Below the pieces are notes generated by a model. That model was not told the DNA's origin, did no database searches, and saw only the letters and a list, made by a program, of their open reading frames with translations. 38,576 nucleotides of DNA from a virus. Position 1 is the stretch's first letter. Each line of letters begins with the position of its first letter. The position numbers were made by a program, and so were the translations under genes. Below are positions 1 to 38,576 of the stretch, in pieces. Location of the stretch: IMG/VR virus record IMGVR_UViG_3300031624_000006, positions 1-38,576 of that record, one strand, 5' to 3'.

Positions 1-194
1 TTTCTGGTAAGATAGTAGGATTGACTGCTGGTTGCACAAAGCAGGAGTGCATCAAAGTAAACCTAGTTGGACAGGGTACTAGCCCCTGACCTTTGAAACG
101 CCAGCCATTTCAATCCTCCTAACCTTTTCACCCAGCCTCTGAGCAATGAGCTTTGGGCATTTAGTTCGGGGGCTGGGATGAGAAGGCTAGACAA
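1..194. other. Non-coding left edge, possible structured leader
   Basis: No convincing gene was found on either strand in this stretch. A 7-base inverted repeat, CCCAGCC at 131-137 and GGCTGGG at 171-177, encloses a 33-base loop that could form a hairpin just before the first small gene. A TTGACT at 21-26 has no matching -10 box at the right distance, so no promoter is called. The stretch may be the tail end of an upstream intergenic region, because the contig continues to the left. Confidence 0.35.
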
Positions 195-344
195 ATGCAG
201 CAGTGGTATTGCCATAAATGTAGAAAGATTAGATTGCCTCTCCTTGATAGGGGAAAGCCAAAGGTTAGGACTCTCCGCTCTGGCTTCATAGCAGTCTTCC
301 TGCAATGTGGGCATCTTGCTGCTGTTAATCAGGATAGGAGATAA
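195..344 (+). CDS. Small zinc-ribbon-like protein, 49 aa
   Basis: This is a short reading frame with ATG at 195 and an AGAAGG at 181-186 as a plausible ribosome binding site. The protein begins with YCHKC at residues 5-9 and has LQCGH at 36-40, so it offers a CxxC plus CxH set of zinc ligands, typical of small phage zinc ribbons. It is basic between the two knuckles. Its stop lies 2 bases before the ATG of the E2-like gene, and the ribosome binding site of that gene (GGAG, 337-340) is inside its last codons, so the two are probably translated together. No function can be assigned. Support comes from the ligand pattern and the tight spacing only. Confidence 0.5.
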   Translation: MQQWYCHKCRKIRLPLLDRGKPKVRTLRSGFIAVFLQCGHLAAVNQDRR

Positions 345-346
345 TT

Positions 347-1417
347 ATGCCAAGGGGATTAGAATCTATCGTAAACATTCTTGCTCAGATGAGGACTGAC
401 CAGTACCCTGAAGGTATCATAGTCTCTCAGGATTTTGGTGTCCACAGGTACTGTGATATAAACTCTAACTGTCCAGAAGCAATTAAACTCCGAAGGTACA
501 TTGCAGAGGCTGGATTAGAACTTGATGTTGTACTCCAGGAGCATAAGAATATATTATTTAATTCCCTAACCTCAACTTCTAGAGAAATAAACTATCCCGA
601 TTTTTCAGGTAAAACTACCATAATGATAGCTGGGAAAGAAATCGAAGTAGACCTCTCTGAGATTATAGAAGAAGAGCTGAAGAGAGCATTTTTTAGGAAA
701 ATAGACTGGTTCAGGGATGCAGAAAGACAACTCAGAGACCTTGGTTCTCAGCTTCATACTACTCTCTTAAATGATATTATAAGAAACAGGAGAAGTAATG
801 TTCTCCCTCAGCTCTCTTTTCCTATAGATAGACTTATAAAAACTGGGTGTCTTGTGACTACTGATTCTGAAAGATACCTCATTATCTTTCCTTTTAAGTA
901 CAGACCAAGGTGGCTCTGGACTCAAGGGGTAAGGTATAGGATGGGAGAGGAAGATACAGTTTCACTGGAGAGAAATGTCTTCCTTGCCTTCTCCATATCA
1001 AAGGAGGGGAAGTTCTTAACTCCACGCCTCATAGATTATGCTGGTAATAAGTTCTACCACTACCATGCCAGTAGAAATAGTGAGAGAGATTGTTGGGGTC
1101 AAGTTCACATCCCTGAAAGATGGGACAGAGAATTTAAATCCTTGGTAGACCTCAAGTACCAATTAGAGGGAGTAATAGCAACAATAAATCTGGACAGTCT
1201 GTATAGCAATACTCCACCTCTTATGCCCTATGCTTGGGACTTGATGGAAAGAGCAACTAAAGAAGGAGAGGAAGGTAAGATAAAGAGGAGGAAAGAGGGA
1301 GAGGAAGTAGAAGAAGTATCTGCTTGGTCTGAGTACTTTAGCAGTTTAGCCACTGTAGAAGAATTCTCAGAAGTATCTGAGGAAGCTCCTATCCCCCGAA
1401 GGTGGGGAGAACGGTAG
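347..1417 (+). CDS. Candidate E2-like (Prok-E2/PRTRC-B-like) protein
   Basis: A 356-residue soluble protein. Residues 100-150 are helical and charged. Residues about 155-260 look like a compact alpha/beta domain and end in HYH (238-240), a charged loop, then CWG at 249-251 followed by a proline (IPERW). That layout, a histidine-containing strand then an isolated Cys-hydrophobic-Gly and P, resembles the active-site signature of prokaryotic E2-like proteins (Prok-E2 family D / PRTRC protein B), which are encoded beside ThiF and JAB proteins. Here too the next two genes are ThiF and JAB, 6 bases downstream. C249 would be the candidate thioester cysteine. The C-terminal 50 residues are acidic and low complexity. 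The assignment rests on motif plus context and not on a full alignment; without the neighbours I would call it hypothetical. Start: ATG with GGAG 6 bases upstream. Confidence 0.5.
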   Translation: MPRGLESIVNILAQMRTDQYPEGIIVSQDFGVHRYCDINSNCPEAIKLRRYIAEAGLELDVVLQEHKNILFNSLTSTSREINYPDFSGKTTIMIAGKEIEVDLSEIIEEELKRAFFRKIDWFRDAERQLRDLGSQLHTTLLNDIIRNRRSNVLPQLSFPIDRLIKTGCLVTTDSERYLIIFPFKYRPRWLWTQGVRYRMGEEDTVSLERNVFLAFSISKEGKFLTPRLIDYAGNKFYHYHASRNSERDCWGQVHIPERWDREFKSLVDLKYQLEGVIATINLDSLYSNTPPLMPYAWDLMERATKEGEEGKIKRRKEGEEVEEVSAWSEYFSSLATVEEFSEVSEEAPIPRRWGER

Positions 1418-1423
1418 GTAATC

Positions 1424-2104
1424 ATGCCTGATGATTTATATTCAAGACAGGTAGAATTAAATCTCTATGTCCCAAACTCTGTAACAGTTGTAGGTTGTGG
1501 AGGAATAGGAACTTGGGTAGCTATTGACCTGGCTATGAGTGGAGTTCCAGTCATTTACCTCTTTGACCCTGATGTGGTGGAAGAATCTAATCGGAATAGA
1601 CTCCCCTTCTGCCAGGGTGCTCTCAACAGACCAAAGGTAGAAGTAGTAGCTGAGTTTATTAGAGCAATTAGACCTGATGCTATCATTGTCCCAATCCAGG
1701 ATAAGCTGGGAGGAATTCTCCTTGATATACAGGGGAAAGTATGTCATATCTACATAGACTGTACAGATTCCCCTAAGACACAGATGACTCTGTATAAGTT
1801 CTGTAAGGAGAGGGGGGGGACATATATCAGGGCTGGGTATGATGGGACTCATATCACAGATACCAGCATAGTAAGTGGCTGGATAAATGCTGCTTCTGAA
1901 GAGGAGAATTATCAGGTCAATCCTAGTTGGGTAGTTCCTGCTCAGATAGTAGCAGCCCTAGCAGTGGCTAAACTGATGATGTACCCAGACCAAGAGGTTA
2001 ACCTCGACATAAGCGAGATAGGTGTCCCTGTTGCTCAGAGGCAGAAAAAATTAACTGCAAGATGTAGGCAAACAGGGAGTGACCAAGATAGGAGAAGGAG
2101 GTAA
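1424..2104 (+). CDS. ThiF/MoeB/E1-like adenylating enzyme
   Basis: A 226-residue Rossmann-fold protein of the ThiF/E1 superfamily, which activates the C-terminal glycine of ubiquitin-like or sulfur-carrier proteins by adenylation. The nucleotide loop GCGGIG is at 24-29. The acidic strand end FDPD (47-50) leads into EESNRNR (53-59), the counterpart of the family ExSNxxR motif that contacts ATP. K71 and D115 match the conserved Lys and the late Asp. NPSWVVPAQIVAALAVAKLM near the end fits the family C-terminal helix. There are no CxxC zinc pairs, unlike MoeB. It is shorter than full E1 enzymes and lacks a separate catalytic-cysteine domain, so it probably acts with a partner such as the upstream candidate E2. 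Its stop codon overlaps the ribosome binding site of the JAB gene. Confidence 0.85.
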   Translation: MPDDLYSRQVELNLYVPNSVTVVGCGGIGTWVAIDLAMSGVPVIYLFDPDVVEESNRNRLPFCQGALNRPKVEVVAEFIRAIRPDAIIVPIQDKLGGILLDIQGKVCHIYIDCTDSPKTQMTLYKFCKERGGTYIRAGYDGTHITDTSIVSGWINAASEEENYQVNPSWVVPAQIVAALAVAKLMMYPDQEVNLDISEIGVPVAQRQKKLTARCRQTGSDQDRRRR

Positions 2105-2108
2105 TAAA

Positions 2109-2921
2109 ATGCCTTGGGGTAAAGCTGACACAGAAACTGAGAAAGTAGTATGCTCAGAGGTATCAGTCCCTGACATCTACATAGAGGCTATTCCTAGACA
2201 GAAGATAGGTTATCTCATGGAGGAGTACCCCCACCAAGAGTGGCTTGCTTACCTTGTTGGTAAGAAGTCAGACCACGAGAAGTTCTTTGTGGAGGACATA
2301 TCCATTCCTCCTCATACTGAATCTTCTATGGCAAGTGCAGAAGCTGAACCATTCCATATCCCAGATAAGTGTATTGGTATCATCCATTCTCACCACAGAA
2401 TGGGAGCTTTCCACAGTGCTACTGATAGGGACTATGTGGATAAAAACTTCCCTGTGTCTATCACAGTAGCATTTGGAGAAGGGAGCAACCTTGCTTATGA
2501 TGCTCTGAGTTATCAGATAACTCCTTGTGGGAAGAGGATAGTCCTTGATTGTACTGTGAAGTATGTCCAACCTCCGCCACTGTTCAACAAGGATAAGTTT
2601 CTTAATAAGGCAAAGGAGAATATTGAGAAGGCACACAAAGTTTCCTTTGTGTCCTCATTAAAAGTAGTTCCCAGTGCTCTTGTTGGATATGAAGAGTTTC
2701 CTTGGTATCCTCATTACAGGGGAGTCCCCCTTCCACAAACAGCAGTAAGAGCTAAGGAGTCCTCCTTCCTAAGAATGAGGATACCAAAGATAGTTACTCA
2801 AACTGAGATACAGACAGTTCAAGACCAGGCAAAAGAGAGATATGGCTTTGTTCTTTCTAGGGCTGAGGCTGAGGATATTATTCTTAATCACCCTGAAGGT
2901 ATCCGATGGTTGGAGCTATGA
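2109..2921 (+). CDS. JAB/JAMM (Mov34/MPN) metalloprotease
   Basis: A 270-residue protein with a complete JAMM zinc-peptidase signature: E44, then H93-S-H95, seven residues, S103, two residues, D106. In this family the two His and the Asp bind zinc and the enzyme hydrolyses isopeptide or C-terminal peptide bonds of ubiquitin-like proteins; some prokaryotic members mature Ubl precursors or cut cysteine off thiocarboxylates. Residues 1-20 are acidic and residues about 190-270 form an extra C-terminal region I do not recognise. ATG 2109 is chosen over an in-frame GTG at 2079 because AAGGAGG (2096-2102) lies 6 bases before it and overlaps the stop of the ThiF gene. Together with the two genes upstream it makes a ubiquitin-like modification/removal cluster. 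All key residues are present, so it is probably active. Confidence 0.85.
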   Translation: MPWGKADTETEKVVCSEVSVPDIYIEAIPRQKIGYLMEEYPHQEWLAYLVGKKSDHEKFFVEDISIPPHTESSMASAEAEPFHIPDKCIGIIHSHHRMGAFHSATDRDYVDKNFPVSITVAFGEGSNLAYDALSYQITPCGKRIVLDCTVKYVQPPPLFNKDKFLNKAKENIEKAHKVSFVSSLKVVPSALVGYEEFPWYPHYRGVPLPQTAVRAKESSFLRMRIPKIVTQTEIQTVQDQAKERYGFVLSRAEAEDIILNHPEGIRWLEL

Positions 2922-2935
2922 GGTTATTTGTCCCC

Positions 2936-2970
2936 TAGCTATTGACAAGCTATAACAGGTATGATAAGAT
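2936..2970 (+). promoter_or_regulatory. Sigma70-type promoter with AGCTAT repeats
   Basis: A perfect -35 box TTGACA (2942-2947) is followed by a 17-base spacer and TAAGAT (2965-2970, 4 of 6 match), with an extended -10 TG at 2962-2963. TAGCT (2936-2940) and AGCTA (2948-2952) form a small inverted repeat around the -35 box. AGCTAT itself recurs at 2914-2919, 2937-2942 and 2948-2953, the last two 11 bases (one helical turn) apart, which suggests an operator. Transcription would start near 2977 and drive the replication genes from 2994. Confidence 0.7.
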
Positions 2971-2993
2971 AAATACTTCCTATGTAGATATTC

Positions 2994-3737
2994 ATGTTAG
3001 AGTGGCACGATGTCTCTGAGTACATCCAGCAAGAAGTTTATGACCCCCCTTTTTTCATACAGGACTTACTTGCTAGAGGTGGCAGCCTTGAACTGTGTGG
3101 ACAGCCTGGTGTTATGAAATCTTGGACTGCTGAACAAATGGGTTTTTGTATAGCTACTGGGACTGATTGGTTAGGATTCAGGACATCCCAAGCTAGATGT
3201 CTCCTTACCAACTTTGAGATAAGTAAGCCAAGATACCATCATAGGTTAGTCCTAATGTCAAGGAATTTTGCTGTTGAACAGGGTATGCTCATTGAGTGTA
3301 CCTTGCCTTACTATTATCTGGATGAAGGAAACAGATTTGAGGTGTTTAAGGAGTTGGTAGACTTCATTGAGCCTGGAGTTATTATTCTTGACTGTTTCTC
3401 TGGTTGCTTTGGTGGTGACGAAAACTCCCCAAGAGAGATGTCTGGCTTCATAAACATATTATCGGAGTTGAAAGGAGAAAACAGGGGCATAATCCTCATC
3501 CATCATACTAACAAGAATCCTCTTATTGTCTCCCCAATAGATAAATCCAGAGGACACACTAAACTTACAGGCTGGGTAGATACTGTTCTGTATATGACTA
3601 ACCAACCTAATGGGAAACAGATTCAATTTGGAAAGACCAGACATTCCTCCAGTGAACTTCACAGTATCAATATAGTTTTTGATAACTACTTTTGGGTAAT
3701 TAGAGGACAGACAAACCCAAACCAAGGAGGTGCTTAG
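2994..3737 (+). CDS. RepA-like RecA-fold ATPase (replicative helicase type)
   Basis: A 247-residue ATPase of the AAA_25/RepA group, the family of hexameric RSF1010-RepA-type helicases also found as phage replication ATPases. Walker A is GQPGVMKSW at 36-44, with K42 and S43. The segment GTDWLGF (56-62) followed by a short strand and an E (FEIS) is the family pattern. Walker B is VIILDCFSG, with D133. LIHHTNK near 168-174 is the sensor-like histidine motif. It should unwind DNA at the phage replication fork, upstream of the split DNA polymerase. It is preceded by a promoter only 24 bases from the ATG and has no Shine-Dalgarno sequence, so it may be translated from a very short leader. An exact replication role is inferred. 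Confidence 0.75.
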   Translation: MLEWHDVSEYIQQEVYDPPFFIQDLLARGGSLELCGQPGVMKSWTAEQMGFCIATGTDWLGFRTSQARCLLTNFEISKPRYHHRLVLMSRNFAVEQGMLIECTLPYYYLDEGNRFEVFKELVDFIEPGVIILDCFSGCFGGDENSPREMSGFINILSELKGENRGIILIHHTNKNPLIVSPIDKSRGHTKLTGWVDTVLYMTNQPNGKQIQFGKTRHSSSELHSINIVFDNYFWVIRGQTNPNQGGA

Positions 3738-3741
3738 TGCT

Positions 3742-3794
3742 CAAGCTATAATGTTTATATTAAGTAAAAGTTTAATAACAAAGAAGGTTATTAA
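3742..3794 (+). promoter_or_regulatory. Possible weak promoter plus operator hairpin
   Basis: In the 93-base gap between two genes, CAAGCTATAAT at 3742-3752 contains a TATAAT but no good -35 box. The same 10 bases CAAGCTATAA occur at 2946-2955 in the promoter upstream of the helicase gene, the only other intergenic gap nearby. Downstream, TTAATAAC (3772-3779) and GTTATTAA (3787-3794) form a perfect 8-base inverted repeat with a 7-base loop. This could be an operator or an mRNA hairpin ahead of the gene at 3831. There is no T-run after it, so it is not called a terminator. Confidence 0.4.
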
Positions 3795-3830
3795 AGAGAA
3801 TGCCAAAATAGTTTAAAAAAGGAGGAAAAG

Positions 3831-4583
3831 ATGCCTATAACAAATAGAAGCGAAGCCAAAGAGAGTGGCTTTGCTCAGGTAAGAGATGCTTTAGTAAAGT
3901 TCAAAGGCAGGGTAACAAGTGCTGAATTTGGTGTGTGGGGAGGAGAACTGGTAGACAAAGAGACAGGGAAGAAAGTCCAGCCAAGGGAGTTCCTTGAGAT
4001 TGTCACGGAGGATAATGAAGTCCTGGAAGTTACTGAGGAATTGTCTATGGACATCTCCCAGCAGTGGACATTCAGGGTTAATTGCTCTGATTACAAGGGT
4101 AGCTTCTGGGTAGAAATGTTCCTTGCATCGGCTGATAAGTTCAAGGTCAGGATTCCTGATGGGCTTATCAATAAGGTGGTTACCTTTGAGAAAGTTACCC
4201 TTGAAGCCTATGACAGGAATGGAGAAAGAACTCCCAAGTATGATTCCACAGGGATGGTAATAGCAGGAGTAGAAGGAGGGACAGCTAAGGCTGCTCCTAA
4301 GATTGTCAAGAAGGAAGGAGCAAAAGAGCCAAAGGAGGTTGGTGAGGTATCTAGTGAGCAACCAGCAGCCACTGGGGATGAAGCAGTAGACTACATGGCT
4401 TTAGCTGTTACCCTTGCTGTTGGAAAGACAGAAGCACAATTCAAAACAGCTATTGCTCTTGACCCTACTTTCATCAATAGCCCACACTTATCATTAGCTA
4501 AGGCAGGATTGCTTACCCAAGCACTTATCAATGATGGTAAGCTTACTGTAGATGGGGAAGGTAAATTTCAGAAGCCTGGATAA
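3831..4583 (+). CDS. Possible single-stranded DNA-binding (OB-fold) protein
   Basis: A 250-residue protein with a consensus AGGAGG ribosome binding site. Residues about 20-140 alternate beta strands and loops: FRVNC, GSFWVEMFLAS, FKVRIP and VVTFEKVTLEAYDR look like OB-fold strands. A charged linker rich in K, E and A follows (about 155-185), then a small helical C-terminal domain of about 60 residues. The position directly after the replicative ATPase and before recombination nucleases is where phages commonly place their ssDNA-binding protein. No sequence signature is decisive and there is no acidic C-terminal tail of the E. coli SSB type. The last 60 residues may be a protein-interaction module. 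Alternative: an unrelated replication accessory protein. Confidence 0.4.
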   Translation: MPITNRSEAKESGFAQVRDALVKFKGRVTSAEFGVWGGELVDKETGKKVQPREFLEIVTEDNEVLEVTEELSMDISQQWTFRVNCSDYKGSFWVEMFLASADKFKVRIPDGLINKVVTFEKVTLEAYDRNGERTPKYDSTGMVIAGVEGGTAKAAPKIVKKEGAKEPKEVGEVSSEQPAATGDEAVDYMALAVTLAVGKTEAQFKTAIALDPTFINSPHLSLAKAGLLTQALINDGKLTVDGEGKFQKPG

Positions 4584-4888
4584 ACCTGGGAGTACCATAG
4601 AGGGGGAGTTCCTAGGAGGTGTTTGGCAGCCTACCTTCCTCCCCTTCCAGAGGGCTGATGCCTTGTCAGGAAACAGGTGGGGACAGGGACATCTGTGAAC
4701 AAGACCTGTCACAAACTAATATGCTGTGAGTCTGCCAGGGGCTGACTTCAATGATATTGGTTATTAAGGCTTTTAGAAGGCAGCCTTGAGAACCTTCTGG
4801 TGGCAAGCACCTAAAACCTGAATCAGCTCTCTGGATGGTGAGGGAGGACATTAAAAATTGAGTATGTGCTGGTGGCAAGTTGGGGGTG
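4584..4888. other. Structured intergenic region, possible ncRNA or origin
   Basis: About 300 bases without a credible gene, unusual in this compact genome. GAGGGGGAG (4600-4608) pairs with CTCCCCTTC (4639-4647) in a 9-base stem with one G-T pair. AGAAGG (4775-4780) pairs with CCTTCT (4793-4798). CTGGTGGCAAG is repeated exactly at 4797-4807 and 4869-4879. There is no T-run after either hairpin. It could be a structured RNA, the replication origin, or a remnant gene. Confidence 0.4.
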
Positions 4889-5026
4889 ATGCTCCCACAG
4901 TCTAGAATGCTTAAATGGATGTATGCAACAGCCAGCAAGGTAATCTGGCAGGGTGAGTACATAGCAGGTACTTCAAATGTAGCGATAAACACAGCCCTGC
5001 CAACTAATAAGGAGAATAATGCTTGA
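4889..5026 (+). CDS. Tentative small protein, 45 aa
   Basis: An open frame starts at ATG 4889 (or GTG 4886) after a G-run (4882-4886) and ends 8 bases inside the next gene, in the ATGCTTGA style of overlap used elsewhere in this genome. The peptide is basic in its first third, aromatic in the middle (KWMYATASKVIWQGEY) and polar at the end. No family is recognised. The ribosome binding site is poor and the reading could be chance, so this is a weak call kept because of the overlap pattern. Confidence 0.25.
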   Translation: MLPQSRMLKWMYATASKVIWQGEYIAGTSNVAINTALPTNKENNA

Positions 5027-5918
5027 AGGCTTTCTTTGCCCTGATGGAGTAACTATCAAGACTGAGGCTTGTCTTGATAGTTGTCGCATGGAAGACAGAT
5101 GCCAAGAGCTCCCTGACCTTGTTCTCATATCCCAAGAGAGGGAGTTCAAGGGTGTTCCTTCCACTACTCAGCTAATCAATGGTACTATGCTGGAGTTCTT
5201 GAAGCTTACAAAGCCATACTATATAGACCCAGACTCCAGAACATTCATGGTTATTGGTACTAGACATCATCAGGAAATGGATGATATAGCAAAGCAACTT
5301 GGTATGGCTTCGGAAGTAGCTTTGTCTATTGATAGGGACATCTTTGACTTGATAACATGGACTAACAAGGGGCTTTGTCTTGTTGATAGAAAGGTGTGGG
5401 GAAGTTACAAGGTAGCTAAAGCCTTGGGGATTACCAAGGTTGGGGAGCAACCAGACCCTTCTGGTGCTGTGTACAAGACTAATTCTAAGTATGGCAAAGC
5501 AGGAGACCCCAAGATGATTCCTATTTGGGGGGTAGACCAAGACAAGATTGATAACTGGGAGGCAGAGCTTCAGCTTAACAGGTACAGAGTCCTCCTCTAT
5601 GAGAAAATAGGATTATCAGTGGCTGATATGTGCCTTCGGGTCAAGGTCAGAGATGGGGGACTCTACATAGCCAAGGACAGGGGAGTATTTAGGAATAGCT
5701 ATCGGATTCCTATTAAGTTTCTCCCTGATAGCAATGTCAAGGAGTACTTTGATTATAAGGAGAAATGTTTGCTTACTGCCCTGAAAGAAGGGGAATGGGT
5801 GCTCCCTTGTACTGCTGCTGAGTCCTGGGATGGGATTAGGTGTGAAGAATACTGTGATGTTTGGCAATACTGTCCAAAAGGACAATTAGTTCATGGCATA
5901 GGAGGCAAGGGTGCGTAA
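5019..5918 (+). CDS. Cas4/RecB-like PD-(D/E)XK nuclease with Fe-S cysteines
   Basis: A 299-residue protein with the layout of Cas4/AddB-type nucleases. Motifs, in order: GTRHHQ with H83/H84 (RecB motif I histidine); D110 in IFDLITW; D123-x-K125 in LVDRK, equivalent to the catalytic D and K of ExK; and Q185 with Y189 in ELQLNRYRVLL, the QxxxY motif. Cysteines near the N terminus (C7, C18, C22, C28) and a C-terminal group (C264, C275, C279, C285 in RCEEYCDVWQYCPKG) are arranged as in Fe-S nucleases. It likely trims or resects DNA ends during phage recombination with the nearby Sak4-like ATPase. GGAG at 5011-5014 supports ATG 5019. A defence-related Cas4 role is not suggested by context, since no CRISPR array or cas1/cas2 is present. 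Confidence 0.7.
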   Translation: MLEGFLCPDGVTIKTEACLDSCRMEDRCQELPDLVLISQEREFKGVPSTTQLINGTMLEFLKLTKPYYIDPDSRTFMVIGTRHHQEMDDIAKQLGMASEVALSIDRDIFDLITWTNKGLCLVDRKVWGSYKVAKALGITKVGEQPDPSGAVYKTNSKYGKAGDPKMIPIWGVDQDKIDNWEAELQLNRYRVLLYEKIGLSVADMCLRVKVRDGGLYIAKDRGVFRNSYRIPIKFLPDSNVKEYFDYKEKCLLTALKEGEWVLPCTAAESWDGIRCEEYCDVWQYCPKGQLVHGIGGKGA

Positions 5919-6012
5919 ATGGTCTGATGATTACCATATCAAGGAACTGATATGGGGGATACTTCTGTTTATACTGATATTCCTCATAGCGATACTAAGT
6001 AAAGGAGGTTAA
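5911..6012 (+). CDS. Single-membrane-helix peptide, 33 aa
   Basis: A short GTG-started gene overlapping the preceding gene by 8 bases, with GGAGG at 5901-5905 only 5 bases before the GTG. Residues 1-12 are polar and charged; residues about 13-29 are a continuous hydrophobic helix (IWGILLFILIFLIAILS), followed by KGG. It stops immediately before the next ATG at 6013, whose ribosome binding site (AAGGAGG) is contained in its last codons. The predicted product is a tiny inner-membrane peptide with the N terminus in the cytoplasm. No function is known; membrane anchoring of the replication complex or superinfection exclusion are only guesses. Confidence 0.6.
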   Translation: MRKWSDDYHIKELIWGILLFILIFLIAILSKGG

Positions 6013-6255
6013 ATGAATAATTGGAGACCCAAAGAATGGGACAATCCATACAGTTGCGATAAGAAATTAACTAAAGCATGGACTGAATGGTTTCAATCTG
6101 ATGCAGAGATTGCTTTTGAAGCTGGCGCAGATGCTATGATAGAGGCATTAAGGAAGACTGGAGATAAGGTTGATAATGAAGAGGAAGTACCAATTCTTTA
6201 CTACCCACCAAATAAAGGTATAATTGTATTTATTCCTGATGAGGAGGATAAATAA
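6013..6255 (+). CDS. Hypothetical phage protein, 80 aa
   Basis: An acidic 80-residue protein beginning with WRPKEWDNPY, followed by a helix containing FEAGADAMIEALR (about 36-48). Short phage proteins with a WRPxxWxNPY start and a FEAGADAMxEAL segment recur in replication regions of phages; their function is unknown. The consensus AGGAGG (6003-6007) supports the start. It overlaps the next gene by one base (TAATG). Confidence 0.65.
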   Translation: MNNWRPKEWDNPYSCDKKLTKAWTEWFQSDAEIAFEAGADAMIEALRKTGDKVDNEEEVPILYYPPNKGIIVFIPDEEDK

Positions 6256-6461
6256 TGATTTGGTTTCAATTACAAGATGGACAAAGTCTCTGTCCTTTTA
6301 GGTCAGGGCAGGTGGAAGATAGAGATTGCTGCGCTGGCAGCTGTCCTTTCTTTGTCCAGTTTAAGGGGAACTTAGAGAAGTCAGATGGAGAACCAGAATT
6401 TGACTGTTTATTTCGTTTAGTTTTATTAAAATACTTAGGAGTTAGAATGGAGGGTTTATGA
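6255..6461 (+). CDS. Cysteine-rich small protein, 68 aa
   Basis: A 68-residue protein with cysteines at CPF (residue 13), DCCAGSCPFF (25-34) and DCLF (50-53). The spacing suggests a small metal-binding knuckle. It starts at an ATG overlapping the previous stop and ends with an ATGA overlap with the ATPase gene, so it is translationally coupled on both sides. No family recognised. Confidence 0.6.
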   Translation: MIWFQLQDGQSLCPFRSGQVEDRDCCAGSCPFFVQFKGNLEKSDGEPEFDCLFRLVLLKYLGVRMEGL

Positions 6462-7228
6462 GAGAGAAGATTCTAATTGGGGGTGACACCAACTCAGGGA
6501 AGACACTGGCTATAATCCAGTTAGCTGTTTCCTACCCAGAAAGGCAAGTCTGGGCTTTCGATGCTGAGGGTGACATCAACCTCACCCTTGAGGAGTTTGG
6601 TCTGGAGCTTCCTAATCTGACTGTGGTTAATGCTAAACCAGACTGGGTGGAGCTTGAGGCTAAGTACAAGGAAGCTAAGGAAGTCCTTACCTCCGATGAC
6701 TGGATGACATTTGATATGATGGGGGTCTTCTGGGACTTAGCTCAGAACTACTTCTCCCGAAGTGTCTTTGGTGAGTCCCCCGCAGAGCATATTGTAGCTC
6801 TCCGCAGAGATGCCAAGAGAGCTGATTTTGGTGGCTTTGATGGCTTGACAGACTGGACTGTAATTAAGAGGATGCACAATGAGGACATCTTTGATGATGT
6901 TACCAAGTGGTCTGATTTCAATGTGCTGGCTACTACCAGCCTTACCGACTTCTCCCCGAAGGAGAGAGTCCCACAGACAGGTGTTAGGGGACTCATGGCT
7001 AAGGAGTTCGGTAGGAAGTTAGAAGGAGAAAAGCACAATGAATTCAGGTTTAGAGAGATAGCTATAATTTACTGTGATATTAGGGAAGGGAAATACTGTT
7101 TCAAGCTTGTTAAGGAGAAGGGGAAAGTACCTGAGCAACCTCTTCCTGAGTATGACTTCACTGGTAAGAGCTTCATAGATGTCTACCATGCTGTGAAGGA
7201 GGGAAGGTATGAAATACCTGAAACATAA
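6458..7228 (+). CDS. Sak4-like RecA-fold recombination ATPase
   Basis: A 256-residue P-loop protein of the phage AAA_24/Sak4 group. Walker A is GGDTNSGKT at 8-16. A Walker B-like strand, WMTFDMMG, lies near 82-89. VLATTSLTDF around residue 155 fits the third conserved strand. These small RecA-like proteins promote single-strand annealing or strand exchange with phage SSB, and here an SSB candidate, a RecB-like nuclease and an ERCC4 nuclease are all close by. GGAGGG 5 bases before ATG supports the start. Assignment to the Sak4 branch rather than another AAA_24 ATPase is by length and neighbourhood. Confidence 0.7.
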   Translation: MREKILIGGDTNSGKTLAIIQLAVSYPERQVWAFDAEGDINLTLEEFGLELPNLTVVNAKPDWVELEAKYKEAKEVLTSDDWMTFDMMGVFWDLAQNYFSRSVFGESPAEHIVALRRDAKRADFGGFDGLTDWTVIKRMHNEDIFDDVTKWSDFNVLATTSLTDFSPKERVPQTGVRGLMAKEFGRKLEGEKHNEFRFREIAIIYCDIREGKYCFKLVKEKGKVPEQPLPEYDFTGKSFIDVYHAVKEGRYEIPET

Positions 7229-7304
7229 GTGGCATAACTTCTGGTTTGCTTTGAGCTATGCTATGTGGACATTCAGATATATGGTAAAGGATAGGAAAGT
7301 ATGA
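7209..7304 (+). CDS. Aromatic-basic micro-peptide, 31 aa
   Basis: ATG 7209 lies inside the end of the preceding gene, with AAGGAGGG starting near 7196 as ribosome binding site. The stop overlaps the next ATG (ATGA, 7301-7304). The peptide is MKYLKHKWHNFWFALSY followed by AMWTFRYMVKDRKV: very rich in aromatic and basic residues, amphipathic, possibly membrane-associated. The ribosome binding site and overlaps on both sides support it being real; function unknown. Confidence 0.5.
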   Translation: MKYLKHKWHNFWFALSYAMWTFRYMVKDRKV

Positions 7305-7486
7305 GGTACAATAATGGTAAACCAGTAGATAAGAGGAAGAGGCTGTACTACCCTTACTGTGGGTATCATGAGGGTTTCTGCTTGAAGGGAAGTCCATGTA
7401 CTGAGGGATACCCCAATGGTAAAGGTTGTAAGTTCTTCAGGGCTAATCATCCTATTACCAAGCTCCCTCCACAGATGCTGAGGTAA
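7301..7486 (+). CDS. Small Cys/aromatic protein, 61 aa
   Basis: A basic 61-residue protein with YYPYCGYHEGFC (16-27), a second pair of cysteines in SPCTEGYPNGKGCKFF, and His residues between, suggesting a zinc or Fe-S knuckle. Translation is probably coupled to the preceding micro-peptide by an ATGA overlap. Function not recognised. Confidence 0.55.
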   Translation: MRYNNGKPVDKRKRLYYPYCGYHEGFCLKGSPCTEGYPNGKGCKFFRANHPITKLPPQMLR

Positions 7487-7489
7487 CAA

Positions 7490-7711
7490 ATGAAATGTCT
7501 AAGGTGTGAACAGGAAATAGAACAAGATGCCCCCGCAGGAGCTGTTATCTGTGGAATTTGTGTTGATGAATTAAGGCAAGAAGAAGATGGTATACGAGAC
7601 CAACAGGAGGCAGAGGCTAGGGACATGATGGAGGAAATGGATAGGGAAGCATATGAGGAAGAAGAAAGGGAAAGGCATATTGATAATGGTAATAGCTGGG
7701 GGTACTGTTAA
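7490..7711 (+). CDS. Zinc-ribbon plus acidic helix protein, 73 aa
   Basis: Residues 3-6 (CLRC) and 21-24 (CGIC) form a CxxC...CxxC zinc ribbon. Residues 28-66 are a strongly acidic Glu/Asp-rich helix, likely a coiled coil or a nucleic-acid mimic. GAGG with an 8-base spacer precedes the ATG. The stop overlaps the following ATG (TAATG). It may be a small regulator or adaptor; no family is recognised. Confidence 0.6.
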   Translation: MKCLRCEQEIEQDAPAGAVICGICVDELRQEEDGIRDQQEAEARDMMEEMDREAYEEEERERHIDNGNSWGYC

Positions 7712-8427
7712 TGCTCTGGATAGATGATAGAGAGGTGACAGCCCACCCTGAGATTCCTGAACTGATAAAAATTGAATACAAGGTTGAGAGACTTGATTCT
7801 TCTGACTATGCTTTCATTGATTCCAACAAAGAACCAGTAGGCATAGAGAGGTGTGAAATATCAAATCTTGTCCAGAAGCTCAGGTCAGGGGAATTGGAAG
7901 ACCAACTTTACCGATGTCAAGATTCCTTCTCTTCTGTTATCCTCCTCAAGGAGGGAGTCTATGATGAGGTTGATGAGGTTAGTGGTTTGCTTGCTACCCA
8001 CAAGAAAGGGAATAGGGGATATTACAGGGATTTTGTTTACCCCCATACTACCTTTGAGATTATTAAAGCTATGGAAGTAAGGTTATCAGGGATGGGGATA
8101 GAGATAATAGATAGTCCTAATTTTCCCTGTAGTATAATTATAGTCAGGTTACTCCATGACCTCAGAACTAAACCAGAGGGGGAGAGGACATTGTTCAGGA
8201 AAGTAAGGAAGGTTAATCTCCCTGTTAAGCTATCTGCTAATCCTGCAGTGCCAAAGCTTATGGCTCTTGTGCCACATCTATCCGAGAAAGCAGCTATAGC
8301 TCTTATCTATAAGTATGATACTATCTGGGGTGTGCTCAATGCTCCTGACAAAGAGCTTCTGAAGGTTGATGGGGTCGGTAAGGGAGTGGTTAGGAATCTG
8401 AGAAGGAGTATTGGTAAGGAGGGTTGA
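7711..8427 (+). CDS. ERCC4/XPF-type nuclease domain with HhH tail
   Basis: A 238-residue protein resembling phage ERCC4-domain nucleases, which cut branched or flapped DNA. DDRE at 5-8 matches the first acidic motif and SSDY at 30-33 the GDY-type motif. GIERCEISNLVQKL at 44-57 aligns with the GxERKxxxDLxxSL core, and QL at 65-66 follows. The C terminus (about 190-235) has a helix-hairpin-helix, LLKVDGVGKGVVRNL. The catalytic ERKxxxD is changed to ERCxxxN, so the Lys and one Asp are missing and activity is doubtful. GGGGG just before the ATG serves as a ribosome binding site. Confidence 0.7.
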   Translation: MLWIDDREVTAHPEIPELIKIEYKVERLDSSDYAFIDSNKEPVGIERCEISNLVQKLRSGELEDQLYRCQDSFSSVILLKEGVYDEVDEVSGLLATHKKGNRGYYRDFVYPHTTFEIIKAMEVRLSGMGIEIIDSPNFPCSIIIVRLLHDLRTKPEGERTLFRKVRKVNLPVKLSANPAVPKLMALVPHLSEKAAIALIYKYDTIWGVLNAPDKELLKVDGVGKGVVRNLRRSIGKEG

Positions 8428-8529
8428 ATGAAAACAGGTTTAGGTTTTTGGTTATTCCTATCAATCATAGCTGGGTTTGCTGGATTAGGTATTGCCTTTC
8501 TTATTTTATTGATTATGGATTTAGTTTGA
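8428..8529 (+). CDS. Single-membrane-helix peptide, 33 aa, before DNA polymerase
   Basis: A hidden gene: AAGGAGGG (8416-8423) sits 4 bases before ATG 8428. The peptide starts MKTGLGFWLFLSIIAGFAG and continues LGIAFLILLIMDLV, almost entirely hydrophobic with one basic residue at the N terminus. The TGA stop at 8527-8529 overlaps the ATG of the polymerase gene. It is in a different frame from the longer open frame that could be read from TTG 8424, whose first 35 codons have no matching ribosome binding site. The product should be a small inner-membrane protein. Why it precedes the polymerase gene is unknown. Confidence 0.6.
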   Translation: MKTGLGFWLFLSIIAGFAGLGIAFLILLIMDLV

Positions 8530-9521
8530 TGAGATTCATAATTAACAAACAGATGTCCTTAGAGGAAGCTCTAGCTCTAGCCAAAGAGCCAAGAACTAAG
8601 ATAGGTCTGGACATAGAGACAGTGAGCTTGGAGAACCAACTCCCTCTTGGTATAGGGATAGCTATATCCTCTACTATAGGTTTCTACTTCTTTGACCCTG
8701 GAGATGAATTAGCCAAGGAGATGGTAGAATCAGCCCACACTGTTATCATCCAGAACGCTAAGTATGACCTACCTATCCTCTATAATCTAGGTTATTCTAT
8801 CCGAGCCTATGAGGATACTATGCTCATAGCTTATAGTGCAGGAATCCTTGACAACAGCCTTGAAATCTTATCCCAAGAAATCCTCCTCAAGGAATGTCCA
8901 AAAGTTACCTCTCTTTGGAGGAAGCCTGACCAGGGTAATATAGCTATTGACCATGTGAAGATGGGACAAATATGTATTATCCATGCTTGTAGAGCCTACG
9001 AGCTAGAAGAAAAGCTGCCAAAGACAGCCCTCTACCAAATGATAGATAAACCTTGCTTACCTCTCCTGATGGAGATGGAAAAGTGGGGGGTACTTATTGA
9101 CCAGTTCACATTGACCAGAGTTGAACAATCAGTTATGGATAAAGTTATCCCTATGGAAGCTGAATTGAAGGCTGAACTCCGTGTTGAGAACTTAGCTTCC
9201 AATGTCCAGGTAGCTGAGGCTCTTAGGAATCTTGGTATCATAGGTACAAGGAAGACCAAGAGTGCCAAGGATAGTGTATCCGAGGAAAGCCTTAAACCTC
9301 TTAATTTACCTCTTACCAATAAGATACTGAAGTGGAGGAGCTTAATGAAGAATCTGACCACTTATGTCCCTGCGTTTAGGAAAGTAGATGCTCAGGGTAG
9401 AATACACACAGTCTTTGGTAATACCAATACTGGTCGCTGGAGGTCTGGTGATAAGAAGATGGGGAAACCTAATTTACAGAACATAACGAGGGACTCTAAG
9501 TTCGAGGACTCTAATGACTGA
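8529..9521 (+). CDS. DNA polymerase I, N-terminal part (exonuclease and thumb)
   Basis: A 330-residue protein covering the 3'-5' exonuclease-like domain and thumb of a family A polymerase. Exo I is DIE (D28, E30). Exo II is NAKYD (N76, D80). At the place where YxxxD (Exo III) is expected, IHACR (151-155) is found, so proofreading may be lost. The polymerase half begins with GRIHTVFGNTNTGRW and GKPNLQNITRDSKF, the conserved GR..LQNIPR stretch before motif A. The reading frame then stops at 9521, and motif A onwards continues in another frame. ATG 8529 is chosen because it overlaps the stop of the membrane peptide; no good Shine-Dalgarno precedes it. There is no 5'-3' nuclease domain, as usual for phage PolA. 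Confidence 0.8.
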   Translation: MRFIINKQMSLEEALALAKEPRTKIGLDIETVSLENQLPLGIGIAISSTIGFYFFDPGDELAKEMVESAHTVIIQNAKYDLPILYNLGYSIRAYEDTMLIAYSAGILDNSLEILSQEILLKECPKVTSLWRKPDQGNIAIDHVKMGQICIIHACRAYELEEKLPKTALYQMIDKPCLPLLMEMEKWGVLIDQFTLTRVEQSVMDKVIPMEAELKAELRVENLASNVQVAEALRNLGIIGTRKTKSAKDSVSEESLKPLNLPLTNKILKWRSLMKNLTTYVPAFRKVDAQGRIHTVFGNTNTGRWRSGDKKMGKPNLQNITRDSKFEDSND

Positions 9522-10236
9522 TACCCTAAGAGGGTGTATTATATCTGAATCTGGCTATACTTTCATATCCTTGGATGCCAGCCAGATAGAGCTCCGTGTT
9601 CTGGCTATCCTAAGCCAAGACCCACAGATGCTTGAAGACTTGAAGACCAGTGACCTCCATATGGCTACTGCAATCAGGATGTTTGGTTGGACTGATAATG
9701 AAGATGAGATGTCCGCAAGAAGGTACAAAGCTAAACAGGCTAACTTTGCTTTGGTCTATGGTGCTGATGAGTACAAGTTAGCTGAAATGTTAGAGTGTAC
9801 TTTGGAAGAAGCTAGAGAGTTTATGGGAGAGCATAAGAGAGCATATCCTATACTCTATGCTTGGATGGAGGAGGTCAAAATCAAGGTAAAAGAAGAAGGT
9901 TATACTGTCAATATGTTTGGTAGGATTAGACCCATACCAGAGCTAAATGCTGGGAGTTGGAAAGTAAGAGAAGCTGCTGAGAGGGAAATAATTAATACCA
10001 TAACCCAAGGCTCAGCGGTTGACATAGTTAAGATAGCTATGCTATACTTGAGGAAGGTATTAGATATAAGTGTACGATTAGTACTCCAAATCCATGATGA
10101 AATGCTTTGGGAATGCCCAAATAACTTGCTTCACCAATCGGTGAAAATATGCCAATCAGTAAAAGATATATTTCCTGACTATCCATTCAACATTAAAGTA
10201 GGTACAATATACAATCAGCTAAAGGAGGTAAAATGA
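9514..10236 (+). CDS. DNA polymerase I, C-terminal part (palm and fingers)
   Basis: A 240-residue protein that carries the whole catalytic core of family A polymerase. Motif A: DASQIELR (D21). Motif B: R70, K74, F78, Y82, G83 in the pattern RxxxKxxxFxxxYG; F78 corresponds to E. coli Phe762. Motif C: QIHDE, with H193, D194, E195. It overlaps the upstream polymerase half by 8 bases (ATGACTGA, 9514-9521), in the +1 frame relative to it. It may be expressed by stop-start coupling, by frameshifting, or the break may be an assembly error. It cannot be a complete polymerase alone because thumb and primer grip lie in the upstream product. Confidence 0.85.
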   Translation: MTDTLRGCIISESGYTFISLDASQIELRVLAILSQDPQMLEDLKTSDLHMATAIRMFGWTDNEDEMSARRYKAKQANFALVYGADEYKLAEMLECTLEEAREFMGEHKRAYPILYAWMEEVKIKVKEEGYTVNMFGRIRPIPELNAGSWKVREAAEREIINTITQGSAVDIVKIAMLYLRKVLDISVRLVLQIHDEMLWECPNNLLHQSVKICQSVKDIFPDYPFNIKVGTIYNQLKEVK

Positions 10237-10281
10237 TAAGAGTTAAAGATAAACCAAGTAGGTACAATATACAATCAGCTA
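10196..10281 (+). repeat. 26-base direct repeat, two copies 60 bases apart
   Basis: Identical 26-base copies occupy 10196-10221 and 10256-10281. The first encodes the end of the polymerase, the second the start of the next gene, read in different frames. Two exact copies this close suggest a recent duplication or a site for slippage. A shared-protein origin is unlikely because the frames differ. Confidence 0.7.
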
Positions 10282-10601
10282 GGCTTGAAGAAGCTAGTAT
10301 TTACTGTGAGTTTGATGTAGATAGGCTCAGTCCCAATGATATTGAGGTTGTTAAACAATGCTTAGACGAAGTCGTGGAAATGCTCCCAGGAGATACTATC
10401 TCTTTTTCCTACAACTTCGAAGTTGAATATTTTGGAGTAGTTAGAGCGTTCCTTACCATACTTAATATTTTGGATAAAGCTTCTATAGTAAAGGTTAAGA
10501 CTGAGGAGTTACTTAAAGGGAGATGTCTTGCTCAAGAGTTATTCTGTAGGCTGGAACAAATTGAGAAAAAGTTCTGTAAGGGAACAAACGGAGAAGCATG
10601 A
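10233..10601 (+). CDS. Hypothetical protein, 122 aa
   Basis: A 122-residue alpha/beta protein with no recognised motif. The first 15 residues, within the second copy of the 26-base repeat, are basic; the rest alternates a beta strand (TISFSYNFEVEYFGV) with helices. It overlaps the polymerase stop by 4 bases (ATGA) and the methyltransferase start by 4 bases, with AAAGGAGG before its own ATG. It is probably a small replication-associated protein; no family assigned. Confidence 0.55.
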   Translation: MIRVKDKPSRYNIQSARLEEASIYCEFDVDRLSPNDIEVVKQCLDEVVEMLPGDTISFSYNFEVEYFGVVRAFLTILNILDKASIVKVKTEELLKGRCLAQELFCRLEQIEKKFCKGTNGEA

Positions 10602-11287
10602 GTAGTATAGTTCTCCCACCACAGATAATACATGGTGATAGTCTTGAAGCTCTGATAAAGATGGAATCAGGGATAGCTGACCTTGCCCTTATAGACCCAC
10701 CTTACTTCGATTATAAGACAGGGCATAGAAAGGATAAAGATGGTAAGCTCAGCCAGTCCTTAGTCCAGCAGGACAGGGATTCCCAACTTCGTACTGTCCA
10801 AGAATGTATCCGAATCCTTAAGGATAATAGAGCTTTCTTCTTCTTTACCAACTGGCAGGAGGCTTGGTGGTTTCAAGAGAGATTCTCTTCTTTCTTGAGG
10901 AATGAAATAGTCTGGGATAAGGGTAACTGGACAGCAGGAGACCTAGAAGGTAGTCTTGGTTGTAAATGGGAAGCTATTTTCCTTGGTGGCAAAGGTAGGT
11001 GGAAGCTCAAGGATAAGAGATTAAATGATATTGATGGCTGGGACATACCCAGAGTTAGTACTGATAGAGTCCATCCAACTGAGAAGCCTGTAGACCTCTA
11101 TGTTAAGATAATTGAGTTAGCTACAGAACCAGGAGACCTTGTCATAGACCCTTACCTTGGCAGTGGAGCGAGCATGGAGGCAGCTATCAGGACTGGGAGG
11201 AACTTCCTTGGCTGGGATATAGATGAATACTATTACAAAGTTTGTTTAGAAAGGGGGGAAAGATGTCAGAAGAAAGACAGATTTTGA
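10598..11287 (+). CDS. DNA methyltransferase, beta class (N4-C or N6-A)
   Basis: A 229-residue Rossmann methyltransferase. The catalytic motif IV DPPY is at 33-36 near the N terminus. HPTEKP (159-164) and the SAM-binding DPYLGSGASMEAA (184-196) follow, giving the beta-class order typical of CcrM/MboIIM and many phage enzymes. It would transfer a methyl group from SAM to adenine N6 or cytosine N4 in phage DNA, most likely to protect it from host restriction. The recognition site cannot be read from the sequence. No partner restriction gene is present, so it is an orphan methyltransferase. Start: ATGA overlap with the previous gene and GGAGA in front. Confidence 0.85.
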   Translation: MSSIVLPPQIIHGDSLEALIKMESGIADLALIDPPYFDYKTGHRKDKDGKLSQSLVQQDRDSQLRTVQECIRILKDNRAFFFFTNWQEAWWFQERFSSFLRNEIVWDKGNWTAGDLEGSLGCKWEAIFLGGKGRWKLKDKRLNDIDGWDIPRVSTDRVHPTEKPVDLYVKIIELATEPGDLVIDPYLGSGASMEAAIRTGRNFLGWDIDEYYYKVCLERGERCQKKDRF

Positions 11288-11529
11288 TTTGCCCAGAATG
11301 CGATGGTCATGGTTATCAATTTAAGCAGTATGGATATTGTCCAACTGCACATACAGAAGAGGAGCAACTTGAGATACTAAGGAGTTGTTGTCCAGATGCT
11401 AAGGATGTGGAGGTAATAGGGAGAGGGGGAGATATATGGAAGATTAGATGTCCTCTCTGTAAAGGTAAGCGTTTTGTCTCTGTTCACCAAGATAGTTCCC
11501 AAGTAATTCAAGGGGGGAAAGATGCCTGA
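11263..11529 (+). CDS. Zinc-ribbon protein (DnaJ-like CxxCxGxG), 88 aa
   Basis: ATG 11263 is chosen because AGGGGGG lies 5 bases upstream; an in-frame start at 11242 would lie deep in the methyltransferase gene without a ribosome binding site. The 88-residue protein contains CPECDGHG near the start and CPLCKGKR near residue 64, a pair of CxxCxGxx knuckles like those of the DnaJ zinc domain, with more cysteines between. Such small ribbons bind zinc and often nucleic acid. Its stop overlaps the phosphoesterase gene by 8 bases, and both genes share an identical AGGGGGGAAAGATG initiation region. Confidence 0.6.
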   Translation: MSEERQILICPECDGHGYQFKQYGYCPTAHTEEEQLEILRSCCPDAKDVEVIGRGGDIWKIRCPLCKGKRFVSVHQDSSQVIQGGKDA

Positions 11530-12337
11530 AACAAGTACACTAACAGTTGTTGAGAAAGAGATACCTTTTAGTATGTTCTATGTAGTTCCCCTAGCTGATT
11601 TCCACATTGGAGCTAAAGCCTGTGCTTACAATGTAATACAGGGATATGTAGATTGGATTAGAGAGCATGATAATGCCTATACAATCCTCAATGGGGACTT
11701 AATGAATTGTGCTACGAAGTCGAGTACACCAGAACTTTGGGAAGATTTGATAACACCAGATGAAGCTTATGCCAGATTAAGAGCTATACTTCTCCCTATC
11801 AAAGATAAGATTCTAATGGTAATAAGAGGGGGGCATGAAGAACATATCTATAGGTTAGTTGGCACAGACTATTCAGCTAGGCTTGCTTATGATTTGGGGG
11901 ATGTACCATACAGACCTGATGCTGGGTTAGTAATAGTCTACAGCCCAAGACCAGGAGTATCTACTGGTAGGACAGCTTTCAAGTTCTATGCTACTCATGG
12001 TTGGGGAGGAGCAAGAACTATTGGAGCTAAAGTTAAAAAGGTAGAGGAACTGGCTATGGCTGTTGACGCTGATGTTTATATCCTTAGCCATGACCATACT
12101 CAGAATGTCCATAGGTTAAATAGGTATGTACCTTCTGATAAGCACACCAGACAAGGGATACTTTACCTTATCCCACACAGACAACTTCTTATCAATACTG
12201 GGGGATTCCTCAAGTATGAGGGTTATGTAGCAAAGAAAGGCTATATCCCCCAAGACTTAGGTACTCCAAGGATAAGGTGTGAAGTTAAAAGGGATAGTTC
12301 TGGTAGGTATTATAAGGACTTACATTCAAGTATATAA
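11522..12337 (+). CDS. Calcineurin-like metallophosphoesterase
   Basis: A 271-residue protein with the metal-binding motifs of the calcineurin/Mre11 superfamily in order: DFH at 26-28, NGD at 57-59, GGHEE at 103-107 (GNHE in the family; Asn replaced by Gly), ATHGWGG near 158-164 and SHDHTQ near 190. These enzymes hydrolyse phosphodiesters or phosphomonoesters. Beside a polymerase and recombination nucleases, an SbcD-like DNase role is possible, but no SbcC-type ATPase is present. The missing Asn of the GNHE motif may slow catalysis. A strong GGGGGG precedes the ATG. Confidence 0.75.
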   Translation: MPETSTLTVVEKEIPFSMFYVVPLADFHIGAKACAYNVIQGYVDWIREHDNAYTILNGDLMNCATKSSTPELWEDLITPDEAYARLRAILLPIKDKILMVIRGGHEEHIYRLVGTDYSARLAYDLGDVPYRPDAGLVIVYSPRPGVSTGRTAFKFYATHGWGGARTIGAKVKKVEELAMAVDADVYILSHDHTQNVHRLNRYVPSDKHTRQGILYLIPHRQLLINTGGFLKYEGYVAKKGYIPQDLGTPRIRCEVKRDSSGRYYKDLHSSI

Positions 12338-12346
12338 AGGAGGAAA

Positions 12347-12724
12347 ATGATAGAAGTAAAAGGTAAGAGAGTCTATATTGCAGGAGCACTTAGCTCCAAG
12401 GAAGATGACACCAGAGACCCAAGCACAGTGGTCATAGACTACCTCTTTAATGTCTCTAAGATGTGCAAGGTAGCTTCCCTGGTCAAGAAAGCAGGTGGTT
12501 TCCCTTTTGTTCCTGCTCTTGATTTACTCTTAGGGATAGTCAATGGAGACTGGACTGAAGATATGTATAGGGACATAGGTATGGCTTTCTTGGAAGTCTG
12601 TGATGTTGTCCTTGTTATATCCTGGAGTTGGGGTGTTGAACAGGAGGTGGAGAGAGCTAATAAAATAAATATCCCTGTATTCGATATTTCCAGTCAGCTT
12701 ATGCTCCCAGTAAAGGAGGAATAA
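12347..12724 (+). CDS. DUF4406/nucleoside deoxyribosyltransferase-like protein
   Basis: A 125-residue Rossmann-like protein starting with KRVYIAGALSS (7-17), the glycine-containing first loop of the DUF4406 and nucleoside 2-deoxyribosyltransferase families. Later, VCDVVLVISWSWGVEQEVERAN (about 88-109) has the acidic helix where these enzymes carry the catalytic Glu (E99 or E101). It may rearrange or remove nucleobases in the phage nucleotide pool, consistent with the next gene. AAGGAGG 6 bases before the ATG. It overlaps the next ATG by one base. Confidence 0.65.
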   Translation: MIEVKGKRVYIAGALSSKEDDTRDPSTVVIDYLFNVSKMCKVASLVKKAGGFPFVPALDLLLGIVNGDWTEDMYRDIGMAFLEVCDVVLVISWSWGVEQEVERANKINIPVFDISSQLMLPVKEE

Positions 12725-13122
12725 TGTCTTTAATACAAGAGTTCAAGAAAGCAGAAGAGAACTATCATGGACACCCGTTGTTCTTTGAGCTAACACTACA
12801 GGAGTTAGAGCTTCATTCCAGTAAGAACAGGGACTATGCACAAGGAGGAAACCCACTGGGGAACTTTTACAGAGTATCAACAATCAAAAACTTGTATCCT
12901 GGATTACCCTGGGATAGCCCAACTGGAGTAGCACTTGGTTATATGCTTAAACAACTGGATGCTGCTTTCTGGATGCTAGCTCAGGGATATGAGGGGGAGG
13001 TAGAGAATATTGACTCAAGACTAGCTGATGTCCATGTCTATGCTAAACTTGCTAGGATTCTGCACAGGGAGGAAACTACTAATGCTCAAAGAACTTTTGA
13101 AGAAGCTGTTCAAAAAAGGTAG
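12724..13122 (+). CDS. Nucleotide-metabolism-like phage protein (DUF1599-like)
   Basis: A 132-residue mostly helical protein. HSSKNRDYAQGGNPLGNFYRV (31-51) resembles the KNxDYG...PLxNF pattern of small phage proteins associated with nucleotide modification or MazG-type hydrolases (DUF1599, DUF6378). The second half, KQLDAAFWMLAQGY then ENIDSRLADVHVYAKL, fits their later helices with conserved Asp. Neighbouring a deoxyribosyltransferase-like gene, it may act on nucleotides. AAAGGAGGAATA precedes the ATG. Function is inferred; catalytic activity is not proven by any single motif. Confidence 0.5.
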   Translation: MSLIQEFKKAEENYHGHPLFFELTLQELELHSSKNRDYAQGGNPLGNFYRVSTIKNLYPGLPWDSPTGVALGYMLKQLDAAFWMLAQGYEGEVENIDSRLADVHVYAKLARILHREETTNAQRTFEEAVQKR

Positions 13123-13417
13123 TATAACTTGCCCTCATTGTGGTATAAACCTTATCCCACTACCTCTGTATGATGGTGATACAGTAAATAGTGAACAAAA
13201 AGAGCTTGACCCAAGATATATCCATTTCTCATGTTGCTGTGGCTATATATTTGCAAGACAAGATTATAAGGAGTTCAAGTTCTTTGCAAATTGGGGTTGT
13301 AAAGCTGCACTCAACTATCCAATTAAAGACTATGGGGGTGAAGTATTACCAAGAAGAGGATTACTTGTAACTTTGTACAAGGAAGGCTTTAATTATATAG
13401 GGAATTCCCATAGCTAA
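13082..13417 (+). CDS. Zinc-knuckle protein, last gene of the rightward block
   Basis: ATG 13082 with GGGAGG (13066-13071) gives a 111-residue protein that overlaps the previous gene by 41 bases. A basic helix (LKELLKKLFKKG) comes first, then CPHCG (15-19) and SCCCGYIF (about 51-58), together a CxxC/CxC zinc site. The remainder is mixed beta/aromatic. The gene ends at TAA 13415-13417, inside the A-run that serves the leftward terminator. No family is recognised. Confidence 0.55.
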   Translation: MLKELLKKLFKKGSITCPHCGINLIPLPLYDGDTVNSEQKELDPRYIHFSCCCGYIFARQDYKEFKFFANWGCKAALNYPIKDYGGEVLPRRGLLVTLYKEGFNYIGNSHS

Positions 13418-13451
13418 AAAGTATGCCCCTGAGAGGCTCAAGAAAGGGCAT
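13416..13451 (-). terminator. Rho-independent terminator for the leftward late operon
   Basis: Arms ATGCCC (13423-13428) and GGGCAT (13446-13451), with an inner TGAG/CTCA pairing, form a hairpin. Read leftward it is followed by AC and a run of five T (13420-13416). It lies in the 98-base gap between the converging gene blocks and should end transcription of the structural genes. Confidence 0.65.
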
Positions 13452-13515
13452 TGAATCTTCTCTGTGATGTTTGCCATTCAAAGGAAATTTTACCCCCCTT
13501 TTTTGTTAGCTTCAA

Positions 13516-14862
13516 CTATGTCCTTTGCTCCCCAGCAGCTCTTTGCATCATCATCTCTGGTTTTTGGAGCAAGGTAGCCAACATCTCATTTATCTTGGCC
13601 TGTCCACTAGCAAGGTATCTTCCCGCTGTGTTCAGATACTGGACTGATATATTCATTAACTGTGTAGCAATACCTGCTTGAGCTATGTAGTAATTTACCT
13701 CTTGATTAGCCACATCAGCTTCTGTATTATATTTCTCTAGAAGTCTCGATATGATAGCTATCCTCTGGACAGCTTCATTGATATAGCTATTACCTATAGT
13801 GGACTGCCTACCAGCCTTAGCTTCCCAAGCATTAGCAATAGCTACAAAGCCACCACCCTCATCAGCATAGTTTCTCATAAGGTTAGCTAAATGACTGGCA
13901 TAGTTCCCATAAGTAGCTCCTACATCTTTTCCTCTTGTCCCCTCATTGATAAGGGGTTCACCAGTATCTAGATAACCTAGACCTGTAGCAACCTCAGATT
14001 CAATGTTATCAAAAGCTGCATCAGCAAGACCAAGGGCTGTATCTATAGAATCCGCTGTAGCCTCTGCATCACTAAGAGCATCAGCAGCAGCAGTCAAAGC
14101 ACTTATAGAAGCAGTAAGGTAAGTAGAAATATCGGGAGCATCTGGGAATGTAACCCCAGATAGACCTTCTATGATGTCCACAGCATCATCTAAAGTGGTA
14201 ATTGCTCTATGGGTATATTCCTCTGCCTTGAAGATAAGAGCTTCACCTGAAGCACCAATGATAATAAGGTCATTGAGATGGGAAGGATAATCTCCCTCAG
14301 TATCAGAAGTTGGAGGAGTCCACTTAGAGTAGTAGATAATTCGGAGGTGTTCATCCTCAGTAAGTGTCCCAGTCCTTATAGAAAGGAAGCTACCCTGAAT
14401 ATCGAAGGCAACAAAGGTAGGAGGATTACCCCCCGCAGGATACTCTACCCTATCAATCTTTATGTAGTCAGGGAGTAGTGTTGATATATCCAAGGTAAGG
14501 GAGTCTAACTCATAAGACACTGCGTAGGTATCATCTGGCAGGTTGCTCCCAATTTCAGTAACCACACCAGTCAGGTAATCAATGCGGAAGTCAGTATCTA
14601 ATTTCTTCCCAAGTATGGTGACTGTTCCCACCTTCACTGGTTTATAAGCCAATGTTCCTGTGTTGCTGCTAATAACCAAGCTCTCACCAGAAATAGTCCT
14701 TACTATTGTAGTCTCAAGGATGTCCCTCTTGAACAAGAGCCTGGACATTAGGGATGTTGCTTTCTCTATTGCCCTGATGATTTCATCAGGTTGCCATATT
14801 GTTGTCTCCCTATCAGCTATCTCTATCCGTATATCACTTATTAGTTTATCTTGTAGAGCCAT
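13516..14862 (-). CDS. Head-tail adaptor-like protein with helical C terminus
   Basis: A 448-residue protein, last in the late operon. The first 40 residues (DIRIEIADRE, WQPDEIIRAIEKATSLMSRLLF) match the helix pattern of gp4/gp6-type head-tail adaptors and DUF6682-like phage proteins. Residues 50-190 are beta-rich. Residues about 230-440 are long Ala-rich helices (ALTAAADALSDAEATADSIDTA and a C-terminal helical bundle), unusually large for an adaptor. Such proteins sit on the portal ring and receive the tail. The added helical half may build part of a short tail. AGGAGG in front of ATG 14862. Alternative: a tail needle or collar protein. Confidence 0.55.
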   Translation of the reverse strand: MALQDKLISDIRIEIADRETTIWQPDEIIRAIEKATSLMSRLLFKRDILETTIVRTISGESLVISSNTGTLAYKPVKVGTVTILGKKLDTDFRIDYLTGVVTEIGSNLPDDTYAVSYELDSLTLDISTLLPDYIKIDRVEYPAGGNPPTFVAFDIQGSFLSIRTGTLTEDEHLRIIYYSKWTPPTSDTEGDYPSHLNDLIIIGASGEALIFKAEEYTHRAITTLDDAVDIIEGLSGVTFPDAPDISTYLTASISALTAAADALSDAEATADSIDTALGLADAAFDNIESEVATGLGYLDTGEPLINEGTRGKDVGATYGNYASHLANLMRNYADEGGGFVAIANAWEAKAGRQSTIGNSYINEAVQRIAIISRLLEKYNTEADVANQEVNYYIAQAGIATQLMNISVQYLNTAGRYLASGQAKINEMLATLLQKPEMMMQRAAGEQRT

Positions 14863-14879
14863 ACTTGCCTCCTACTTCC

Positions 14880-15119
14880 TTATATCAGAACCTTCAATAT
14901 AATAGCAATGACCACAAAGAGAGTAAATAGACCAATAGGTAGACCAAACTTATAATAGTGGAATTCTCTCCCTATCTGCTCTTTATCCCCATAATATAAG
15001 TTCATCTTGCTCCAATCAGTCTTTCGACAGGAAGCCCCATCAGCCCACCCTATAACAAAGGCGTGCCATTCTTGGTGCTCATTCATAAAACTTCGTAGTC
15101 GTTCAACCCACACATTCAT
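14880..15119 (-). CDS. Small C-terminally anchored membrane protein, 79 aa
   Basis: The first 50 residues are soluble with charged and aromatic residues (FMNEHQEWHAFVIGWADGAS); residues about 57-77 are one membrane helix (GLPIGLFTLFVVIAIILKVL). It sits next to the holin candidate between tail genes, so a lysis role (antiholin or spanin-like) is conceivable but unproven. AAGGAAC precedes ATG 15119. Confidence 0.6.
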   Translation of the reverse strand: MNVWVERLRSFMNEHQEWHAFVIGWADGASCRKTDWSKMNLYYGDKEQIGREFHYYKFGLPIGLFTLFVVIAIILKVLI

Positions 15120-15124
15120 GTTCC

Positions 15125-15325
15125 TTATTCCTCTTTGTTCTCCTTGATGTGTGTCACAGTTCTGTCAGCGAACCACCAGGTAATACAAGCACCTGCCACA
15201 GTTAAGAACCATGCTGGGGGTGTTATCCCTTGAGTAACCATTTGGACAATAGCAGCACTAAACATAATGGTTACTGCTGGTCTAACCACAGCTCTGAATA
15301 TCTCAACAACAGGATTATTATTCAT
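15125..15325 (-). CDS. Holin candidate, 66 aa
   Basis: A 66-residue protein with two hydrophobic segments: about residues 16-31 (AVTIMFSAAIVQMVTQ) and 37-53 (AWFLTVAGACITWWFA), joined by a short GITPP turn and ending in a charged tail HIKENKEE. Two helices, small size and polar C-terminal tail fit class II holins and related small phage membrane proteins. Its start overlaps the upstream gene stop by 8 bases with GGAGG in front. No endolysin gene was found beside it, so the role is inferred from topology only. Confidence 0.5.
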   Translation of the reverse strand: MNNNPVVEIFRAVVRPAVTIMFSAAIVQMVTQGITPPAWFLTVAGACITWWFADRTVTHIKENKEE

Positions 15326-15515
15326 CTTTCTTTTCCTCCTCTATTTTACCATCTTTGGCCTTTGTTTGTCCAGCCTTCTCAGCCTCTCTAGCCTTGTTCA
15401 CAGCCTCCACTATAACAAGTTGCTGGAGAAGATGCAGGGCTTCCTGTATTCCTATGTTCCCTGCATAAGCTGCTTCCTGTGTTTCCTGCTTGAATGAAAA
15501 TGTGAATATAACCAT
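15318..15515 (-). CDS. Small helical charged protein, 65 aa
   Basis: A 65-residue protein: residues 1-14 beta-like (VIFTFSFKQ), 15-50 an Ala/Leu-rich helix (EALHLLQQLVIVEAVNKAREAEKA), the end very rich in Lys and Glu. AAGGAGGAAT supports ATG 15515. It overlaps the holin candidate by 8 bases and follows the tail hub gene directly, so it may be a tail chaperone-like or lysis accessory protein; no family is recognised. Confidence 0.55.
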   Translation of the reverse strand: MVIFTFSFKQETQEAAYAGNIGIQEALHLLQQLVIVEAVNKAREAEKAGQTKAKDGKIEEEKKDE

Positions 15516-15523
15516 ATTCCTCC

Positions 15524-17884
15524 TTATGTTGCTTGGAGCATCACTCTGTATTTTGTGCCATTTACATATGTTTGAAACTCATCATCAGTTTCATTCCACC
15601 ATATTTTGCCATTACCCGCACCTGGGTCAGTTGCAGAAGGTATCAGTATATAACTACTGTAGATTCTCATACCACTAAGTATCTCAACATATGAAGATGA
15701 GCCTGGGTTCATAAAGATATTGCCATCAGCTTGTAGTGTTAAGTTATAATCAGAATCAATTACTATTGAGTAGTTACCAACAGAAACTATTCTTATGTCA
15801 CTTGCAAAACCCCCCATGTATCCTCTTTGTCCTGCAAATGTACTATAGTAAAATACTAAGGCAGCACCTTTTATTTTTAAGGCTGTACTATCTATGAGAA
15901 TATCCCCACTACCACCATATATTGTTACCCCATTGATAGTACCAGCAGTCAATGTCCCACAATCTTCTGAAATAGCTTGAAGATTAACTACTTGTATTTT
16001 CACTGCTGTTACTGCTCCTGCAGCTATCTTGTCAGCAGTTATTGCACTGGCTGCTATCTTCTCAGCAGTTACTGCTAAGGCATCAAGTTTAGCTGTAGTA
16101 ACAGCCCCAGCATCTAACTTGGCTGTAGTGACTGCTCCAGCTTCTAACTTAGGGGTAGAAACAGCACCACTGGAAATCTTAGTCTCAGTAATAGCAGAAG
16201 TAGCAATACAAGCTCCATAGACAGAATTTACTGCTAACTTCGCATGGGTAACTGCCTCATTAGCAAGTTTAAGCTCAGTAACCAATCCATCCATAACCTT
16301 GTCAGTGTTAATGAGAATAGAATCAGTGAATGGATTAAGCACATAGGCTTTATACTCTGTTGTGCTTCCCCTAGAAGCTACTGCTACTAACATCCTATCA
16401 TCCCCCACAGCATCAGTAGCATCTTGGGAATGCTGTAAAGTACTATTACCAAGGATAGCATAGAAGTACCAAGCACCATCAGCAGTCATATAAAAACTAC
16501 CAGCATCTACCCCTTGAGACCTCCCGTCAGCTAGATAGACTGTCCCAGCACCCCAACTAATTGTGTCCCAGTCTACTGAGGTAAAGGCTATGTCAGCTAT
16601 ATATGCTCCTATTGTTAGCCCACCTTCAGGGAACTGAGCAACAGGAGCTTTAGGTGGTTCAGACTCAGCTAAACCAGGAACATCAGCACCACCAGGGGGT
16701 GTATAACCACTGACCACTCCACCAAGGTAGATAGTTATTCTATAGACCCCTCTATCATATTCCCTTATCATTCTGTGGATATAGCCAGTAGATACCCTTG
16801 GGGTATCATACCTGTCATCGGTGACCTGAACCTTGTCAAAGAGTTCAAGTGTACAGTGCATAGGAGCTACCAACATCCCTTGACTACCTTCACCTTGTAT
16901 CTTAACCAATATTGCAGCAGCATAGTCATCTACTTGGGTTTGAGTCCTTGTATTAAAGTTTTCCAGGGTAGAGAAAAGGTAATGCCTATCTACCCATTTG
17001 TTACCCAATTTAGCATAAGAATCATCGTCCTGAGCGACCCCACTTATCCAACCATCCTCATCAGGTGGTGTATAATCTGCATTATAAGCCCAGACAATGA
17101 CTCTATTTGGTATAGTCACAGCTACTTCCTCAAGGTTAGAGTCAAAGAGGTCTATAGTGTTGAAGTTGTAGGCAGTAGCATGGTCACTAGGTTGATAAGG
17201 AGCGAGATGCCCATTAGTTTTGTATTTGAGATAGCTCTTTGTCATGTCCATGACCTGCCTCATCCCAGACCTAGCGTTTGAAATTGATACTGGAGGTTTA
17301 AGGTCACCAATATAACCATCATCATCCCCATCATCTAGAGTTATCCCACAAGCAGTACAAAGGTCTTGGAGAATCTCCAGGATAGTCTTATCCCCATTGG
17401 CTAACAAGGCTGCATATAGTTCTGGAGCACCATCGGAGAGGAGGGTCTCCCCATCAGCGAGAACTCTTGTTGATAACTCATCCTCTTGCTGCCAATCTTG
17501 GTTATAACTAGCATTAGCAAGGGTAACATTGTGAGCTGCTATAAGTGTCCAAATATCTACACAGTTAAGTTGGAGTCTTAGCTCCTCTTCTTTAGCTATA
17601 ATCTGTTGGCTATACACCCACAGAGGAGGGAAATCCCCTGAACTTTCACCAATGAAGCTAAGATTAAGGGTAAGTTGTTCCCCCTCATAGTTCTTAGCAT
17701 TTAGGCTCTCATCAGCATTATCAAGCTCAAGGATGAACTGACTACCCCAACCCATCTCGTCTGTGTAGATACGCATGAGTCTATCATTGCCACCTCCACC
17801 CTCAGACTTATGGGTATCTCCACCAACAGTGATAGTAATAAGGGGGCTGCCTATCGGAAGTTTTTGTCCTGTTCCTGACCTCAT
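15524..17884 (-). CDS. Tail hub/fibre-like protein, 786 aa
   Basis: Residues 1-400 are a beta-rich domain whose start (DRLMRIYTDEMGW, FILELDNADESLN, then a long alpha/beta part) resembles phage tail hub/baseplate proteins of the gp27/Dit-Tal type. Residues about 410-540 look like a linker with a small beta domain. Residues about 570-630 have six copies of a 10-residue AGAVTTAKLD-type repeat, typical of trimeric fibre shafts. The last 150 residues are a fibre-tip-like beta domain ending in NETDDEFQTYVNGTKYRVM, a common fibre end. It may hold the receptor-binding fibre onto the tail. AAGGAG before ATG 17884, overlapping region with the upstream giant gene end. Confidence 0.6.
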   Translation of the reverse strand: MRSGTGQKLPIGSPLITITVGGDTHKSEGGGGNDRLMRIYTDEMGWGSQFILELDNADESLNAKNYEGEQLTLNLSFIGESSGDFPPLWVYSQQIIAKEEELRLQLNCVDIWTLIAAHNVTLANASYNQDWQQEDELSTRVLADGETLLSDGAPELYAALLANGDKTILEILQDLCTACGITLDDGDDDGYIGDLKPPVSISNARSGMRQVMDMTKSYLKYKTNGHLAPYQPSDHATAYNFNTIDLFDSNLEEVAVTIPNRVIVWAYNADYTPPDEDGWISGVAQDDDSYAKLGNKWVDRHYLFSTLENFNTRTQTQVDDYAAAILVKIQGEGSQGMLVAPMHCTLELFDKVQVTDDRYDTPRVSTGYIHRMIREYDRGVYRITIYLGGVVSGYTPPGGADVPGLAESEPPKAPVAQFPEGGLTIGAYIADIAFTSVDWDTISWGAGTVYLADGRSQGVDAGSFYMTADGAWYFYAILGNSTLQHSQDATDAVGDDRMLVAVASRGSTTEYKAYVLNPFTDSILINTDKVMDGLVTELKLANEAVTHAKLAVNSVYGACIATSAITETKISSGAVSTPKLEAGAVTTAKLDAGAVTTAKLDALAVTAEKIAASAITADKIAAGAVTAVKIQVVNLQAISEDCGTLTAGTINGVTIYGGSGDILIDSTALKIKGAALVFYYSTFAGQRGYMGGFASDIRIVSVGNYSIVIDSDYNLTLQADGNIFMNPGSSSYVEILSGMRIYSSYILIPSATDPGAGNGKIWWNETDDEFQTYVNGTKYRVMLQAT
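16000..16173 (-). repeat. 10-residue fibre repeats inside the tail hub gene
   Basis: About six 30-base units encode AGAVTTAKLD, AGAVTTAKLD, ALAVTAEKIA, ASAITADKIA, AGAVTAVKIQ and a leading SGAVSTPKLE. This pattern is common in triple-helical phage fibre shafts. The copies differ in DNA sequence, so they are old. Confidence 0.7.
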
Positions 17885-17892
17885 TAGACTCC

Positions 17893-20800
17893 TTATTGTA
17901 GTAGGAAAGTACCATTCTCTATTGTGACCTTAGCTTCAGCTCCAGTGCCATCTTGAGCCTTACTCTTAGCTCTATACCAGCCACTCTTATCATCGGTGTC
18001 TGTGTTCCAGTAGTAAACATACATCCCTGTTGAATCCTTAGTCATAGACCATCCAGCTTCAACAGATACCAATGTGCTATCCTCATCATAGAGCCAGACC
18101 TTAACTCCCTGGTCTGGGTCATATAAAGCTCCTGTGCTGGCCAGCTTAACCTCAGCCCATATAGGCACAGTTTCCCCTTTTTGCCAATCTCTTCTATTAG
18201 TCATATCATCTTCTCCTGTCCATATTTTAACATCATGGTAGGTTTTTGTAAAGACCTTTAAGTCATGGTATGTCTTGGTGAATAGGAACATCCTGAGAAT
18301 GTGTCCAATAAGAGTAACAACTTTAGTTGCTATACCTTTCAAACCTAGCAGTGCTGTGGCAATCCTACTCAAGGCTACTGTTCTCATACCTGAACCAACA
18401 ATACCAAGATAAGCAATACCAGCCCTTATATAATGCTCAATGATTTCATAGATACCTGTAGCTTTTAAGTCTAACAAAGCCAGGCTTGAGCGGGTAAGTG
18501 TTACCATCCTAGTAGCACTGGACTTGAGACCCAATAAAGTAGTATCTAACCTTATTAACCCAAGAGTCTTCATTGCTGTGGACAATAATCCCAACAATGC
18601 TGTGCTAATCCTATTAAAACTAAGTATCCTTAACCCTGTGGATAAAAGACCTAATAGAGTAGTCTTTGAACGAGAAAGCATTATTATCCTAGTAGCAGTA
18701 GTTTTTAAACCAAACAGAGCAGTTTTAGTTCTCCCTAACAAGAGTGCTCTAACCCCAGTAGCTAACAAACCAAGGTATGCTACCCCAGTCAAAAAGTAAT
18801 GTTTAATGATAGCTTTTATACCAGTTGTGCTAAGTCCAAGCAATGCTTCCTTAGCTCTGCCAAGAGATAGCACCCTCATAGGCTCTAAGTAATCATATTT
18901 ATAGGTCATATCATAGGAGTAGTCATACCAACCAGAATCATACCGAGTACGGCCTTCACCTGCCTTTACATCAGTATTCCGTATCCTTATCTGCAGGTAA
19001 TTATCACCATCACCACCACCCCATTCGACTAAGATTCTGACCTCCTCATTAACCAGAACAGCATTATCAAATGTAGCTGTCTTCCAATCATAGTAAGTAT
19101 ATAGGGAACTGGCATCCCCCCAAACCTTAGAGGCAATGATGCTATCATCAGACACCCTACGGATTGTGAAGGTTACATCACCAGTGGGACTTCCTGCTCT
19201 TCTGATAAGGAAGGAGAGGGCTGTTACCCACCTATTGCTGATAGTTAATCTCTGTCCTGACCTTATATCTCCACCAAAGCCCAGATTACCATTGCTGTTG
19301 AAGGATGTCTGTTCCTCTGTAAAGAACCTATCAAGAACCTCCAAACCTAACAAGGCTACTTTGGAACGAAGAAGGTTTATTGCTCTTAACCCAGACCCTG
19401 CTAGTCCTAAGAGGGCAAGCTTTGACCTACCAACTGCTAGAGCCTTAACACTGGTTGTTACTAAGCCTAAATAGGCTACTCCAGTTCTAATACATATCTT
19501 GATAGTTTCTGCTATACCTGTAGCTTTTAATCCAAGGAGAGATACCTTAGAACGAACTAAACCCAAAGACCTTGTAGCAATGCCCTTCAGTCCTAATAGT
19601 GCTGTCTTAGTTCTGAAGTAAGAAGTTACCCTGGTAGCTGTGGGATTTAATCCAAGCAAAGAAACCTTAGAGCGTATAAGAGATAGAACTCTAGTAGCAG
19701 TAGTTTTAAGCCCTAATAGAGCTACCTTAACTCTTTGATAAGATAAAACTCTTACCCCAGTAGTAAGTAATCCTAGCAAACTATTAAGAGCTACTCTGAC
19801 TATATCTATGACCCTTGAACCTGTGAGAAACAGACCAAGGTATGCAACTCCTGTCCTTATATAGTGCTCCATAGTGGAGTATGCACCTGTAGCTTTTAAC
19901 CCTAGAAGGGATATATAAGAACGAGCTAAAGCTAGTCCTCTTATCCCAGTCCCTTTCAAACCAAGCAATGAAACTTTAGACCTTATGTATTTAGTAGCTC
20001 TTGTACCAGTAGCTAGTAAACCTAAGTAGACTAGAGCGTTTCTAGTATAATGTTGGATTGTGTCATAGATACCAGTAAGCTTTAAGCCAAGTAATGATAC
20101 CCCACTTCTAGTAAGTGATAATATCTTACTAGCAGTGCTTTTCAATCCCAATAATGCAGTATCTACCCTTGAGTATCCTCTTACCTTTGTTGCTGTAGCT
20201 AACAAACCAAGTAAGCCTGTATCAGTCCTTACTCGACCAACAACCTTACCATATAAACCCTTCAATCCTAATAGTGCTTCTTTAGTCCTTGTGATAGAGA
20301 GAGACTTTAATCCAGTAGTGAGCAAGCCTAATAAAGCAGAACTAACTCTCTGGTATCCTCTTGTCCTTATTGCTATAGTTGCTAAACCTAATAAGAGAGC
20401 TTTTGCACGATTGATTGTAATTTCTCTTTCAGTTTCTTGTCCTGCCCACTCCTCAAACATGAAGTCAAAATAATATGCTTCCCAAGTATCACCACTATCA
20501 TTACTCTTCTCATAGTTCCCATCTGAGTAGGTTGGATAAGAAGTATCATGTCTCCAATAACCCATGTTATTTGAAGTGGTACTTTGTGCTCTCACAACAA
20601 TAGCATATTTTGTAGCTGTTGACAAGACATAACCACCACCTAAGTTTATCTCATACCATTCACCAGCAATAGCGGTTGTTAGTGTGTTGCCATTGATAGT
20701 CCCCGAACATAAATCATCACCAATTGGGTGACCATATTCATCAGTAGCTTTTATACTGACTGTAATTGTTCCAGGACTACCACTCCTATATAACTTTAAT

Positions 20801-23763
20801 CTGACAAACCCTACTTTATGTGTTACTGAAGGAGTAAAGGTTTGAGCTTTCCAATAAGTCCAGAAGAAATACCCAGAGGAATTATCCCCAGTATTATAGT
20901 ATTCATAGCGTTCAGGGAAGAGGTCACCCTTCAGTCCCAGCAAAGCTATTTTTGTCCTCACCAAGTCAATAGTCTTAGTAACTAACCCCTTTAATCCTAA
21001 CAAAGCTTCCTTAGCCCTCGATAATCCAATCCCTCTACTTGCTGTTCCTAATAGACCAAGTAAAGCTGAACCAACACGCTCATAGACACTCAGTGTTGTA
21101 AAGTCTTCACTGGTTGACCATTCTCCTTCCCCAACAGTATTCTTTGCTTTCGTTTGATATTCATAATCTGTTCCTGGTTCTAGGTTACTGAGGTCTTCAT
21201 AGTAGGTATCATCTGTCTCTAGGGTATTCTGCCACTCAGTTTCTACCCATCCTTCAGATTCGTGTTTCAAGGATGTACCAGTACCTACTAAACCTAGGTA
21301 GGATAACTTACTTCTAATAAGGGATATAGCCTTGCTTAGGACTCCCTTTAATCCAACTAAAGAAGAACCAAGTCTAGATAAGCCTATTGACCTACCAGCA
21401 GTACCAAGTAGACCCAAAGAGGCTGTTGCAGAGCGTTCATAACCAGAAAGTTTACAATGAATATAGCAGTGAATACTAGGTTCAACACTAGGTTCAACTA
21501 TATAGAATAGAGTAACTCCTCCACCATAATCTTCATAGGAAGTAGTTATGTTACCATATTCATACAATCCAGTATAAGGAGTATAGGGAAATGTAGCATA
21601 GGCAGTAAGTACAGTAGTTTTACTCCCCCAACTGCTTCCTGCATACTTCCTGCGATAAATCTTGTTGGTATCATCTGCCCAAAAACAGTACAAATTATTA
21701 CTTGAATCCTTACTCAAGGACACAGCATATTTAGGAGAAGTCTCACTTGAAGAAGCAATTTCTTCCCCTGCTGAGAAACTGCTAGTAGAATAGGTATACT
21801 TGATATAGATAATAGAGCCAGCAGGACTATGCTTTGTGAAAACAAAGTGAACATCATCCCCCACCGCAACTAGGCATAATGATGGAGGAATAAGTTCTAA
21901 ATGATAAACTTGGTTTGCACCTGATGTCTGTACTTCATCTGACCAAGAGCTACCATTCCATACTCTTACACGCAGATAGTAGCCTCCAGTAGTCCTACCA
22001 CAATAAGAAGCTAATATCTTACCTTCAGTTAATGGGACTAATGCTACTACCCAACTACCATCAGATGTATCATTGAGTTTCTTAGGAAAACCTGATGGTG
22101 TAGTTCCCCAAGTCCCATCATTATTCCCTGACTTGACAACCATAGGGAAACCTGTAATAAAACCAGTATATCCTATCCATACATAACCATCTGTGTCTGT
22201 ACATATAGAAGTAATATAAGCCCAAGATATACTTGGGACAGTTTGCCAATCAGTAGTCCATGTTACTGTACCATCAGTTTCAGGCTTTCCTCTCCTATAA
22301 TATAGTACATTGCTGTCACTCCAAGCATCACCATAGGAACAGTGGACATAAGTACCATCAAACCAGATAGAAGAATCTATCCCATCCATATACTCATATC
22401 GGAAAATAATAGGAGTTTCCCAAGTTTCACCATCTGTTGAACTCTGGTAAAATCCATCCCAACCATCCGTATAAAATATCCAATATCTCCCAGCAGTATA
22501 AAAAGTCCTCCGCTGGTGTTGCCCACGAAAAGTTCTTCGTTGGCTAGTTTCCCCAACAAAATAAGGAGCATGAAATATTTCTACCTCTACCCCATAGTAG
22601 GAACGAACTCCATCAACAATCTTTGCCCTGTAATAGTAGACTCCATAGGGTAAATTTAAAACCTTGTTATATTGACCAACTCCACCTATACCACAATCCT
22701 CAGTGTGGGTATAGACTCCAGGTGATGTCCCCCACTCAAAGTATCTATGAGGGTTATCACTGTAAATATATGGGACATTCCCATGAAGGGTTAATTCAGT
22801 TCCTGAATAACCTGTTGAAGCAAATTGAGTTGTTCCAATAGCGTGCTCTGGTTGCCAATCAAAGATAGATATACCCAGAGCATCCACCACATCAGTCATC
22901 CTATTAAAAATAGCACGGCCAAGAGAACCTGCGAAGAGAAGACCAACTGCTTTATTGTCAAGTAAATCTATAAGACATGAACCTGAGTCTCCCCCTTCTG
23001 CCATCACCTGCCTTGTAATAATTTGGTCATCGAAATATGCTACCCCAGCTTCCCCAAAACCTATTTCTATAAGTCCACTAAACTCCAGGATGGGCTTCAT
23101 AGTAACTGCACTGGTTCTACCAGATTTGGCTACCTCCATCCCAACCACAGCAGCTTTATGTCCTCTGGGATATTGAAGCTCTAGGAGTTCATCTGAAACA
23201 TCATCTTCATCATCAGGCAAAGCAATAGCACAATCAACTAAGTTAGGATTCTCTGGGTCTCCAAAGACAATAGGCTCAAAATCAGCCAAAGTTCCTATCT
23301 TATCGTTGGGGTCATCCCCACCATCATAAACACCAGGTTGAAGAATATGGTCTCCAATCTCCCCAGCATTGGTATTAGCAAAGACATGGTTATTAGAGAG
23401 GAGGTGTTTTGTTCCTGATTTGAAGCAAGTACAACCAAAAGTTCCTGCTGATATGTCTACATGTCCTATACTTACACCAGGAGGAGCAGGGCGATGTTTT
23501 GCTGTCCTATCTACTGCTAAAGCTTTAATTTCCCCTATTTCCTCAACATCAACAGGTAACCCCTTGATGTTGATATTGGGATTTCGAAGCTTATCATGCT
23601 CTGGTAATCTCTTTGATACACCTACTTTTAATCTCCAGTGTCCATTCTCGAAGCGAATGCTCGTAAGATTTACATTCTTAATCTTGAAGATTTTGCGGTC
23701 ATAGGTCTTGAGAACCTGCCTGGCACTCTGAAACTCAAGTATTCTTGGTTTGTCACCCCTCAT
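17893..23763 (-). CDS. Giant tail protein: serine protease, sialidase-like and LLGLK repeats
   Basis: A 1956-residue protein. ATG 23763 (TAATG overlap with the previous gene, GGAGGG 10 bases before) is preferred to ATG 23781. Residues about 85-290 are a trypsin-like serine protease: H126 in SNNHVF, D177 in LVDCAIAL, S260 in GGDSGS, a full catalytic triad. A small Ig-like domain (about 300-390, WGTSPGVYT) and a sialidase-like propeller (about 400-760, with an STDGETWE Asp-box) follow. From about 775 to 1847, roughly 33 copies of a 20-residue LLGLK repeat are interrupted by an FN3 domain (about 835-893) and two beta-sandwich, possibly carbohydrate-binding, domains (about 947-1115 and 1477-1628). 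The end (about 1848-1956) is another Ig-like domain. It is likely a virion surface protein for host attachment; the repeat fold is unknown. Confidence 0.7.
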   Translation of the reverse strand: MRGDKPRILEFQSARQVLKTYDRKIFKIKNVNLTSIRFENGHWRLKVGVSKRLPEHDKLRNPNINIKGLPVDVEEIGEIKALAVDRTAKHRPAPPGVSIGHVDISAGTFGCTCFKSGTKHLLSNNHVFANTNAGEIGDHILQPGVYDGGDDPNDKIGTLADFEPIVFGDPENPNLVDCAIALPDDEDDVSDELLELQYPRGHKAAVVGMEVAKSGRTSAVTMKPILEFSGLIEIGFGEAGVAYFDDQIITRQVMAEGGDSGSCLIDLLDNKAVGLLFAGSLGRAIFNRMTDVVDALGISIFDWQPEHAIGTTQFASTGYSGTELTLHGNVPYIYSDNPHRYFEWGTSPGVYTHTEDCGIGGVGQYNKVLNLPYGVYYYRAKIVDGVRSYYGVEVEIFHAPYFVGETSQRRTFRGQHQRRTFYTAGRYWIFYTDGWDGFYQSSTDGETWETPIIFRYEYMDGIDSSIWFDGTYVHCSYGDAWSDSNVLYYRRGKPETDGTVTWTTDWQTVPSISWAYITSICTDTDGYVWIGYTGFITGFPMVVKSGNNDGTWGTTPSGFPKKLNDTSDGSWVVALVPLTEGKILASYCGRTTGGYYLRVRVWNGSSWSDEVQTSGANQVYHLELIPPSLCLVAVGDDVHFVFTKHSPAGSIIYIKYTYSTSSFSAGEEIASSSETSPKYAVSLSKDSSNNLYCFWADDTNKIYRRKYAGSSWGSKTTVLTAYATFPYTPYTGLYEYGNITTSYEDYGGGVTLFYIVEPSVEPSIHCYIHCKLSGYERSATASLGLLGTAGRSIGLSRLGSSLVGLKGVLSKAISLIRSKLSYLGLVGTGTSLKHESEGWVETEWQNTLETDDTYYEDLSNLEPGTDYEYQTKAKNTVGEGEWSTSEDFTTLSVYERVGSALLGLLGTASRGIGLSRAKEALLGLKGLVTKTIDLVRTKIALLGLKGDLFPERYEYYNTGDNSSGYFFWTYWKAQTFTPSVTHKVGFVRLKLYRSGSPGTITVSIKATDEYGHPIGDDLCSGTINGNTLTTAIAGEWYEINLGGGYVLSTATKYAIVVRAQSTTSNNMGYWRHDTSYPTYSDGNYEKSNDSGDTWEAYYFDFMFEEWAGQETEREITINRAKALLLGLATIAIRTRGYQRVSSALLGLLTTGLKSLSITRTKEALLGLKGLYGKVVGRVRTDTGLLGLLATATKVRGYSRVDTALLGLKSTASKILSLTRSGVSLLGLKLTGIYDTIQHYTRNALVYLGLLATGTRATKYIRSKVSLLGLKGTGIRGLALARSYISLLGLKATGAYSTMEHYIRTGVAYLGLFLTGSRVIDIVRVALNSLLGLLTTGVRVLSYQRVKVALLGLKTTATRVLSLIRSKVSLLGLNPTATRVTSYFRTKTALLGLKGIATRSLGLVRSKVSLLGLKATGIAETIKICIRTGVAYLGLVTTSVKALAVGRSKLALLGLAGSGLRAINLLRSKVALLGLEVLDRFFTEEQTSFNSNGNLGFGGDIRSGQRLTISNRWVTALSFLIRRAGSPTGDVTFTIRRVSDDSIIASKVWGDASSLYTYYDWKTATFDNAVLVNEEVRILVEWGGGDGDNYLQIRIRNTDVKAGEGRTRYDSGWYDYSYDMTYKYDYLEPMRVLSLGRAKEALLGLSTTGIKAIIKHYFLTGVAYLGLLATGVRALLLGRTKTALFGLKTTATRIIMLSRSKTTLLGLLSTGLRILSFNRISTALLGLLSTAMKTLGLIRLDTTLLGLKSSATRMVTLTRSSLALLDLKATGIYEIIEHYIRAGIAYLGIVGSGMRTVALSRIATALLGLKGIATKVVTLIGHILRMFLFTKTYHDLKVFTKTYHDVKIWTGEDDMTNRRDWQKGETVPIWAEVKLASTGALYDPDQGVKVWLYDEDSTLVSVEAGWSMTKDSTGMYVYYWNTDTDDKSGWYRAKSKAQDGTGAEAKVTIENGTFLLQ
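18285..21450 (-). repeat. About 33 copies of a 60-base (20-aa) LLGLK repeat
   Basis: Units of 20 residues follow the pattern [A/S]-LLGL-[K/L]-x-T-x-(T/G)-(R/K)-x-L-x-L-x-R-x-K. Four clusters hold about 3, 3, 18 and 9 copies, separated by folded domains. Some units are 22 residues and contain HY-x-R-x-G-x-A-YLGL. DNA copies have diverged at synonymous sites, so the array is long-lived and not a recent tandem expansion. It is protein-coding and has none of the spacer structure of a CRISPR array. Confidence 0.85.
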
Positions 23764-26192
23764 TATACTTTTACCCTCCATCTAAATCTAGCATAACAGG
23801 TCTCTCCACCATCATCGGAAATCTGGCCATTGATTCTCACTGTGGTAGCTCCTAGATTTGATTCAGGCTGGGTAATAGCAGTTGGGGTTTCTGATGTTTC
23901 CCATTCTCCCCAAGCTCCATGAGTAGGCTCAGTAGCAGCATACTTCCTCTGCCACACATCAAGGAAATGCATGGTGCTTTCTGTACCTGCGGTTGCGTAG
24001 TTGTTATCTAGGTCAGCATTGGGATAACCAGTCCAACCCCCAGTGCCTTTACCAACTATAACTAGGCTTGGTGCGCCTGCCCATGTTGCTGCCCTCGCAG
24101 TAGAGGTTCTGGTCGTCCAGTTGATATAGTCAGTCGAATAATCAAAATAGACATTGCTAGCATCTGCTCTGACTCTTATCCAATACCAGGTTTTGATTGC
24201 ACCAGTTCCAGGATTTTGCCACGCCTCCGTCAGTGTTCCAGCCTTGTTATAGATGGCCCTGAAAGAATAATTATAGGGAGCAGTAAACCAGCCCAATCCC
24301 ATAGCAGCCCAGTCATTTGTATCCCAATAAGCAAAGACATGAGGCGCCCAAGTGCCGCCGATGTTTGTATCCAGTACATAAACTCTTGTCTCAACAACGA
24401 AATTGGCTAATGCTGAGGCTGCCTTTTCCACATGGGCATAATGATTTGCATGTTCCTTTAACCTCATCCCAAATCCTTCAGCGTCTATGCTTGTTCCGCC
24501 ATCCTCTGTCCAGCCTGTTATCGTGGCACTGCGAGTCGAGAATGTTAGACTGGTATCTATCTCAAGATTAGCTGTGTGTCCAGTGTGGTAAGCGTTCTTC
24601 CCGAAATGCAAGGAGTCAGCCTCAGTTCCCCAACCTAGCTTTACAGAACAGACTAGCCCATTCTCCATACAGAAGAATACCCTGCCACCATAGGCTTGTG
24701 TTGCGCCACCGCACATAGCACCCCAGGGCAAAGCCCCCTTGTAAACCAGAGTACCATCAGATTGTTTGAGTACATAGAACGTGCCGATATGGTAATTGGT
24801 AGCCGAGTAATCGTAGTCAATCCCCGCAAGCACGATATGCGTGTCAGTTAGAAGCATCGAATTTCCTATCTCGATACCATCCGTCCACATATCTGCTGTA
24901 TTTACCCAAGCGTCATAGCCAGTAGTAACATCTACAGCATAGAGTTTAGCGTGGTATTGAGTCGCTCCTGCGTTTTCTTCTCTGATACCAACAAATAGCT
25001 TGCCATTGTAGTAAGCCAGTGTGCCCTTAATGTAAGGCGTTGTTAGACCTGTGTATGTTACATAGTCCGTGTCTGAGCCTGCACCAGCAGCAAATGTGTG
25101 AGTCCAGTCTATGCTCATATCTGAAGGGTCAACGCAGCAAACTTTGTTCAACCCAGCCAAGCAAAGAATCCTATTGTTATCCTCATCATAGATAGGAGAG
25201 GCGTAGGTTGATGAGACTGTCCCATCTCCAATGTCTGTCGAACTTCCTGAACCATCACTGAGGGCTATCTTGTGAAGCCGAGCAGTTGACCTGTCATAGA
25301 AATAGACATAGCTACCAACAATTAAAGGGCTGGCAAACGAGCCTGTGTTATATGACGGCTGCGTGTCGAGTTCATACGACCATGCTGCTGAAAGGTCTGA
25401 CATACTGAAAGACCTGAGATACCACTTGGATGAGGTATAAATAGGAGCAATAACCCTATCATTGCCTGTATCCCAAGCCATGCCCTCAATATCCATATAG
25501 TGAGTAGCATTGCCAATATCAACAGAGTGTGTTGGGGTATCAGGTGCAGACAGGGCAAACCTTCTGATGTAGCAGTTCTTTATATCGTAGATAATCATGT
25601 AGTCAGAACCGCCAGACTCAAAGAGAATGGGCGTGCTTTGCGTATAATAGGAAGCTGCATAAGTAGCTTGTAATTCACCACCCACGCTATACTTCTTAAC
25701 CCCCCCATTTGAGTTGGTATAATCACAGGCTGGAACATAGAGATAGCCACCATAGATGACGGAGTGTTCTGTAAACTCCTCCCCCGTGTCTGCTACCCAT
25801 TCATAGTTCTGCGCTCCGAGCTTGCCATAGAAAGGAAAGGTAGTTGCAGGGTCAAAAGTTGGCGTGTGATTACTCTTACCACAATAGAGATAAATAGGCA
25901 CAGTCCCGCTTTCAAGTGAGTCAGCAATAGGTACTCGGAATATAGCCAAGCGGTTAGGGCTAGTGCCTGTTATGGAGATGAGTGCAGGGATAAGCTCTGT
26001 TACCTCATCATCGTCTGTAAACGCAACATCGTATGGAAAATCAGTGCATCTCCCATCCAGATAGACGTTATAATCATCATCTGAGCCAGCCCCTTCGTGA
26101 ACTGCAATCAAAATCTGATAGTCAGTCCCAGCACCAGTAGCACCAGTTAGATTATGCGATATTCGATGTGAATAACCTGTTAGCCAAGCCAT
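23763..26192 (-). CDS. Tail fibre-like protein: DUF2341, beta-propeller, LamG-like
   Basis: An 809-residue protein. Residues 1-120 resemble DUF2341 (YSHRISHNL..., TDYQILIAV, FTDDDEVTELIP, VPIYLYCGKS). Residues about 125-540 are repeated strands with G-x-V-Y-F and W motifs, like a PQQ/YVTN-type beta-propeller. Residues about 550-740 look like a LamG/concanavalin-type jelly roll. The last 40 residues (SNLGATTVRINGQISDDGGE...) look like the beginning of the Ig-like domain found whole in the next protein, so the C terminus may be truncated. Codon use is richer in CpG than any neighbour. It is probably a carbohydrate-binding receptor protein on the tail. AAGGAGAT precedes ATG 26192. Confidence 0.6.
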   Translation of the reverse strand: MAWLTGYSHRISHNLTGATGAGTDYQILIAVHEGAGSDDDYNVYLDGRCTDFPYDVAFTDDDEVTELIPALISITGTSPNRLAIFRVPIADSLESGTVPIYLYCGKSNHTPTFDPATTFPFYGKLGAQNYEWVADTGEEFTEHSVIYGGYLYVPACDYTNSNGGVKKYSVGGELQATYAASYYTQSTPILFESGGSDYMIIYDIKNCYIRRFALSAPDTPTHSVDIGNATHYMDIEGMAWDTGNDRVIAPIYTSSKWYLRSFSMSDLSAAWSYELDTQPSYNTGSFASPLIVGSYVYFYDRSTARLHKIALSDGSGSSTDIGDGTVSSTYASPIYDEDNNRILCLAGLNKVCCVDPSDMSIDWTHTFAAGAGSDTDYVTYTGLTTPYIKGTLAYYNGKLFVGIREENAGATQYHAKLYAVDVTTGYDAWVNTADMWTDGIEIGNSMLLTDTHIVLAGIDYDYSATNYHIGTFYVLKQSDGTLVYKGALPWGAMCGGATQAYGGRVFFCMENGLVCSVKLGWGTEADSLHFGKNAYHTGHTANLEIDTSLTFSTRSATITGWTEDGGTSIDAEGFGMRLKEHANHYAHVEKAASALANFVVETRVYVLDTNIGGTWAPHVFAYWDTNDWAAMGLGWFTAPYNYSFRAIYNKAGTLTEAWQNPGTGAIKTWYWIRVRADASNVYFDYSTDYINWTTRTSTARAATWAGAPSLVIVGKGTGGWTGYPNADLDNNYATAGTESTMHFLDVWQRKYAATEPTHGAWGEWETSETPTAITQPESNLGATTVRINGQISDDGGETCYARFRWRVKV

Positions 26193-26214
26193 TCTATCTC
26201 CTTAAATCAAATAT

Positions 26215-26277
26215 GAGGGAGCATCTTGGTAGATACCCCCTCTATTTAGGTTCATATTCCACCAAGATTATGAACCT
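26215..26277 (-). promoter_or_regulatory. Two hairpins in a late-operon gap
   Basis: GAGGG (26215-26219) pairs with CCCTC (26238-26242), with inner ATCT/AGAT around a TGGT loop. Next, AGGTTCAT (26248-26255) and ATGAACCT (26270-26277) form a perfect 8-base inverted repeat overlapping the stop codon of the 131-aa gene. Neither is followed by a clear T-run leftward, so they may attenuate transcription or protect/process the mRNA rather than terminate fully. Confidence 0.45.
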
Positions 26278-26663
26278 TGTTTAGACTGTATCTTTATGGT
26301 CTGGTCAACTGTGTCTCCAGCCTCGAATGTCACTGATGCAGCCCACTCATGGAAGGCTTGTAACACAGTTGAATTAGATACATGGGTAAAGATACCAGCA
26401 CCATAGACAGTATAAGCTCCAGGCTCCCAAGCTGTCTTAGCACAGACAACAGTATCATTGGTCTTGGTGGTAGTATCCAATGTTGGAGTTACTGCTTCCC
26501 TAGTTATCCCTGTCTCAGAGGGCAAATCGCTACTATCCTCAGTCAGAGAAGCCATACTAGCAACACTTAGACCAAGATGAGAAAGTGTATCTGGAGCATC
26601 ACCCTTTAGTAGTTTACTTACACTCTCATATAGTTTTGCAGTTGGTATACATCTTTCAGCCAT
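26268..26663 (-). CDS. Small structural protein, 131 aa
   Basis: A 131-residue protein: a helical start (AKLYESVSKLLKG), then beta-rich sequence with T-rich loops (TKTNDTV, YTVYGAGIFTHVSNSTVL, ASVTFEAGDTVDQTIKIQ). Similar small beta proteins occur between head and tail genes of many phages, where they act as tail or head-fibre components. AAGGAGG before ATG 26663. Its stop codon lies within a hairpin. The exact position in the virion is unknown. Confidence 0.5.
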   Translation of the reverse strand: MAERCIPTAKLYESVSKLLKGDAPDTLSHLGLSVASMASLTEDSSDLPSETGITREAVTPTLDTTTKTNDTVVCAKTAWEPGAYTVYGAGIFTHVSNSTVLQAFHEWAASVTFEAGDTVDQTIKIQSKQGS

Positions 26664-26669
26664 CTGTAT

Positions 26670-26924
26670 TTACCTCCTTAATATATTCTTGACCTTCAAG
26701 GATAAGAATCTTCTTACCAGGTGAGAAGGTCTTTCACCTGTTCTCAGAGCTTCTGAAATATTTTTCCTACGATTTCTCATCGCATATTTTATTCTCTCTG
26801 CCTCATATAAGTTCCCCCAGAAATCCTCAGCATCAATGGAACAGAACTGGACAAGAAGATTACCTTTGCTGTCCCTTATACAGGCTTCCCCAATTATCCT
26901 AGAACCAGTTGCTGTATCACTCAT
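26670..26924 (-). CDS. Hypothetical protein, 84 aa
   Basis: A basic 84-residue protein. The first half is beta-like (IIGEACIRDSKGNLLVQFCSIDAEDFW); the second half is a very basic helix (RIKYAMRNRRKNISEALR, then HLVRRFLSLKVKNILRR). It begins 9 bases downstream of a membrane protein gene, with AAGGAGAT before its ATG. No family recognised; it might bind nucleic acid or membranes. Confidence 0.5.
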   Translation of the reverse strand: MSDTATGSRIIGEACIRDSKGNLLVQFCSIDAEDFWGNLYEAERIKYAMRNRRKNISEALRTGERPSHLVRRFLSLKVKNILRR

Positions 26925-26933
26925 ACCATCTCC

Positions 26934-27104
26934 TTATAAGACCTTATAGATAATAGCTATTGCACCACCAAGGATACCAGCCAGAGTCAGTAACTGAAGC
27001 TTCCATGACCATTCCACTTTCTGTATTAGGTATCTATGGTCATTGCTATAAAACTTCTGAAACCACCCAGGAGCTTCATCTAACCACTTAGGAAGGTTAT
27101 TCAT
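26934..27104 (-). CDS. Small tail-anchored membrane protein, 56 aa
   Basis: A small gene: ATG 27104 overlaps the stop of the preceding gene (ATGA) and GGGGGAAGG lies directly before it. The 56 residues start amphipathic and aromatic (NNLPKWLDEAPGWFQKFY), and end with a membrane helix of about 20 residues (LQLLTLAGILGGAIAIIYKVL). It is followed by a small basic protein. Possible roles are a virion or lysis-associated membrane protein; no family recognised. Confidence 0.6.
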   Translation of the reverse strand: MNNLPKWLDEAPGWFQKFYSNDHRYLIQKVEWSWKLQLLTLAGILGGAIAIIYKVL

Positions 27105-27289
27105 CCTTCCCCCTTTGGTTGGGCTTCACTTCTCCCTGTCTGCTTATCAACCATCTGGTAACACATAGCCTTAGCTTGTTCTGGGTCTCTACCACTTCTA
27201 ATCTCTGTGGCTATACAAGCAGACCTAGCTGCCTTTATCTGGGCATCACCTGAGTTCTTATCTAAAGCATCCACTTCTGGTACAGGCAT
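27101..27289 (-). CDS. Small hypothetical protein, 62 aa
   Basis: ATG 27289 is chosen because GGAGG with a short spacer precedes it; an in-frame upstream start at 27322 lacks one. The product is a polar helical protein, with AARSACIATEIRSGRDPEQAKAMCYQMV in the middle (two cysteines) and a Lys/Gly end. Short proteins of this kind often lie near phage capsid genes; function unknown. Confidence 0.5.
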   Translation of the reverse strand: MPVPEVDALDKNSGDAQIKAARSACIATEIRSGRDPEQAKAMCYQMVDKQTGRSEAQPKGEG

Positions 27290-27341
27290 ATTATCCTCCT
27301 GACTGGTTGGGAGGAGAATCAATCTCTCCTCCCTCCCTAAT

Positions 27342-28043
27342 TTAGATAGTCACAAAAGCGTTGTCGTTGAGTAAAATCCATCCTGTTCCTATAGCATCAA
27401 GGACTCCAGCACAGTTACATCTGACATACTTCTTATCAGTAGCAAACCTAACTACATAGACACCAGGTATATCCGATGGGACAGCAACTGTAGTACCAGC
27501 ACCATAGGTCTTAGTTCCTGCACCAGTTCCAGCAGATGTGATAGTTTTCCCAGCAGCTTCATTGAACACATCCCCAGAATCAACTGGTTGAACTCTAATT
27601 AGACCTACTCCACCAATAACCGCTAATGCGGGGTCAAAGTAGGTCAGATAGCCAGTATCAGCAGTTGTTTCCTGGGTTATTAACAGACCTATATCAGCCT
27701 GCACAAAGCCTGTGGTAGCTGTGACATAAAACTCCAACTGGTTAGCTCCATAGAGTGTTGGAAACGTAGCTATTGTCCCCCAATTTGCTACCAAATCATC
27801 GGAAGCTTCAATGGTCACAACAGCCTTATCAGTATTGATAAAAGCAGCAGACTCTCCAGCACCAAATCCAAGAAGTACCATCACTGCGGCCAAGCCCTTA
27901 ACCCCTGTCTTACTGATGTCAATAACCTTATTACCATCAGCATTGACAGCGAGGGCTATTGCAGCAACATCAGCTTCATCTATGGAGACAAGTGCTCCAC
28001 CTGAGCCTAGCCCCTTTAGTATTCCTAACGCATCAAAAGCCAT
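27342..28043 (-). CDS. Probable capsid decoration/minor head protein, 233 aa
   Basis: A 233-residue protein directly downstream of the major capsid gene. It is beta-rich and Gly/Ala/Thr-rich (GTGAGTKTYGAGTTVAVPS, YVVRFATDKKYVRC), with a hydrophobic N-terminal third (IDISKTGVKGLAAVMVLLGFGAGESAAF). The position after the capsid gene and the strand-rich make-up fit head decoration or stabilising proteins. No signature motif is present, so other virion roles are possible. AAGGAGG precedes ATG 28043. Confidence 0.5.
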   Translation of the reverse strand: MAFDALGILKGLGSGGALVSIDEADVAAIALAVNADGNKVIDISKTGVKGLAAVMVLLGFGAGESAAFINTDKAVVTIEASDDLVANWGTIATFPTLYGANQLEFYVTATTGFVQADIGLLITQETTADTGYLTYFDPALAVIGGVGLIRVQPVDSGDVFNEAAGKTITSAGTGAGTKTYGAGTTVAVPSDIPGVYVVRFATDKKYVRCNCAGVLDAIGTGWILLNDNAFVTI

Positions 28044-28072
28044 ATCGTTATTCCTCCTTTTTACTTATTTTA

Positions 28073-29071
28073 CTAACTCTGTACTATGTTGTCTGGGAAG
28101 ACATTGCACAGCCTTGCTATTGAACGAGGGTTGACATGAGCAAGTCCCAGAGGCCAGTCTATCTCAGTTCTGTAAACTGGCATAGCCTCTAGTAAACCCT
28201 TGTCCACAACTTCCATAGGATATTCTTGGATACCCCAAACATGCTCACCTATCCCAAACTTCACTGCATAGATAGATGTGCTGACATCACTGGTGTATAT
28301 ATCCTGTGGGTCTTCAGTATTGGTGATGATTTCAGTTACCTGGTCGGCCTTCGTCCCAATATCAACCATCCTCACACCAGCAAAGACATCTATGAATCTA
28401 CCGAACATATCCTGTGCCTGGTTGAGCAGCCTCTCCTGTCTTAGGAGTGAGCTAACCGCAAGCAGACATTTCTTGTTCATAAGCAGTACGTCAGGTTTAT
28501 GACCATCAATAGAGTAGACTAGGGTAAACAGCTTATCTAAGAAGTTGTTCCTATTAGCTGTATCATACAGGATACCAGCATCCCTGGCAGCACCATAAGT
28601 ACCCCCACAGTCAATAAACTGGCCTGTATAACCCTCTGCTACAATATCATCCACCCTTACAGATATTCCCTTGAACTCTTCAGGGTCAACTACAGGACTT
28701 CCATTGATGAACTTGTCATTGAACTTATAAGCTAACGCTCTGACCATCATTTGCTGTTGAACAGCCCTAGCATCTGCTATGGTGTTCTTAGCCCTAGCAA
28801 TAGCCTTGTCAGTATCAATCATTCCACCCAGCAATGAAATCACCTCTGTCTTCTGTTCAAAGTGTCCAGTAGACTCTGCATATCCAGCGTTTAGCTTACG
28901 AAAGCCAACACTTGGCAGGTCTTGGTACTTCACAACAGCAGTAGATAGTGTTCCAATAGTCTCCCAAGGAACTACCTCCATCATAGAGGCTTCCATCAAG
29001 AGTGTATCTATTACTGATTTCCTCAGAACATCAGTTTCTATTTTGCTTAGTTCAGCTAATGTCCAAGCCAT
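28073..29071 (-). CDS. Major capsid protein (HK97-fold type)
   Basis: A 332-residue protein with the start typical of many phage capsid proteins (WTLAELSKIETDVLRKSVIDTLLMEASMMEVVPWETIGT in pieces: helix, then a P-containing strand), an E-loop-like region near residues 60-90, then FNDKFINGS and KPDVLLMNKKCLLAVSSLLR, the helix-strand arrangement of the P-domain. SIYAVKFGIGEHVWGIQEYP then fits the A-domain end. It follows the scaffold gene and precedes the decoration gene, the usual order. AAGGAGG before ATG 29071. It should form the icosahedral shell. Family membership is by position and length rather than by alignment. Confidence 0.8.
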   Translation of the reverse strand: MAWTLAELSKIETDVLRKSVIDTLLMEASMMEVVPWETIGTLSTAVVKYQDLPSVGFRKLNAGYAESTGHFEQKTEVISLLGGMIDTDKAIARAKNTIADARAVQQQMMVRALAYKFNDKFINGSPVVDPEEFKGISVRVDDIVAEGYTGQFIDCGGTYGAARDAGILYDTANRNNFLDKLFTLVYSIDGHKPDVLLMNKKCLLAVSSLLRQERLLNQAQDMFGRFIDVFAGVRMVDIGTKADQVTEIITNTEDPQDIYTSDVSTSIYAVKFGIGEHVWGIQEYPMEVVDKGLLEAMPVYRTEIDWPLGLAHVNPRSIARLCNVFPDNIVQS

Positions 29072-29092
29072 ATTCTCTTTTCCTCCTTATTA

Positions 29093-29611
29093 TTATTTGT
29101 TGCTAGACGATTCATAAGCCTGTCTAGCAAGTTCCATTGGTGAACCTTTCAATTCACCTGAGCCCCCACCTGAACCAAGGTCAGGAGATGGCCTCTTGTC
29201 CCCAAGCACTTCTAATACTGTTCGCATCTCTGTTTCTGACATCTTAGAAGCTCTCTCATCAGAGACTCCTCTCTTTTTAAGTGCATCCTTGAGTTCAGAA
29301 GCAGTCTTCTCTTGGATACTTTTTAGCTCAGTAGTCTTAGTTTCAAGCTGAGATTTAGCATCATTCAACTCTTGCCTAATCTTTCCAAGCTCTTCTGCAT
29401 TGGGGGCATTTTTTAGTTGCTCTTCAAGGCCTTTGACCTTTTCCTCTGCAGCCTGTAGTTTTCCACCAAGACTTTCCTTGATGCCAACATACTTACTCCA
29501 GGGGACTACTTTAGGATACTTACCCTCAGAATCCCTCTCCAGCTTAACGCTGCCTTCTTCATTGGGTTCAATAGGGGTAATCTCCTCATTGTCCTTGCCT
29601 TCATCAGACAT
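29093..29611 (-). CDS. Capsid scaffolding protein
   Basis: A 172-residue highly charged protein. The first 35 residues are acidic; residues about 48-110 are a continuous coiled coil with heptads (LGGKLQAAEEKVKGLEEQLK, LGKIRQELNDAKSQLETKTTEL). A helix-rich C-terminal end follows a GSGGGSGE linker. Coiled-coil proteins of this size just before the major capsid gene are scaffolds that guide prohead assembly and are then removed. A consensus promoter and AAGGAGG lie directly upstream. No protease gene for it is recognised nearby, so removal may be by exit rather than cleavage. Confidence 0.8.
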   Translation of the reverse strand: MSDEGKDNEEITPIEPNEEGSVKLERDSEGKYPKVVPWSKYVGIKESLGGKLQAAEEKVKGLEEQLKNAPNAEELGKIRQELNDAKSQLETKTTELKSIQEKTASELKDALKKRGVSDERASKMSETEMRTVLEVLGDKRPSPDLGSGGGSGELKGSPMELARQAYESSSNK

Positions 29612-29645
29612 TGTTCTTATTCCTCCTTTTTAAGGTACTGTCTCT

Positions 29646-29674
29646 ATTATAAAACAGCCAGTTTATTTTGTCAA
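29646..29674 (-). promoter_or_regulatory. Consensus sigma70 promoter for scaffold and capsid genes
   Basis: Read leftward, TTGACA (29674-29669), a 17-base spacer, and TATAAT (29651-29646): a perfect match in both boxes. It lies just after the stop of the 1966-residue gene and about 35 bases before the scaffold start. It should give the high level of scaffold and capsid expression that assembly needs, independent of the upstream late transcript and needing only host RNA polymerase. Confidence 0.85.
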
Positions 29675-29677
29675 GTC

Positions 29678-32600
29678 CTACTCAGGTAAAAGTTTAGCCC
29701 AATCTGGTATCTCAGGTAAAGCTGTCCAATGTACCCTCCTTACTATGTTTCCTTGTTCATCAAGGAAGTCAAAGCTACTGAAGTATTGCTCCAAGATTTC
29801 TTTAGCATTTTTAGAATGAAGGGTAGAAACCTGTTCCCAGAAGTATAAAGCAGCATCAACAGCAGGGTGGGTAATACGATAGTCTACCCTCTCACTGGAA
29901 GGAAGGTCTTTATATTCTGCTAACAATGATTCACATTGGTAGGCAAACCTATCAAGGTTAGAGAAACCACTTCCTTCCATATCCACCTGCCAGATTGGTA
30001 CTCCTTCTTCCTCTACCTTATTCATAAGGTCAATCCTGTATGAACTCAGGGTATAGTACTTCCCTTCTACACTCTGACCTAATTGCTGCCTCTTTTCATC
30101 CATGAACTTTGCTACCACTTGGGTAGTTTGGAATATCTCATCAGGGTCTTGGAGATAGAAGAAAGCAGTCAACCAATCTCTTTCACCATGAGCTATTCGT
30201 AAGAGTTGGGTAGCTATTCCTGGTGTGAAGGTTTTCTTCATGTTACTCCAACCTTCATTAAACCTTTGGTCATCTTGAGTAAGGAAACCTGCTACCAAGT
30301 TAGCCACTGCACCAGGAATCTCAAGACCAGGAAGTTCACCTGATATAGCATCAGCTAGGTAGTTCAATGAAGTTATTCCTGTATACTGCCAGGCTTCAAG
30401 TCTCTTTCTGTCTCTCAGTGAGAAGGCAAAGGCAACAATAGCCATATAAAGGAGGGCTGATTTGTAGGTCATTGACCAATTCTTCTTAGGCATAATTTCA
30501 CTCAGAGTCTTACCTTGCTCCTTGGCATAGTTAAGATATGCTTGGGAAGGACTCCTCTTTATCCACTTTATTCCTAACTCTACAAAGTTCTCACCCCAAG
30601 TTGCAAGGACAGTGAGTACTCTCCCCATAGAACTCTGACCCAGCTCCATAGCATTCATCTGGGTATAAAGGTATTGGGTATCAGCAGCTACTTCATCACC
30701 CCTCTCTATCCATAAGGACTGGGGTGCATCAGGGAACAAGGCTTTAGCCTCCGCATACCCAGCTAAGAAAGCATTGGACACATTCAATCTATCTGCAGCT
30801 CTGAACATAGAAAGAGCTATCTCCCTAAATTCCTGTGACCAACGAGAACCAAAAGCCTCATCAATTCCAGGTAGGTAAGCACCTTTCCTTGAACGGATAG
30901 CAAGAGATTGTTCCATAGCAGCCTTACCCTCTGCTGTTGCTCTCAAGGCTATACCTTTAGCAAAGTTACCAGCTCCTACCTCACATAAGGTCAGGATATT
31001 TTGACTCAAGTTCCTGATTGCAGAACTAGGCTTCAATCCCATCCATAGGGTGTAGTAGATATTAGCTAAGTTGTAGGAAACCATACCAGCAAAGTTACCA
31101 CGAGTTAAGAGATTAGCAAATGGTTTCCCTCCTGGTAATTTCTCAAGCTTTGCAGCTATCCCCCTAAACATATTATTTGTCTCTATATCTAACTTTGAAG
31201 GAGCACTTGTCATTCTTCTAGTATATTCACGAAAATATCTACGAACTATTGGGGGAGTGTTAGTATCATTAGCTATTACTGCTATCTTCTGGAGGAGAGG
31301 CTCATAGTATAGAACTCTCAATGCTCTGGAATCATAAGCCCAAGCTGCTGCAAAGGGGTCTTCAATAAGACCAGTAGTCGCTCCCAATCTCTCCTGAAGA
31401 TAAGGCATAAACACTGTCTTCGGAGCACGATACTCAAGGGCTCTAAGAATGGCAGGGTCAGGAGGATGTCCTTCCTTATATTGAGCCATCATATCAGCCT
31501 CAAAAATGTGGGTAATATAGTTCTCTCTCCTCTGCTCCTCTGGGATACCAAGTCTATCTGCCCACTCATCAAAGTGTCTCTTGAAGAAGTCTACAGCTTG
31601 CTGCTCCTCGGTAGTAAGTTCCTGAGTACCAGGATTCTCTAGCTCTCGGAATACCAGGTATCTCCTCTCCTTCTTCACTAACTTTGACATCTCTAATAGC
31701 TCCTGTCTAAAGGCTATCCTAGCCTCCAGCATATTAACCTCTGCCTCTTGGACTGTCTTATAGAGCCTGTATAAACCAAGCATCTCAAAGATTTTCCTAG
31801 ATGGTCTTGCTCTCTCCTTAATACTTATATCCTGGATAATAGGAGACTCATCAACAACCTCTGTTGGGATAGGCTCATCAGGGTCTATTGGGATTCCACC
31901 TTCACTGTATATCTCCTCTGAGGTTACAGTAGGTTCTACCACAGGTTTTGTAACTTCAGGTGGTTTAGGTGTAATTTCTTCTGCTTTACCCCATAATTCC
32001 TTAAAGCGTTCCTCCAGTTTATTAGCAGGGTCAAAGGTTTCAGCATAGTCCGCCAAGCTATCTATCCATTGTTTTTCAGCCCTAACTCTTTCTGCTTGTT
32101 CCAACGCAGATAATTTCTCAGGTGGATAAAGTTTATAATATTCCTCTTGAGCTTTTTCTACAAAGGACAAGCCTCTTTCCCTCCAATCATGGTATCGCTT
32201 CTCAAGAAAACTGCCAAAGGATTCTATTGCAGTAATTTCTTCTGTGGTGGTGGAAACAGTCTCCCAGTCCACCTCACCAATATATCTCTTATAAACCCTC
32301 AACATATCAGGAGACATCTCTGACTCAGGAGCAAATCCTATCTTGTTCTCCTCAACATACTTCAAAACAGCATCCAAAGCTTTATGGCTCTTTTCTGTAT
32401 GTGGCTCAGCAGATACAATAGAATCAAGAGTTAATACCCCATCTCTAACATGAGCTGTAGCAGCCATAAGAGGATTTCCCTCATTATCAGTAAAGATTAT
32501 TGCTTCACCTTCGGATATAGGGACTGTATGCAATGAATTAGGTTTAACTTCAACCTCCTCAAGATAGGTCTTAGCCTCTTCAAGCTTCTGTTGCTGGACA

Positions 32601-35578
32601 TAAGCTGGCATAGGAGTACCTTGCTCTGTCACACCCAAAACCTCCCTCCGAGCAGCAGTACCCCAGAATTCCTGTTCCTTAACACCACCTTCAAGTGCTC
32701 GGATAAATCTCTCCTCAGCAGTTAAAGGTCGTAACTTCTTTAGTTCACTGGTAATATTATCCCTAATCTTCTGGGAAGTTTGAATCTTCTTCTTCAAATC
32801 TATTAACCTATCCTGTATATCAGCCTTATTCCAAGGAGAAGTAGTAGTTTCCATCTCAGCCACAGCAGCATCATAAGCATTCTGGTAGTCCCTAACAGCT
32901 GAATCAAACTTCTCTAGTTGGGTCTGGAGGAACTCTATCCTCTTAGTGTGGACTCTCTTAGTTGGGTCAGTAATCTCAGCATTGTAAGCATCCTCCTTGG
33001 CTACCTCTGTAAGGTCTGCAATAAGCTCAGCACCATCTGGGGTAGAAGCATAGTCATCCAAGGCTATCCTAGCTGCTGTTAGCTCAGCCTGAGCTTTCTC
33101 TACACCTTTAGCCTCAAGTTCCTCTATTGACTCTGCAGTCAAGGTATCATAGATTTCCTTCTGCTCAACAGTCATATAAGTCTCAGTATTATTGATAATA
33201 TTGGAAAGAATATCACCACCACCACCCATACCAATACCCATCATACCACCAAGAGTAGCTGCTAACTGAGCTTCAGAATCCCACCTCCAAGGGTCTTCTT
33301 CACCCATAGCTGCCCTCTGTATCGCTAACTGATAACGTTCCTCCCAACCCTCTTCTAAACCTGTTATCACTATCCTACCTCCAACTCTAGCAACAGTGAA
33401 TAATCCCTTAGCAATCCCATTGGCTAATATCTTAGCAGTTGGAGGTATAGGAGCTAAGGATGCAATAGCCTCTCCCATATCTAAACCAGCAAGCTTCATA
33501 TTGTTCCAAAAAACCTCATTAAACACCCCCTCTGCTTCTTTGGGGGTAAATCCTCTATTTAATGCTTCATCATAACTCTCAGCAGCCTCAGTTATAGATT
33601 CCATGGGTCTTGAGAGTGATGCACTACCTGCACCAGCAAAGAGATTCTGGATAATCCAACTTCCAAATTTACCAAGTTTAGAGGTAGAAGTAACTAATCT
33701 ACCAGCTACTTTGCCCCCTACTGCAGACCCAGCAGACCATCCAAGAAGAGTCAAGGGAAGAAGAAGTACTTGGAGGGGAAGAGTCCTAACTCCCTCTAAG
33801 AACAGTTGCATAGCTTGTGGAGTAGTCCAAAATCTAGGGTCAAGTAAATTTGTCATCTTAAAATCTGCAAGACTAGCTACCTGTGGCATAGTTTTTTCTA
33901 AAGCTTCTGCACCTTGGAACATATCATTCATAAAACCATCCTTCCCTAAGAGATGAGCAGCCCCCCCAAACAAAGTAAGGGCAGAAGATACACCAGAGTT
34001 CCAAGCTTGACTTATTAGCGTAGTTTTAGGATAACTGCCCTGCTCATGAAGGGCTTTAAGTTCCCATATATCCTCCTCTGCCCAAGGAAGAGTAACATCA
34101 GTAATCCCCGTGTTTACTGTGTACCACTGTGTAATTGCTTCTGTACTCCCATCAGATTCTATGAAGTTCAATATAGCCTTATCAGTCAACAAGGGATAAA
34201 AGTATCTAAGTTGCTCCGCCATATATGTAAAGTAATCAGTAGGTGAAGTAACAGGTAAAGATAGGGATAAGTTATAGCAATCAAGAAGTGTATCAATTTC
34301 TTGGCTAATAAAAGGACTGTCGAAGTATTCCCTTCTCTCTGCAGGAGACCATTTTTCAGCATAAGGTTTTACCTGCCCAACCGCACATTTATACCTAAAA
34401 AACCAATCCTCGACTTCCTCCCTAGTTCCACCAATAGCAAAGAATTCAGTATAAGCTTGTGTTGGCAAAGTGGTATATTTGGTTCTAAGTAACCAATATG
34501 CCTTATCTTTATCAGAGGAATTTGTTGGAGGAGATGGAGAAGGACTTTCTTGAAGTTCATACTCCTCAGCCAAGGATAGAGGGACAACCTTACCATCTTG
34601 GTCAATATTAGCCACCCTCTCTCCACCAAAATAAATCCCATCATCCTTCTTCTGGATAGCTATGACTCGTTCATTCACTCCTGGAATACCAATAGTAATA
34701 GTATCAGGGACTCCAGTATCAGCAATCTCTTGCAATCGAGCTTGTTGGGCTGCTTCTATATCACTGACAAGGTCTCCAGAAGGGGTAACACCTGCTTCCC
34801 CCAGCTCAGCATTTACATTTTCATTGATAACATCCTGGAAGGCTTGTTCAGGATTCTCTACTTGTGGGGGATAAGCTAATTCGAGATACCTACCTATCTC
34901 ATCGATGTCCTGGGAAAGTGCTACAGCAGATAAGATTTGGGTAGGGGATATTTGAGAGGCAGGATAAACACTGATAGACTTCATCCAATCTTCTATGTCT
35001 TCTGGAGCTGGAAATCCTCCTGTGTAGAGTTGAGCAACTTCCTCTATGGACTTCCCTGCTATCTCTGTATTATATTCTATGAACCATTGTCTCTCCTCAT
35101 CGGTCAAAGGAAGCCTTAATGTCTCAGGTGAACGAGGGGATAACTCAGGAATAAATTTATAGAGTTGAGCTTCTTCACCACTGAGAAGACCTTGCAAGGC
35201 AAGGGAGGTAATATAATCCTTAATGGTTGGTGCTCTCTCTGATACTTGTTTTACCCTCTCTAACTCCCTAATCTCAGTCTCAGTCTCCCTTATATAGACA
35301 TCAGCCTGTTCTGGAGTAAGACCATATTCTGTCCAAGGGGTCACATTCCTAAACCATTGGGGAGGGTTATATAACAAAGCAGCTACACCTCTGGCAGCTC
35401 TCTCAGGGAAAGGTGTCTGTCCCCAAACCTCAGGGGTAAACCTTGACATATAGATGTCTTTCTGGGCTGCAGCTAACTTCCCTAAATCTTCTAACCTAGC
35501 TGCATCCTGCTCTGTGAACTGGGTAGGAAACTTGGGAGTCTCTGGTAACTTTGGTAAACCTTGATTATTGTTTGCCAT
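29678..35578 (-). CDS. Large polyvalent-type protein, 1966 aa
   Basis: A very large protein between portal and scaffold, where phages often encode MuF-type or polyvalent virion proteins. Residues 1-600 are helical with a proline-rich start. Residues about 615-660 and 740-800 hold hydrophobic helices (VLLLPLTLLGWSAGSAVGG). Residues about 880-1000 are coiled coil. Residues about 1019-1090 (EGEAIIFTDNEGNPLMAATAH, then TLDSIVSAEPHTEKSHKALDAVLKYV) resemble a GNAT acetyltransferase core. Residues about 1290-1930 look like the polyvalent-protein associated region seen in many phages. It may be packaged and injected with DNA. Start: AAGAGG before ATG 35578, 1 base after the portal stop. Confidence 0.6.
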   Translation of the reverse strand: MANNNQGLPKLPETPKFPTQFTEQDAARLEDLGKLAAAQKDIYMSRFTPEVWGQTPFPERAARGVAALLYNPPQWFRNVTPWTEYGLTPEQADVYIRETETEIRELERVKQVSERAPTIKDYITSLALQGLLSGEEAQLYKFIPELSPRSPETLRLPLTDEERQWFIEYNTEIAGKSIEEVAQLYTGGFPAPEDIEDWMKSISVYPASQISPTQILSAVALSQDIDEIGRYLELAYPPQVENPEQAFQDVINENVNAELGEAGVTPSGDLVSDIEAAQQARLQEIADTGVPDTITIGIPGVNERVIAIQKKDDGIYFGGERVANIDQDGKVVPLSLAEEYELQESPSPSPPTNSSDKDKAYWLLRTKYTTLPTQAYTEFFAIGGTREEVEDWFFRYKCAVGQVKPYAEKWSPAERREYFDSPFISQEIDTLLDCYNLSLSLPVTSPTDYFTYMAEQLRYFYPLLTDKAILNFIESDGSTEAITQWYTVNTGITDVTLPWAEEDIWELKALHEQGSYPKTTLISQAWNSGVSSALTLFGGAAHLLGKDGFMNDMFQGAEALEKTMPQVASLADFKMTNLLDPRFWTTPQAMQLFLEGVRTLPLQVLLLPLTLLGWSAGSAVGGKVAGRLVTSTSKLGKFGSWIIQNLFAGAGSASLSRPMESITEAAESYDEALNRGFTPKEAEGVFNEVFWNNMKLAGLDMGEAIASLAPIPPTAKILANGIAKGLFTVARVGGRIVITGLEEGWEERYQLAIQRAAMGEEDPWRWDSEAQLAATLGGMMGIGMGGGGDILSNIINNTETYMTVEQKEIYDTLTAESIEELEAKGVEKAQAELTAARIALDDYASTPDGAELIADLTEVAKEDAYNAEITDPTKRVHTKRIEFLQTQLEKFDSAVRDYQNAYDAAVAEMETTTSPWNKADIQDRLIDLKKKIQTSQKIRDNITSELKKLRPLTAEERFIRALEGGVKEQEFWGTAARREVLGVTEQGTPMPAYVQQQKLEEAKTYLEEVEVKPNSLHTVPISEGEAIIFTDNEGNPLMAATAHVRDGVLTLDSIVSAEPHTEKSHKALDAVLKYVEENKIGFAPESEMSPDMLRVYKRYIGEVDWETVSTTTEEITAIESFGSFLEKRYHDWRERGLSFVEKAQEEYYKLYPPEKLSALEQAERVRAEKQWIDSLADYAETFDPANKLEERFKELWGKAEEITPKPPEVTKPVVEPTVTSEEIYSEGGIPIDPDEPIPTEVVDESPIIQDISIKERARPSRKIFEMLGLYRLYKTVQEAEVNMLEARIAFRQELLEMSKLVKKERRYLVFRELENPGTQELTTEEQQAVDFFKRHFDEWADRLGIPEEQRRENYITHIFEADMMAQYKEGHPPDPAILRALEYRAPKTVFMPYLQERLGATTGLIEDPFAAAWAYDSRALRVLYYEPLLQKIAVIANDTNTPPIVRRYFREYTRRMTSAPSKLDIETNNMFRGIAAKLEKLPGGKPFANLLTRGNFAGMVSYNLANIYYTLWMGLKPSSAIRNLSQNILTLCEVGAGNFAKGIALRATAEGKAAMEQSLAIRSRKGAYLPGIDEAFGSRWSQEFREIALSMFRAADRLNVSNAFLAGYAEAKALFPDAPQSLWIERGDEVAADTQYLYTQMNAMELGQSSMGRVLTVLATWGENFVELGIKWIKRSPSQAYLNYAKEQGKTLSEIMPKKNWSMTYKSALLYMAIVAFAFSLRDRKRLEAWQYTGITSLNYLADAISGELPGLEIPGAVANLVAGFLTQDDQRFNEGWSNMKKTFTPGIATQLLRIAHGERDWLTAFFYLQDPDEIFQTTQVVAKFMDEKRQQLGQSVEGKYYTLSSYRIDLMNKVEEEGVPIWQVDMEGSGFSNLDRFAYQCESLLAEYKDLPSSERVDYRITHPAVDAALYFWEQVSTLHSKNAKEILEQYFSSFDFLDEQGNIVRRVHWTALPEIPDWAKLLPE

Positions 35579-35579
35579 A

Positions 35580-37349
35580 TTAACCTCTTATTACTCCTCC
35601 TTTACCAATCATATTTCTAAGCTCTTGGGGGGTAAAGCCAGTTGTTGCCTCTGGGGGTATAACACCTGACCTAGCCCCAAGAACCCTCCTTGTATTTCCA
35701 GTTGCTCCACCTTTTTCCCTTTCCTCAGCTATTGCCCCAGCTTCTAGGGGTCTCCCTTGACCTGGAGCTGGTGCTCCTATCTGAGCCTCCATAGCATTAG
35801 CTACATTATCAAATAAATCAGCCTGCCTTGAATCCCCCCTAACTCGGAGATACCTGGCATGATTTCTAAACAAGGCTATCTTCTCAATAGCAATAGCTTC
35901 AGGAGAATCAAGAATAATGTCCCTCCGCTTAGCTCTGATAATAGCCTGTGGGTCTTTCTTTCCTAGTACATCATGGATAAGGGTAGCTTTATCAAGGTGG
36001 TCTCTGAGGTAATAAGCTATTGTTCCCTTCTCAAGCATATCTTCTGGGGTAGCTACACTAGATTCAACAGTAATATTAACATCATCAGGGATGTCTACTG
36101 GTTTTAACTCTTCAATAAACTTTCCCCTGATATTAAAAACCTTCCCACTCTTCTTGAGCTGGGATAGCTCAAAGTTATCCCCTTCCTCTATGAAGAAGTG
36201 CTTAGCATCCATGTATGGGTAAAGAATCTGATTGGCTGAACTGGAAGCAAGCTGGGACAAAGCATACCCTGATTTCTGTCCTTCCATCATCCCAAACACA
36301 GCATCGTTAAAGCTTCCCTTCTGCTTTTCCCTGCTAATATCCATAAGATGAGCCTGGACTTCAATAGGTATAGCTGGGGGAGGGACTCTTACAAGACCTT
36401 GCTCACCAGGAGCATAGTGGAAAAGAGGTGCTCTCTCCCTTAGTTGCTCTACTGTAGCCTGTGGGGTCTGACTAAATTCTTCTGTTACAGGCTGCGCTGT
36501 ATCCCTAAGAATCTGACTTATCATAGTCCTCCATTTATTGTAGGCAGACTCCACAGACTCATTAACCTCAAAGATACTTCTACCTGAAAGTTTCTTCCAA
36601 TCACCTGTCTTCTTGGTAAGACTTCCTTTATCTGGGAAACCAGCTACAGGAGCTACAAGAAGCTTCATCTCAGGTCTATCAGCCAAAGCAGTCACCTGCT
36701 TCCCATCAATAAGTATCATATTATAAAAGGTATCCCCAACCAATCTCCAATAATCGTCAAGGACTACCTCTGCAGTTGGGGAAAAGATACCTGGATACTC
36801 ATAATCCCACCCTTCCTTACTCTCTGCCTTTAGTTTAGCCTCTTCCCTTGTAATCTTATAACTATGGACACAAGCCACAAGCTTACCATCAGCATACCTG
36901 GGATAAACATCATAAGGATTCCAAAGTTGAGCTTTGAGTAGTCCCGTCTTTCCATCGAACATAAGAACACCTGAATACCAACCAAGGACTAAAAGATAGT
37001 GACCAAGTTCATCAAGGAAAGGCATAGAACCACCAAGCTTCCTCTCTCTGTCTATCTGCTTCCATACATACTGACATCCCCTATCAACTTTAGCTCTCTT
37101 ATCCAGCTCTACAGCAGACTCACTGCTAATAGACATCGAATGGGAAAGCTCACCCCTAGTAAGGAGATAATGAGCCATATTATAGAAGGTTTGAGGTTCA
37201 TTGCTTACATAAGACTCAAGACCTTTAGCTGCTAACTGGTCAATCAAAGTAAGAGTTTCATACCATTCCTTGAATTTAAGATTTCTTTGATACCAGAAGT
37301 TCTTGAGACTTTGAATATCTTGTCTTACCTTACTTATATCATTTTCCAT
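35580..37349 (-). CDS. Portal protein
   Basis: A 589-residue protein directly downstream of the terminase gene. It begins with helices (KNFWYQRNLKFKEWYETLTL) and has a portal-like core: residues about 95-200 (VWKQIDRERKLGGSMPFLDELGHYLLVLGWYSGVLMF in pieces, LWNPYDVYPRYADG). A central alpha/beta part (GRSIFEVNESVESAYNKWRTMI) precedes the clip-like region, then a helical C terminus ending in a Gly/Ala-rich tail. The portal ring is the DNA entry/exit channel at one capsid vertex. Gene order terminase-portal supports the call. AAGGAGGG before ATG 37349. Confidence 0.8.
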   Translation of the reverse strand: MENDISKVRQDIQSLKNFWYQRNLKFKEWYETLTLIDQLAAKGLESYVSNEPQTFYNMAHYLLTRGELSHSMSISSESAVELDKRAKVDRGCQYVWKQIDRERKLGGSMPFLDELGHYLLVLGWYSGVLMFDGKTGLLKAQLWNPYDVYPRYADGKLVACVHSYKITREEAKLKAESKEGWDYEYPGIFSPTAEVVLDDYWRLVGDTFYNMILIDGKQVTALADRPEMKLLVAPVAGFPDKGSLTKKTGDWKKLSGRSIFEVNESVESAYNKWRTMISQILRDTAQPVTEEFSQTPQATVEQLRERAPLFHYAPGEQGLVRVPPPAIPIEVQAHLMDISREKQKGSFNDAVFGMMEGQKSGYALSQLASSSANQILYPYMDAKHFFIEEGDNFELSQLKKSGKVFNIRGKFIEELKPVDIPDDVNITVESSVATPEDMLEKGTIAYYLRDHLDKATLIHDVLGKKDPQAIIRAKRRDIILDSPEAIAIEKIALFRNHARYLRVRGDSRQADLFDNVANAMEAQIGAPAPGQGRPLEAGAIAEEREKGGATGNTRRVLGARSGVIPPEATTGFTPQELRNMIGKGGVIRG

Positions 37350-37369
37350 AATCCCTCCTTACAGTGAAG

Positions 37370-38576
37370 CTACCAGTTCCATGTATTATAACTCCCTTGG
37401 AAACCTTTCGCCACTGCTCCAGTCTTTCTCACTGTAAGGGCTATCATAAAAGCTAGAGCCAAATCATCAAAGGTCTGGGCTTGCTCTCTATACTTTGTCT
37501 TCAATTTTACAAATCTAAAGCTACGAAGCTGCCTGACCAGGTTAGAATCCCATAGTTTAATCTGGGGAAGGTTCTCTCTGGTCACAGTCATTAAGAGACT
37601 CCTCGTTTGGTCATTACTCCACCAACCCCTCTGGTTTGTCATCCTCCCTGTAGTAAAGTCTACCTGATGAGCAACATTAGGGTAATCTGCAAGCTGCTCC
37701 AAGACAGCATAACCTGTAAAGTTTCTCTCTACTGCTATCATAGCATTATTATACCATTTACCCATCTTCTTCAATACTTCTGCGAACTGGTGTGGTTCAA
37801 GTCTAGCCTGGAATGTAGCACATACTCTCCAAAGACTATCTATGACCACAGCAGCACTATAACTTCCCTCTGGAGCACCCGAAGATGTATCAGCCCCTAT
37901 CATATAGTTCATCTTCTCAATGGGTGGAATCCAGTATGTCCAACCATCTGGGTGCCTCTCTCCATCATAACAGACATTGGCTAGGTCTGTCAAGAGGCTC
38001 TGGTCGAAAACAGGGTCTCCAACAGTGATGAAACAATCAACATCATTCTCAGGATACTCAATGAAGAATAAACCACCTTTCTCTGCTAACTTGAATCTCC
38101 TCCACCTTATCTGGTCTTCATTGAGTTGGTGGGTATCAACAAGAAATTGTTCATCCTCAGTATAAGTAAGCTCCCCTACATCCTGGGGCTGTAGAAGGTT
38201 AAGGATTTCTGGGTCTTCTGGATTCCTTGGTATCTGGTAATCTTTACCTAACCACCAAGGAAAGAAGAAAGGTTTATAGGGACTCTTCCCCTCTCTAGCC
38301 TTTACCCAAGTCTCATAGAAGATATTATTCTCCCCATTAGGACTGGATTCTAGTGTAAGTTCACCATTCAGAGGAACAGCATCCTGGATACCTGATAGAA
38401 TCTTCTCCCCACCTTCATAGAAGGCTACCTCTGAAAGATGACCCATGTGAATTGTATCCCCTCTTGAGAATGCTCTAGCCCCTGATGTACCAATATAGAT
38501 ACTACTATCGAGTTCAGGGAAGCTCTTCTCAGACCTTGATTCAGCACCAAGAGCTGGCTTGGGACTATCCATAGAC
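37370..38576 (-). CDS. Terminase large subunit, partial (window edge)
   Basis: The frame is open to the right edge, so the first part of the protein, including Walker A, is missing. Counting from an internal ATG at 38572: GHLSEVAFY (44-52) is the Walker B/catalytic glutamate strand; SSPNG (76-80) is the coupling motif III. The C-terminal nuclease domain has D228 in IGADTS, E282 in AVERN and D369-D370 in FDDLALAF, the three acidic metal ligands. The protein packages DNA into the prohead through the portal and cuts the concatemer. Nuclease residues are intact, so it should be active. Confidence 0.9.
   Translation of the reverse strand, partial: SMDSPKPALGAESRSEKSFPELDSSIYIGTSGARAFSRGDTIHMGHLSEVAFYEGGEKILSGIQDAVPLNGELTLESSPNGENNIFYETWVKAREGKSPYKPFFFPWWLGKDYQIPRNPEDPEILNLLQPQDVGELTYTEDEQFLVDTHQLNEDQIRWRRFKLAEKGGLFFIEYPENDVDCFITVGDPVFDQSLLTDLANVCYDGERHPDGWTYWIPPIEKMNYMIGADTSSGAPEGSYSAAVVIDSLWRVCATFQARLEPHQFAEVLKKMGKWYNNAMIAVERNFTGYAVLEQLADYPNVAHQVDFTTGRMTNQRGWWSNDQTRSLLMTVTRENLPQIKLWDSNLVRQLRSFRFVKLKTKYREQAQTFDDLALAFMIALTVRKTGAVAKGFQGSYNTWNW

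Follow-up and report, generated by a model that had tools for sequence, protein, structure and literature searches.

A candidate ubiquitin-like conjugation and deconjugation pathway, Ubl-E2-E1-JAB, beside the replication genes of a tailed phage

Three adjacent genes at the left edge of a phage contig encode an E2-like protein, an E1-like adenylyltransferase and a JAB/JAMM metalloprotease (Table 1), and the phage very probably encodes a complete four-gene pathway for ubiquitin-like conjugation and deconjugation, in the order Ubl-E2-E1-JAB, with the gene for the ubiquitin-like protein (Ubl) lying just beyond the left contig end. The fold or family of the four parts, their conserved active-site residues and the conserved gene order were established computationally. 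The window, that is the whole stretch of DNA that was analysed, spans an entire IMG/VR virus record (38,576 bp) and is linear; direct or inverted repeats were tested for at its ends and none was found, and the contig was therefore treated as a fragment. The source of the record is a tailed phage, and genes for the major capsid protein GP7 (PF20911) and tail proteins are present in the window, with a terminase at the right edge.

The three genes are co-directional and tightly packed, as a preliminary description of the sequence had it. That description placed the start of the cluster at position 195, which instead belongs to a 49-aa Cys-containing ORF that is probably outside the pathway, and the E2 gene starts at 347. 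Different small Cys-rich ORFs were observed nearby in two related contigs, L004 and L002.

Table 1. Features at the left end of the window.
Feature	Position	Strand	Length (aa)	Basis or remark
Left contig edge	1..346	.		Ubl gene expected farther left, beyond the contig
Small Cys/His ORF, MQQWYCHKCRKI...QCGHLA	195..344	+	49	Read directly
E2-like Ubl-conjugating enzyme (predicted)	347..1417	+	356	Profile link, motifs, model, UQ_con via intermediates
E1-like adenylyltransferase, single ThiF/MoeB-type domain	1424..2104	+	226	PF00899, E=6e-23
JAB/JAMM metalloprotease, predicted deconjugase	2109..2921	+	270	PF14464, E=1.9e-6
RecA-fold ATPase (AAA_25)	2994..3737	+		PF13481, E=1.6e-20; opens the replication block; adjoins the module

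The E1-like protein scored 81.6 bits on PF00899, above the curated cut-off, and carries R8, the GCGGIG loop at residues 24-29, D48, N56, R59, K71 and D115. When 28 phage E1 proteins were compared, R8, the glycine loop, D48, D50, N56, K71 and D115 were invariant and R59 was present in 25; these residues presumably correspond to the adenylation residues of MoeB. The motifs on which the earlier assignment had relied (GxGGxG, N56, R59 and K71) are thereby found to be conserved in relatives. Comparison with known structures returned ThiF, MoeB and UBA5 with E values down to 3e-17, the best matches being ThiF and TcdA. No cysteine is invariant across the 28 E1 proteins, C113 being present in 22 of them, and formation of an E1 thioester is for this reason not assured; the E1 may instead transfer the adenylate straight to E2.

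The JAB protein scored 28.2 bits on PF14464, again above the curated cut-off, and its start codon is the ATG at 2109, which AGGAGG precedes, and not the GTG at 2079. The JAMM residues previously picked out, E44, H93-S-H95, S103 and D106, are all present and conserved in relatives, and the motif H-S-H-x7-S-x2-D is intact in most of the phage JAB proteins. A weak match was obtained between the JAB profile and the AMSH-like protease sst2. Five diverged JAB matches depart from the exact JAMM spacing, so that deconjugation may not be universal.

Relatives of the cluster were collected by scanning viral contigs with the E1 protein, which yielded L002, and with a two-sequence alignment, which yielded L004 and L006. 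In all three contigs the E2-like gene precedes E1 and is itself preceded by an extra small gene whose product ends in ...[PS]YDKVG, while the JAB gene follows E1 in L002 and L006 and is present as a partial gene at the contig end in L004. A scan with the Ubl of these relatives yielded L021 and L022, both of which carry E2 and the latter the whole set; single-protein scans with E2 and JAB were too narrow in reach. The order E2-E1-JAB is thus repeated in three related contigs, with E2-E1 and the truncated JAB gene in a fourth, and because the order recurs, chance does not account for these genes being neighbours. A wider scan of viral contigs with five E1 proteins gave 31 loci. Profiles placed Ubl-E2-E1-JAB in fixed order in nine viral contigs (L045-L050, L052, L055 and L065), a group that includes unrelated phages and contigs of up to 189 kb, and diverged versions of the set were seen in about ten further contigs; the four-gene order persists although the distant loci have unrelated flanking replication genes. 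Wherever a relative held E1 together with its upstream region and was inspected, an E2-type ORF was found upstream of E1, by profile or by active-site motif. The retained E2 neighbour and the Ubl of the relatives both lend support to the candidate conjugation and removal pathway that had been proposed from the window. Two scans of genome contigs for members of the close group found no cellular relatives, and on this basis viral contigs are to date the only known source of the closest group. In several phages, homing-type endonuclease genes are inserted into the module or next to it (HNH in L004; GIY-YIG in L050, by sequence), and such insertion suits a module that is usually retained.

When the whole window was searched in six frames with Ubl profiles, no match better than E=5 was obtained. 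In the relatives the Ubl gene lies 63-836 bp upstream of E2, and in L004, where it stands behind the HNH gene, the distance is 836 bp against the 346 bp available here; the contig edge therefore explains the absence. It had been suggested that the Ubl might lie to the left of position 1, and the relatives bear this out, since single-domain Ubl proteins ending in ...DKVG are encoded directly upstream of their E2 genes. The C-terminal DKVG is invariant in the close group, whose Ubl proteins end in -VG and not in -GG, while several distant ones show [D/N]-x-A-G or A-A and some end in AA or without glycine. An AF2 model of a relative's Ubl reached a pLDDT of about 90 across the C-terminal 70 residues, arranged as strand-strand-helix-strand-strand, and its top 50 PDB matches were all beta-grasp or beta-grasp-containing proteins (ubiquitin, SUMO, MoaD, ThiS, LC3, TGS), at E values of 0.006-0.04 but with probabilities close to 1. 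When the Ubl was scanned directly against Pfam, NCBIfam and PHROG, no family was matched significantly. Fold, C-terminal glycine and adjacency to E1 and E2 together mark the protein of the relatives as a beta-grasp Ubl.

The E2-like protein comprises an N-terminal extension (about residues 1-160) followed by a C-terminal E2 domain (about 160-310), in which HYH at 238-240, a predicted catalytic C249 within DCWG, and N281-x-D283-S284 were recognized. Six divergent homologues (30-35% identity) share H238-Y239-H240, D248-C249-W250-G251, P256, T279, N281, D283 and S284 without exception, and these include the HYH, CWG and proline noted at the outset. No direct family match was found for the protein in Pfam, NCBIfam or PHROG, searching PDB sequences with the E2 profile returned nothing relevant, and a BFVD fold search of the model was uninformative. 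The AF2 model is of moderate confidence, with an overall pLDDT of 66.6 and 80-92 over most of residues 160-310, and contains a meander, an active-site loop and a helix (263-277) that starts 14 residues past the cysteine. The spacing of H238 and H240 to C249 and the helix after the cysteine agree with E2 topology, the histidine motif lying about 10 residues before the predicted catalytic residue. Foldseek against the PDB listed E2/UEV chains as 25 of the top 50 matches, with E values of at least 0.3 and none individually significant.

In the distant loci, the gene between Ubl and E1 is beyond the reach of the E2 profile in such scans. These diverged slot-mates include proteins with textbook E2 active sites, HPNVNDDGMVCLG (L053), HPNISGEGEVCLG (L054), HPNVSSDGSVCLG (L058) and HPNVSGSDVCMG (L056); the pattern HPN-x-x-x-x-G-x-V-C-L-G occurs among the slot-mates, the canonical HPN...CLG being present in L053, L054 and L058; in several slot-mates the active site is followed by a helix and then by N-x-D-[SD]. 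Pfam UQ_con matched over the active-site region in L058 (E=2.9e-4), L053 (3.8e-3) and L054 (0.019), all below the curated cut-off. A close-group E2 profile, built without the diverged slot-mate proteins, was aligned with the profile of 12 of these and gave 95.6% and E=1.2e-8 over 194 columns, with the histidine, the cysteine and N-x-D-S aligned to their counterparts; unrelated profiles used as controls gave less than 4%. Because the profile links to slot-mates with HPN and UQ_con features and the motifs are in register, the first protein is read with high confidence as a diverged E2, by a link that is transitive; the E2 identity, at first deduced from motifs and context, is now well supported.

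Read from the sequences, the predicted pathway would involve JAB exposing the C-terminal glycine of the Ubl, a step that would not be needed where the Ubl already ends in glycine. The single-domain E1 would adenylate the Ubl with ATP, the Ubl would then be passed to Cys249 of the E2, and the E2, with no separate E3 involved, would attach it to lysine residues of the targets, with JAB reversing the mark. Catalysis, the direction of flow and lysine as the acceptor are all predicted features of this scheme.

Two other readings of the parts were weighed. The single MoeB/ThiF-type domain of the E1, with ThiF and TcdA as its nearest structures, and a Ubl equally close to MoaD/ThiS and to ubiquitin would also fit a sulfur-carrier system, for instance in RNA or cofactor thiolation, in which a ThiS/MoaD-like carrier is processed by the JAMM protein and served by a MoeB-like E1, with the first protein as a partner that binds the substrate. 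This is quite improbable, as no rhodanese or thiolation gene is present nearby and the fourth gene has an H...C active site of E2 type, akin to that of the HPN...CLG proteins. Very unlikely, too, is a catalytically dead E2-like scaffold in a set that merely binds or processes a Ubl: overall similarity is weak and HYH replaces HPN in the window group, but the cysteine is invariant in the six homologues and an equivalent C-x-G cysteine occurs in nearly all diverged slot-mates.

Among known systems, the PRTRC operons, which we take to be the type 6d operons, are closest in composition, with PRTRC_C as Ubl, PRTRC_B (Prok-E2_D), PRTRC_A as JAB and a PRTRC ThiF. PRTRC operons were retrieved from plasmids and all parts were compared. 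The two share the same four functions in separate genes on mobile elements (plasmids and integrative elements in the case of PRTRC), a C-x-G-x3-hydrophobic-P arrangement around the E2 cysteine and a single-domain E1, for which hhalign gave 96.9% between the window group and PRTRC ThiF, a relatedness expected of all ThiF proteins; plasmid PRTRC operons can also adjoin replication genes, either dnaN (L039) or ssb. However, the window-group E2 is not recognized by the PRTRC_B profile (E 0.09-0.24), and the hhalign comparison of the two is not significant, yet its unconstrained local alignment has the cysteine in register. The phage order is Ubl-E2-E1-JAB against C-F-B-A-ThiF, the phage set is without ParB, E and F proteins, the phage E2 has an upstream H-x-H, and the phage JAB does not clearly match PRTRC_A (TIGR03735, E about 0.1). 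Membership of PRTRC was rejected on NCBIfam results (TIGR03735/03736 E 0.04-0.1, far below the cut-offs; no PRTRC_B or PRTRC_C match) and on the gene order ParB/E/C/F/B/A/ThiF, and a match between the E2 and PRTRC_F (3.7%, E=0.012) was dismissed as noise.

Within phages, ThiF-JAB clusters are also found in the replication block of Crassvirales (DAC15, cr128_1) and of Flavobacterium phage Fpv1. In Crassvirales the JAB (hhalign 97.3%) and E1 (97.5%) are relatives of the window-group proteins, and the Crassvirales and Fpv1 clusters have an upstream gene whose product carries H-x-H...C-[LI]-G, together with a second gene that shows a beta-grasp-like N-terminal pattern. Their order differs, with JAB before E1 and putative Ubl and E2 genes ahead of both, and no relationship was detected between the E2-like and Ubl-like genes of Crassvirales and their window-group counterparts; the clusters look like another phage lineage built on the same idea, with putative E2 and Ubl. 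Iyer et al. (2006) described bacterial operons of types 6a-6e and, in phages, only the tail genes TAPI and TAPK, which supply a Ubl and a JAB (PMC1779556). The lambda TAPI/TAPK pair resembles the present set in these two components but has no E1 or E2, belongs to the tail genes and has its JAB fused to NlpC/P60.

The bacterial Bil, Bub and CBASS Cap2-Cap3 systems likewise combine Ubl conjugation with a JAB deconjugase and show remote E1 similarity (BubCD, E=3.9e-8; Cap2, 6.8e-5), but the phage E1 is one small domain and stands in a phage replication context. In BilD the E1 has an inactive and an active adenylation domain and a catalytic insert of about 80 aa, and BilB carries a CEHH motif (PMC11354881). 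BilABCD was rejected: the two-domain Ubl BilA is not matched by the single-domain Ubl of the relatives, the E1 has one domain in 226 aa, and no CEHH pattern follows C249. Type II CBASS was likewise rejected, as the Cap2/Cap3 architecture is absent, JAB being a separate gene and the E1 unfused; no CD-NTase was found among the window gene products scanned.

The replication context of the window spans 2994-12337 and contains the AAA_25 ATPase, an exonuclease, an ERCC4 nuclease and a family A DNA polymerase, and with the ATPase gene at its head it agrees with the earlier placement of the set in a phage replication region. Close relatives have the same replication genes 3' of the module, the ATPase gene being kept there (synteny in L046, L047 and L049). 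In four phages (L050, L052, L055 and L065) the close-group replication genes are replaced and the module stands directly behind a clamp loader and a conserved 245-aa gene; the clamp-loader ATPase is of the gp44 type, with DNA_pol3_delta2 and Gp44_lid matches in the two tested (L050 and L065). The 245-aa gene, which lies upstream of the Ubl and is missing from most other loci, was considered as a sliding clamp, for which Pfam and PDB sequence searches gave no support. In L058 the module is flanked by an SbcC/Rad50-like ATPase and a helicase. The placement of the module, within the replication block in this phage and behind the clamp loader in four others, is the reason why phage replication proteins are tentatively favoured as targets of the Ubl.

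Counter-defence, with the Ubl placed on host immune proteins or the set competing with CBASS Cap2/Cap3, Bil or Bub, is a serious rival reading, though less likely than not. Bacterial anti-phage systems include Ubl conjugation (PMC10449767, PMC11354881), antagonists are often encoded by phages, and the E1 is remotely similar to PADLOC E1-E2 profiles (E=6e-11). Against this, the PADLOC similarity covers the shared adenylation domain only, the module sits within the replication block and not among early accessory genes, an inhibitor would need less than a complete four-gene pathway, and the host target is not known. Use of the set against competing phages (superinfection exclusion), in the manner of Bil/Bub operons, is improbable. 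Bil operons, which comprise Ubl, E2, JAB and E1, have been presented as bacterial systems against phages (PMC11354881, and reportedly Millman 2022, cited there) and would offer a precedent, but the features that define Bil are not present, and the module lies amid replication genes, with no integrase found in the parts searched. Judged by position, we infer that the roles would rank with replication before counter-defence and counter-defence before a weapon against other phages. The fuller proposal, that a portable and complete Ubl pathway in diverse tailed phages regulates their own DNA replication through reversible tagging of the replisome, possibly of the sliding clamp, is doubtful as a whole; a parallel would be PCNA, which is tagged in eukaryotes.

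No description of a complete phage Ubl-E2-E1-JAB set was found in the open-access literature, to which the search was confined, and the novelty is consequently provisional. Ubiquitin-style tagging is usually associated with eukaryotes and, among bacteria, with a small number of gene clusters, and the complete Ubl-E2-E1-JAB sets known in bacterial operons are either studied mainly as anti-phage defence or, as with PRTRC, have no function assigned so far. The related Flavobacterium and Bacteroides phages in culture offer laboratory systems, with clusters that are so far only analogous. If many unrelated phages do have the full set in their replication region, this would mean that viruses run their own ubiquitin-like signalling; it would add a further pool from which E2 enzymes with canonical HPN...C sites could have originated, and would make reversible protein tagging in phage replication a testable idea.

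Genes for a ubiquitin-like (Ubl-like) protein, a protein with an H-x-H...C-[LI]-G motif, a JAB protease and ThiF were found clustered beside primase or uracil-DNA glycosylase genes in Crassvirales and Flavobacterium phages. Public records annotate these genes mostly as hypothetical or as 'thiamine biosynthesis protein ThiF'. In some of the Ubl-like proteins the first domain is followed by KSG[AG] and then a long tail, as if these proteins were processed.

Homing-type endonuclease or foreign ORFs interrupt or adjoin the module in a distant phage (L050), a close viral relative (L004) and Flavobacterium phage Fpv1 (L077). An 87-aa extra ORF separates E2 from E1 in the close relative L002 and is absent from the other relatives. 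In several large phages the ThiF-like gene is followed, at a distance of ~6 kb, by another, shorter one of this type.

Features in the window and in related loci
Feature	Locus	Positions	Strand	Remark
Ubl-like, H-x-H...C-[LI]-G, JAB and ThiF genes	L013	2987-7164
	L014	3045-7097
	L015	3222-6652
	L077	601-5633
GIY-YIG-like ORF	L050	8109-8945	(-)	between E2 and E1
HNH ORF	L004	6422-6856	(+)	between Ubl and E2
Opposite-strand ORF	L077	3196-3945	(-)	splits JAB gene
87-aa ORF	L002	5737-6000
Second ThiF-like gene	L056	15948-16520
	L061	13812-14339
	L064	16741-17283
Polymerase ORF 1	window	8424-9521		exonuclease, start of polymerase
Polymerase ORF 2	window	9514-10236		remainder of polymerase
Conserved 245-aa protein	L050	6076-6822
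	L052	4227-4973
	L055	6999-7733
	L065	6925-7662

The family A DNA polymerase of the window (8424-10236) is encoded by two overlapping ORFs in different frames, which may represent a real split, a frameshift or an assembly error. On the Sulfuricystis plasmid pSTJ1 (L039 1-688), dnaN, the sliding-clamp gene, is directly followed by the PRTRC operon. In four distant phages, a conserved 245-aa protein of no recognised family is encoded directly 5' of Ubl and behind a clamp-loader ATPase; by position only, it is a candidate sliding clamp.
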